A DNA stretch of 37,044 nucleotides from a virus. Below the pieces are notes generated by a model. It did no database searches. It worked only from the letters and a program-made list of their open reading frames with translations, and had not been told where the DNA came from. Positions 1 through 37,044 of the stretch are shown in pieces. The translations under genes and the position numbers were made by a program. Position 1 is the stretch's first letter, and each line of letters opens with the position of its first letter. The stretch lies in the IMG/VR virus record IMGVR_UViG_3300042502_001009, positions 1 to 37,044 of that record. One strand, written 5' to 3'.

Positions 1-51
1 TTTACCGTAAAAGCGAATGATGAGATTATCGCAATAGAGGAGACGCTTTAA
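1..51 (+). CDS. C-terminal end of an upstream tail/baseplate protein (partial)
   Basis: Frame 1 is open from the window edge for 16 codons (FTVKANDEIIAIEETL) and stops with TAA at 49-51, which overlaps the ATG of the baseplate J gene (TAATG). The coupling shows it belongs to the same late operon. In related phages the gene before baseplate J is another small baseplate component (gp25/W-like or similar), but 16 residues are too few to identify it. Confidence 0.6.
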   Translation, partial: FTVKANDEIIAIEETL

Positions 52-1418
52 TGGTTTACGGATTAACTGAAACGGGCTTTATTGCTAAAACACTGCTTGA
101 ATGTAAGGCAGAATTAGAAGAAACGCTAAAAACATTATTTGGTGCGGATATTGATTTAACACCTGAAAGTGCTTTTGGTCAATTTGTGGGCATTGCCTCT
201 GAAAGAGAGGCTCAAGCATGGGCTACTGGATTGGCTATCTACCTATCTAGCTATCCCGATAGTGCCACTGGCATAAGCTTAGATAGGGTTTGTTCATTAA
301 CCAACATTACACGCCTCCCTGCCCTGCCTACCACTGGTACGGTTATCCTATACGGCGTAGTGGGTACAGTTATTAGTGAAGCAAACCTTGTAACGGATAC
401 TATTTTAAATAAAGACTATATCGTGATGGATACCATAACACTAACGGCTAGTGCTACACGCTTTGCAAAGATACAGATTAACACCGTGGTTGCTGGTAAC
501 TATACCGTAACGATAAACGGCTCACCTTACACGGTTACAGCCACTGGGGCGGAAAGCAAGACAGCATTAGTAGATAGTTTGGTTGCGTTAATCGGTGCTA
601 GTGGCTTGCGTGTGGGTGAAGAATTAACGGTATTAAATGCTACTACTAACTTTGGTATAACAACCACTGGCAACCTTAGCATCGTGCAAGTAGGCAATGC
701 GGTAGACGTTGAATGTAGCGAAACAGGCGTTAATCAGTTGCCTATTGGAGCTATTACTTCGATTAAAACACCCGTTGCTGGATGGGATGCAGTTAATAAC
801 CTAGTGGTTGGCATTGCAGGGGTTGAGATTGAAACCGATGCAGACTTACGATTACGGCGGACTGATACGGTTGAATTAAGCATATTAACCGCTTTATTAA
901 CGATTCAAGATGTAACGGATGCAGTGGTTTATGAAAATAACACCCACCTAACTGATGCGGACGGTACGCTTCCTAACACGGTATGGGCGGTTGTAAAGGG
1001 TGGTAGTTCTAGCGATATACTAGAAGCCATTGCAAGCCGTAACGTGGCAGGAATTGGAACTAGGGGTGCAACCACTGGGCTTGTTACTTCCCCATTCACT
1101 GGTAGCAATTTAACTGTACGATTTGACCGTCCAACAGTGGTAGTTCCTAACGTGGTTATTACCTACACTAAAACAGAAAACAGCAACTTCCCGAATGATG
1201 GTGAACAGTTAATGAAAGATGCTTTAGTGGCTTACGGTCAAACTTTAAAGATTGGGCAGGATGTTGTTTACAGCCGTTTATTTAGCCCATTGAATACCGT
1301 AGTTGGTATGCAGATAGACACATTGACGGTAAACGGCTTATCCGCTACGTTGACCATTAACAAAAACCAGTTAGGTTCTTTTGTAGATGCCAACATAACC
1401 GTAACGGAGACACCTTAA
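51..1418 (+). CDS. Baseplate J-like protein
   Basis: The 455-aa protein has the organisation of the baseplate J / gp47 family: an N-terminal segment beginning MVYGLTETGFIAKTLLE with a region rich in ESAFGQFVGIASEREAQAW, a central beta-rich part, and a C-terminal part in which GVEIETDADLRLRR is the typical J-family signature (around residues 260-275). Baseplate J forms the wedge of contractile-tail baseplates and contacts the central hub. The start ATG overlaps the preceding stop, and its own stop overlaps the next ATG at 1418, so translation is coupled on both sides. Family assignment is firm. A contractile tail is inferred from this and the DUF2612 partner; no sheath gene lies in the window. 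Confidence 0.9.
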   Translation: MVYGLTETGFIAKTLLECKAELEETLKTLFGADIDLTPESAFGQFVGIASEREAQAWATGLAIYLSSYPDSATGISLDRVCSLTNITRLPALPTTGTVILYGVVGTVISEANLVTDTILNKDYIVMDTITLTASATRFAKIQINTVVAGNYTVTINGSPYTVTATGAESKTALVDSLVALIGASGLRVGEELTVLNATTNFGITTTGNLSIVQVGNAVDVECSETGVNQLPIGAITSIKTPVAGWDAVNNLVVGIAGVEIETDADLRLRRTDTVELSILTALLTIQDVTDAVVYENNTHLTDADGTLPNTVWAVVKGGSSSDILEAIASRNVAGIGTRGATTGLVTSPFTGSNLTVRFDRPTVVVPNVVITYTKTENSNFPNDGEQLMKDALVAYGQTLKIGQDVVYSRLFSPLNTVVGMQIDTLTVNGLSATLTINKNQLGSFVDANITVTETP

Positions 1419-2125
1419 TGGCTGGGACACGTCAACGGTTAATAAGTCAATATCAAAACAGCGTTAATTTTATAGCGTTACTTGAGACGCTTATAGACAA
1501 CCCTATGATAGCGGTTTTAACTGGCATTGCTCCACTGTATGCTTTGTACGATATTGATACAATGGAAGGCGTGCAGTTAGACGGTATCGGGAAAATCGTT
1601 GTACAGCCACGTCCTAATAGTTTTAACAATGCAGATATTTACGAAGAAGGTATATTTACCCTTGGCAATAGTACAGACCCACAACCCGAATTTGATAGTA
1701 ACGTTGGCTTTGGTGATACTGATAACTTGCTTGTAGGCGGGCGGTTTAACGCAGGTGCTACCAGTGGGGCAAAGCTAAATGATGGCGATTACAGACTGGT
1801 ATTAAAAGGGAAAATACACGCTAACACTACCACTGGTACAGTTCGAGAACTTGAACAGTTTGGAATGGTTATGTTTGGTAAGTATAGTTTAGCTTTTCCG
1901 TATGCAGGGGGAGTTTTAGTTTTGTTCCCTTACTTTATTAACAGTGTAGCCATTGAAGTTGTGCGTCAAACTTTAACTGTAGCTAAAGGTGTTGAACTTA
2001 TTTTAGCTATACAACCCAACCCCAAAAATGGGAAGGTGTTTGGTTTTAACGGCGGAGCTAACGTTGGCGGTTTTGGAAGTACTAGCGATAGTAACGCTGG
2101 GTATGCTATGATAGGAATAGTTTAA
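1418..2125 (+). CDS. DUF2612 family baseplate/tail protein
   Basis: The 235-aa protein begins MAGTRQRLISQYQNS and contains LYALYDIDTMEGVQLDGIG followed by KIVVQPRP, which is the characteristic start of DUF2612 proteins: a statement that the coordinates of the first element are known, then the protein bulk. A central LNDGDYRLVLKGKIHANT block and a glycine-rich C-terminus (FGFNGGANVGGFGST) follow. DUF2612 proteins are encoded directly after baseplate J in several phages of Gram-negative hosts and probably link baseplate and fibres. The gene is translationally coupled to baseplate J through a one-base overlap (TAATG). The exact molecular role of this family is not established. Confidence 0.8.
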   Translation: MAGTRQRLISQYQNSVNFIALLETLIDNPMIAVLTGIAPLYALYDIDTMEGVQLDGIGKIVVQPRPNSFNNADIYEEGIFTLGNSTDPQPEFDSNVGFGDTDNLLVGGRFNAGATSGAKLNDGDYRLVLKGKIHANTTTGTVRELEQFGMVMFGKYSLAFPYAGGVLVLFPYFINSVAIEVVRQTLTVAKGVELILAIQPNPKNGKVFGFNGGANVGGFGSTSDSNAGYAMIGIV

Positions 2126-2145
2126 TTATATAGAGGGTTTATTAA

Positions 2146-3003
2146 ATGGTAGACTTTGAAGTAGGCACAAGTAGTTTAGTTAGGACTTGGGCGAACAGTG
2201 GAACTAAAGTAAATACAGACACTGTTTTAGTTGGTGGTGTACCAAAAACTAACATAGGCTGGCAACCGCAAGAAAAACCCCCTAGCCAATACTTCAATGG
2301 TCAAATGAACCAACTAGGGCAAAAAATTAACCATTGCTTACAGAATGGTGTCGCTTTTTGGAATGCCACAACCACTTATGCTAGTGGGAACATGGTTACT
2401 TATTCAAACGATGCTTGGTTGTGCATGACTGGCAACATTAACTCTGCCCCTACGCTATTAAACAGTAACTGGGTAAGGGTATTGAAAAATAGCGATTCTG
2501 CTTCTGTCGGTATTGTAGGGGAAGTTAGAACAATCGCTCACGCAACAGTAGATACTGGTTGGTTATTGTGCGATGGTTCGGCTGTTTCAAGAACAACTTA
2601 CGCTGGCTTGTTTTCACGCCTTGGCACATTATACGGGGTAGGCGATGGTTCAACTACGTTTAATCTGCCTGATTATAGGGGCTATATGCTTGTTGGTAAG
2701 TTAGGAGTTACACCCACTGCATTAACAACCATTTCAACAAATGCTTTAAATGGCAACCTTGCTAATACGCTAGGGGCTAAGATGGGTAAAGATACCCACG
2801 TTTTAACTGTAGATGAATTAGCAACACACAGCCACACTACAACACTTTTGCGTGATAGAGCAACAACATCTGCTGGGAACGCAGTATTTGGCGATGAAAA
2901 CTTTTATGGAACAATGGACGTAACATCTAATAACGCAGGTTCAAGTTTACCGCATAACAACTTACCCCCTGTAGCAGTTGTTAATTACATCATCAAGTTT
3001 TAG
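2146..3003 (+). CDS. Tail-collar domain fibre protein
   Basis: The 285-aa protein has two parts. Residues about 60-125 (WNATTTYASGNMVTYSNDAW...NSNWVRV) resemble a small chitin/carbohydrate-binding module of the CBM5/12 type. Residues about 125-285 form a phage tail-collar domain: GEVRTIAHATVDTGWLLCDG, then TTYAGLFSRLGTLYGVGDGS, FNLPDYRGYM, and a C-terminal LPPVAVVNYIIKF. Collar-domain proteins act as short tail fibres or host-contact tips. The N-terminal half (residues about 30-110) is clearly related to the same region of the next gene, so the two genes arose by duplication of an attachment domain with different tips. Confidence 0.85.
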   Translation: MVDFEVGTSSLVRTWANSGTKVNTDTVLVGGVPKTNIGWQPQEKPPSQYFNGQMNQLGQKINHCLQNGVAFWNATTTYASGNMVTYSNDAWLCMTGNINSAPTLLNSNWVRVLKNSDSASVGIVGEVRTIAHATVDTGWLLCDGSAVSRTTYAGLFSRLGTLYGVGDGSTTFNLPDYRGYMLVGKLGVTPTALTTISTNALNGNLANTLGAKMGKDTHVLTVDELATHSHTTTLLRDRATTSAGNAVFGDENFYGTMDVTSNNAGSSLPHNNLPPVAVVNYIIKF

Positions 3004-3014
3004 GAGTCCTTGTA

Positions 3015-3818
3015 ATGGCAGAAGTTCACCAAAAAATAGGAAATAGCACGCTACTTTCCACTATGGCGTATGACCCACCTGTAGGGGCAGTAGTAGCTCC
3101 ACCCCTAGGTTTGTTGCAAACTGGTTATGCGGTTGAAGATATACCAACGGCTCAACATTTTAATTCATTACTTCAAGGCTTTGGTGAAAAGATTAACCAC
3201 TCTTTGCAAAATGGCATCCCCTTATGGAACGCTACAACGGCTTACACGGTGGGTAATTTTGTGAACCATACTAACACTGGCTGGCTATGCGTTACAGGCA
3301 ACACGAACAGCACACCGACTACTGCTAACGCCAATTGGAAGCAAGTAGCCACTGGTAGGGGTATTAAAGCACACGCAAGGGCTTCTTTGTTGGTTACAAC
3401 CGCCATTACTACAACCGCTACAGCATTACCTTTTGGTGTTAATGACTTGGTGGAAGGTACTATTACCCATTCAACCGTAACAAACACTACACGTTTTACA
3501 GTAACCGAGGCTGGCACTTATGAGTTTATGGCTCAACCGCAAGTAACAAGCCTAAGTAATACGGCGGACAGTTGCACCTTCTGGCTAAGAAAGAACGGCT
3601 CAACGGCTATAGCTAATAGTGCGTTTAGACTTTTGAACAACGCCACTGGGCATTCTCTGTTTGCAACATCTGCAATTGTTGAGAACTTAGCCGTTAATGA
3701 TTATATTGAGTTAATGTGCGTAGCTAGTGCAAACAGTAAATATGAATTAAACTACACCGTTGCATCTTCACCCGTTCCAAACATTCCTGCTTGCATTATT
3801 GTAGTTAAGGGGTGGTAA
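3015..3818 (+). CDS. Fibre protein paralogue with C1q-like C-terminal domain
   Basis: The 267-aa protein shares its N-terminal module with the preceding collar protein: QHFNSLLQGFGEKINHSLQNG aligns with QYFNGQMNQLGQKINHCLQNG, and both continue WNAT(T)xY..GN.V...N..WLC.TGN.N..PT...NW. After residue about 118 it diverges into a beta-rich domain with FTVTEAGTYEFMAQPQV and FWLRKNGSTAIANS, the pattern of C1q/TNF-like jelly rolls found in phage fibres, ending IIVVKGW. It is probably a second host-contact protein docked to the same baseplate position. A ribosome-binding site (TAGGAGTCCTTGTA) precedes the ATG. Confidence 0.75.
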   Translation: MAEVHQKIGNSTLLSTMAYDPPVGAVVAPPLGLLQTGYAVEDIPTAQHFNSLLQGFGEKINHSLQNGIPLWNATTAYTVGNFVNHTNTGWLCVTGNTNSTPTTANANWKQVATGRGIKAHARASLLVTTAITTTATALPFGVNDLVEGTITHSTVTNTTRFTVTEAGTYEFMAQPQVTSLSNTADSCTFWLRKNGSTAIANSAFRLLNNATGHSLFATSAIVENLAVNDYIELMCVASANSKYELNYTVASSPVPNIPACIIVVKGW

Positions 3819-3821
3819 CAG

Positions 3822-3929
3822 ATGGAGGGGTTGAGCTTCAATTTAGAACTTGAAGAAACTATTTATAGTTTAGAACTTGAAAATAATGTTTATATATTAA
3901 CACTAGAATGTGAAGGGGAAATTACCTAA
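3822..3929 (+). CDS. Small hypothetical protein, 35 aa
   Basis: A 35-codon frame (MEGLSFNLELEETIYSLELE...) fills the gap between two fibre genes and its TAA overlaps the next ATG (TAATG), the same coupling used elsewhere in this operon. The sequence is an internal repeat of an acidic beta-like unit (NLELEETIYSLELENNVYIL). A purine-rich GGGGTGG lies upstream. It was below the length usually reported by gene finders. Function unknown. Confidence 0.55.
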   Translation: MEGLSFNLELEETIYSLELENNVYILTLECEGEIT

Positions 3930-4549
3930 TGCCTTTTTTTAACGCCCAATTAAACCCATTGCTTGATGGTATTCTAAACGGTACTAACTTTGTAGGTTTG
4001 CTTACAAACTTAGGTACTTATGCAACTGGTTCAGGATTCGTAGAAGTTACAGGTGGCTCTTATGCCCGAGTAGCTACCAACCCTGCATTCCCTGCATCAA
4101 GTGGGAACGCTACAACGGACTCTAAAGGCTTTTATCGTCTAACCAATAACGCCGACTTAGGGTTCATTAAAGCCACTGCAAACTGGGGTACGGTTCTTGG
4201 TTATGGTATCTTTGACGCTAGCACGGCTGGTAACTTGTTAGGGGCGTTCCCTTTAACCGATGTACCAGTAGATGCTACTTATAGTCAAACAACTACCACT
4301 GTTACCGTTACCAAAACAGGGCATGGCTTAACGACTTCTAACCAAGTTGAAATTAAAAACCGCACTGGTACTGTAGTAGCTGGTATCTTCACCATCACAG
4401 TAGTGGATGCAAACACCTTTACTTACACGGCTGGAGCTTCTCAAAATGCTAGCGGTGGTTGTACTTATGGTTTGCTACGGTCTACCACTATTTCAAATGG
4501 TGATGTTGGCGTATTTTCAACTGGCAATTTATCGCTAGGAGTAAAGTAA
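3929..4549 (+). CDS. Tail fibre-associated structural protein
   Basis: The 206-aa protein begins MPFFNAQLNPLLDGILNGTN and has YARVATNPAFPASSGNAT, typical of a family of small phage structural proteins encoded among tail fibres. Residues about 115-170 (VTVTKTGHGLTTSNQVEIKN...FTITVVDANTFTYTAG) match a short Ig-like/beta repeat that recurs in many phage tail proteins. No catalytic residues are visible. Its position between the fibre genes and the 1071-aa protein suggests a virion role. It is translationally coupled to the small gene upstream. Confidence 0.6.
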   Translation: MPFFNAQLNPLLDGILNGTNFVGLLTNLGTYATGSGFVEVTGGSYARVATNPAFPASSGNATTDSKGFYRLTNNADLGFIKATANWGTVLGYGIFDASTAGNLLGAFPLTDVPVDATYSQTTTTVTVTKTGHGLTTSNQVEIKNRTGTVVAGIFTITVVDANTFTYTAGASQNASGGCTYGLLRSTTISNGDVGVFSTGNLSLGVK

Positions 4550-4550
4550 A

Positions 4551-7500
4551 ATGATGGCTTGCCACTTACCAAGTATTATAAATAAGTTTGAAGGGGATAC
4601 TACCCCTATAACGATTCAACTTCCACTATCTAATGGAGTTTACCCTGCCAGCGTTAGTGTTAGGCATGATAGCCCTACTTTTGTGATAGGAGACCTTGTT
4701 TATAACGCTATTAATGGTATTGGCACGTTTGACTTAATGCCTTCTTCGTCGGTTGCACCTGTCCGCTTAATGGTAAGTGCAACCTACGATGATGGTACGG
4801 TTGCATCTTGGCAATGGTTGACAGTCAACGTAACTGAAACCGATGAGTTTGTTTACACTGCCCCTAGACGCTTTGAATTAGAGCTAAGAGAATCGTTAAT
4901 CTTTGACTTTCAAGGCAATTTAAGCTTTCAATATAATTATCAAAGTGAACAGGAGTTTATCTTTGATGGGATGGGCGTATTGGCTTTACTTAAAGCTTTT
5001 ACAGGGGATACGGATTTAAACTTATTAGCTCAAGGCTTCCTAAGTGCGGTATACGGTTTAACCGATACTGAAACGCTTGAGTTTGACCCTATCGGTATCT
5101 TTGCAGTATTGCGGATATTTTCCGCATCAAGCCAAGATTTAACGCTTGATAAAACAGGTTATATGACTGTTACAAGCGTTCCTGAATTTCCTATTACTAC
5201 CGCTAACATGGCTAAGTACCAAGCGGTCTATTCAACTATACCGATGGTTGAAGGCTACACTGGTACGCTATTTACCATTAAACGGTTAAGTGATAATGCC
5301 ACATTTAACGTAACACCAGTTAATGGGGATATTGACAAAACCGCTATTGACGCATGGCGTGCTGGTGCTGATTGCGTTGTGCCTAACGGTAGTACCATTC
5401 CTAACCAATTAGTGGGGGTAAAAAGCCCTACAATTACCAGTGGCTTCCCTACAATGACGGCAGATATACCGTTTATTACTTCTAATGTTTACAATAACTT
5501 AGAAACAATCTTCCAATCTGAAACTGTACCGCAACGCTTGGTTAGAAACAGTGCTAGTAAAACGGCTGGTATAAGATTAAACCAAGGCAATGCTGGGCAT
5601 TTTTCCGCATCTACCAGCGGTATTTCAACGGCTAATGGGCTTGAAATGAACTTCATGTTTAGCCCTAATAATAGAAAATCCCCCACTAGCAACGCAGGAG
5701 CAGTAACTAGCGTTACTCCAACCGCTGGGGGTAGTGGGTATTCATCTAGCATTACACGCCCTATTATTGGTTATTTAACAGGTGGTGGGGTAACTGATAC
5801 CGTAGCAAGCTTTACGCCTATTATTTCAAGTGGCACGATTACAGGATTTACCTCGGTAAGTGGTGGCACAGGCTATACGTCAGCACCATTAGTATGGATT
5901 TCAGACACCACAGGCTCAGGATGTTATGCAACGGCTACTATTTCAGGTGGTGCAGTAACCGCCGTTACTGTAAGCGGTGGGAATGTAGGTAGTGGCTATT
6001 CTGCTGGTGCAACCGTTGTGTTCCTAGGTGGCAATAAAGTAGGCTTGATTAAGTGCTACCATACCGCTGGCGTGATTACTTCTACAAAGTTAGTTGAAAC
6101 GGAAAGAGGGTACACAAGCAACCCTAGCGTTACCATTGCCAACCCACACGGCGGAACAGGGGCAACGTTTAGTGTAACAACCAACTTGCTAGGGGATGCA
6201 CTGGGTTCTGATTCGAGGGGTGAAATTTTACTTTCTTACGGAGCTTCTGCAACCAACAATGCCACGCTTAAAATGTTTGGTACAACAGGTAACGCCTTTG
6301 CTACTAGGCGTATTGGTACAGGAGATGGGGGAACAGACCAATTCGGCAACGTTGATAGCTATACTATGAATGCTAATAGTTTACAAATTATTTCTTGGAA
6401 CATTAGAGACACTGCCGATACTACCAAAATTAAAGTACACAGCTTTGGTGCTTCACCTTCTGCTTTAACCCTTTCAGCTGGCAACCAAACAGCGAATACT
6501 AACGCTGGTTTCCAAAATGGCACGCTTAAAATAGGGGCTGGTATATCTACCACAGGTTCATGGGCTTCGGGTGGCACAGGCAACAGCAATGGCGATTTTG
6601 TTTTTGGTGCGTTAATTATTTCTGAAACATTAACTGAATCTGAACGCAGAGACCTACACGGTAAAATGCGGTTAAAAGCCGAACCAAGTTTGAACTTATC
6701 AAAAGCTAATTTAGAAGCTATGTTTTCTGAAATACTAGATTTTAGAGACGTGGATGGAAGCCGTTTATTAATGGGTAAAAATGGCAAGCTAGCGTTGCAA
6801 TTCAACGTTTCTACACCATTTGGTGGATATAGCCCAGATTTTACCTACGGTGCAACATCCAACTACCTAGGCATGACAGGGGTTAAATTTAATGATGACA
6901 GAAACACGGCTAATACTTTCCAATCCGTAACCACTGGCACGGCTACTTCTGACTATTGGACGCAACAAAACGAAGGAAGCTACTTGGTTATTGGGGCAAG
7001 GGACGCAACAGGGGGAGCTGGTTACAGTACCAACTTAGGCGATTGGTTCAGTATTGGAACAGGCAACCCCCCAGACCAAAATTTGAGTGCAAAACCAGTT
7101 AATAATAGTTTTGGGGCTATTTGGCATCACGCCCAGCCTGCGGTACTAACAAAAATAGCTGATACACTTGACCCTAACGGTAAAACAGGGGTAACATCTT
7201 GGAATGACCAAGGGTTAAGCCAAGCATGGATGAAGTATTTTTACCCAACGGCACACGGCTCGACAGATGAGTTTCAGTTACTACCAAGCACTAGAACAGT
7301 TGAAGGTACTAGCTACCCAATTGGTACACTGCTTCATATGGAACTATTGGAGGGGACATTAAATAAATATGTCCATACACCTGAAGCAGGATTTATTGGT
7401 GGTAACTCCATAAACACGCCTAAAAACCTTGATTATGTCATGTGTCAAATGGGTACATTTAAGAACGGAGCTGGCTATAATAAGGGTGCTTCACAGGCTA

Positions 7501-7766
7501 GTAGAGATGCTAACGCTAGAACCGCTACTGTTAAAAACTATGCAACACCACTAACAGGTACAACCATTGGGGCTTTTGATTGCTCATACGCAAGGCAAAT
7601 AGGCACAGCAAACAACGTGCATTCTGTAGCAAACAGCAAATGGATAAAAGGGGTAGACGGTACAAACATAAAAGCCCACCTTGCGTTTATTGGCGTTTCA
7701 GAACGTGAATGGACGCAAGACGAAATTATCAAGATACAAGCTAACGCCTTTAAATTGGTTAATTAG
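4551..7766 (+). CDS. Large tail / receptor-binding protein with AbfB-like and GGxGY-repeat regions
   Basis: This 1071-aa protein is the largest structural product here and a strong receptor-binding candidate. Residues 1-110 form a beta domain (ITIQLPLSNGVYPASVSVRHD...ATYDDGTVASWQWLTVNVTET). Around residues 220-275, AVYSTIPMVEGYTGTLFTIK followed by RLSDNATFNVTPVNGDIDK resembles the arabinofuranosidase-B (AbfB/CBM42-like) trefoil repeat. Residues about 380-540 contain glycine-rich repeats (GGSGYSS, GGTGYTSAP, GSGYSAGATVVF, ERGYTSNPSVTI) like those in phage beta-helical fibres. Two similar lectin-like C-terminal regions follow (about 560-700 and 730-1071), each ending in a segment like ESERRDLHGKM or EREWTQDEIIKIQ. 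No enzyme active site is evident to me. The start has two consecutive ATGs. Confidence 0.7.
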   Translation: MMACHLPSIINKFEGDTTPITIQLPLSNGVYPASVSVRHDSPTFVIGDLVYNAINGIGTFDLMPSSSVAPVRLMVSATYDDGTVASWQWLTVNVTETDEFVYTAPRRFELELRESLIFDFQGNLSFQYNYQSEQEFIFDGMGVLALLKAFTGDTDLNLLAQGFLSAVYGLTDTETLEFDPIGIFAVLRIFSASSQDLTLDKTGYMTVTSVPEFPITTANMAKYQAVYSTIPMVEGYTGTLFTIKRLSDNATFNVTPVNGDIDKTAIDAWRAGADCVVPNGSTIPNQLVGVKSPTITSGFPTMTADIPFITSNVYNNLETIFQSETVPQRLVRNSASKTAGIRLNQGNAGHFSASTSGISTANGLEMNFMFSPNNRKSPTSNAGAVTSVTPTAGGSGYSSSITRPIIGYLTGGGVTDTVASFTPIISSGTITGFTSVSGGTGYTSAPLVWISDTTGSGCYATATISGGAVTAVTVSGGNVGSGYSAGATVVFLGGNKVGLIKCYHTAGVITSTKLVETERGYTSNPSVTIANPHGGTGATFSVTTNLLGDALGSDSRGEILLSYGASATNNATLKMFGTTGNAFATRRIGTGDGGTDQFGNVDSYTMNANSLQIISWNIRDTADTTKIKVHSFGASPSALTLSAGNQTANTNAGFQNGTLKIGAGISTTGSWASGGTGNSNGDFVFGALIISETLTESERRDLHGKMRLKAEPSLNLSKANLEAMFSEILDFRDVDGSRLLMGKNGKLALQFNVSTPFGGYSPDFTYGATSNYLGMTGVKFNDDRNTANTFQSVTTGTATSDYWTQQNEGSYLVIGARDATGGAGYSTNLGDWFSIGTGNPPDQNLSAKPVNNSFGAIWHHAQPAVLTKIADTLDPNGKTGVTSWNDQGLSQAWMKYFYPTAHGSTDEFQLLPSTRTVEGTSYPIGTLLHMELLEGTLNKYVHTPEAGFIGGNSINTPKNLDYVMCQMGTFKNGAGYNKGASQASRDANARTATVKNYATPLTGTTIGAFDCSYARQIGTANNVHSVANSKWIKGVDGTNIKAHLAFIGVSEREWTQDEIIKIQANAFKLVN

Positions 7767-7793
7767 TTACCCACAACCCTAGGAGAAAAGAAG

Positions 7794-7961
7794 ATGAGTG
7801 TTTTTGAAAAAATTGTAAAGCTTATAGATGAGTTGTTACCATTAGCTGAAGCGTGGGCGAGTTCAACCCCATCTAAAACAGATGATTTTGTGGTTGGTAT
7901 TGTACGCAATGCTTTAGAATTATTAAAGCGTCGGGTTTTAAAATCAGCCCCTAAAGGTTAA
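7794..7961 (+). CDS. Small hypothetical protein, 55 aa
   Basis: A 55-codon frame (MSVFEKIVKLIDELLPLAEA...) with a good Shine-Dalgarno (CCTAGGAGAAAAGAAG) lies between the receptor-binding protein and the lysis genes. It is mostly amphipathic helix ending in KRRVLKSAPKG, with no membrane span. Its position just before the lysis cassette would suit a lysis accessory or tail-completion protein, but this is only context. Confidence 0.6.
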   Translation: MSVFEKIVKLIDELLPLAEAWASSTPSKTDDFVVGIVRNALELLKRRVLKSAPKG

Positions 7962-8041
7962 ACTAAACAATGGGTACATTGTCCTCGGGAGTAGGGACAC
8001 CTACAGTCTCTGCTCCTTTTTCTTTATATAAGGAAACCCAT

Positions 8042-8551
8042 ATGCCAACCAAGCTACAATTCAAAGCATTCTTCGCCCGTAAGGCTGGACGCTTCACAAT
8101 TCAAGACCAAACAGGGGCATCTGCGGTATTTCAAGGGCAGGTGCTAAAACGCATTAAAGCATTATCCGGTCAACGGGCGTATCAAAACACAAGCTGGATT
8201 AGCGGGCAATCCCCTATCCCCTACTCAAAAGAAACACAAACAGGCAAGTTATACCTTCACACAAAAGCAGTGGTGAACCCTGAGGGGATGTTTAGCTTAA
8301 AGGGTATTGGCAGAGCCTACTATATCAGCTCAAGCCCTAACGACCCAACTAAAGTAATAGCCATTGACGGCATTCAAACTAGAACGTTTATCATGCTACA
8401 CCCCGACAATATGTGGGCTGGTTCAGCTGGGTGTATTGTAACAAGCTGGGTGAATAGCCCGACAACAAAAAAGCAGACACAAGCCCTTTTTGCTTTCTTG
8501 GATTCGTTAAACAAACAGGGTATACCCTATATTGAGTTAGAGGTTTTATAA
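8042..8551 (+). CDS. Putative peptidoglycan-acting enzyme (YkuD/DUF5675-like), endolysin candidate
   Basis: The ATG at 8042 (MPTKLQFKAFFARKAG) is preceded by AAGGAAACCCAT, a better start than the upstream GTG/ATG of the same frame at 7970. The 169-aa product has FIMLHPDNMWAGSAGCIVTSW near residues 120-140: a His followed by an S-x-G-C motif, as in L,D-transpeptidase (YkuD) and DUF5675 proteins, whose Cys is the nucleophile. The gene directly precedes a holin-like membrane protein with one base between them, which fits a lysis role. No conventional lysozyme or amidase gene is visible elsewhere in the window. The enzyme class is a motif-level guess. Confidence 0.55.
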   Translation: MPTKLQFKAFFARKAGRFTIQDQTGASAVFQGQVLKRIKALSGQRAYQNTSWISGQSPIPYSKETQTGKLYLHTKAVVNPEGMFSLKGIGRAYYISSSPNDPTKVIAIDGIQTRTFIMLHPDNMWAGSAGCIVTSWVNSPTTKKQTQALFAFLDSLNKQGIPYIELEVL

Positions 8552-8552
8552 A

Positions 8553-8918
8553 ATGGTAGGGGAGTTAGTACCAGTGATTCAGCAATTAGGACTGTACGAA
8601 ACCATCGTACAATCACTTGAAATAATAGCCAGCAGTGGAGCGTTAGCACTTGTTTCTACAATGTTTGCATTACTATTAACAGCGGGGGTTACGGCTTTGG
8701 TTTGGCTAGCTTGGAAGTATGGCATACCGCATTTTAAAGCAGTTACATTGGCATTGCAAGGCTTGCAACAGGAACTTTCACATATTAGCGATTTGATAAA
8801 AACCCAACTGATTGCTTTTGAAAAGCTGGAAGCAAGGGTCAACGAATTAGATGCTGAAATACACTATCTGAAGGGTGTTGTAGATAAAAAACCAACATCT
8901 AAAAAAAATAGGCTATAA
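8553..8918 (+). CDS. Holin-like membrane protein with coiled coil
   Basis: The 121-aa protein has one strong hydrophobic segment (residues about 30-55, ALALVSTMFALLLTAGVTAL) followed by a long amphipathic coiled coil (LQGLQQELSHISDLIKTQLI...EARVNELDAEIHYLKGVV) and a basic tail (KKPTSKKNRL). This one-span-plus-coiled-coil layout is common in phage holins or lysis-associated membrane proteins. It starts one base after the stop of the endolysin candidate, so they are co-translated. A pinholin or a spanin-type role cannot be excluded. Confidence 0.6.
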   Translation: MVGELVPVIQQLGLYETIVQSLEIIASSGALALVSTMFALLLTAGVTALVWLAWKYGIPHFKAVTLALQGLQQELSHISDLIKTQLIAFEKLEARVNELDAEIHYLKGVVDKKPTSKKNRL

Positions 8919-8919
8919 T
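8914..8919 (+). promoter_or_regulatory. Possible -10 element before the winged-helix gene
   Basis: A TATAAT lies over the stop codon of the holin-like gene (AGG CTA TAA), 45 bases upstream of the next gene, within GCTATAATAATAA. The same 13-base word is found on the minus strand at the 9.55-kb ncRNA promoter. No convincing -35 is present, so this is tentative. Two GGACA words (8926-8941) follow it. Confidence 0.3.
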
Positions 8920-8963
8920 AATAAAGGACAATGTAGGACAAAATAACAACTAAGGGGTATATT

Positions 8964-9194
8964 ATGAAAAGAGGTTATCGTTTTTCGCATATGGAATTGT
9001 ACGCTAAAATCAAAGACTACTTGGAAGACTACAAAACGCTTGCTGAAATTATTGAGCTTGCAGAAGTTAATAAAACGTCGGTCATTCCCTATATGCGATT
9101 GCTAGAAGATAAACGGTTAGTTACCTCAAAAAGAATAAGAACCAACACTAAAACAGGTTGCACTAGAGTTTATAAGCTAGCTACTGAAAATTAG
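8964..9194 (+). CDS. Small winged-helix DNA-binding protein
   Basis: The 76-aa basic protein (MKRGYRFSHMELYAKIKDYL...) has a helix-turn-helix at residues about 25-50 (TLAEIIELAEVNKTSVIPYMRLLEDKRLV) and a beta wing (TSKRIRTNTKTGCTRVYKL), the pattern of small winged-helix regulators. It is the last rightward gene and faces the leftward early region, with a structured RNA gene between them. It may be a late regulator or a transcription modulator. The family is not specifically recognised. Confidence 0.6.
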   Translation: MKRGYRFSHMELYAKIKDYLEDYKTLAEIIELAEVNKTSVIPYMRLLEDKRLVTSKRIRTNTKTGCTRVYKLATEN

Positions 9195-9244
9195 AATATG
9201 AGCTTTTATGTTAAAAAATCCCGCTTGTGTTTATACCTGAACGC

Positions 9245-9547
9245 ACAAAAAAACGCCGTGTAGCCTCTCCTAGGATTGACGACACGGCGTTGAATTATGA
9301 GCTTAGGTTAGATAGCAAGGATGGATAAAAACTAGAAAATCCTCTCCTAATAAAAGAAGAGGATTAACAGATATACGTTGATTTGTCAGACTGGCTCAAC
9401 GTAGAAAACCTTTGTAACTCCCTTACACTGGGTAAAGGATAAAAAACCGTTGCCCTAGGCTTGTTTCATATGATTATACACCTAGGACAAGTTGCATTTT
9501 TCAGCAAGCCCTACCGCAGACACGGCGAACCGTCGGATAGCTTCTTC
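9245..9547 (-). ncRNA. Candidate structured phage RNA with own promoter and terminator
   Basis: No credible ORF lies in 9195-9610. On the minus strand an extended -10 (TGcTATAAT, 9562-9554) is followed by about 300 nt of helix-rich sequence ending in an intrinsic terminator (10-bp perfect stem, 9291-9282 with 9261-9252, then T7). Helices visible on the minus strand: CUAuCCG/CGGUAG enclosing ACGG-UUCG-CCGU near the 5' end; UUGC/GCAA; two CCUAGG words (9486-9481 and 9458-9453) with CUUGU/ACAAG in pseudoknot order; CCUUU/AAAGG; an 8-bp perfect TACGTTGA/TCAACGTA (9374-9381 with 9395-9402, plus coordinates); and an 8-bp AATCCTCT/AGAGGATT. I do not recognise a known family (not tRNA, tmRNA, 6S or RNase P by eye). 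Confidence 0.6.
9252..9291 (-). terminator. Intrinsic terminator at the end of the leftward region
   Basis: AACGCCGTGT (9252-9261) pairs perfectly with ACACGGCGTT (9282-9291) around a 20-nt loop. On the minus strand the stem is followed by a T run (GTTTTTTTG), so it stops leftward transcription before it meets the rightward late genes. Confidence 0.85.
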
Positions 9548-9553
9548 ATTATT

Positions 9554-9562
9554 ATTATAGCA
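9554..9562 (-). promoter_or_regulatory. Extended -10 promoter of the 9.3-kb RNA
   Basis: Minus strand TG-C-TATAAT is a perfect extended -10, which can work without a strong -35 (only TGGCAA-like at the expected place). It lies in the 60 bases between the HicB-like gene stop (9611) and the RNA, so that RNA can be made independently. Confidence 0.6.
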
Positions 9563-9610
9563 CATTTTGCTTTACTTGCCACTATGGGTTTATTTCTCAA
9601 ATAGCATTAT

Positions 9611-10417
9611 CTATTCACCCTCCGTTGGTGCTTTAAGTGCGTACTGTATGCCTGCTTTGAAACCTGAACGCATTGATTCGTAAGGGGTGGGGGGGGTACA
9701 TAAACAGACATTTCCACAATTACAACGTTTAGTGTACCAAGATTCAAACCCTTTCTCAATCCACTCCTCACTGACATTTTCAGCCATTGATTTATAAAAG
9801 TAATCCTTTGAGCGTACAAGCCGTTCCAGTGATTCAAGGCGTTGGCGTTCAGCAACGTTTAGGCTAGTGGGTTCTAGCCAGTCTTTGATAGCACTACGCA
9901 CCTGCTTTTCAAGCTGTCTGAAATTGTTGCTTGGTGTAGAAGTAACACAACCCTTAAACAGGTCAACAAATGCAATGTAGCCTTTTTCTCCGTTGCCTTC
10001 CTCTCTGCAATCGTGTATGGTGTAAATAAATGTGTTGCCTTTATACGTCACTGTTTTTTCATTGGTTAGTCCTCTTCTTGAAAGCTTTTTTTTATGGCAC
10101 GCTTTATAACCGCAATCATAAGCGTGTTGTAGTGCTTTTGCGTTAAAAATTAAGTGGAAACTAGACGACAATCTATCTTTGTTTAACAACAATTCGGGAT
10201 GTTGTTTTATAGCATCCTCTATTACTTTAGGGTCAATTTTTACTTCAAGATGGTTATTCATTACATAGCCGTGTTCAACATCGTAGGCATCAATGGCATC
10301 TGTTAGGGTGTTAATATCTTCATCTGCAAACTCCACACCATTAAAAGGAGCGTTAAAGCTAAGGTTGTAAGCTAGTTTTGCCATTAGCTTATATTCTTGT
10401 TCTGTTTCAATCTTCAC
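9611..10417 (-). CDS. HicB-like domain protein
   Basis: The GTG at 10417 (VKIETEQEYKLMAKLAYN) is preceded by AAGGAGATTTGAAA with 8-nt spacing, better than the TTG two codons upstream. Residues about 125-185 (TYKGNTFIYTIHDCREEG then GYIAFVDLFKGCVTSTPSNN and a helix AIKDWLE) follow the HicB fold pattern: beta strands, a GY.A...l.GC signature and a helix ending in WLE. No HicA toxin gene is adjacent, so this is a solitary HicB-like protein fused to unrelated flanks. A Cys cluster (RCNCGNVCLC, near residue 235) and an 8-C tract coding Pro-Pro lie near the C-terminus. The function is unclear, possibly RNA or DNA binding. Confidence 0.55.
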   Translation of the reverse strand: MKIETEQEYKLMAKLAYNLSFNAPFNGVEFADEDINTLTDAIDAYDVEHGYVMNNHLEVKIDPKVIEDAIKQHPELLLNKDRLSSSFHLIFNAKALQHAYDCGYKACHKKKLSRRGLTNEKTVTYKGNTFIYTIHDCREEGNGEKGYIAFVDLFKGCVTSTPSNNFRQLEKQVRSAIKDWLEPTSLNVAERQRLESLERLVRSKDYFYKSMAENVSEEWIEKGFESWYTKRCNCGNVCLCTPPTPYESMRSGFKAGIQYALKAPTEGE

Positions 10418-10423
10418 TTTCAA

Positions 10424-10576
10424 ATCTCCTTATGTTATAATACTGATACCCGCTATTCCTTGTCGGGATAGCACCTTGCCGAGTTCCTGTTTCCTTCCTT
10501 TCCAGCCTCGGCAAGCGTGGAAGAACCACAAGCTATAACCGCACCCCTTACATGACGATGTAGGGGGTTTAGCTTA
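10424..10576 (-). ncRNA. Structured leader / RNA element before the HicB-like gene
   Basis: The 150-base gap holds three long stems: a 9-bp perfect CTTGCCGAG/CTCGGCAAG (from about 10475 and 10509, enclosing a purine-rich loop on the minus strand), an 8-bp GCTATTCC/GGGATAGC hairpin (about 10452-10472), and a 10-bp CCCCTTACAT/ATGTAGGGGG (one G-U) with a 4-nt loop (about 10543-10567). None has a T run on the minus strand, so they are not plain terminators. They could form a leader RNA controlling the downstream gene or a processed small RNA. Confidence 0.45.
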
Positions 10577-10747
10577 TTAACTAAACAAGCCTAAAAAGTA
10601 ATAAATAACAAGGGTAATACAAGCCCCTATTAGAGACGTATTAAAATTATACAAAGGTTGAGGTTTCCCATCTTTTGCAAAATTAACTATAAGCCTTATG
10701 AAAATAATAACAATAATAAAATTTCTAACATTTTCTAATGCGGTCAT
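10577..10747 (-). CDS. Small membrane protein, 56 aa
   Basis: ATG at 10747 (MTALENVRNFIIVIIFIRLI...) follows GAAGGAGTTTAGAAG, a clear ribosome-binding site, three bases after the stop of the upstream gene. Two hydrophobic segments (residues 10-22 and 38-55, ending ITLVIYYFLGLFS) suggest a two-span inner-membrane protein. No homologue recognised. Confidence 0.6.
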   Translation of the reverse strand: MTALENVRNFIIVIIFIRLIVNFAKDGKPQPLYNFNTSLIGACITLVIYYFLGLFS

Positions 10748-10750
10748 CTT

Positions 10751-10921
10751 CTAAACTCCTTCAAGTTGTACTAACAATTGTTTACTTTTACCATTGTTCT
10801 TTTTATCTGCTAGCTTTTCACGGATAGCTTTGTAAGTTTTAAGTGCCTTTCTTCTTTGTTCAACAATCAAGTAAGTGGGGTAGTCCGTGTATTCATCTTT
10901 AATTTGTTGAAGTTCTTCCAT
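10751..10921 (-). CDS. Small hypothetical protein, 56 aa
   Basis: MEELQQIKDEYTDYPTYLIV... is a charged, helical protein whose ATG overlaps the stop of the preceding gene (TGATG). It ends KSKQLLVQLEGV. Coupling on both sides supports its reality. Function unknown. Confidence 0.6.
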   Translation of the reverse strand: MEELQQIKDEYTDYPTYLIVEQRRKALKTYKAIREKLADKKNNGKSKQLLVQLEGV

Positions 10922-11019
10922 CACTCAACCTCCTTCACAGCATCCCAAATATGGCTATCTTTGTCTATGGTTATGCCTTCTAAATTGCAATACTGCTTAT
11001 CCGTGAGTTTGCGTGTCAT
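10921..11019 (-). CDS. Small hypothetical protein, 32 aa
   Basis: MTRKLTDKQYCNLEGITIDK... starts in an ATGA overlap with the stop of the upstream gene (11016-11019) and its TGA overlaps the next ATG. The tight four-base and one-base overlaps make it a likely translated micro-ORF of the operon. Function unknown. Confidence 0.55.
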   Translation of the reverse strand: MTRKLTDKQYCNLEGITIDKDSHIWDAVKEVE

Positions 11020-11348
11020 TGGTTGATTCCTTTTCGTGATTTAAGCTCATTATAAAGTGGGTTTAACAATTTACGGATATCTTGATTGCATGAGTGCCAG
11101 TTTTTACGCTCAACCATATTGATGACGTGCTTTAAATGGTTGGTAGTCATGCTTTTAATTTCAATGGCTGAAATTGGAGAGTCTGTTTTTGTTTTCCAGT
11201 ACCCTCTTTCAGCTCTTTCTATACATTTTTTAAGTGTTTTTTGCCTATGTTCCACATGCACTCGATAAGCTCTGTCGTTGTTTATTTCCATTTGTTCCTC
11301 ATCCTTATACTCATAACCGTATCCCATGTACGCAACATCAACCATCAC
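11016..11348 (-). CDS. Hypothetical protein, 110 aa
   Basis: Begins MMVDVAYMGYGYEYKDEEQM; the second Met may be used (AAGGAGGGTTAGTG upstream). It is basic and helical (VEHRQKTLKKCIERAERGYW) with a single Cys pair region. It overlaps its downstream neighbour by four bases. I do not recognise the family. Confidence 0.6.
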   Translation of the reverse strand: MMVDVAYMGYGYEYKDEEQMEINNDRAYRVHVEHRQKTLKKCIERAERGYWKTKTDSPISAIEIKSMTTNHLKHVINMVERKNWHSCNQDIRKLLNPLYNELKSRKGINQ

Positions 11349-11836
11349 TAACCCTCCTTATAAACTTCAACGCCTGCTACTGCGTCCCACGCTTCTTGTT
11401 CTTTCGCTAGGCGTTGTTCTGGTGTGTCGGTTGGGTCGTAGGGTACAACGGGTTTAAAGGCTTTAATGTAGCCAAGCTCTGCAAAGTCTGCTGAATCTAT
11501 ACCCTGCACCCCACCGTAGTTGCCAAACTCTCCTAGGTCGTGCATCAAAGTACCGCCGTGAATGTGCAGTACCTCATACCGTTCCCCCTCCACAAACTGA
11601 AACCCTTCCGCCTTCAACCACGGACGATGGGCGTTTGCGATGGCTTGGATGGCTTCAAATAGAATCCGTGGTACGTCCTGTTCTGTCTCAACATAAAAGG
11701 AGTCAATCATATTACCATGCAGAAGTATGTAGACATGGTCAGATACAGCATTAACTTCCTTCACTGTATTACTATCAAACGTCTGCCCCCATACCGTACA
11801 GGGTCTTTTTGCTTTAACTTCGTTATTGCTGGTCAT
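11348..11836 (-). CDS. Hypothetical protein, 162 aa
   Basis: MTSNNEVKAKRPCTVWGQTF... with a G-rich central segment (HIHGGTLMHDLGEFGNYGGV) and an acidic C-terminus (AKEQEAWDAVAGVEVYKEG). The tail resembles the E-x-AW segments seen at the C-termini of two other unknown proteins in this cluster (12122-12610 WEGESTD; 13623-14552 AWLAWKAEQEGESE), so these proteins may share an ancestor or a binding partner. The start follows GGAGAAACCACCCA. No function assigned. Confidence 0.6.
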   Translation of the reverse strand: MTSNNEVKAKRPCTVWGQTFDSNTVKEVNAVSDHVYILLHGNMIDSFYVETEQDVPRILFEAIQAIANAHRPWLKAEGFQFVEGERYEVLHIHGGTLMHDLGEFGNYGGVQGIDSADFAELGYIKAFKPVVPYDPTDTPEQRLAKEQEAWDAVAGVEVYKEG

Positions 11837-12135
11837 TGGGTGGTTTCTCCTTCTATAATTGGGACAATCAAGCCTTTATTTGAGAAGTTCATGGAGTGTA
11901 TTATTTTAAATGAAAGCATTACATAGCCTTCTTTTAATGCGTCGGGATAGTCGCAAACATGGGTTATTATAAGTAGTGTGTATACCCCTTTACTCGAAGG
12001 GTCTAATAGCTTTACCATATCTCCAACTTTAAAATCTCGGTCGTTTATCCTAAGCTCGGCTGTTTTAACGCCCGATAGAACATCCCAATAATACTGATGC
12101 TCTATCTTCAATTCGTGAACCTTAATGTGTGGCAT
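11833..12135 (-). CDS. DUF3850/ASCH-like (PUA-fold) protein
   Basis: The 100-aa protein fits DUF3850 of the ASCH/PUA superfamily: HELKIEHQYYWDVLSGVKT, then AELRINDRDFKVGDMVKLLD and a late GYVMLSFKI. The family pattern is H-x-LK, G-x-KT-x-E-x-R-x-NDR-x-F-x-VGD and a closing beta strand. ASCH domains bind RNA or act on modified nucleosides, and they are frequent in phage early regions. Catalytic residues of nucleoside-acting ASCH enzymes are not obvious, so RNA binding is more likely. ATG at 12135 follows GGAGAATCGACGG. Confidence 0.75.
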   Translation of the reverse strand: MPHIKVHELKIEHQYYWDVLSGVKTAELRINDRDFKVGDMVKLLDPSSKGVYTLLIITHVCDYPDALKEGYVMLSFKIIHSMNFSNKGLIVPIIEGETTQ

Positions 12136-12610
12136 CCGTCGATTCTCCTTCCCACGGTGTTAGTTTGCTGAAAACGTCGGGGTAGTTTTCGATGAAATAA
12201 TCAACTGGGACTTTCTGCTTGTGTTGTCTTGCATTATGTCTAACGACTGGTCTACATTCGTAAACTAGTCCTGTATCTAGTAAATCCTGCAAGTTATACC
12301 ACGGCACTTCCCAGTACTTGCCTAGCGTGGTTTGGTAGATGGCTAGCGTTTCCCACATACCGTTGCGGATGAAGGTTAGCTGGTCTTGCAAAAACAAAAG
12401 TAGCGGTAACAATTCCTCATAATGTTTTGTTGCTTCCCCTACTTTGTAACTAGCCCCAATATAAATACGGTAGTCCGTCTCTTCAAACTGCCAAATAAAG
12501 TCCACAATATGGGCGTATTCACGAGTTAAGCAGTGTAATGGAACATTCTCTCTTAACGGTATCGGATTCCTCTCCAAATCAATGAGAGTAATTTGTTTAG
12601 GTGGTTTCAT
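12122..12610 (-). CDS. Hypothetical protein, 162 aa
   Basis: The ATG at 12610 (MKPPKQITLIDLERNPIPLR) lies inside the end of the upstream gene and is preferred over the upstream start at 12655, which would deepen the overlap. The protein has a Trp/Tyr-rich middle (YQTTLGKYWEVPWYNLQDLL) and a His/Arg stretch (RPVVRHNARQHKQK). No known domain recognised. Confidence 0.6.
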   Translation of the reverse strand: MKPPKQITLIDLERNPIPLRENVPLHCLTREYAHIVDFIWQFEETDYRIYIGASYKVGEATKHYEELLPLLLFLQDQLTFIRNGMWETLAIYQTTLGKYWEVPWYNLQDLLDTGLVYECRPVVRHNARQHKQKVPVDYFIENYPDVFSKLTPWEGESTDATH

Positions 12611-13223
12611 TGTTGGGGTTCTCAATTCTTTGGATGTTTCTGTATTTAGTCTCATTACGACTTTCTATTTCAACTTTAAATAGTGTTTCAAATATAGATG
12701 GATTGGCTAAAAGAAACGCATCATAGGTTTCTTGTAAAGCGGTTCTAGCCCGCAACTCTAAAGCATCCAGCACTTGTTTAGTGTTGCGTAAGTCAAACTC
12801 AATAGTAGGGTCTTCAATGCTACGGTAAACCGTAGTTATACCTTTTTCTTCTAACTCTTTCTTAGTGGGTATTTCACCATACCCATACCTAAGGTATTTG
12901 CTGTAGTAGCTATGCCCTGCGTCCATGTGTGCTACGGTTTTAGGGTCTTTTAACTTTAACGTTTCGGTATAATGCAATGATACTCCTTTATCCCTAGGTA
13001 TAAGCATAGCGTGGAACTCTTTAAACATTGGGATAGTGTTAGCTTGGATGTAGTCAAAACCAACAAAAAGGTTCTGATGTGTAAACGGCATACCATTTTG
13101 AAAAATAGGAAGGTCGATTTCTAACGCCCACGCTTTAAACTCTTTCTCAAGAAAGTTGATTTGTTCTTTTTCGGGTAATTCATTTAAAAGCATTCCCTTT
13201 ACTACGTTTTTTAATCTAGTCAT
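12597..13223 (-). CDS. Hypothetical protein, 208 aa
   Basis: MTRLKNVVKGMLLNELPEKE... is a soluble alpha/beta protein with AHMDAGHSYYSKYLRYGYGE centrally and a helical C-terminus. It overlaps both neighbours by a few bases, in the run of unknown genes 9611-14552. No motif allows a function. Confidence 0.6.
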   Translation of the reverse strand: MTRLKNVVKGMLLNELPEKEQINFLEKEFKAWALEIDLPIFQNGMPFTHQNLFVGFDYIQANTIPMFKEFHAMLIPRDKGVSLHYTETLKLKDPKTVAHMDAGHSYYSKYLRYGYGEIPTKKELEEKGITTVYRSIEDPTIEFDLRNTKQVLDALELRARTALQETYDAFLLANPSIFETLFKVEIESRNETKYRNIQRIENPNNETT

Positions 13224-13623
13224 CGGCTTGTGCCTCCTCGCTTAATAATATACCTTTGCCCTCTTTGTCTAGCTCAATCAAGCCAAAGTAAAGGGGTTGT
13301 GAAACGAATCTAATACAAGGGAATAAGTAATCATCCGCTACGAAAATCCCCCCTTGTGATTCCGTATACTCTAAAACCGATTGGCTTTCATTGCTAATTG
13401 CCTGCTTAATCCGTTCTGCATAGTCTTCCTCCATTCCGTCAAACTGTAGGAACTGTGAAATAATAGCTGGCTTCCTAAACAAAGGGCTATCGACGGAGGT
13501 GATGTCATTTTCATCTGACTCAAAGTAATACTCATCTGAATGCCCGAATGCTAGAACCGTGCAGGTGTTAGCATCGTAGGCTTCACTTGCTATCAGTTCT
13601 TGATATGTGTTAAATATCTGCAT
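13216..13623 (-). CDS. Hypothetical acidic protein, 135 aa
   Basis: The ATG at 13623 (MQIFNTYQELIASEAYDANT) overlaps the stop of the upstream gene (TGATG) and is preferred over the longer in-frame start at 13665. The product is strongly acidic (YYFESDENDITSVDS; ends EEAQADD), as in some DNA-mimic phage proteins, although only the charge supports that idea. Function unknown. Confidence 0.6.
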   Translation of the reverse strand: MQIFNTYQELIASEAYDANTCTVLAFGHSDEYYFESDENDITSVDSPLFRKPAIISQFLQFDGMEEDYAERIKQAISNESQSVLEYTESQGGIFVADDYLFPCIRFVSQPLYFGLIELDKEGKGILLSEEAQADD

Positions 13624-14552
13624 CACTCGCTTTCCCCTTCTTGTTCTGCTTTCCACGCTAACCACGCCGTGGGGTCGGTGGCGTAAAATATACAGGTCGA
13701 TTCTAAAATAACTTCAAAAGTCTTTAGGTTTAGTTCTTCATAATTACAAGTATTATCAACAAACTGTCTAAATAGATTTTGACCACTAAGCTTGTACCAC
13801 TTACCTACAGGGTATTTAGCAAAATCCTGTACACTAACCGTTTCAGGCTCAACAGGCACTTCAACCGTGGGGGGGTCGGGCAGTTTAACTATTGCCCAAT
13901 GAGTTGGTTTTAAATTTGCTATAAAATTAGGATTAACATCTTTTATATCTCTTATCGTCTCTAGGTTGTAACCGTTAGAGAATCCTGTAAATGTCTCTTT
14001 GTAGAAAATAGCTGACCCTTTAGCCTGACCTGACTCAATAGATTGAAACAAAGTACCAATATCTTGCCACGGTAATTCCATTGTTTTGGTTTCGTTTGCT
14101 GGTTGTTTCTCATTAGCACTATTACCTTCCATTAGCACTTCTTCCTTATGGTCGAGGGGGTTGTAAAGGTTGGGGGGTTGTTTGTGAATATCTACCCAGT
14201 GTCCTACTCCTCTCGTGAATGAATAATCCGTTATATTGCTATATTCGGGTTCTTCAATGTATAAAATAGCAGCATTGTAGGGGATAATGCCTAGAAGAGC
14301 TTCTATATCGCTCATTAGCCACTGCCCCAACGGCAACCCAAGCTGTTTGTCGGGCGGTAGGTAATAGTAGCCATCGGGCATTTTGAAAGGCTGGTTAAAC
14401 TTATAGCAGTTTTTAACAATAGTCATCAGCCCATATTCTATGGCACTTGACACTTTATAATTAAGAACTAAACCGTGTGTTACAATATGCCCATCAGGAA
14501 ACGGACAAGGCTTCATCTTTAGTAACTCTTCAATCGTTTTAGGGTTTGGCAT
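13623..14552 (-). CDS. Hypothetical protein, 309 aa
   Basis: MPNPKTIEELLKMKPCPFPD... is the largest unknown of this cluster. It has PDGYYYLPPDKQLGLPLGQW and a proline-rich linker (LPDPPTVEVPVEPETVSVQD) between two folded parts, then a short YPVGKWYKLSGQNLFRQFVD domain and a C-terminal AWLAWKAEQEGESE. The linker implies a two-domain protein. No homologous family recognised. Confidence 0.6.
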   Translation of the reverse strand: MPNPKTIEELLKMKPCPFPDGHIVTHGLVLNYKVSSAIEYGLMTIVKNCYKFNQPFKMPDGYYYLPPDKQLGLPLGQWLMSDIEALLGIIPYNAAILYIEEPEYSNITDYSFTRGVGHWVDIHKQPPNLYNPLDHKEEVLMEGNSANEKQPANETKTMELPWQDIGTLFQSIESGQAKGSAIFYKETFTGFSNGYNLETIRDIKDVNPNFIANLKPTHWAIVKLPDPPTVEVPVEPETVSVQDFAKYPVGKWYKLSGQNLFRQFVDNTCNYEELNLKTFEVILESTCIFYATDPTAWLAWKAEQEGESE

Positions 14553-14566
14553 TATTTACCTGCTTT

Positions 14567-14782
14567 CTATTTAAAATACTGAATAAACATATAAACAAAA
14601 CCAATGCCTGTAAAAAGAAGCAGGGTATAAAGTACAATATTTGTAAAAAAACTATCAAGTTCTTTGTTCTTACTTTGTCGACCATATTCAGCAACCAAGA
14701 AGCTAGCAAACAAAAATAGCCAGCCCGCCGCTTGAACGGCTGCATAAGATTTGTAAAATAAAAACGAGTTAAACCAATCCAT
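14567..14782 (-). CDS. Small membrane protein, 71 aa
   Basis: MDWFNSFLFYKSYAAVQAAG... with two hydrophobic spans (residues about 14-32 and 47-68, VLYTLLLFTGIGFVYMFI) and a basic loop. GGAAGGAAACAAAACAA precedes the ATG. It is the first gene after the promoter at 14808-14836. Function unknown. Confidence 0.6.
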   Translation of the reverse strand: MDWFNSFLFYKSYAAVQAAGWLFLFASFLVAEYGRQSKNKELDSFFTNIVLYTLLLFTGIGFVYMFIQYFK

Positions 14783-14807
14783 TTGTTTTGTTTCCTTCCT
14801 TAATTAG

Positions 14808-14836
14808 ATACTAACACACAATGAGGGTATAAACAA
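14808..14836 (-). promoter_or_regulatory. Leftward promoter with shared spacer element
   Basis: Minus strand TTGTTT (14836-14831), 17-bp spacer, TAGTAT (14813-14808). The spacer matches that of the promoter at 22641-22669 at 15 of 17 positions, although the flanking DNA differs, so the spacer is probably a shared operator. It drives the genes from 14782 leftward. Confidence 0.6.
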
Positions 14837-14841
14837 GTAAT

Positions 14842-15072
14842 TTATTTAGATACAATCTGTTTGCTGTACTCTCGTTTTCTAATGCTTTCCCTTAAATCTT
14901 TGTTTCTATCCACCATTGCCATTCTTTCAACCATACAGTATTGTTTACCTAATTGTAATTCCAAAAACATACGGGTTAAGTTACAAAGCTGTTCTTCAAG
15001 CAGTTGAACACGGTCTACCAGCTGTTCGGTAGGGGTTGCTGTTCTTATTGATGTGGGTTCTATAAAGTTCAT
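14842..15072 (-). CDS. Hypothetical coiled-coil protein, 76 aa
   Basis: The ATG at 15072 (MNFIEPTSIRTATPTEQLVD) has GGAGATAATTCA upstream, and is chosen over the longer in-frame start at 15129, which would run through the terminator hairpin. Residues 18-50 form a short coiled coil (RVQLLEEQLCNLTRMFLELQL). Function unknown. Confidence 0.55.
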   Translation of the reverse strand: MNFIEPTSIRTATPTEQLVDRVQLLEEQLCNLTRMFLELQLGKQYCMVERMAMVDRNKDLRESIRKREYSKQIVSK

Positions 15073-15091
15073 TGAATTATCTCCTTTAGGT

Positions 15092-15120
15092 AAAAAAAAA
15101 GAGGGGTAGGTAATCCCCTC
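15092..15120 (-). terminator. Intrinsic terminator after the SSB-like gene
   Basis: GAGGGG (15101-15106) and CCCCTC (15115-15120) form a stem with an 8-nt loop. On the minus strand it is followed by nine T residues (A9 at 15092-15100 on the plus strand). It ends the recombination operon. Confidence 0.85.
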
Positions 15121-15142
15121 CTCGTCCATTCAGGTAACAAAG

Positions 15143-15592
15143 TTAAAAAAGTAAATCAACCGACGGTTCAAATGATACAATTCGCCAATTGGTATTAGTA
15201 AACTCTCTGGTCCCATCTTGGCTAGGTTTTGTTTCTGTTTTTGCCTCAACAATACAAGGGGTTCGCTTGGCTAAATCAGCAAACATTGTCAAAGACTGTT
15301 TAACGTCAAACTTACCAGTCAATGGGTCTTTGTATTCTGCAATTTCAGGCTTGAGTAAAACGAACAAGTCTTTTAAATCGTTTTTACCCATGCCGTTTAC
15401 GCTACCGTCTTTGTTAATCAACCAATAGTCAATAAACCCTTTCCCCGAAACATCTGTTAGCTTCAAAGTAATTTTAATACCTACCGCTCCGCCTTTAGAT
15501 GTGTTAGATTCTACAGATTCAACCAGTGCGGTATATTGTCCATCTTCAATTCTACCGTCTTTATCCCATGCGTCATTTAATGCGTCAAACAT
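15143..15592 (-). CDS. DUF669-like single-stranded DNA-binding protein
   Basis: The 149-aa protein has the DUF669 layout: DALNDAWDKDGRIEDGQYTA, then LKLTDVSGKGFIDYWLINKDG and a late NTNWRIVSFEP. DUF669 proteins are OB-fold-like ssDNA-binding proteins encoded next to phage recombinases. The next gene upstream is a RecA-like Sak4-type ATPase one base away, the usual partnership for single-strand annealing. Unlike bacterial SSB it lacks an obvious acidic C-terminal tip, ending FEPSVDLLF. Confidence 0.65.
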   Translation of the reverse strand: MFDALNDAWDKDGRIEDGQYTALVESVESNTSKGGAVGIKITLKLTDVSGKGFIDYWLINKDGSVNGMGKNDLKDLFVLLKPEIAEYKDPLTGKFDVKQSLTMFADLAKRTPCIVEAKTETKPSQDGTREFTNTNWRIVSFEPSVDLLF

Positions 15593-15593
15593 A

Positions 15594-16616
15594 CTAATTA
15601 CCTTTCATTTTAACTAACAACAATTCTAATTCTTCCGAATTAAGCGTAACAACGTCGTTTCCTACAATGCCTGTTAGCTCTAAAAAGCTTTCAGGAGTAA
15701 ATCCACTCTCTTTCCATAAGGTGCGAACCTCATCCACTAATTGGGATTGTGTTCTAATTGGCTTTGGCTTCTCCTTTCCGCTGTTAGCCCACTGTTTTAA
15801 TACTTCCCCTGTTTCAGGGGTAATAACAAACGCTGGTGTTTTATCAAATAATCCAGTACGGTCTTTGGAAGATGTGGCATTATGTTTTGCATCAATATCA
15901 AAACAAAGCGTCATTTCATAATCAAACCCATCACGAGTAATCGCTTTAAGCCCCACCTTTTCGGGTGCTTGTTTGCCTTTATCGTTTAGGTTTAAAACAA
16001 CGTCATCCTTAACCCTGCCACAACAAATAACGTGGGCTTTGGCGTCAAGCACGGCATCAATAAACGCATTGTGCCTAGGGGTTACTTTAGCCCAATTGGT
16101 GTAGCTATTCCCTGTCATGCTTTCGTGAATTTCAAGGCAACCGCCTTTACCGTTCCATTCATGGGTGATTGAATCAACAATAATAACTTCAAACCCTGCG
16201 TTTTGGCATTCTTTTAAGGCTTGGATGTATCGTTCAGGTGAATACGGAGGCTCTAGGCTTAACGTAGAATAGTCTCCAAGGTGTGCGTATAGGTCGGCTG
16301 ACCCTCTTTCGGTGTCAATTACTACAACCTTGCTTAAATCGCCCACAATCCCTTGTGCAAGCAGTAAAGCACTGGTTGTTTTACCACTGCCACTAGCACC
16401 AAACAACCCGATTCGCAATTTAGCATTAAACCGTTCGGCTTTTTTAATCGTAAAGCTCATTTGTGTCTTTCCTTTTTTTTGCTTTTCACGTTCTTTTTCA
16501 TGTTGAGGATGATTATCAACTTCATTAGGATAGCCGTCAATAAAATCATTCCAACCACGAATATCTCTGCGTGTTGAAAGTGGTAGATGTTCGTCATAAT
16601 CCCAATCACCAACCAT
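15594..16616 (-). CDS. Sak4-like RecA-fold recombination ATPase
   Basis: The conserved core starts at MSFTIKKAERF (16460), with Walker A GLFGASGSGKTTSALLL, a DTERGSA motif, Walker B-like FEVIIVDSITHEW and HVICCGRVKDD, as in phage AAA_24/Sak4 single-strand annealing ATPases. The chosen start at 16616 (MVGDWDYDEHLPLS) follows GAGGGATTGTAAA and adds 52 residues ending in a basic linker (KEREKQKKGKTQ). The internal ATG at 16460 also has AAGGAAAGACACAA upstream, so both a long and a short form are possible. The C-terminal third carries TRDGFDYEMTLCFDID and a helical tail. Role: recombination or replication fork repair with the SSB-like partner. Confidence 0.75.
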   Translation of the reverse strand: MVGDWDYDEHLPLSTRRDIRGWNDFIDGYPNEVDNHPQHEKEREKQKKGKTQMSFTIKKAERFNAKLRIGLFGASGSGKTTSALLLAQGIVGDLSKVVVIDTERGSADLYAHLGDYSTLSLEPPYSPERYIQALKECQNAGFEVIIVDSITHEWNGKGGCLEIHESMTGNSYTNWAKVTPRHNAFIDAVLDAKAHVICCGRVKDDVVLNLNDKGKQAPEKVGLKAITRDGFDYEMTLCFDIDAKHNATSSKDRTGLFDKTPAFVITPETGEVLKQWANSGKEKPKPIRTQSQLVDEVRTLWKESGFTPESFLELTGIVGNDVVTLNSEELELLLVKMKGN

Positions 16617-16617
16617 T

Positions 16618-17034
16618 TTACAATCCCTCAAGTTCTAGTTTGTCTGACACTGGGAAGAAACCAGTGGTTAGTAAGTGTGCGTAGGTGTTTTTATCAAAAG
16701 TATCCTTAATCATTGTTGCACTTGGATTAATAAAAGCACCTAGTTTTTTAACTATGATTTCCTCTATTTTCTTTGCAAGTTGATAATCAGCAATAAGCTC
16801 TTTATCAATAAGTTCAGAACTAACCAAAGATGCTAGATAGCTTTTAGTCATTAACGTTGCTTTCCAGTACCCTTCCTTTTCTACCTTCTTAACTGTGTAA
16901 GAATTATCTGTATTATTAACTGGCTTATCCAACAAGGCTAACAGTTTAGGCTCAATAACTCTTAACTGTCTTTCAGCGTCTGCCTTGATTGTTTTATACT
17001 TGGCATAATCATCTGCCAATTCTTGTAGTTCCAT
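16618..17034 (-). CDS. Hypothetical protein, 138 aa
   Basis: MELQELADDYAKYKTIKADA... is a mostly helical, lysine-rich protein (KLLALLDKPVNNTDNSYTVK), with a layout like the helical proteins found beside phage recombination ATPases. It ends FPVSDKLELEGL one base before the ATPase start. Its ATG at 17034 overlaps the stop of the upstream gene. No specific family recognised. Confidence 0.6.
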   Translation of the reverse strand: MELQELADDYAKYKTIKADAERQLRVIEPKLLALLDKPVNNTDNSYTVKKVEKEGYWKATLMTKSYLASLVSSELIDKELIADYQLAKKIEEIIVKKLGAFINPSATMIKDTFDKNTYAHLLTTGFFPVSDKLELEGL

Positions 17035-17234
17035 TAAAAGGGTGTCTCCGTAGGGTTATTGCTAATACATTCGGGGTTACTGCATTTTTCCATCACTTCA
17101 TAGTATGGCATTATAGCCATTTCAAGCAATGAAAAACTACCGTAAAGCGATTCATATTGAACCATTGGAGCGTTGCAGTGCTCACAACACACAACGGCTT
17201 CTACAGAACGTTCAAGTAAAGCGGTGGCGTTCAT
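17034..17234 (-). CDS. Zinc-ribbon-like small protein, 66 aa
   Basis: MNATALLERSVEAVVCCEHC... has a CEHC pair (residues 17-20) and a second CSNPEC pair (residues about 51-56), a possible four-Cys zinc ribbon. It overlaps the next ATG by one base. Such small zinc proteins in phages often bind host RNA polymerase or nucleic acid, but this is not shown here. Confidence 0.6.
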   Translation of the reverse strand: MNATALLERSVEAVVCCEHCNAPMVQYESLYGSFSLLEMAIMPYYEVMEKCSNPECISNNPTETPF

Positions 17235-17236
17235 GC

Positions 17237-17632
17237 CTAACCCTTCTTTCTAAAGCGTGGGGGAACGGTAGCATCGGAATGCGTGGCAATAAAGTTAGTA
17301 TCGCTAGGGTGTGTAACTGCTTTCTTAGCATAGCAACGTTTGAGCTTTTCTCTAAAAGATTCAATCAACTGGCTTTCTTCATCTTCTTTGACTTGCTGTT
17401 CAATCAAGTAAAGCTCGTTTAGAAAACCAGTACCAAAGTAAAAGTTAGACTTAATGTTCCCTACCCAGTTAGCGTTATTTACATCCGCCCGTAATATCTC
17501 AATCGCTCTTAATACGGGTATTTCGTGTAAAGTTAAATCAAAGATGCAATTCCTAGCGTATAACTTCCCTTTGGTTTCTTGCTCTTGATTATCGCCGTGA
17601 TTATCAAAGTAATCAATCTTAATTGCTTGCAT
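17237..17632 (-). CDS. Hypothetical protein, 131 aa
   Basis: MQAIKIDYFDNHGDNQEQET... with an alpha/beta N-terminal half (IFDLTLHEIPVLRAIEILRA) and a basic, unstructured C-terminus (TVPPRFRKKG). GGAGGGTAAAGG precedes the ATG, and it is the first gene after the terminator at 17652-17675. Function unknown. Confidence 0.6.
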   Translation of the reverse strand: MQAIKIDYFDNHGDNQEQETKGKLYARNCIFDLTLHEIPVLRAIEILRADVNNANWVGNIKSNFYFGTGFLNELYLIEQQVKEDEESQLIESFREKLKRCYAKKAVTHPSDTNFIATHSDATVPPRFRKKG

Positions 17633-17651
17633 CCTTTACCCTCCAAAAACA

Positions 17652-17675
17652 AGCCGTTCTTTTTACGGAACGGCT
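17652..17675 (-). terminator. Intrinsic terminator after the SPFH gene
   Basis: AGCCGTTC (17652-17659) pairs perfectly with GAACGGCT (17668-17675). On the minus strand TTGTTTTT follows the stem. It closes the transcript of the SPFH lipoprotein and its upstream small genes. Confidence 0.85.
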
Positions 17676-17688
17676 CAATAAACCGTAA

Positions 17689-18435
17689 CTATTTACCTGT
17701 TTTAATTTTGGCATAAGCGGATTCGCTCATTACCTCGGGAAGCTTACCATCCCATTTTTTTACAAATTCCATTTGTACCAAGCTAGGGTTGTTTTTCATA
17801 GCGTTAGCCTTAATAACCATTGCCTTTGCTTCGTTTTGAGCTTTAATTAGTTCATATTCTGACCCTTTGGCTTCTTCCTGTTTGCGTTGCTTGGCTTCAA
17901 CTGCCTTCGTCAATTCAGGACTAAACTTAATATCGTTAATTGCAAAATCAGATATTTCAGCCAATCCACTAAGAGAATGGTTTACATGATTAGATACATA
18001 AACCTTTACAACATCTCTGCTTTGAATAAATTCGCTAGCAGTTAATTTGCTGGATGCTGTCTTAAAAGCTTCTAAAGTCCTTGGCTTAATTAAAGCAGTC
18101 CAAGGGTCTCCAGCATAGTTTTTAAAAATAGGAATAACGCCACTATCAAGCACTTTGTAATTGACTGATGCACTAACTGCGATAGTTTGTAAATCTTTAG
18201 TCTGAATTTCAGTAGATAGGCTTTCAGTCGTTTGGCGAACTACAAACTCTTCTACTCTTTCCACAAATGGGTTAAAGGTATAGAAGCCTTCTTTTAAAAG
18301 GTTCTCATCTGTTTTGCCCATTGCTACTTTAACGCCTCTTTCGCCCGGCTCAATAGTAGTCATGCAACCAGTTAATCCTACAGACGAACCTACAAGCAAT
18401 AAAGCAAATACAATGCCCATTAATTTATTTGTCAT
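17689..18435 (-). CDS. SPFH/prohibitin-domain lipoprotein
   Basis: The 248-aa protein has a lipoprotein signal peptide with lipobox LTGC (Cys 24; MTNKLMGIVFALLLVGSSVG precedes it) and an SPFH/Band-7 domain: IEPGERGVKVAMGKTDENL, EGFYTFNPFVERVEEFVVRQ, TKDLQTIAVSASVNYKVLD, then a helical stalk (KAVEAKQRKQEEAKGSEYEL). SPFH proteins (HflK/C, prohibitins) form membrane rings that control membrane proteases. A phage copy could shield membrane proteins from FtsH, organise the membrane or alter superinfection. It sits with two very small membrane or zinc proteins (18425-18708) and ends at a terminator, so these are probably one unit. Function in phage is not established. Confidence 0.8.
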   Translation of the reverse strand: MTNKLMGIVFALLLVGSSVGLTGCMTTIEPGERGVKVAMGKTDENLLKEGFYTFNPFVERVEEFVVRQTTESLSTEIQTKDLQTIAVSASVNYKVLDSGVIPIFKNYAGDPWTALIKPRTLEAFKTASSKLTASEFIQSRDVVKVYVSNHVNHSLSGLAEISDFAINDIKFSPELTKAVEAKQRKQEEAKGSEYELIKAQNEAKAMVIKANAMKNNPSLVQMEFVKKWDGKLPEVMSESAYAKIKTGK

Positions 18436-18562
18436 TTTTATGACCCTTTCTTATAAAAAACCACCAAATGGTAGCTGTAACAAGGGCTAAGATTAACAAA
18501 GCCCAAAATTGAGAAGCTAAAAAAAACAAAGCCTTATATCCTGTATTTAACAAATAAACCAA
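18425..18562 (-). CDS. Small membrane protein, 45 aa (TTG start)
   Basis: TTG at 18562 follows GAGGAGATTTTAAC, an excellent ribosome-binding site, and opens a frame MVYLLNTGYKALFFLASQFW... with one long hydrophobic segment (residues 10-37, ending WWFFI) and a basic tail (RKGHKNDK). It overlaps the end of the zinc-ribbon gene (in another frame) and the start of the SPFH lipoprotein. A single-span partner of the SPFH protein is a reasonable guess only. Confidence 0.55.
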   Translation of the reverse strand: MVYLLNTGYKALFFLASQFWALLILALVTATIWWFFIRKGHKNDK

Positions 18563-18708
18563 GTTAAAATCTCCTCTTCATCTTCACAATGGGTACAAAA
18601 ATCATCTTCATTCATTAAGCAATCGCATTCTTCACACACTAAAAGCTCCGTGTCGTCATGTTCAGGCGGTGCTAGTGCGGTGCCTTCCTGTTCTGCTACG
18701 GTACACAT
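18547..18708 (-). CDS. Small acidic zinc-ribbon protein, 53 aa
   Basis: MCTVAEQEGTALAPPEHDDT... contains VCEECDC and FCTHCE, two Cys pairs spaced as in a zinc ribbon, and is very acidic (EDEEEILTWFIC end). The frame is complete from 18708 to TAA at 18549-18547. Function unknown; possible protein or nucleic-acid binder. Confidence 0.55.
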   Translation of the reverse strand: MCTVAEQEGTALAPPEHDDTELLVCEECDCLMNEDDFCTHCEDEEEILTWFIC

Positions 18709-18711
18709 TAG

Positions 18712-19029
18712 TTAATCCTCCACCATCCGAACTTGGCTTTCATCACGCACATACTGCATTGAAACAATAACACCGTTTTTAATTAGGCAATAGTAAAAAC
18801 CGTGATTATAGTCTCTTAAAGCATCCCTTAAAGCTTCAGGAGCTTTCGCAGTGGGTGCAACTTCGGGAGGTACACGCATAAAATCAAAGCCTTTAATAGG
18901 GTAAAAACAATGCTCAATACGCCCATCAAGTAAACCACAAGGTGCTTCTGATGGTTCAATCCGTGGGCTTGCCTTTACTTCATATACTGGTTCGCCTATC
19001 ATGTATTCGCCAATTTCTAATAAGTTCAT
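18712..19029 (-). CDS. Hypothetical protein, 105 aa
   Basis: MNLLEIGEYMIGEPVYEVKA... with a proline-rich middle (RVPPEVAPTAKAPEALRDAL) and a beta-rich end (GFYYCLIKNGVIVSMQYVRD). The product looks like a small soluble protein, three bases upstream of the zinc-ribbon gene. No family recognised. Confidence 0.55.
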   Translation of the reverse strand: MNLLEIGEYMIGEPVYEVKASPRIEPSEAPCGLLDGRIEHCFYPIKGFDFMRVPPEVAPTAKAPEALRDALRDYNHGFYYCLIKNGVIVSMQYVRDESQVRMVED

Positions 19030-19052
19030 AATTACTTTCCTTCTTTCCTTTT

Positions 19053-19751
19053 CTAATCAACGTAAATATAAGCATTTTCTAGGCTTTCAGCATTAGGCAA
19101 TAACCGAGCTGTTAGCAGAATGTTTTTAGCAGTATTTGGGCAAAGCCGAAAACCTTTGTTGATGTACTTTTGTATACGTTGTAGGCAACCTACTAAGCTA
19201 TAAATGTTAGGGTTAGGCTTGCCACCAATTGATAACCGCATTGAGGCTAAGTCCATGTAATAATCAACGTGGTATACTTGCTTGTCTTTGTTAATTGCAC
19301 ATTTTGAAACAGTAAAATCAAAAGCTTCTAAAACTTCTATTTGAGAACCACCCACATTCCTAACAACATCTAACAAGTAAGAACCTTTATCTGTTTTATA
19401 AGTACCTCTTAGTAATCTATCCGTGTCTGTAATAATGGTAAACTTTGCTTCTTTTCGCAAGACCTCAACTAGATTGGTAATTTCTGACGACTCGCCAAAA
19501 ATATCAAAATCTTTTGGAGGAATGCCCTTAATATAATCACGAATTGCACCTCCAGCCACAAACAAACTTTGATATGGCTTAATTAAATCAAAGACATCTA
19601 AAAACTTACTAATAAAATCATCAAACAAAAGGCTTTTAACTGTTAAATAATCAGATTGAATTTGTTTTATTTCTTCCAACAAACCTTCTACAATAGAAAC
19701 TTCATTTCCACTTAAAACCGTTTCCTCAAGCCCATTTAATAAATCGCTCAT
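19053..19751 (-). CDS. CCA-adding/poly(A) polymerase-type nucleotidyltransferase
   Basis: The ATG at 19751 (MSDLLNGLEETVLSGNEVSI) follows the stop of the upstream gene and is preferred over the in-frame 19784. Residues about 60-85 (YQSLFVAGGAIRDYIKGIPP then KDFDIFGES) match the GG-x-(I/V)RD...DxD signature of the class II CCA-adding/poly(A) polymerase head domain, where the two Asp bind metal. FDFTVSKCAINKD further on corresponds to the family's second conserved block, and a helical neck follows. The protein is shorter (232 aa) than cellular CCA enzymes (about 400 aa) and lacks their RNA-binding tail. It may modify tRNA, small RNA or nucleotides; with structured RNAs encoded nearby, an RNA substrate is attractive but untested. 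Confidence 0.7.
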   Translation of the reverse strand: MSDLLNGLEETVLSGNEVSIVEGLLEEIKQIQSDYLTVKSLLFDDFISKFLDVFDLIKPYQSLFVAGGAIRDYIKGIPPKDFDIFGESSEITNLVEVLRKEAKFTIITDTDRLLRGTYKTDKGSYLLDVVRNVGGSQIEVLEAFDFTVSKCAINKDKQVYHVDYYMDLASMRLSIGGKPNPNIYSLVGCLQRIQKYINKGFRLCPNTAKNILLTARLLPNAESLENAYIYVD

Positions 19752-19752
19752 C

Positions 19753-19932
19753 TTAAACTTTCTTTCTTTCAATAATAAATTCATCTTTGTTAGAAGTAGA
19801 CCGCTCTACTTCTTGAGTTCTTACTTGACCATTATAGAAAGCCTCAACCGCTTTATCAGCGGTTGGAGCTATCACTTCGGCGGTTAATTTAACGCCTAAT
19901 GGGGAATTGTGTGTTATATTAAATAGTTTCAT
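19753..19932 (-). CDS. Hypothetical protein, 59 aa
   Basis: MKLFNITHNSPLGVKLTAEV... starts at ATG 19932 (a TTG two codons upstream is possible). It contains IAPTADKAVEAFYNGQ, a compact alpha/beta pattern, and ends basic (DEFIIERKKV). Two bases separate it from the nucleotidyltransferase start. Function unknown. Confidence 0.5.
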   Translation of the reverse strand: MKLFNITHNSPLGVKLTAEVIAPTADKAVEAFYNGQVRTQEVERSTSNKDEFIIERKKV

Positions 19933-19938
19933 AAACAA

Positions 19939-20200
19939 CTATCCAATCCACGAGTTAAGTTCGTTTTGAGCCTCTTTATTCATAACATTAAAAGCGTGGC
20001 GTTTGTCGGGTAATGGTGCTTCCGTTGGCTTGTGTTCCTTTTTCACTGGTGCTTGAACTGATACCTGTTGAGGCACTGGTGCTGGCTTGGGGGGGGGATG
20101 AAAGTTTTGAGATTTTATCTGTAACATCGGCAATTTCCTTTATTTGGTCTTGAATCTTGTAATAATTCCACATGGCTTCATTGAGTCGGCTTAAATCCAT
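19939..20200 (-). CDS. Proline-rich protein split by a C9 tract (frameshift)
   Basis: The frame starting at 20200 (MDLSRLNEAMWNYYKIQDQI, good AGGAGG site) is coherent to a run of nine C on the minus strand (20089-20097) and then degenerates to Ser/Thr-rich sequence. The +1 frame after that run reads PKPAPVPQQVSVQAPVKK and ends FNVMNKEAQNELNSWIG, a typical ordered C-terminus. Loss of one C would fuse them into one protein of about 86 aa. The run may be a sequencing or assembly error, a phase-variable tract or a programmed shift. The N-terminal part is a short helix, the middle a Pro/Ala linker. Confidence 0.5.
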
Positions 20201-20208
20201 CTAGCCTC

Positions 20209-20292
20209 CTAAAGCAAAAACCATATTAAAGGGGGAGCAAAGATGATTAAACAACCGATAAAAAATAACCAAAGTTTTTCTTTAATTTCCAT
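20209..20292 (-). CDS. Tiny membrane protein, 27 aa
   Basis: MEIKEKLWLFFIGCLIIFAP... is a single transmembrane segment with charged N-terminus. GGAGGTAACAGAG precedes the ATG with good spacing, and it overlaps its upstream neighbour by 11 bases. Function unknown. Confidence 0.45.
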   Translation of the reverse strand: MEIKEKLWLFFIGCLIIFAPPLIWFLL

Positions 20293-20443
20293 CTCTGTTA
20301 CCTCCATCTTTCTTAATAACTTTAGTAATGTTGGAATTAAGCCATTTTAGTGGGTTTAAGTTAATCTTCTCAGGCGTTGGTTTTTCTTGAGGCTTTGGTT
20401 TTTGGGGTTGAGTTGTCCATTTACTTTTATCGTAGTTAGTCAT
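20282..20443 (-). CDS. Hypothetical basic, proline-rich protein, 53 aa
   Basis: MTNYDKSKWTTQPQKPKPQE... is a Lys/Pro-rich disordered half followed by a helix (LNPLKWLNSNITKVIKKDGG). It starts within the end of the preceding gene (8-base overlap). No family recognised. Confidence 0.5.
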   Translation of the reverse strand: MTNYDKSKWTTQPQKPKPQEKPTPEKINLNPLKWLNSNITKVIKKDGGNRDGN

Positions 20444-20609
20444 TTTGTGATTCCCCCTTTGGTGCGTTATTTACTGCAATCATTAACCGCATCATAGCTG
20501 GCTCGTTTTGTTTTAATTGCTCAATTGCCTTTTGCTGGTTTTCGGGTTGTTTCCAGTACGTTTGCTTTTCTGTAAGTGTCATTGGGATGTTAGTTGTGTT
20601 GTTAGTCAT
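20436..20609 (-). CDS. Hypothetical protein, 57 aa
   Basis: MTNNTTNIPMTLTEKQTYWK... is a short helical protein (QQKAIEQLKQNEPAMMRLMI). It overlaps the stop of the upstream membrane protein and the start of the downstream gene, both by 8 bases. Function unknown. Confidence 0.5.
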   Translation of the reverse strand: MTNNTTNIPMTLTEKQTYWKQPENQQKAIEQLKQNEPAMMRLMIAVNNAPKGESQND

Positions 20610-20895
20610 AAGTATTGTTACCTTTCAATCCACCTGTTTTTTTATCTAAACATTTTTTATCAAACGCTTCAACTGCATCATGGTTTCTTATCGTTCTACC
20701 AATCAAGCAATGGTAAATAGTCCAATCAGTCGGGCATTCAGAAAAAGAGTAAGTCGGTTTAATCCAAGGTTTCTTTTCTCTGCATTCTTTGGATATATCA
20801 CCTGCAAATGTAAACTGGTTAAACTGCATAATGACAATTGTTAAAAATGCTAAAATGATAGCGATTAACACAACCGCTCGTAAAGTTGGACTCAT
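20602..20895 (-). CDS. Membrane-anchored protein with extracytoplasmic Cys domain
   Basis: The 97-aa protein has an N-terminal membrane anchor (residues 6-25, RAVVLIAIILAFLTIVIMQF) and a 70-residue domain with four Cys (KECREKK, SECPTDW, YHCLIGR, KKCLDKK) that could form disulphides outside the membrane. A -10-like TATAAT lies upstream at 20921-20916. A superinfection or envelope role is plausible but not shown. Confidence 0.6.
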   Translation of the reverse strand: MSPTLRAVVLIAIILAFLTIVIMQFNQFTFAGDISKECREKKPWIKPTYSFSECPTDWTIYHCLIGRTIRNHDAVEAFDKKCLDKKTGGLKGNNTYD

Positions 20896-20915
20896 TCGTG
20901 TTTCCTTTCATACTC

Positions 20916-20921
20916 ATTATA
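20916..20921 (-). promoter_or_regulatory. Possible -10 element
   Basis: Minus-strand TATAAT in the gap before the membrane-anchored protein gene. No good -35 is present at 17 bp (ACTTTC-like), so it may need an activator or be fortuitous. Confidence 0.3.
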
Positions 20922-20956
20922 TCGGGTATTCAGTAGGGAAAGTTTGACTTTTCTAT

Positions 20957-21238
20957 TTAGTTCATACGTTTGGAGGATACCGTTGATTTTTCCTTTCTAA
21001 TTGCGTAAACGCTAGCTTCCTTTTCCTTTCTAATCATATCTTTTACAATAATCGACTGGCAACCATTGACTAACTTTTTTGTAATCCATCTAAAAATAGA
21101 ATGATTTGAACTTTTATCATGCTTCCAGCCCTTAAAGTGGCTATCTACATAATCATCTGCATCGTATTCTGACGTAAAACTAGCGATTGTTTGGTAAGTA
21201 TCAAATGGGTGTTTCTTAATAGCTACTTCAATAGTCAT
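20957..21238 (-). CDS. Hypothetical protein, 93 aa
   Basis: MTIEVAIKKHPFDTYQTIAS... with a beta-alpha pattern (TSEYDADDYVDSHFKGWKHD) and a basic C-terminus (RKEKSTVSSKRMN). TATGGAGGTAAC precedes the ATG. It lies directly downstream of the structured RNA region 21300-21536, which may act as its leader. Function unknown. Confidence 0.55.
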   Translation of the reverse strand: MTIEVAIKKHPFDTYQTIASFTSEYDADDYVDSHFKGWKHDKSSNHSIFRWITKKLVNGCQSIIVKDMIRKEKEASVYAIRKEKSTVSSKRMN

Positions 21239-21299
21239 GTTACCTCCATAAAGAAAAGGCTAAGATTCTATAACCCCGTAGCCACTTAGTTTTTATTGG

Positions 21300-21536
21300 T
21301 GCAAGGGTCTTTCATCCCCTGCCTTCCTAAACCGTGTCAATAACCACCATGGCAACGCCCAAGCGGACACCCTATAACACAGGGAGGATTGAAGACTTAT
21401 TGACGCACTTTATACAATAGCCGTGTTATGGCTACCTTCTTTCTGCCTACCAACACAGATCTAGAATAGTGTTGTCGTCGGGCCCACATTAAAGGCAGTG
21501 CTGGTTTAGGAAGGCAAGAGGCGGTATTGCTACCGC
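21300..21536 (-). ncRNA. Candidate structured RNA with kissing-loop architecture
   Basis: No ORF fits the 297-base gap 21239-21535. TGCCTTCCTAAACC (21320-21333) pairs perfectly over 14 bp with 21503-21516, enclosing a multi-branched domain: GTCAATAA/TTATTGAC (21336-21343 with 21397-21404); hairpin CCCT-ATAACAC-AGGG (21370-21384); hairpin TAGCC-GTGTTAT-GGCTA (21418-21434); CTGCCT/AGGCAG (21443-21448 with 21493-21498) around CAACAC/GTGTTG (21451-21456 with 21469-21474). The 7-nt loops ATAACAC and GTGTTAT are perfectly complementary, so a kissing interaction is possible. A 6-bp hairpin (21521-21536) follows the upstream ORF stop. Strand is taken from the flanking minus-strand genes; pairing alone does not decide it. 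Confidence 0.6.
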
Positions 21537-21685
21537 TACTTTGCTTGCTTTTTCAAAAATCTAACGTCGTGGTAGCAACCTTTTTCAAACAAAATAATTG
21601 CTTCCTCTTCCGATGACGCATCTACTCTGCACCGGAACTCATAATTGACGTATAACCAGCCTTTTTCGTATCTATAATTATCCAT
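21536..21685 (-). CDS. Small hypothetical protein, 49 aa
   Basis: The ATG at 21685 (MDNYRYEKGWLYVNYEFRCR) has CAGGAGATTTTCAAA upstream, so it is preferred over the GTG at 21757, which would place coding sequence over alternative hairpins. The protein has a beta-alpha pattern (VNYEFRCRVDASSEEEAIIL) like small phage regulators. It sits between two structured RNA regions and could be regulated by the leader at 21690-21760. Function unknown. Confidence 0.5.
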   Translation of the reverse strand: MDNYRYEKGWLYVNYEFRCRVDASSEEEAIILFEKGCYHDVRFLKKQAK

Positions 21686-21691
21686 TTTGAA

Positions 21692-21758
21692 AATCTCCTG
21701 AATTAAAACCCCCCACATGGGAGCTTTAGGCAAGAGGTGGGGTTCATAACGCCCCACT
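21692..21758 (-). promoter_or_regulatory. Possible switching leader before the 49-aa gene
   Basis: On the minus strand GUGGGGC is followed by AACCCCAC and then GUGGGGGGUUUU just upstream of the CAGGAG ribosome-binding site. AACCCCAC can pair with either G-rich word, giving two mutually exclusive stems. The second sits immediately before the ribosome-binding site and is followed by U residues. This is the layout of an attenuator or translational switch, but no ligand or regulator is indicated. Confidence 0.4.
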
Positions 21759-21759
21759 A

Positions 21760-22030
21760 CTGCTTAACTTGCTTGCCGTCATTCCTCTCGGAAGCCCCTA
21801 GGGGTACGCTTTGCAACGGCTATAAATTGTCAAAGAACAAAGCAACACAAATAAACCGTTGACCATAGCTATATGGCGGTTTGGATTATCTGTTTTCGTT
21901 TACCTCTTTTTCCATCCTGCCGATTTCTCGGACTTACGTTATTAAACTACTTAAGGGCTAAGTACAGGATGGAAAAAGAGGGCGGATGATATTTGCGGTA
22001 TCACTTTATATCTTAAAGACTCCGCCGTTT
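21760..22030 (-). ncRNA. Second structured RNA / leader region with boxA-like site
   Basis: The 353-base gap 21686-22038 has no ORF beyond the leader above. It contains a 17-bp perfect inverted repeat (21903-21919 with 21965-21981) enclosing two hairpins (CCGA-TTTC-TCGG, 21920-21931; ACTTA-AGGGC-TAAGT, 21949-21963), i.e. a three-way junction. It also contains AAACCG/CGGTTT (21853-21858 with 21877-21882) capped by CCATA-GCTA-TATGG; GGCGGA/TCCGCC (21981-21986 with 22021-22026, so the last base pair of the 17-bp helix would compete); and GCCGT/ACGGC around a CCCCTAGGGG palindrome near 21796. A boxA-like word lies at 21824-21839. Strand follows the flanking genes. Confidence 0.5.
21824..21839 (-). 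promoter_or_regulatory. BoxA-like antitermination element
   Basis: Minus-strand TGTTCTTTGACAATTT closely resembles the rRNA/phage boxA word TGCTCTTTAACAATTT (differences at two positions). It is followed downstream by a hairpin (GCCGT/ACGGC stem), the boxA-then-stem order of nut-like sites. It may recruit NusB/NusE to leftward transcripts. Sequence similarity only. Confidence 0.45.
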
Positions 22031-22038
22031 GGTTATCG

Positions 22039-22191
22039 TTACTTTTTGTTTACAAAATCATACAACATTGCAGAAATAGCACTAACTTCTAACAACAAAA
22101 TCGCCTGAAAAATATCAATACTTTTAGTAAAAAAAAGAACAGTAGTAAGAACTAAATTTATAATTATCATTGGGGTAATTTTAGGGTACAT
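22039..22191 (-). CDS. Small membrane protein, 50 aa
   Basis: The ATG at 22191 (MYPKITPMIIINLVLTTVLF) is preceded by AAAGGGTTATAAA; the frame extends upstream to a GTG at 22251 without a ribosome-binding site. Two hydrophobic spans (residues 8-22 and 27-44) make it a small two-span membrane protein. Function unknown. Confidence 0.5.
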   Translation of the reverse strand: MYPKITPMIIINLVLTTVLFFTKSIDIFQAILLLEVSAISAMLYDFVNKK

Positions 22192-22265
22192 TTTATAACC
22201 CTTTACTTGTAAATACTGGGGAAAATAAATGGCAGTCAATGGCACTGCCACGTTGTTTCTCTGTT

Positions 22266-22601
22266 TTATTGTTTCTCTCGTTTCAACTCACCAATTAAAA
22301 ACAGAATGGCATCAAATTCGTTATTTGCCATAAAGTGTAAGAATCTAGCAGTTTCAGCTCTTGTAGGGGCTGGTATAAACGGCTTTAATCCTAAGTAAAG
22401 TTTATCATATAGTTCTTTCGGTATCTTGTCTTCAATGTTAAAAAGCAAAAGTGCTAAGTTATTAACTTTATGATTTTTAAAACGTCCAGCTTTAAAATCT
22501 TGGTAAACATGGGGGTGGGTAAATTCTAGTAAATCGGAAATTTGCCTACCGTTGTAATAAGGTGAAAGTAAAGTGTGTATAACTGCTTGTGGTGTATCCA
22601 T
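22266..22601 (-). CDS. Hypothetical protein, 111 aa
   Basis: MDTPQAVIHTLLSPYYNGRQ... is a helical protein (ISDLLEFTHPHVYQDFKAGR, then ELYDKLYLGLKPFIPAPTRA). The motif SDLLEFTHPHVYQDFKAGRF resembles a helix-turn-helix, but the fold is not clear. It is the first gene after the promoter at 22641-22669. Function unknown. Confidence 0.55.
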   Translation of the reverse strand: MDTPQAVIHTLLSPYYNGRQISDLLEFTHPHVYQDFKAGRFKNHKVNNLALLLFNIEDKIPKELYDKLYLGLKPFIPAPTRAETARFLHFMANNEFDAILFLIGELKREKQ

Positions 22602-22640
22602 CGGGTGTTTCTTTCGTTCGTTTCGTTTGCCTATGTATGT

Positions 22641-22669
22641 ATACTAACACACTATGAGGGTCTAGTCAA
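22641..22669 (-). promoter_or_regulatory. Leftward promoter with shared spacer element
   Basis: Minus strand TTGACT (22669-22664), 17-bp spacer, TAGTAT (22646-22641), about 40 bases upstream of the 22601 start. The spacer matches that of the 14808-14836 promoter at 15 of 17 positions (ACACAC[AT]ATGAGGGT on the plus strand), indicating a common regulator. Confidence 0.7.
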
Positions 22670-22897
22670 CTACTTATTTTTATTCTCATCTATTTGTACT
22701 AGATGCTGGTTAATTAAACCGTAAGCCGTCCAGTCTGCTGTCTCATTCCTAGCTAGCTTTGCGGTGGCTATCACCTTACCATCACGCTGTAAAGCCCTAT
22801 TTATAATAACCTCTAGGGCTTCAATTTCTGCAAGGGTTGCTACTCGGTCTGTTTCAGTTTCAAAACGAACATCAAACATAATAACGTGTGTTTTCAT
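22670..22897 (-). CDS. Hypothetical protein, 75 aa
   Basis: MKTHVIMFDVRFETETDRVA... has an alpha/beta ferredoxin-like pattern (beta strand, helix LAEIEALEVIINRALQ, strand, then a short helix). The ATG overlaps the stop of the upstream gene (TAATG). No family recognised. Confidence 0.55.
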   Translation of the reverse strand: MKTHVIMFDVRFETETDRVATLAEIEALEVIINRALQRDGKVIATAKLARNETADWTAYGLINQHLVQIDENKNK

Positions 22898-23037
22898 TAT
22901 TTACTCTCCAATTCTAATTGGATACTACCTAATTCATTGTTTATTTCATTGAGTTTAAGCTGGGTTTCATAAAAAAAGAAGCACGCTAAAAAGCATAAAT
23001 CTATCAATCGAAGGCAAGTTAAAACTATTATTTCCAT
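22897..23037 (-). CDS. Small membrane/coiled-coil protein, 46 aa
   Basis: MEIIVLTCLRLIDLCFLACF... is one hydrophobic segment then a short coiled coil (KLNEINNELGSIQLELESK). The TAA overlaps the ATG of the next gene. It resembles small phage membrane proteins with Rz-like layout, but it lies far from the lysis genes, so a lysis role is not supported. Confidence 0.5.
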   Translation of the reverse strand: MEIIVLTCLRLIDLCFLACFFFYETQLKLNEINNELGSIQLELESK

Positions 23038-23039
23038 TA

Positions 23040-23219
23040 TTACCAATCCTCTAATACTTCTTTTAAAATAGCACTATCATTTGTAGCTGAAATCTCTACT
23101 AATTTGTTGTAAAAAATATCCATTCCGTCTTCCGTAAATTGAACAGTGCCTAGTTCATTAAATGCCTGCTCAAAAATAAGGGTAAGTTCTTCAACATCTT
23201 TTTCATATTGTGTTTTCAT
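23040..23219 (-). CDS. Hypothetical acidic protein, 59 aa
   Basis: MKTQYEKDVEELTLIFEQAF... is acidic and helical (LVEISATNDSAILKEVLEDW). It begins in a TAATG overlap with the upstream coiled-coil gene. Function unknown. Confidence 0.55.
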   Translation of the reverse strand: MKTQYEKDVEELTLIFEQAFNELGTVQFTEDGMDIFYNKLVEISATNDSAILKEVLEDW

Positions 23220-23572
23220 TATTTACCCTCCCCTTTTAACATTTCTTTTAGCAATGCTTCTGCCGAATCCATCTGCCCCTGCTGTCCTGTGGCGTACTTC
23301 TTCATCAAAAACGCTACATTGTCGCTAAGAATGCGGTTTTGTTTTTCTAGTGCATCAAAGCGTGCATTTGTTTTCACTTTTTCTTCTATCGTATTCAATG
23401 CGTGGATATTGTGATTGTAAAGACCATATAGTATTGTAGCTATTTGCTCTTTAAAATCCCAAATTAGCTTTGTTAAAATAGGGGATTCATCTTTTATCTT
23501 AAAAATGTGATTAATAAAAAAATCATTCACTTTTTCAAGTGCTTCATCTTTTGTCATTAGTGTTAAATTCAT
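23219..23572 (-). CDS. Hypothetical coiled-coil protein, 117 aa
   Basis: MNLTLMTKDEALEKVNDFFI... has two helical parts joined by an amphipathic coiled coil (KTNARFDALEKQNRILSDNV). It may oligomerise. It starts where the HTH gene stops (TAATG-type overlap at 23572). Function unknown. Confidence 0.55.
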   Translation of the reverse strand: MNLTLMTKDEALEKVNDFFINHIFKIKDESPILTKLIWDFKEQIATILYGLYNHNIHALNTIEEKVKTNARFDALEKQNRILSDNVAFLMKKYATGQQGQMDSAEALLKEMLKGEGK

Positions 23573-23784
23573 TACTTACCTGCTTTCTTTCTAATTGCTT
23601 CAATCCGTGCCTCAATAAATGCGTTTAAATCAGATATTTTAATTAACCATTTATTGCCATAGCCATACCTGCTACCTTTAAAGGCTGGCAGAACGCCTTG
23701 GTTAATAAGCCTTAACACTTTAGCTGGCTTAACCTTCAACTGGTCGGCTACTTGCCTAGTGGTTAGCATTGTGTAATCGTTCAT
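23572..23784 (-). CDS. HTH_17/excisionase-like DNA-binding protein
   Basis: The 70-aa protein MNDYTMLTTRQVADQLKVKP... has the Xis/MerR-like helix-turn-helix (residues 6-40, TTRQVADQLKVKPAKVLRLI then NQGVLPAFKG) and a wing, followed by a basic tail. It is the third of three consecutive HTH_17 frames. With no integrase in the window, a role in transcription control of the early genes is more likely than excision. Confidence 0.7.
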   Translation of the reverse strand: MNDYTMLTTRQVADQLKVKPAKVLRLINQGVLPAFKGSRYGYGNKWLIKISDLNAFIEARIEAIRKKAGK

Positions 23785-23965
23785 TGTTATACTCCATTAC
23801 TTGCCTCATTCCTAAAATTAACAGGGGCTTAGACATTACAGGCACTAGCACCCCTTGCTTTGCTAATGCTATGACCTTGTCAATAGGAAGGTCTAGGTAT
23901 TTAGCTACTTGAGAAGCTGTTACAAGGATTTGTTTTTCAAGGTTTCTGATACAGTAACAGTAATT
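23756..23965 (-). CDS. HTH_17-like frame without a normal start (possible -1 frameshift product)
   Basis: Minus-strand frame TASQVAKYLDLPIDKVIALA KQGVLVPVMSKP is clearly an HTH_17 domain matching its neighbour TTRQVADQLKVKPAKVLRLI. The frame is open only from 23965 and has no ATG, GTG or TTG before the domain. The upstream HTH gene (stop 23922-23920) ends in TTG AAA AAC AAA, where a -1 shift would join the two frames and fuse two HTH domains. Alternatives are a rare start codon or a sequencing error. The frame overlaps the next gene by 29 bases. Confidence 0.4.
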   Translation of the reverse strand, partial: NYCYCIRNLEKQILVTASQVAKYLDLPIDKVIALAKQGVLVPVMSKPLLILGMRQVMEYNNERLHNANH

Positions 23966-24174
23966 TTAATCTTGCGATTTCTTGACCGCTCATCAGCAAA
24001 GGTTTTAACGTGCAACGCTTCAATCCACAATTTACCAAAAATCCTAAATGCCTTTAATTTGTTATCTTTAATCCATTTTCTTACCGTTGATTCTGAAACT
24101 GAAAAGTATTCAGCGACCTGCTTAATGGTTAAGCATGGTACTGTCATTCCTGATAAATCTATTATTGAAATCAT
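23920..24174 (-). CDS. HTH_17/excisionase-like DNA-binding protein
   Basis: The ATG at 24174 (MISIIDLSGMTVPCLTIKQV) follows TATAGGAGTTATAAAA; the longer frame start is less convincing. Residues about 17-55 form an HTH_17 domain (LTIKQVAEYFSVSESTVRKW then IKDNKLKAFRIFGKLW) and a basic C-terminus (DERSRNRKIKITVTVSETLK). It is immediately followed by a second HTH frame. Probable transcriptional regulator or Xis-like factor. Confidence 0.7.
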   Translation of the reverse strand: MISIIDLSGMTVPCLTIKQVAEYFSVSESTVRKWIKDNKLKAFRIFGKLWIEALHVKTFADERSRNRKIKITVTVSETLKNKSL

Positions 24175-24185
24175 TTTTATAACTC

Positions 24186-24590
24186 CTATACATACGGCGT
24201 AAACGTGATAAGCGTCCACTCGTCAATATCTTCTTTCTTTTTAGCTCCAATCACAATAATCAAAGCGTCGTTTGCTTTTAGTGGTTTATAGATAGAATCC
24301 AATTGTTGCTTAATGTGGTTATCCACATCGCCCCCCGTTAAGCTCCATTCTCCTTTTTTTGTCTTGAACTTAGGGCTGGCAATCGTTATAAAAACCATGT
24401 GGGGGGCTTTTAAAAGGGCTATTAGCTCGGCTCTAGTGGCTTCGTTTAGTTCGCTTAGGTGTCTTTCTACATCCACTTTAAAAGCGTTGTATTCAGAGGT
24501 GTTGTATCTAACAATCTTACGCCCCATCAGTCTATGTTTCTGTGCGTGGTTAGCAGTGGGGGGGATAAATGGGAACTTAACGGTTAGCAT
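24186..24590 (-). CDS. rusA: RusA-like Holliday junction resolvase
   Basis: The 134-aa protein begins MLTVKFPFIPPTANHAQKHR and contains LTGGDVDNHIKQQLDSIYKPL followed by NDALIIVIGAKKK. RusA-family resolvases have D-(V/I)-DN-x2-K-x3-D-x-L with catalytic Asp residues and a Lys after an ND/DD pair. The match (Asp, Asp-Asn, Lys, Asp, then K-K) is good. It would resolve or debranch DNA during replication and packaging. The gene lies among HTH genes and just downstream of the primase gene block. Confidence 0.75.
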   Translation of the reverse strand: MLTVKFPFIPPTANHAQKHRLMGRKIVRYNTSEYNAFKVDVERHLSELNEATRAELIALLKAPHMVFITIASPKFKTKKGEWSLTGGDVDNHIKQQLDSIYKPLKANDALIIVIGAKKKEDIDEWTLITFTPYV

Positions 24591-24648
24591 TATTTACCCT
24601 TTCATAATCTACGTTGACTGGCTTATTAACAACTATAAACTGGCTCAT
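24577..24648 (-). CDS. Micro-ORF, 23 aa
   Basis: MSQFIVVNKPVNVDYERVNN... follows GGAGATTGAAGG and overlaps the RusA-like start by 14 bases. Too short to identify; it may couple translation between the upstream FlbD-like gene and RusA. Confidence 0.35.
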   Translation of the reverse strand: MSQFIVVNKPVNVDYERVNNANR

Positions 24649-24659
24649 CCTTCAATCTC

Positions 24660-24866
24660 CTACTTGATTTTCTCGGTAACGGTAACGTTTAAACCGCTTG
24701 AAATGCGGTTAATAATATCCTCAAAAGAATTAGTTGTTTCAACTAATAAGTTGTCTGATAAATAAATAGTGCTACCGTTAAAGCCTTCTGCAAGCATAAC
24801 GATATTATTAACATTTATTAACCTTTTTAATGTCCCAACGGTATTTACGGTAATAAAATGTGTCAT
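24660..24866 (-). CDS. FlbD-like small beta protein, 68 aa
   Basis: ATG at 24866 (MTHFITVNTVGTLKRLINVN) overlaps the primase stop (ATGA). Its pattern (INVNNIVMLAEG then STIYLSDNLLVETTNSFEDI) resembles the short beta-rich FlbD/DUF-type proteins found in many phages. It has no catalytic residues. It may be a small adaptor. Weak family match. Confidence 0.5.
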   Translation of the reverse strand: MTHFITVNTVGTLKRLINVNNIVMLAEGFNGSTIYLSDNLLVETTNSFEDIINRISSGLNVTVTEKIK

Positions 24867-27163
24867 CTCCAAGCACTCCTTAATGTTGTTTCAAATTCAG
24901 ACCGTGGCAAAGGGCTAGATGCACTTAATTCTTGAATAAAACCGACTGCCTCCACTTGGTTAAACCCTTTGTCTTTTAACCACCGTAACGCTCTAAATAT
25001 CGTATGGTTACGGTTTCCATCGGCGTAGTTATTCAAGAAAAACTTGCGTATACCACGCTCAACGGTTGCCTTATCGCTTCCTGCAAAGCTATATGTGGCG
25101 TTGTGGTTCAATGCTACTTTTCGCAATGCTAGTTCATCCATGGTTTCAACGTCGAATAACGTCCAATCAACTAAACGCCCACCTGCTTGGCTAAACCAAC
25201 AATCTTCAAACGCTTCTGTAGAGGCTGGGTAAAACATTCTACTAGGGTCAAGTGTCGCCTTGTCAAATGGCAACTTAAACGCCTCGGCTACGTTTTTCAT
25301 AATGCGTTTAAAGCGGTTAGCGTCTTTAAAATCTATCGGTTTAGCCAACGGCATAAACACTCTAAACCTATCGCAAGCAATACCGTTTTTGTCTTTTCTG
25401 TGGCTCTTAGTAGTTAAAATAGCGGAAGCCGTATCTACTAGCATCGACTGGGCTTCGTCTATGTTCATTCCTGCGTCAATATCGTAAATCAGCATCGTGT
25501 TACCACCTAGCCAAGTCTTAAGACTTCTCAAATTCTTTTTAGGTTTCCCTTTAGGACAAAAACCATCATCAAACTTGCCTGCGGAATAGTTCCCTACAGT
25601 GGTTAATGCCATTGCATCCTGCAATGTGCAATTATCGCCTTCCTGCGGTTCTATCCATTCATAAGGGCTTGCCATATCATAAACGTTTTTACCGTCCTCT
25701 GTAACCTCTATAACCTTTGTGCAAAGCGATAAAGATACTGGTATATCAGCCGTGGGTTGCTTTGGTTTCAATGAGTAAATCTCCTTAGTTCTTTCTTTTT
25801 TATATTCAAGCTCAAATCCTTGAGTATCGGCGTATTGGCGTAACTGTTCCACCATGTCCTCAATTACTTCTATTTTAGATTTACCACCAAGTGCTTTTCT
25901 AATATCGCCTTTAACAATAAAATCTTCCAATATAATTTTATTAAACAATTCAACTGGTACATCAACTTTGCTAAACATTGTAGCCCCATTGTTGGTGAGG
26001 GCATTCAAGAAAGCAGTCGACTGGCTACCAAAATAATCAGTGATAGCAATAGCGTTTTTAACATCTTCGAGTTCAACAATGTTTTTACCTTGGATTGCCC
26101 CAAAAATACCAGCGGTAATTAAAGCTTTCCAGTGTCTACCAGCTCTTATTTCATGCTGAGCTTCATTGCAAATTGAGTCATCAATTGCTTTTTTTGCGTT
26201 AGCTTTCATGTAGCAATAAATCTCATAAGAGGCTTCGTCTGTTAGCTCTAATTGCTTGTTTTTATTGGCGATAATATCGTATTGCAACTTAGCAAAATAG
26301 TTGAGCATATCATCATTAACACCATTTGAAGCAACCACTTTAGACCGCCGATTGGCAATGTAAGAATCATAATCTAAAGCATCTTCCGATTTTGGCTTAG
26401 AGGTATCATAAACAACGTATGCACGACGGGCGTAACCATCTAAAAACAAATCAACAAAAGCAGCACGTTTTTTATTGTCTTTCATAACAGAATCAACCGT
26501 AGTGTAGGCTAAAAAGTTACTAGGTACACCCTTACAACTCTTTTTACTGCTATCGCCCTTGGTTGCCTTGCCGTTGTTTCTGCCGTCGTAGGCTTCCATA
26601 ACCACATCAAAAAAGCTGGTATCGTTTGCTTTAACCCCTCTAAACATCTTCCCTAATTCAGGAATAACCACGGAGGTAGCCCCAATGCCATAACCCGATA
26701 ACGCCAATCGTTCAGCTACAAACCCTTCTCTTGTTGCGTCGGATATGTGCAATTCAGGTAGTCGGTATTCTTTCATTTTTTGGTCAACATAGGCACGCCT
26801 AGCCATGTTTTCACGCTCACTAGGGTATTTTGCATGAGCCTTTGTTTTTACACTGGCTTTCACGTTATCATATTGCTGTTTTAATTCAAGCTCGTAAACG
26901 TGATTAGCCCCATCAAAGAACCGCTCATTCAGGAAATTATTTACCTTATCTTTACCACTACCGCTACCCGAAAATATAAACCCATAGCTATTTAACAAGG
27001 CAACTGCCCCATCTTCCCAATAGGCTTTATACCGACCCCTAGCCACAACGTCTGCAAAGCTTTTAAGCACGTTAAGGTAAATCATATCCCGATTAACATC
27101 AGGCATAATCGTGGCTACGGTCTCAATAATGGACTCTAATTTGTCAAATGTGGTTAGTTTCAA
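24863..27163 (-). CDS. Helicase-primase fusion (helicase N-terminal, AEP-type primase C-terminal)
   Basis: The TTG at 27163 is supported by AAAAGGTAGG upstream; no ATG exists before residue 20. The N-terminal half contains a P-loop-like FSGSGSGKDKV (residues about 64-75) and VVIPELGKMFRG, which could be its acidic Walker-B-type residue, as in DUF3987-type helicases. The C-terminal half has NTMLIYDIDAGMNIDEAQSM, SHRKDKNGIACDRFRVF and DKATLDPSRMFYP, resembling archaeo-eukaryotic primase (AEP) motifs (D-x-D, S-H-R, S-R-x-F). The last 80 residues (DKATVERGIRKFFLNNYADG...) resemble a PriCT primase C-terminal domain. Usual fusions put primase first, so the order is reversed. It lies beside the iteron origin. 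Confidence 0.65.
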   Translation of the reverse strand: MKLTTFDKLESIIETVATIMPDVNRDMIYLNVLKSFADVVARGRYKAYWEDGAVALLNSYGFIFSGSGSGKDKVNNFLNERFFDGANHVYELELKQQYDNVKASVKTKAHAKYPSERENMARRAYVDQKMKEYRLPELHISDATREGFVAERLALSGYGIGATSVVIPELGKMFRGVKANDTSFFDVVMEAYDGRNNGKATKGDSSKKSCKGVPSNFLAYTTVDSVMKDNKKRAAFVDLFLDGYARRAYVVYDTSKPKSEDALDYDSYIANRRSKVVASNGVNDDMLNYFAKLQYDIIANKNKQLELTDEASYEIYCYMKANAKKAIDDSICNEAQHEIRAGRHWKALITAGIFGAIQGKNIVELEDVKNAIAITDYFGSQSTAFLNALTNNGATMFSKVDVPVELFNKIILEDFIVKGDIRKALGGKSKIEVIEDMVEQLRQYADTQGFELEYKKERTKEIYSLKPKQPTADIPVSLSLCTKVIEVTEDGKNVYDMASPYEWIEPQEGDNCTLQDAMALTTVGNYSAGKFDDGFCPKGKPKKNLRSLKTWLGGNTMLIYDIDAGMNIDEAQSMLVDTASAILTTKSHRKDKNGIACDRFRVFMPLAKPIDFKDANRFKRIMKNVAEAFKLPFDKATLDPSRMFYPASTEAFEDCWFSQAGGRLVDWTLFDVETMDELALRKVALNHNATYSFAGSDKATVERGIRKFFLNNYADGNRNHTIFRALRWLKDKGFNQVEAVGFIQELSASSPLPRSEFETTLRSAWR

Positions 27164-27202
27164 AAATACCTACCTTTTCACAAAAAATCTAAAAATAAAA
27201 AA

Positions 27203-27248
27203 CCCCCTCTGGTTAATGCTTGCGAAGGCAGGAAACAGTTGGAGGGGG
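27203..27248 (-). terminator. Terminator-like hairpin in the primase leader (attenuator candidate)
   Basis: CCCCCTC (27203-27209) pairs with GAGGGGG (27242-27248). On the minus strand TTTTTTATTTTT follows. It lies between the primase promoter and its start codon, so it would stop transcripts unless overridden. GCGAA and TTCGC words nearby could form an alternative stem. Confidence 0.6.
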
Positions 27249-27304
27249 CAGGCTTTCGCCTCAAGTTAAAACTATAAATAACTGTTCCTCATCTTCGCAT
27301 TTAA

Positions 27305-27333
27305 ATCATAACATACCAATAATCACTTAGCAA
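27305..27333 (-). promoter_or_regulatory. Promoter for the primase gene
   Basis: Minus strand TTGCTA (27333-27328), 17-bp spacer, TATGAT (27310-27305). It is located between the iterons and the primase leader hairpin. Confidence 0.55.
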
Positions 27334-27351
27334 TCATCTATTTGTAGTATG

Positions 27352-27594
27352 TTGAGCTTTTCTTTAATGTTCAAACTTTCCAGCTTTTCCAAACACGGAA
27401 AAGCTCAAGACCATTGATATATAAGGCTTTACGCTGAGCTTTTACCTTTTCCGCTTTCATAGAGTATTTTAAGTATATATATATTTATATTTATACTACT
27501 TTAAGGAAAAGCTCAAAAGGTAGAGGTGTAAACCCTTTATATATAAGGCTTTACCACCTTTTCCTTATACCTTTTCCTTAATGGAAAAGCTCAA
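27352..27594 (+). other. Origin-like iteron region
   Basis: Five near-copies of a 12-bp word GGAAAAGCTCAA occur in both orientations at 27352-27363, 27397-27408, 27435-27446, 27505-27516 and 27583-27594; the second pairs with CAGCTTTTCC at 27381-27390 to make a 9-bp hairpin. A 16-bp direct repeat (ATATATAAGGCTTTAC) is at 27417-27432 and 27539-27554, and 27473-27498 is an almost pure A/T stretch. This, next to the primase, is the layout of an initiator-dependent origin. Which protein binds the iterons is unknown (the primase or one of the HTH proteins). Strand is not meaningful. Confidence 0.6.
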
Positions 27595-27609
27595 ATGGTT
27601 AAATAGACC

Positions 27610-27760
27610 CTCTGTAAGAGTACTAAATATAAATACGGCAAACTGGCGTTTTCACAAAGCCATCAACCCGTGATAGATTGTAACGGCTTTAATGCACGAT
27701 TAGCAAGCGTAAGGCTAGCGTGGTAAAGCGAAACATGGGCTTTAGGTATATTCACACCCA
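27610..27760 (-). repeat. Hairpin-rich region beside the origin
   Basis: The remaining part of the 634-base gene-less stretch 27164-27797 has no ORF. It holds AAAGCC/GGCTTT (27656-27661 with 27684-27689), CACG..TAGC/GCTA..CGTG (27694-27722, a hairpin with a 9-nt loop) and AAAGC/GCTTT (27725-27743). These could be single-strand initiation structures or a small RNA; no decisive promoter is seen. Confidence 0.4.
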
Positions 27761-27770
27761 AGCAATAAAA

Positions 27771-27791
27771 AACGCCCCGTGTAGAGGCGTT
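27771..27791 (-). terminator. Intrinsic terminator after the 97-aa gene
   Basis: AACGCC (27771-27776) pairs with GGCGTT (27786-27791); on the minus strand TTTTTTATTGC follows. It separates the right-hand early operon from the origin/primase transcript. Confidence 0.8.
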
Positions 27792-27797
27792 AAATAA

Positions 27798-28091
27798 TTA
27801 TTTTGAATTGGCTTTTTCTTTCCCTTTGGCTAATCGTTCCACCAATGCCAATCGTTCTTCTTCTGACAACTTTCTTCGGGTATGTTTGTTCTTAAACCCT
27901 TTACTTACACATTCAGGGCAATAGAACGCCTTGGATGGTATGGTTGTAACGCCGATGGTGTCCTCTTCCATAAAACCGTTAAAGCAGAGCATTTTTGTTT
28001 CATGTATCATTTCACCCTTAACATTTACCATCTTTCCAGTGGGAATAAGAGTTTTTGAATTTTTGCAAGTGTGCGTAACAAATGCTGTCAT
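27798..28091 (-). CDS. Hypothetical protein with Cys pairs, 97 aa
   Basis: MTAFVTHTCKNSKTLIPTGK... contains MLCFNGFMEED and FYCPECVSKGFKNKHTRRK, giving a C-x-x-C pair and a basic C-terminal helix (EERLALVERLAKGKEKANSK). It may be a zinc-binding nucleic-acid protein. It is the last gene before the terminator at 27771-27791. Function unknown. Confidence 0.55.
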   Translation of the reverse strand: MTAFVTHTCKNSKTLIPTGKMVNVKGEMIHETKMLCFNGFMEEDTIGVTTIPSKAFYCPECVSKGFKNKHTRRKLSEEERLALVERLAKGKEKANSK

Positions 28092-28246
28092 AATTAAATC
28101 TTCCTTTTTTGTTGTGGTGTCAAATTAAAAACTAATTCCTTGTAAGAATAGAGCTTTGATGGTGCTTTGAAATCCTTTCTTGTGTATGTTTTGTTTAGCG
28201 ATGCTGTTTTTAAAATGTAGAGGCGTTGGTGAATAGGTTGTAGATT

Positions 28247-28750
28247 TTATCTGCAACGCAATGGCATTCTGTTAAAAATTTCCATTGCCTCAAATGGTTT
28301 TAATAACTCAACAAATGAAAACTTTACCGTTTCCCCTTTAGGGTAAAATACTAATTCGCTAAAAGGGTTTTCAAATTCGCATTCTAGTTTAAAAATTAAA
28401 TTGTAATATCTTTCAGAAGTAGCAGGATTTCCGTAAAAATCTACACGTTTTGAATTATTTTCATTCAAGCAATCTGCACGGCTTAACAACGGGTGCATTT
28501 GATGCTCATCAAAAAAACAATTCATTCCATCATCTGCTGTTACTAAATTGCAATATAAATCAGGAGGGCTTTGATTGCAAACAAAATGCCCATGCTTATT
28601 TTTAAAAAAATAGGCTCGATTAACTTGATTTTTGTTATTAAAAATCCCTGTTTTTATCCAGTTTTCAAGGTAATAGGTATAACTTTCTACTTTTTTACCC
28701 CAATCTTTTAAATCTGAAACAGATGTTTTTATTTGAAAAAGTAAATACAT
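28247..28750 (-). CDS. Hypothetical protein, 167 aa
   Basis: MYLLFQIKTSVSDLKDWGKK... is a soluble protein with aromatic-rich segments (RAYFFKNKHGHFVCNQSPPD) and a beta-rich C-terminus. The 15-base word TGTAGAGGCGTTGGT occurs upstream (28763-28777) and downstream (28216-28230), so its flanks share a repeated leader. The 155-base gap 28092-28246 after it holds only that repeat and a leader. Function unknown. Confidence 0.55.
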   Translation of the reverse strand: MYLLFQIKTSVSDLKDWGKKVESYTYYLENWIKTGIFNNKNQVNRAYFFKNKHGHFVCNQSPPDLYCNLVTADDGMNCFFDEHQMHPLLSRADCLNENNSKRVDFYGNPATSERYYNLIFKLECEFENPFSELVFYPKGETVKFSFVELLKPFEAMEIFNRMPLRCR

Positions 28751-28780
28751 TGTTTTGTTCCTTGTAGAGGCGTTGGTTAA

Positions 28781-28978
28781 TTAGTCTGTTTTTGGAAAAG
28801 TATGTAAAACCTGATAGTCATCAACGGATGGGGTTAATTCAGAATCAAGCCCATATCGATAACCTTTATTTCCTACTCGGTAAGAGACCAAGTGAAAATC
28901 CGTGTAATCATCAATGTTTATTTGTTGGCTTTGGTCTAACTTGCTTAATTGCTCAATCAATTCTTGAACGGTTGCCAT
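28781..28978 (-). CDS. Hypothetical protein, 65 aa
   Basis: ATG at 28978 (MATVQELIEQLSKLDQSQQI) overlaps the stop of the upstream membrane protein gene. The N-terminus has the helix pattern TVQELIEQLSKLDQ seen in small regulator or antitoxin-like proteins, followed by a beta-rich part. Function unknown. Confidence 0.55.
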   Translation of the reverse strand: MATVQELIEQLSKLDQSQQINIDDYTDFHLVSYRVGNKGYRYGLDSELTPSVDDYQVLHTFPKTD

Positions 28979-29130
28979 TAGCTTTGCTCCTCGTCGTTGT
29001 ATATCCGAAACATTGTGTAAGCCACTATACAAGCATTAGCAGACAATACCGCCAGTGGGAGGGTAAAGCCTAATAGGGTGAATAGCAACACTAAGATGCC
29101 ATTCCAAAGTAAAGAGTTAAATACCTGCAT
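28978..29130 (-). CDS. Small membrane protein, 50 aa
   Basis: MQVFNSLLWNGILVLLFTLL... has two hydrophobic spans (residues 8-25 and 27-43) and an acidic tail (NDEEQS). It starts at 29130 and its stop overlaps the next ATG. Function unknown. Confidence 0.5.
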   Translation of the reverse strand: MQVFNSLLWNGILVLLFTLLGFTLPLAVLSANACIVAYTMFRIYNDEEQS

Positions 29131-29148
29131 TGGTTAGTTTCTTCTCCT

Positions 29149-29817
29149 TTACTGATTAAACACGACTAATAAAATTATAAAAAACACAATAATAGCAAAA
29201 ATGCCTAATGGATTAGAAAAAGTTTCTAAAGTTGTATTATCTGTTGAACTTGAATTGACCGAATTAAATACACCATCTTTTCTGTAAGCAATATATTCGT
29301 CGATTCCACCTAAATTAACAGATAATATGCCTATTTCAACAGAACTGCCTAAAAGGTTTCTAAGTGATGGCATACACGAAATAGCGTCATTATATGACCC
29401 TCTTACCTTTCTGTCATACTTAGTTAGATGTTTACCGTCTTGATAAACTCTAATAAAGTGGTATTTTTTACTGTTAGGGGAACATTGACTAAAATCACTT
29501 ACATCTATTTTAAAGCTACAACCATTTAATTTTGCACACGACTGGCTTATGTGTATTTCTACAATTCTTGCATGAACTGGCTCTTTTGTTTCCCATGCTA
29601 TTTCAAAAGGTTGTCTTTCACAGTATAAGTTTGGCAATGAGTCAAAAATTCTCAAGCTAGATAAACTATTTACATGTTTTTGTGCTTCTGCCTTGTTTTT
29701 AAATACTTGTTGATATTTATCTAGATGGTTTTTAAAACCTCCCTGTCGATAAACCTCCACCGCATATATTGTACCAACATCTTTTTCAGTAATATCTAGC
29801 ATATACCAGTAATTCAT
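29149..29817 (-). CDS. Tail-anchored protein, 222 aa
   Basis: The N-terminal 195 residues (MNYWYMLDITEKDVGTIYAV...) form an alpha/beta soluble domain. The C-terminus has one membrane span (residues about 200-220, LGIFAIIVFFIILLVVF) ending NQ, so the protein is tail-anchored with its soluble part facing the cytoplasm. The fold is not recognised. Possibly a host-interaction protein. Confidence 0.6.
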   Translation of the reverse strand: MNYWYMLDITEKDVGTIYAVEVYRQGGFKNHLDKYQQVFKNKAEAQKHVNSLSSLRIFDSLPNLYCERQPFEIAWETKEPVHARIVEIHISQSCAKLNGCSFKIDVSDFSQCSPNSKKYHFIRVYQDGKHLTKYDRKVRGSYNDAISCMPSLRNLLGSSVEIGILSVNLGGIDEYIAYRKDGVFNSVNSSSTDNTTLETFSNPLGIFAIIVFFIILLVVFNQ

Positions 29818-29820
29818 GGT

Positions 29821-30060
29821 TTAATTCCCTTCGTGTGTGTAAATATGCGGTAAGTCTTTAGCTAATTGCTGAACTTTAGCTCGGAATAAAGCATCCATCG
29901 CCAAGCGTTCGCACAACAAACCAAACGCCTTTCCTTCGTTTGTAAGACCATTAAACGCCTTGATAAGGGCTGGGGGTAACACCTTGGTAGACTTTACCCC
30001 AGCCCCACTAAGCCACGGTGTTTCGTGCTTGTAAGTTTGATGTCCTTTTTCAAATGGCAT
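29821..30060 (-). CDS. Hypothetical protein, 79 aa
   Basis: MPFEKGHQTYKHETPWLSGA... has the KGHQTYKHETPWLSG start seen in small phage DNA-packaging or terminase-like helical proteins and a helical C-terminus (ALIKAFNGLTNEGKAFGLLC). The stop codon is four bases from the next gene. Function uncertain. Confidence 0.5.
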   Translation of the reverse strand: MPFEKGHQTYKHETPWLSGAGVKSTKVLPPALIKAFNGLTNEGKAFGLLCERLAMDALFRAKVQQLAKDLPHIYTHEGN

Positions 30061-30410
30061 TAGTGCTTCTTTCCTTTCAAATGTAAATCACCAGTTAATC
30101 TATTACCGCCTAATGTAAAATGGGTTAAATCTTTTTCCATTTGTAACTCCCTTTCAAACCTAGCGTTGTTAATTAAAAAATCTCTTTCATGGTTTTTTTG
30201 ATAATCAAGAAACCTCTCAACTAATTCGGTATAGTGCTTTACTTTTTCGATATCAGTATCTTCAAATTCAGTTATTTTAATTTCGGTAGTGCCTAAGTAA
30301 GAATGATAGGTATATTCCCCAGTGCCATCATCAAAAACATACCGTAAAACTTTACCGCCAGCGTCTAGTATTCTTTTATGCAACGCTTGGAATGCTTTGA
30401 AATTAGCCAT
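30060..30410 (-). CDS. Hypothetical protein, 116 aa
   Basis: MANFKAFQALHKRILDAGGK... has a short beta-rich N-terminal domain and a charged coiled-coil (ELVERFLDYQKNHERDFLIN). It overlaps both neighbours slightly. No family recognised. Confidence 0.55.
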   Translation of the reverse strand: MANFKAFQALHKRILDAGGKVLRYVFDDGTGEYTYHSYLGTTEIKITEFEDTDIEKVKHYTELVERFLDYQKNHERDFLINNARFERELQMEKDLTHFTLGGNRLTGDLHLKGKKH

Positions 30411-30612
30411 TAGTGTTTAACTCCTTTTCTGTTTCCAATTTGGCGTCAATGGCTTTCTTTAGCTTTTCTTCAAGCTCGGCTCTGTCCAATCCCTTAACCT
30501 TGATATCAGTACCTTTAATGTAGGCAGTGCTGTAAGGATGCCAAGGGAGCTTTTTAGCTATCAAAACATAGGTGTATTTAACCCCATTGTGTTCAAACTT
30601 TCTATTGACCAT
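30403..30612 (-). CDS. Hypothetical basic protein, 69 aa
   Basis: MVNRKFEHNGVKYTYVLIAK... is a small beta-rich protein (AKKLPWHPYSTAYIKGTDIK) with a helical C-terminus. Its leader (30608-30629) is a near duplicate of that of the next gene upstream. Function unknown. Confidence 0.55.
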   Translation of the reverse strand: MVNRKFEHNGVKYTYVLIAKKLPWHPYSTAYIKGTDIKVKGLDRAELEEKLKKAIDAKLETEKELNTNG

Positions 30613-30877
30613 GGCTTACGCCTCCTTTGGTTATTTGGTGAATTATAAAAAGTGGGCTTTGGAGGTCATCGCAATGGGTAAACGTCATCAACATTAAGTC
30701 TTTAACAGGGCTTCTTTCACAATTCACTGAAACATCGCCCAAAATAGAATTAGGAATAGCTTTAAATCTTTCTTTTGCCCACTCAATAACTTCTCTTTTG
30801 TTTTCAACATTAAGCTTCTCAAAAGCATTTCTAGCGTTTATTGAAAAAATATCCAAACAGGGTAAAGTAGTAACCAT
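30602..30877 (-). CDS. Hypothetical protein, 91 aa
   Basis: MVTTLPCLDIFSINARNAFE... has a helical N-terminus (VEWAKERFKAIPNSI pattern) and an ATG fixed by the duplicated ribosome-binding-site leader (30873-30894). Its stop overlaps the next gene's start region by 11 bases. Function unknown. Confidence 0.55.
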   Translation of the reverse strand: MVTTLPCLDIFSINARNAFEKLNVENKREVIEWAKERFKAIPNSILGDVSVNCERSPVKDLMLMTFTHCDDLQSPLFIIHQITKGGVSHGQ

Positions 30878-30894
30878 GGCTTACGCCTCCTTTG
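30608..30894 (-). repeat. Duplicated ribosome-binding-site leader (22-bp direct repeat)
   Basis: A 22-bp sequence spanning the start codon and an AGGAGG ribosome-binding site is identical at 30608-30629 and 30873-30894, each at the start of a gene. The genes themselves are unrelated, so the leader was copied or conserved as a translation-control cassette. Confidence 0.7.
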
Positions 30895-30953
30895 TTGTTG
30901 TGGGTTCTAATAAGTCATTTAAAAATTTAACAGCCTTGTCATTGTGGTTGTTT

Positions 30954-31277
30954 CCTTTGTTTTGTAATGGGGGGCTATGCCCCTGTTATGCCGAAATATA
31001 ATTTCCAGTAGCGTAATCGTGCAGAACAGAACCACCAACACCATTGGCGTAATATTCTGCTAACCGCAATAATGTTGGGTTAGCTTGTAAACGCTTTAAA
31101 GCATTTAAAGCCTTGCGTTTTGTTGGATGTGTTGAAAGCACGCCTTCTTTTTTGCTTCCTTCAATAGTTTCAGCAACAATTGCGAAAACTACAGCATTTG
31201 TTTTTTTATTGGTTAATTCTATAATTTTCATTTTGGTTAATCCTTTGTTGTGTAATGGAAGGGGCTAAGCCCCTGTT
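30954..31277 (-). repeat. Repeated intergenic hairpin element
   Basis: Two similar elements of about 35 bases (30954-30987 and 31242-31277) share CCTTTGT..TGTAATGG and a GGGGC-(TAT or TAA)-GCCCC hairpin followed by TGTT. Each follows a stop codon and precedes the next leader on the minus strand. They may stabilise or process transcripts. 30878-30985 between genes otherwise holds only a start-less short frame. Confidence 0.5.
30986..31231 (-). CDS. Hypothetical protein, 81 aa
   Basis: MKIIELTNKKTNAVVFAIVA... is an alpha/beta protein with basic helix (THPTKRKALNALKRLQANPT) and a C-terminal LHDYATGNYISA. It starts 48 bases after the first gene of this operon. Function unknown. Confidence 0.55.
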   Translation of the reverse strand: MKIIELTNKKTNAVVFAIVAETIEGSKKEGVLSTHPTKRKALNALKRLQANPTLLRLAEYYANGVGGSVLHDYATGNYISA

Positions 31278-31278
31278 G

Positions 31279-31440
31279 TTAATTAGAATGTTTGTAAATA
31301 AGCTGTTGTAATTCATAAAATGGTGTACCTAAAAAACAACCAACTTTAGGGGCTTTTAATTCATAAAAAAATGAATAAAGGCAATCTTGTATTTTTTCCA
31401 AATTTTCTAATAATAGCTTAACTTGGCTATATTTTAACAT
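31279..31440 (-). CDS. First gene of the leftward operon, 53 aa
   Basis: The ATG at 31440 (MLKYSQVKLLLENLEKIQDC) has GAAGGAAAATAAACAAG upstream and is preferred over the in-frame upstream start at 31494, which would lie close to the promoter. The protein is a short helix-rich one (PKVGCFLGTPFYELQQLIYK). It is the first gene transcribed from the -31.5-kb promoter, a position typical of immediate-early host-takeover proteins. Function unknown. Confidence 0.55.
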   Translation of the reverse strand: MLKYSQVKLLLENLEKIQDCLYSFFYELKAPKVGCFLGTPFYELQQLIYKHSN

Positions 31441-31500
31441 CTTGTTTATTTTCCTTCTTTTTTTGAGGAAGCAAACCGCTTTGCTTAACCTCATGTAATT

Positions 31501-31529
31501 AGAATAACATAGTATCTATTGATTGTCAA
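31501..31529 (-). promoter_or_regulatory. Leftward early promoter
   Basis: Minus strand TTGACA (31529-31524), 17-bp spacer, TATTCT (31506-31501). It directs transcription to the first early gene (31440) and leftward. A 15-bp palindrome TATTGA-TTG-TCAATA (31517-31531) overlaps the -35, a probable operator. Confidence 0.75.
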
Positions 31530-31574
31530 TACTTTCAATAAAACTAATTCAAATAGAGGAGGGCTTGTTTTTTG

Positions 31575-31603
31575 TTGACAATAGCTATACAATGTAGTAT
31601 AGA
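31575..31603 (+). promoter_or_regulatory. Rightward late promoter
   Basis: TTGACA (31575-31580), 17-bp spacer, TATAGA (31598-31603), upstream of the small terminase gene. CTATAC/GTATAG (31585-31590 and 31597-31602) forms a dyad over the -10, a probable operator. Together with the leftward promoter this is the early/late switch region. Confidence 0.75.
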
Positions 31604-31635
31604 AGTATCTAACATCGATTATAAGGACTATACTA

Positions 31636-32148
31636 ATGGCTGGAATTAATGTGCCACATGGATACCCGCCCGAAGCCAAAGAATTAGCGATACAATTATT
31701 CGATGACGGATTAAAGGCGGTTGAAGTTGAAAAGGCTATGCGGAAAAAGTACCCAACTTTTTGTAGGCAAACCTTAAGTAGCTGGGCAATTAATGACCCC
31801 GACGGTTTCGGCGTTGTATACCGCAATAGCGTAGCCACAGTGGCACAAAGAACGTTAGCCAATACATTTGACCAGTTCGAGGATATTTATCAGCAGACGC
31901 AGGCAGTATTAGGTAAAGAAGATATTGACCCCGCAGTATTTACAGGTTTGCGTTTAATGGCGGATATTACAAAAAACCAACATACAGGGGCATCAATGAC
32001 CCTTGCTAGAATTGCTAAAAAGAACTATGGGGAAAACGTCAAAACCACACATGAATTTGAAGATGCTCCTTTAGTGAAATTGGTTGTTAGCAAACCAGTA
32101 GCCGACGGTTTATCCAGCTTGGAAGCCTTACAGAATGGCAGTGATTGA
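31636..32148 (+). CDS. Terminase small subunit
   Basis: The 170-aa protein starts MAGINVPHGYPPEAKELAIQ and has a helix-turn-helix-like N-terminal domain (KAVEVEKAMRKKYPTFCRQT) followed by long helices (LANTFDQFEDIYQQTQAVLG), the layout of TerS proteins that recognise pac/cos DNA. It overlaps the TerL gene by 14 bases, which fixes its role by position. A C-terminal acidic/basic tail (KLVVSKPVADGLSSLEALQN) follows. Recognition of the family is by layout and context. Confidence 0.7.
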   Translation: MAGINVPHGYPPEAKELAIQLFDDGLKAVEVEKAMRKKYPTFCRQTLSSWAINDPDGFGVVYRNSVATVAQRTLANTFDQFEDIYQQTQAVLGKEDIDPAVFTGLRLMADITKNQHTGASMTLARIAKKNYGENVKTTHEFEDAPLVKLVVSKPVADGLSSLEALQNGSD

Positions 32149-33451
32149 TTCGTGGCTTGTCCAGTGGCTCATGCAGTCAAAGGCACGCTATAAAGTCGTT
32201 TGGGGCGGTCGTGGTGGCGGTAAGTCAATAGCGGTAGCGGATGCTTTAATAACGCTAGCTACACAACGTAAAATAGGGGTGCTTTGTTGCAGGGAAACCA
32301 AGGGTTCAATGGATGATTCTGTACACACACTGCTATTAGAGCGGATGGAGGCACTAGGTTTTTCAAGTCTTTTCACATCAACCAATGAAGGTATCAACTG
32401 CAAAAACGGTAGCTTCTTTAAGTATAAGGGCTTACTTGATAGAGGTGTGCAGGCAGTTAAAGGCGTGCAAGGTATCACCCATTGCTGGATTGAAGAAGGG
32501 CAGTGTGTTAGTTCGTATTCGTGGGAGATTTTAAAGCCTTCAATTCGTGGGAAGGCTCAAGGCAAAGAGCAAGCAATAAAAAACGCCCCTGAAATATGGG
32601 TGTCAATGAACCCTGAACTTGAAAGCAACGCAATTTATACCGACTTTTTTAATAAAAGTTGGTATGTAGACTTAGAAGCTCCTGAAAATGCTAAAATACA
32701 GTACCACCAAGCCGATAACGCCCTGTTAATCAAGGCTAACTGGGATAGCAATCCCTACTTTCCCGATATTCTTAACGAGGAACGGTTGCGGTGCTTAAGG
32801 AACAACCCGCAAGGGTACGAACACATATGGGAGGGGGCGTGTAGAGTCAACAGCGATGCAGTTGTTTTCAAAGGGAAGTACAAAATTGAAGCCTTCAAAC
32901 CTAGGGATGAATGGGGACAACCCTACTACGGCTTGGATTTCGGCTTTAGTAATGACCCGCTAGCGTTCGTTAAATGCTATGTTCATGCTGATTGCTTGTA
33001 TATCGACGCAGAATTTTATAAAACCAAGATTGAAATAAACGATATTGTCGGTGCTATTAAGTCGGTTGACCCTGTGGCTATTAATCGCCCTGTGTTGGCT
33101 GATTCCGCCCGTCCTGATTTAATCAGCTATTTAAAATGTAATGGGTTGCCGTTTGTAAAAGGTGCAAAGAAAACGGTCGGCTCAAAAAACTATGTTCAAG
33201 ACTCCGTAGCATTTTTACTGAACTTTAAACAGATAATCATTCAACCGCATTGCACTAACTCTATCAAGGAATTTAGCACATATTCTTACAAGACAGACCG
33301 CTACACTAATGATATACTTACTAAATTAGAAGATGCCAATAACCACTTAATAGACGCTATACGTTATGCGTTAAATGAATTGATGATATATGATGGTAGC
33401 TATTGGTATTTGTTCGACCGAATAGGAGATGATTTAAATGAAGCTATTTAA
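32135..33451 (+). CDS. terL: Terminase large subunit (PBSX-type)
   Basis: The 438-aa protein has Walker A GGRGGGKSIAVADAL (residues about 25-38), Walker B-like HCWIEEGQCVSS, a coupling motif VSMNPELESNAIYTD, and a nuclease half with YYGLDFGFSNDPLAFV, VLADSARPDLISYLK and a late DANNHLIDAIRYALNE. The three acidic clusters form the RNase H-type metal site. It belongs to the terminase_3/PBSX group. It packages DNA into procapsids and cuts concatemers. It overlaps the portal start by 14 bases. Confidence 0.92.
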   Translation: MAVIDSWLVQWLMQSKARYKVVWGGRGGGKSIAVADALITLATQRKIGVLCCRETKGSMDDSVHTLLLERMEALGFSSLFTSTNEGINCKNGSFFKYKGLLDRGVQAVKGVQGITHCWIEEGQCVSSYSWEILKPSIRGKAQGKEQAIKNAPEIWVSMNPELESNAIYTDFFNKSWYVDLEAPENAKIQYHQADNALLIKANWDSNPYFPDILNEERLRCLRNNPQGYEHIWEGACRVNSDAVVFKGKYKIEAFKPRDEWGQPYYGLDFGFSNDPLAFVKCYVHADCLYIDAEFYKTKIEINDIVGAIKSVDPVAINRPVLADSARPDLISYLKCNGLPFVKGAKKTVGSKNYVQDSVAFLLNFKQIIIQPHCTNSIKEFSTYSYKTDRYTNDILTKLEDANNHLIDAIRYALNELMIYDGSYWYLFDRIGDDLNEAI

Positions 33452-34817
33452 CTGGTTCAATCGGGATAGCAAACCCGTAGTAGAAACCCCCAAAGTGTCA
33501 AACTACGACGGTATCCAAAACGCTATTACAGGCGTTGGTAGCTTCTTTGATGCTGGGATGTTTCACACGTTTGGACTAAACCAATTGGGGCAGATAGAGC
33601 TTGAGAATTACTACAACGGAAGCGGTATAGCACGGCGTATCGTTGATATGCTCCCCGAGGATGCTTTACGGCATGACTTGGAAACCACAGGTGAAGAACT
33701 GTACAACGAAATAAAGCGGTTAAAGTTCATTGAAAAGCTGAAAGAACTATCCAAGAAAGCCCGCTTATACGGCGGTGCGGTAATGCTGATGCTGGCAATG
33801 GACGGGCAAGATGATATGGGGCTAGCATTGAATGAAGGCAACCTAAAAAGCATTGAGGAGCTGGTTATTTTTACCAAAGACGAAATAAACAGCTACGAAA
33901 TGGAGCTACAAACCGATATAACCCAGCCCGACTATGGCAAGTACTACTACTATACATTCAGCACTAAAGGCGGTGGGCTTCTCAAGGTTCACGCTAGCCG
34001 TGTATTAAGACTTGATGGGGATTCCAACGCAACCACTAGAGGCACGGGCTACGAATGGGGTAATAGCGTGCTTCAAAAAGTGCATGAACGCCTAGCGGTT
34101 TATTTGATGGCTACTAAGTTTATTGATACTCTTTGTAAAGACTACAAAGAAAAGACGTTTGCAGTTAAGGGTTTGATTGAGTTAATCGCACAAGGCAGAT
34201 GGTCTGATTTACAAAAGCGGATGCAGATTGTAAGCCGTGGTCAGTCAATGCTTAACATGACGCTGGTTGATGCGGATAACGAAAAAATCGACACAAAGAT
34301 AAGCAATGTTAGCGGTTATGATGCGTTGATTGATAAGTCAGCCGAGGCAGTAAGTGCAGATGTTGGGATGCCTGTTAGCTTATTGTTTGGGCGTTCACCT
34401 GCTGGCATGAATGCTACAGGGGATGGGGATAAAGAGATTTGGCACGCACAGGTAAAAGCGTATCAGACACACACACTACAGCCGTTAATTGAGCGATTCG
34501 TTACACTTTTGGGCTTGCAGTCAGAATGGAGAGACAAGCCGTCAGAACTAACATGGGAATGGGCAAATTTAGAGCAATTAAGCGACTTGCAGGAAGCAGA
34601 TGTACGATTAAAGCTAGCTCAAGCGGATAAAATCTATATTGACGCTGGCGGTGCTGATGCTTCCTACTTGTTCCACCAAAGACATGATGGTGGGTATAAC
34701 ACCAACTTAGGCTATACTATCGAGGATTATCAAGGCTTTTTAGCCGATGAAGGGAGTTTTAACGATGTTGAAGAACCCGATTCACCCGACGCTACAATAG
34801 GGGAAGATGATGCGTAA
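33438..34817 (+). CDS. Portal protein (DUF1073-like)
   Basis: The 459-aa protein begins MKLFNWFNRDSKPVVETPKV and has GQIELENYYNGSGIARRIVD and LSKKARLYGGAVMLMLAMDG, the DUF1073 portal signature, then GMPVSLLFGRSPAGMNATGD, and a C-terminal acidic tail. Portals form the DNA-entry ring at one capsid vertex and bind TerL. The order TerS-TerL-portal is typical. Some DUF1073-containing proteins are associated with the anti-CBASS Acb1 gene family, but no phosphodiesterase motif is evident here. Confidence 0.88.
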   Translation: MKLFNWFNRDSKPVVETPKVSNYDGIQNAITGVGSFFDAGMFHTFGLNQLGQIELENYYNGSGIARRIVDMLPEDALRHDLETTGEELYNEIKRLKFIEKLKELSKKARLYGGAVMLMLAMDGQDDMGLALNEGNLKSIEELVIFTKDEINSYEMELQTDITQPDYGKYYYYTFSTKGGGLLKVHASRVLRLDGDSNATTRGTGYEWGNSVLQKVHERLAVYLMATKFIDTLCKDYKEKTFAVKGLIELIAQGRWSDLQKRMQIVSRGQSMLNMTLVDADNEKIDTKISNVSGYDALIDKSAEAVSADVGMPVSLLFGRSPAGMNATGDGDKEIWHAQVKAYQTHTLQPLIERFVTLLGLQSEWRDKPSELTWEWANLEQLSDLQEADVRLKLAQADKIYIDAGGADASYLFHQRHDGGYNTNLGYTIEDYQGFLADEGSFNDVEEPDSPDATIGEDDA

Positions 34818-35610
34818 GGTTTTAAACAACTTCCCGAAAGCGATACAACGGCGGTATAAGGCGTTTATTCTTAACGGATTAAAGGCTTATAACAAGCAGT
34901 TTATCGCATATGTTATTAGTCGGCTTCCATCTATTTATGCGTTAGCTGGGGTACGTACCGATGCCGATTACAGCGAAGAGATTAACCAGTTGGTTATTCA
35001 AGGTATCGCATTTGAAGTAGCACAGCAGATAGTAAACGAGGGCTTAATATACCGACACGGGGCGGATGTTTATTCATTCGTGGGTAGAACGTTAAAAGAA
35101 AAAGCAGTTAATGAGTTTGGTGTTAATGCCATTGGAAGCAGAGGGCTTGAGCCAACCGTAAGAGCATGGGCAAAAGACAACGTGCGTTTAATTAAAGATA
35201 TGCTAGCTAGTGAACGTAACGCAATCGCTAGCATTGTCAGCAGGGGCGTGGGTAGCGGTTTATCTGTTAAGCAATTAACCAAGCAGATTATCGAGCAAAC
35301 AGGCGTTACTAACAGGCGTGCTACATTGATAGCCACTAATGAAATAGGCAACCTATTCGGTCAGATTGAAAAGCTTGAGAATGAACGCCTAGGCTTTAAT
35401 CTGTACGAATGGGCTACTGCATTGGATGAAAGAGTAAGACCTAGCCATAAGGCAATGCGTGGCAAAATATGCCGTTGGGATGATGCCACGGTGTATAAGG
35501 ACAGCGTCGACGATACGGAATGGAAACCACGGTCTGCTATTGGGGGCGTTAATGCTCATCCATCAATGGAGATACGGTGCAGATGTACCAGTTATACTAT
35601 TTTTGAGTAG
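34807..35610 (+). CDS. Mu gpF-like head morphogenesis protein
   Basis: The 267-aa protein has the phage Mu F-like (SPP1 gp7-like) C-terminal domain: NRRATLIATNEIGNLFGQIE, WATALDERVRPSHKAMRGK and a terminal AHPSMEIRCRCTSYTIFE (the ...CRC... end is characteristic). It probably enters procapsids with the portal. Either of two consecutive ATGs may start it (AGGGGA upstream). It overlaps the portal stop by 11 bases. Confidence 0.85.
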   Translation: MMRKVLNNFPKAIQRRYKAFILNGLKAYNKQFIAYVISRLPSIYALAGVRTDADYSEEINQLVIQGIAFEVAQQIVNEGLIYRHGADVYSFVGRTLKEKAVNEFGVNAIGSRGLEPTVRAWAKDNVRLIKDMLASERNAIASIVSRGVGSGLSVKQLTKQIIEQTGVTNRRATLIATNEIGNLFGQIEKLENERLGFNLYEWATALDERVRPSHKAMRGKICRWDDATVYKDSVDDTEWKPRSAIGGVNAHPSMEIRCRCTSYTIFE

Positions 35611-35622
35611 AAAGAGGACAGG

Positions 35623-37044
35623 ATGGACTTTAATTTATTTAACGGCGATTGTTTAGACGTTTTAAAAACATTACTCGATAACAGCGTTGATTCAATTGTT
35701 ACTGACCCACCGTATGGGTTAAGCAATCAATCGCAAGATGATATTATCAAGTGCTTAACGGCTTGGTTAGCAGATGAAGCCTACATACATGCTGGTAGTG
35801 GTTTTATGGGTAAGAAGTGGGATAGCTTTGTACCAAGCCCGACCGTTTGGAAAGAGTGCCTGCGTGTGTTGAAGCATGGGGGGCATATTGCATGTTTTGC
35901 TGGGAGCAGAACGCAAGATTTAATGGGTATGAGCTTACGGCTAGCAGGCTTTGAAATGCGTGATGTTGTTATGTGGGTGTACGGGTGTTTAAGTGAAGAT
36001 ACTGAAATACTAACAAGCAATGGATGGAGGCGTTACCATAAAACCATTGAACAAGATAGCGTATTATGTTATAATAAAGATAGTGATAGTTTTGAGTTCC
36101 ATCAACCTACAAAGTCTTTTAATTATGAAAACAAACATACCGCCTATAGTATTAAATCAGATTTTACAGACCAAATCGTCAGCAGAAACCATCGTGTGCT
36201 TGTTGAACGAGGCGGAAGCCTTGAATTTATTAGTGCCGAGACACTTGAACGCAAAGAGAACATACCCTTTTTGGAAAGCCTGCACTGTTTGCCAAACTCC
36301 GTATATGACACATACGAAGGAACAAGCAATAAGGAACAAAACTTGCTCAAAGAAGTGCCTAGGGGAAATGATATCAAAAGAGAAAATAGGGAAGAAAACA
36401 CAGAACAAAAAAGAATGTATTGTTTGCAAGACAACGTTTTACCCGACCTTTCAATCGGTCAACAAACCGAGAGTTGTTTGTTCTCGTCAATGCAACGGTG
36501 TATTGAGGGGGGAGGAATGGAAAGCTCATGCACACAAAGGGCGTGCGTCTTGGAAGCAGGAGAGCGAAATAGCCTTAAAACTGCGGATGACTGGGTCAAC
36601 GAATCCAAGCTGGAAGGGCGGGGTAACTTACCACAACCGCAAGGGGCAATATGTAACACAAAAAATAAAGTATGTGAGGTGTCCGATAGAATACATAGCA
36701 ATGGCACGCAAAGATGGGTATGTAATGGAGCATCGACTATTGGTTGCAATGAAGATACAGAGACCGCTAACAAGAACAGAAGCAGTTCATCATATCAACC
36801 ACGATGCAACAGACAACAGATTGCAGAACTTGATGCTATTCAGGACGAATGCGGAACACAAACAATACGAACATGGAAAGCCTATAGTTCCACTTTGGCA
36901 ACCATAACACCGATAGAATACAAAGGTAACGTGTGGTGTGTAACTGTTCCTACTGGTGCATTTGTAGCTAGAAGAAATGGAAAGATATTTATAACAGGCA
37001 ATAGTGGCTTCCCCAAAGGGCTTGATATTGCCAAGGGTATTGAT
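35623..37044 (+). CDS. DNA methyltransferase (N4/N6-adenine or cytosine type), interrupted by an intein, 3'-partial
   Basis: ATG 35623 opens a frame of 474 codons that continues past the window edge. The extein begins MDFNLFNGDCLDVLKTLLDN and contains motif IV VTDPPYG (DPPY, catalytic, residues about 25-31), GKKWDSFVPSPTVWKECLRV, LKHGGHIACFAGSRT and FEMRDVVMWVYG. The continuation after the intein, SGFPKGLDIAKGID, is the well-known phage-MTase sequence W-x-YGSGFPKSxxIxKxID, which shows exactly where the intein sits. Methyltransferases of this group modify the phage genome against host restriction. Beta-type order (DPPY early) suggests N6-A or N4-C. Starts 12 bases after the Mu-F-like gene. Confidence 0.85.
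   Translation, partial: MDFNLFNGDCLDVLKTLLDNSVDSIVTDPPYGLSNQSQDDIIKCLTAWLADEAYIHAGSGFMGKKWDSFVPSPTVWKECLRVLKHGGHIACFAGSRTQDLMGMSLRLAGFEMRDVVMWVYGCLSEDTEILTSNGWRRYHKTIEQDSVLCYNKDSDSFEFHQPTKSFNYENKHTAYSIKSDFTDQIVSRNHRVLVERGGSLEFISAETLERKENIPFLESLHCLPNSVYDTYEGTSNKEQNLLKEVPRGNDIKRENREENTEQKRMYCLQDNVLPDLSIGQQTESCLFSSMQRCIEGGGMESSCTQRACVLEAGERNSLKTADDWVNESKLEGRGNLPQPQGAICNTKNKVCEVSDRIHSNGTQRWVCNGASTIGCNEDTETANKNRSSSSYQPRCNRQQIAELDAIQDECGTQTIRTWKAYSSTLATITPIEYKGNVWCVTVPTGAFVARRNGKIFITGNSGFPKGLDIAKGID
35986..37002 (+). mobile_element. Intein in the methyltransferase, 339 codons, Hint domain with out-of-frame HNH
   Basis: The splice junctions are YG|C at 35986 and GN|S at 37002/37003. N-terminal block A: CLSEDTEILTSNGW. 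Block B: IVSRNHRVLVERGG (His in the SRNH position). C-terminal blocks F/G: VWCVTVPTGAFVARRNGKIF then ITGN, with Ser as the +1 extein residue. The penultimate His is replaced by Gly. Hint-N occupies residues about 1-96 (35986-36273) and Hint-C 307-339 (36904-37002). The 210 residues between, in the intein frame, are not a known domain, because the DNA there codes HNH in the +1 frame. The intein frame has no stop anywhere, so a spliceable precursor can be made. Confidence 0.85.
36125..36907 (+). CDS. HNH homing endonuclease encoded in the +1 frame inside the intein
   Basis: Frame 2 (methyltransferase is frame 1) is open 36020-36907. The ATG at 36125 (MKTNIPPIVLNQILQTKSSA) or 36020 may start it; neither has a strong ribosome-binding site (GGATGGAGG at 36022-36030 is the best nearby). 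The product has two Cys4 zinc ribbons (WKACTVCQTPY...CSKKC; KECIVCKTTF...CSRQC), GSTNPSWKGG, then HNH core GYVMEHRLLVAMKI, AVHHINHDATDNRLQNLMLF and AEHKQYEHG. It ends exactly at the start of Hint-C. This is a complete, well-conserved homing endonuclease. Confidence 0.85.
   Translation: MKTNIPPIVLNQILQTKSSAETIVCLLNEAEALNLLVPRHLNAKRTYPFWKACTVCQTPYMTHTKEQAIRNKTCSKKCLGEMISKEKIGKKTQNKKECIVCKTTFYPTFQSVNKPRVVCSRQCNGVLRGEEWKAHAHKGRASWKQESEIALKLRMTGSTNPSWKGGVTYHNRKGQYVTQKIKYVRCPIEYIAMARKDGYVMEHRLLVAMKIQRPLTRTEAVHHINHDATDNRLQNLMLFRTNAEHKQYEHGKPIVPLWQP

Follow-up and report, generated by a model that had tools for sequence, protein, structure and literature searches.

Can a single stretch of DNA encode both a protein-splicing intein and, in a different reading frame, a homing endonuclease? 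This question is raised by the viral record IMGVR_UViG_3300042502_001009 from IMG/VR, analysed here over its full 37,044 bases (the window). The record stops within a DNA methylase gene, upstream of which lie terminase and Mu F-like head genes. An earlier note, made from the letters of the window, had proposed that this last gene contains an intein whose HNH endonuclease is encoded out of frame. The methylase ORF extends stop-to-stop over 35611-37044 and its frame (frame 1) remains open across the whole insert, which comprises 1,017 bases (35986-37002; 339 residues) and separates the Gly and Ser of the motif WVYG|SGFPK. An intein-free relative (L006) aligns across the joined flanks with 88.7% DNA identity and represents the empty site. 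The features of the locus are collected in Table 1.

Table 1 Features of the interrupted methylase gene, the intein and the gene nested within it.
Feature	Position	Strand	Remarks
N6/N4 DNA methylase; extein in which the intein is inserted	35623..37044	+	Runs past the record end; Pfam N6_N4_Mtase E 1.3e-9; PHROG DNA methyltransferase E 2.5e-26
Insertion site	35983..37005	+	From the final Gly codon of WVYG, 5' of the intein, to the SGFPK Ser codon that follows it
Hint-N splicing half, frame 1	35986..36279	+	Cys1 at 35986, block B His69; AF2 pLDDT ~95
Overlap loop, frame 1	36280..36885	+	Mostly predicted disordered, AF2 pLDDT ~43 over most; no stop in any of 69 elements
Hint-C splicing half, frame 1	36886..37002	+	Ends TGN before Ser+1; AF2 pLDDT 94-98
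Nested HNH gene, frame 2 (+1), 260 aa	36125..36907	+	Candidate ATG 36125, TAA 36905-36907; HNH_3 in 34/35 members, matches taken at E up to 0.1
C4 zinc ribbon 1, HNH protein, frame 2	36281..36358	+	Four invariant Cys
C4 zinc ribbon 2, HNH protein, frame 2	36416..36493	+	Four invariant Cys
HNH nuclease motif E...VHH...N...N..HK..E, frame 2	36779..36871	+	Invariant columns; Pfam HNH_3 E 1.4e-5
TTGAAC-17-TATAAT, promoter-like and with a TG extension, within the part coding for Hint-N	36047..36075	+	Upstream of ATG 36125; lead only

Frame 2 was found to be open from 36014 to 36904, ending at the TAA, and the protein it encodes possesses eight invariant cysteines in two C4 sets together with the HNH motif. 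The product of the nested gene scored 25.1 bits against HNH_3, for which the cut-off is 24.8. Since neither its sequence nor its predicted fold gave a significant match in the PDB, its assignment to the HNH class is based on HNH_3 and the motif. Thus, the HNH protein and the Hint halves do occupy different frames, as the earlier note had claimed, with frame 1 open throughout. The note was also correct that frame 3 is closed: the aligned HNH stretch of the nested gene contains 20 stops in frame 3 and none in frame 1. It had placed both Hint halves in the right frame, and its borders at 36273 and 36904 were refined to those given in Table 1.

Elements were gathered from IMG/VR, GTDB genomes and phages, yielding 74 distinct inteins with both Hint halves. 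An HNH protein was carried by 69 of these, always at +1, so that the related methylase inteins with the same offset, which the earlier note had suggested looking for, do exist. Homologues with an in-frame HNH, which according to that note would have spoken against its proposal, were looked for and none was present among the 74 inteins of the family. The HNH proteins are at most 83% identical to one another (68 compared) and hence are not copies of one sequence. The arrangement occurs in dozens of viruses that are not related to one another. Over the 14,505 overlapped codons of the 69 elements, stops numbered 0 in the intein frame, 1 in the HNH frame and 804 in the third frame. Two familiar designs were rejected on this basis. 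A conventional bifunctional intein would carry its endonuclease in the frame of the splicing blocks, whereas the HNH is at +1 in 69/69; and a split intein with a free-standing endonuclease between its halves does not fit two Hint halves in one open frame with 0 stops.

The openness of frame 1 was assessed by synonymous shuffling of the HNH codons. In 44 elements 407 intein-frame stops were expected and none was observed, while the third frame behaved as expected (516 vs 464.5). For the window sequence alone, with the HNH protein and its codons held fixed, 11.0 frame-1 stops were expected and 0 of 300 shuffles were stop-free. The estimate of 4e-5 offered in the earlier note was therefore right in kind and too generous to chance in size. 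The equivalent frame of free-standing HNH relatives contained 16 (L114), 15 (L156) and 10 (L169) stops, which shows that an open intein frame is not a property of the HNH sequence as such; this control set was limited to these three, the HNH proteins of L131-L166 having been excluded because they too are nested in methylases.

Codon-level patterns followed the same borders. Within the overlap, pairwise substitutions peaked at the third codon position of the HNH; in Hint-N and Hint-C they peaked at the third codon position of the intein. Furthermore, codon diversity at conserved intein residues was near its maximum (~1.0) at either end of the intein (codons 1-16 and 307-339), fell below this over most of the interval and recovered at the HNH stop. 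Residue identity in the frame-1 overlap was 0.263, against 0.242 expected from HNH conservation alone. The overlap thus does not encode two structured proteins, since conservation of its frame-1 residues follows almost entirely from that of the HNH: one frame specifies a nuclease, and the other a loop that needs mainly to stay open. Taken together, these results support selection of the DNA for openness in two frames, that of the intein (frame 1) and that of the nested HNH (frame 2), as the note had proposed.

We consider it probable that the insert in this phage DNA methylase is a mobile intein, with its homing endonuclease encoded by a separate +1 gene nested in the DNA of the intein loop. 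The HNH frame would then be translated separately, most likely from ATG 36125, with the message supplied either by the methylase mRNA or by a short transcript from the promoter-like sequence in Hint-N. The position of this candidate start is occupied by ATG in 32 of the 69 elements and by ACG in 14; an alternative, TTG 36203, is present in most of 43 elements. Neither occurs in all, and no universal frame-2 start codon was found across the elements. TAT is nonetheless over-represented at residue 47 and yields the frame-2 ATG when the next base is G (odds ratio 3.2, p 0.0017); Shine-Dalgarno pairing is also stronger before that ATG (mean -4.47 vs -2.49). Over the family, the promoter score was 8.73 vs 6.68 (sd 0.22) under codon resampling. 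These start, Shine-Dalgarno and promoter statistics ignore shared ancestry; many G+C-rich members lack the start and Shine-Dalgarno signals, with a promoter-like motif that is weak or absent, and ATG 36125 in the window itself is without a Shine-Dalgarno sequence. For these reasons we regard expression of the HNH from its own start, as a nested gene, as likely, and the promoter-like sequence as a candidate promoter to be treated as a lead.

Hint-N codons 17-30 (36034-36075) are unusually fixed in the family, despite lying upstream of the HNH gene, and are promoter-like. In many members frame 2 has stops in or past these codons. No conserved RNA fold was detected over 36022-36270 and its homologues.

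Alternatively, the HNH could be produced as a Hint-N/HNH fusion, if ribosomes translating Hint-N undergo a programmed +1 frameshift. Such a route would accommodate the want of a start codon common to every element, and codons 73-77 (GTT GAA CGA GGC GGA) are almost invariant in the family. However, frame-2 coding (LNEAE) would also fix these codons, upstream ATG and Shine-Dalgarno signals are enriched, and no known slippery site was found. We therefore consider frameshifting unlikely.

Once made from its nested gene, the HNH protein would be expected to cut methylase genes lacking the intein at their conserved WVYG|SGFPK, whereupon repair would copy the element in; the protein family, the empty site and a decoupled phylogeny all point to this. 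Extein and HNH identity are weakly correlated (0.27). One pair of elements (L154/L177) shares 85% identity in the extein and 57% in the HNH, while in another (L178/L217) the values are 47% and 83%. Intein similarity does not follow extein similarity, as would be expected of a mobile element, and horizontal spread of the element is indicated. In two mini-inteins (L088, L248), most or all of the HNH has been lost and the host frame kept.

Three further copies are irregular. L245:2501-2932 is an HNH-less mini-intein with a stop at intein-frame codon 7 and is either a decaying copy or a case of stop recoding; L089:2501-3081 contains Hint-N twice in tandem in different frames, as in a rearranged or decaying copy; and L176:2784-3699, on a MAG contig, retains Hint-N and the HNH intact with unrelated sequence in place of Hint-C.

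A role for the HNH protein other than homing, for example in phage competition or as a packaging nuclease, has precedent, since HNH proteins do such jobs in phages (a packaging role is cited in PMC12613952). This role appears improbable for a protein encoded inside an intein, given the decoupled histories of intein and extein and the existence of an empty site.

Translation of frame 1 would give a full methylase precursor, in which the Hint halves are predicted to fold together across the disordered loop of ~200 residues and to splice, releasing intact methylase. AlphaFold modelled residues 1-98 and 301-339 with pLDDT ~95 and most of the stretch between with ~43. The ordered part of the model fell among inteins in Foldseek, and a profile of 41 homologous frame-1 proteins matched a PDB intein, AceL NrdHF (E 1.8e-8). 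C1, H69, C318, T337, G338 and N339 do not vary across these 41 members. Each of the 74 elements starts with Cys and has TGN at its end, SGFPK follows in 72 of them, and the +1 residue is Ser in 73 and Cys in the remaining one. In block B the intein has Ser three residues before His69, and Gly stands in the penultimate position of the intein; neither is the residue most often found there in inteins. Standard annotation misses the domain: Pfam finds no intein domain in the 35986-37002 intein, and Intein_splicing matches only 5 of the 41 members.

With a predicted Hint fold to which both terminal blocks contribute in the frame of the host, together with Cys1, a block B His, a C-terminal Asn and Ser+1, the element agrees with class 1 in fold and key residues. 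Class 3 inteins are characterised by the absence of Cys1 and by a WCT triad, in which Trp follows the block B His while Cys and Thr lie in blocks F and G, respectively. Assignment to that class was rejected, as Cys1 is present and residue 70 is Arg, so that the block B Trp is missing, although C318 and T337 are present. The splicing domain in 35986-37002 thereby combines the Cys1 of class 1 with two residues of the class 3 triad, Cys and Thr, but lacks the Trp, and is possibly derived from class 3.

The predicted fold and the catalytic residues suggest that the intein splices out of the methylase precursor. Were it not to splice, the insert could be a tolerated methylase loop concealing an HNH gene, similar to the ShiLan domain discussed below. 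Disorder in the overlapped loop would suit such an arrangement, as would the existence of close HNH relatives nested directly in methylases without an intein. Conversely, the invariant catalytic residues, the near-uniform Ser+1 and the confidently predicted Hint fold all argue for splicing, and we judge an unspliced loop to be very improbable.

Three remaining explanations can be dismissed as having a negligible chance of being correct. Open frames of ~200 codons can arise randomly in some base compositions, but openness as a by-product of HNH codon usage is refuted by the synonymous-codon shuffle and by free-standing relatives full of stops. A sequencing or assembly error, in which two compensating indels moved an in-frame HNH out of frame (a possibility that the earlier note had wished to see checked), is excluded by 69 distinct elements, drawn from many assemblies, that share the +1 offset, with which the codon-level selection agrees; no point in its support was found. 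Finally, phage group I introns often carry HNH genes, but a self-splicing group I or II intron was rejected because frame 1 is open and encodes the Hint halves, no catalytic RNA core was detected (no Rfam match up to E 5) and the tested 5' part (36022-36270) has no conserved RNA fold.

Intein homing endonucleases are usually viewed as domains folding within the splicing protein. A widespread mobile intein with a nested out-of-frame endonuclease gene differs from the described intein designs that we found. No out-of-frame endonuclease inside an intein was encountered in the literature searched; a preprint on actinobacteriophage inteins of non-canonical architecture (bioRxiv 10.1101/2025.01.02.630785) could contain one. 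Whether the element represents a third intein architecture, in which a self-sufficient endonuclease gene uses Hint-N codons for its promoter and ribosome-binding site and overprints the loop with its coding sequence, we regard as evenly balanced. If so, homing and splicing would be expressed separately and be able to evolve separately. Because the two functions share DNA and not a polypeptide, the nuclease can be made, tuned or lost with the host protein kept in frame. The case is also one of extensive, conserved gene overlap missed by annotation.

The closest precedent is the ShiLan domain of Mycobacterium phage ShiLan gp65 (Gosselin 2023, PMC9957025; Arsenault 2025, PMC11855218), an out-of-frame HNH in a phage methylase. 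The earlier note could point to no description of a nested out-of-frame arrangement, which stands for the inside of an intein and does not stand for a phage methylase, given this domain (PMC11855218). Both are zinc-finger HNH_3 proteins whose out-of-frame genes are hidden in a phage methylase that keeps its own frame open, and both have a patchy, mobile distribution. They differ in that Hint halves surround the HNH here, whereas the ShiLan domain has no intein or intron around it and lies in the third frame relative to its host (PMC11855218). The offset is +1 here and +2 in the relatives of the ShiLan domain, including Mantra, for which we confirmed +2. In addition, the ShiLan domain sits downstream of SGFPK, while the intein that nests an HNH interrupts WVYG|SGFPK. 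Pacc40 gp60 matched neither the Hint nor the HNH profiles. ShiLan gp65 also has an intein (L173), situated at the same site of the mycobacteriophage methylase (WLYG|SGFPK) and with nearly the same Hint-C end, but its endonuclease is a LAGLIDADG protein encoded in frame (PMC9957025). A LAGLIDADG-like intein in another host gene context (L249:2266-3324, ends |CISVW) has a Hint-C end almost identical to that of the methylase inteins. The best match to the splicing domain in both structure and sequence, the AceL NrdHF intein (PDB 6zgq), differs in being class 3, split and without a nested gene.

Some 30 viral methylases in IMG/VR (L131-L166, e.g. L141:2483-3016 and L160:2450-3118) carry an HNH nested at +1 just after SGFPK. 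Family, offset and host gene are the same as here, but Hint halves are absent and the insertion follows SGFPK; they form a large group akin to the ShiLan arrangement, with the HNH in a different frame. In the HNH tree these proteins form near-sister branches to the intein-nested HNHs, on a short alignment with many forks not settled. On one reading of the sequences, a homing gene targeting the SGFPK region may have captured a splicing-only intein, although the direction of change could be either way; if true, the L131-L166 type would record that capture. The series now extends from free-standing HNH through methylase-nested and intein-nested HNH to the HNH-less mini-intein and the in-frame LAGLIDADG intein at the same site, and makes the origin of mobile inteins directly testable.

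Capture of a splicing-only element by a homing gene has been proposed for group I introns. A group I intron with an ORF-encoded homing endonuclease resembles the present element in that the endonuclease is a separate gene inside a splicing element; here, because it is protein and not RNA that is spliced, the nested ORF must also be readable in the frame of the host.
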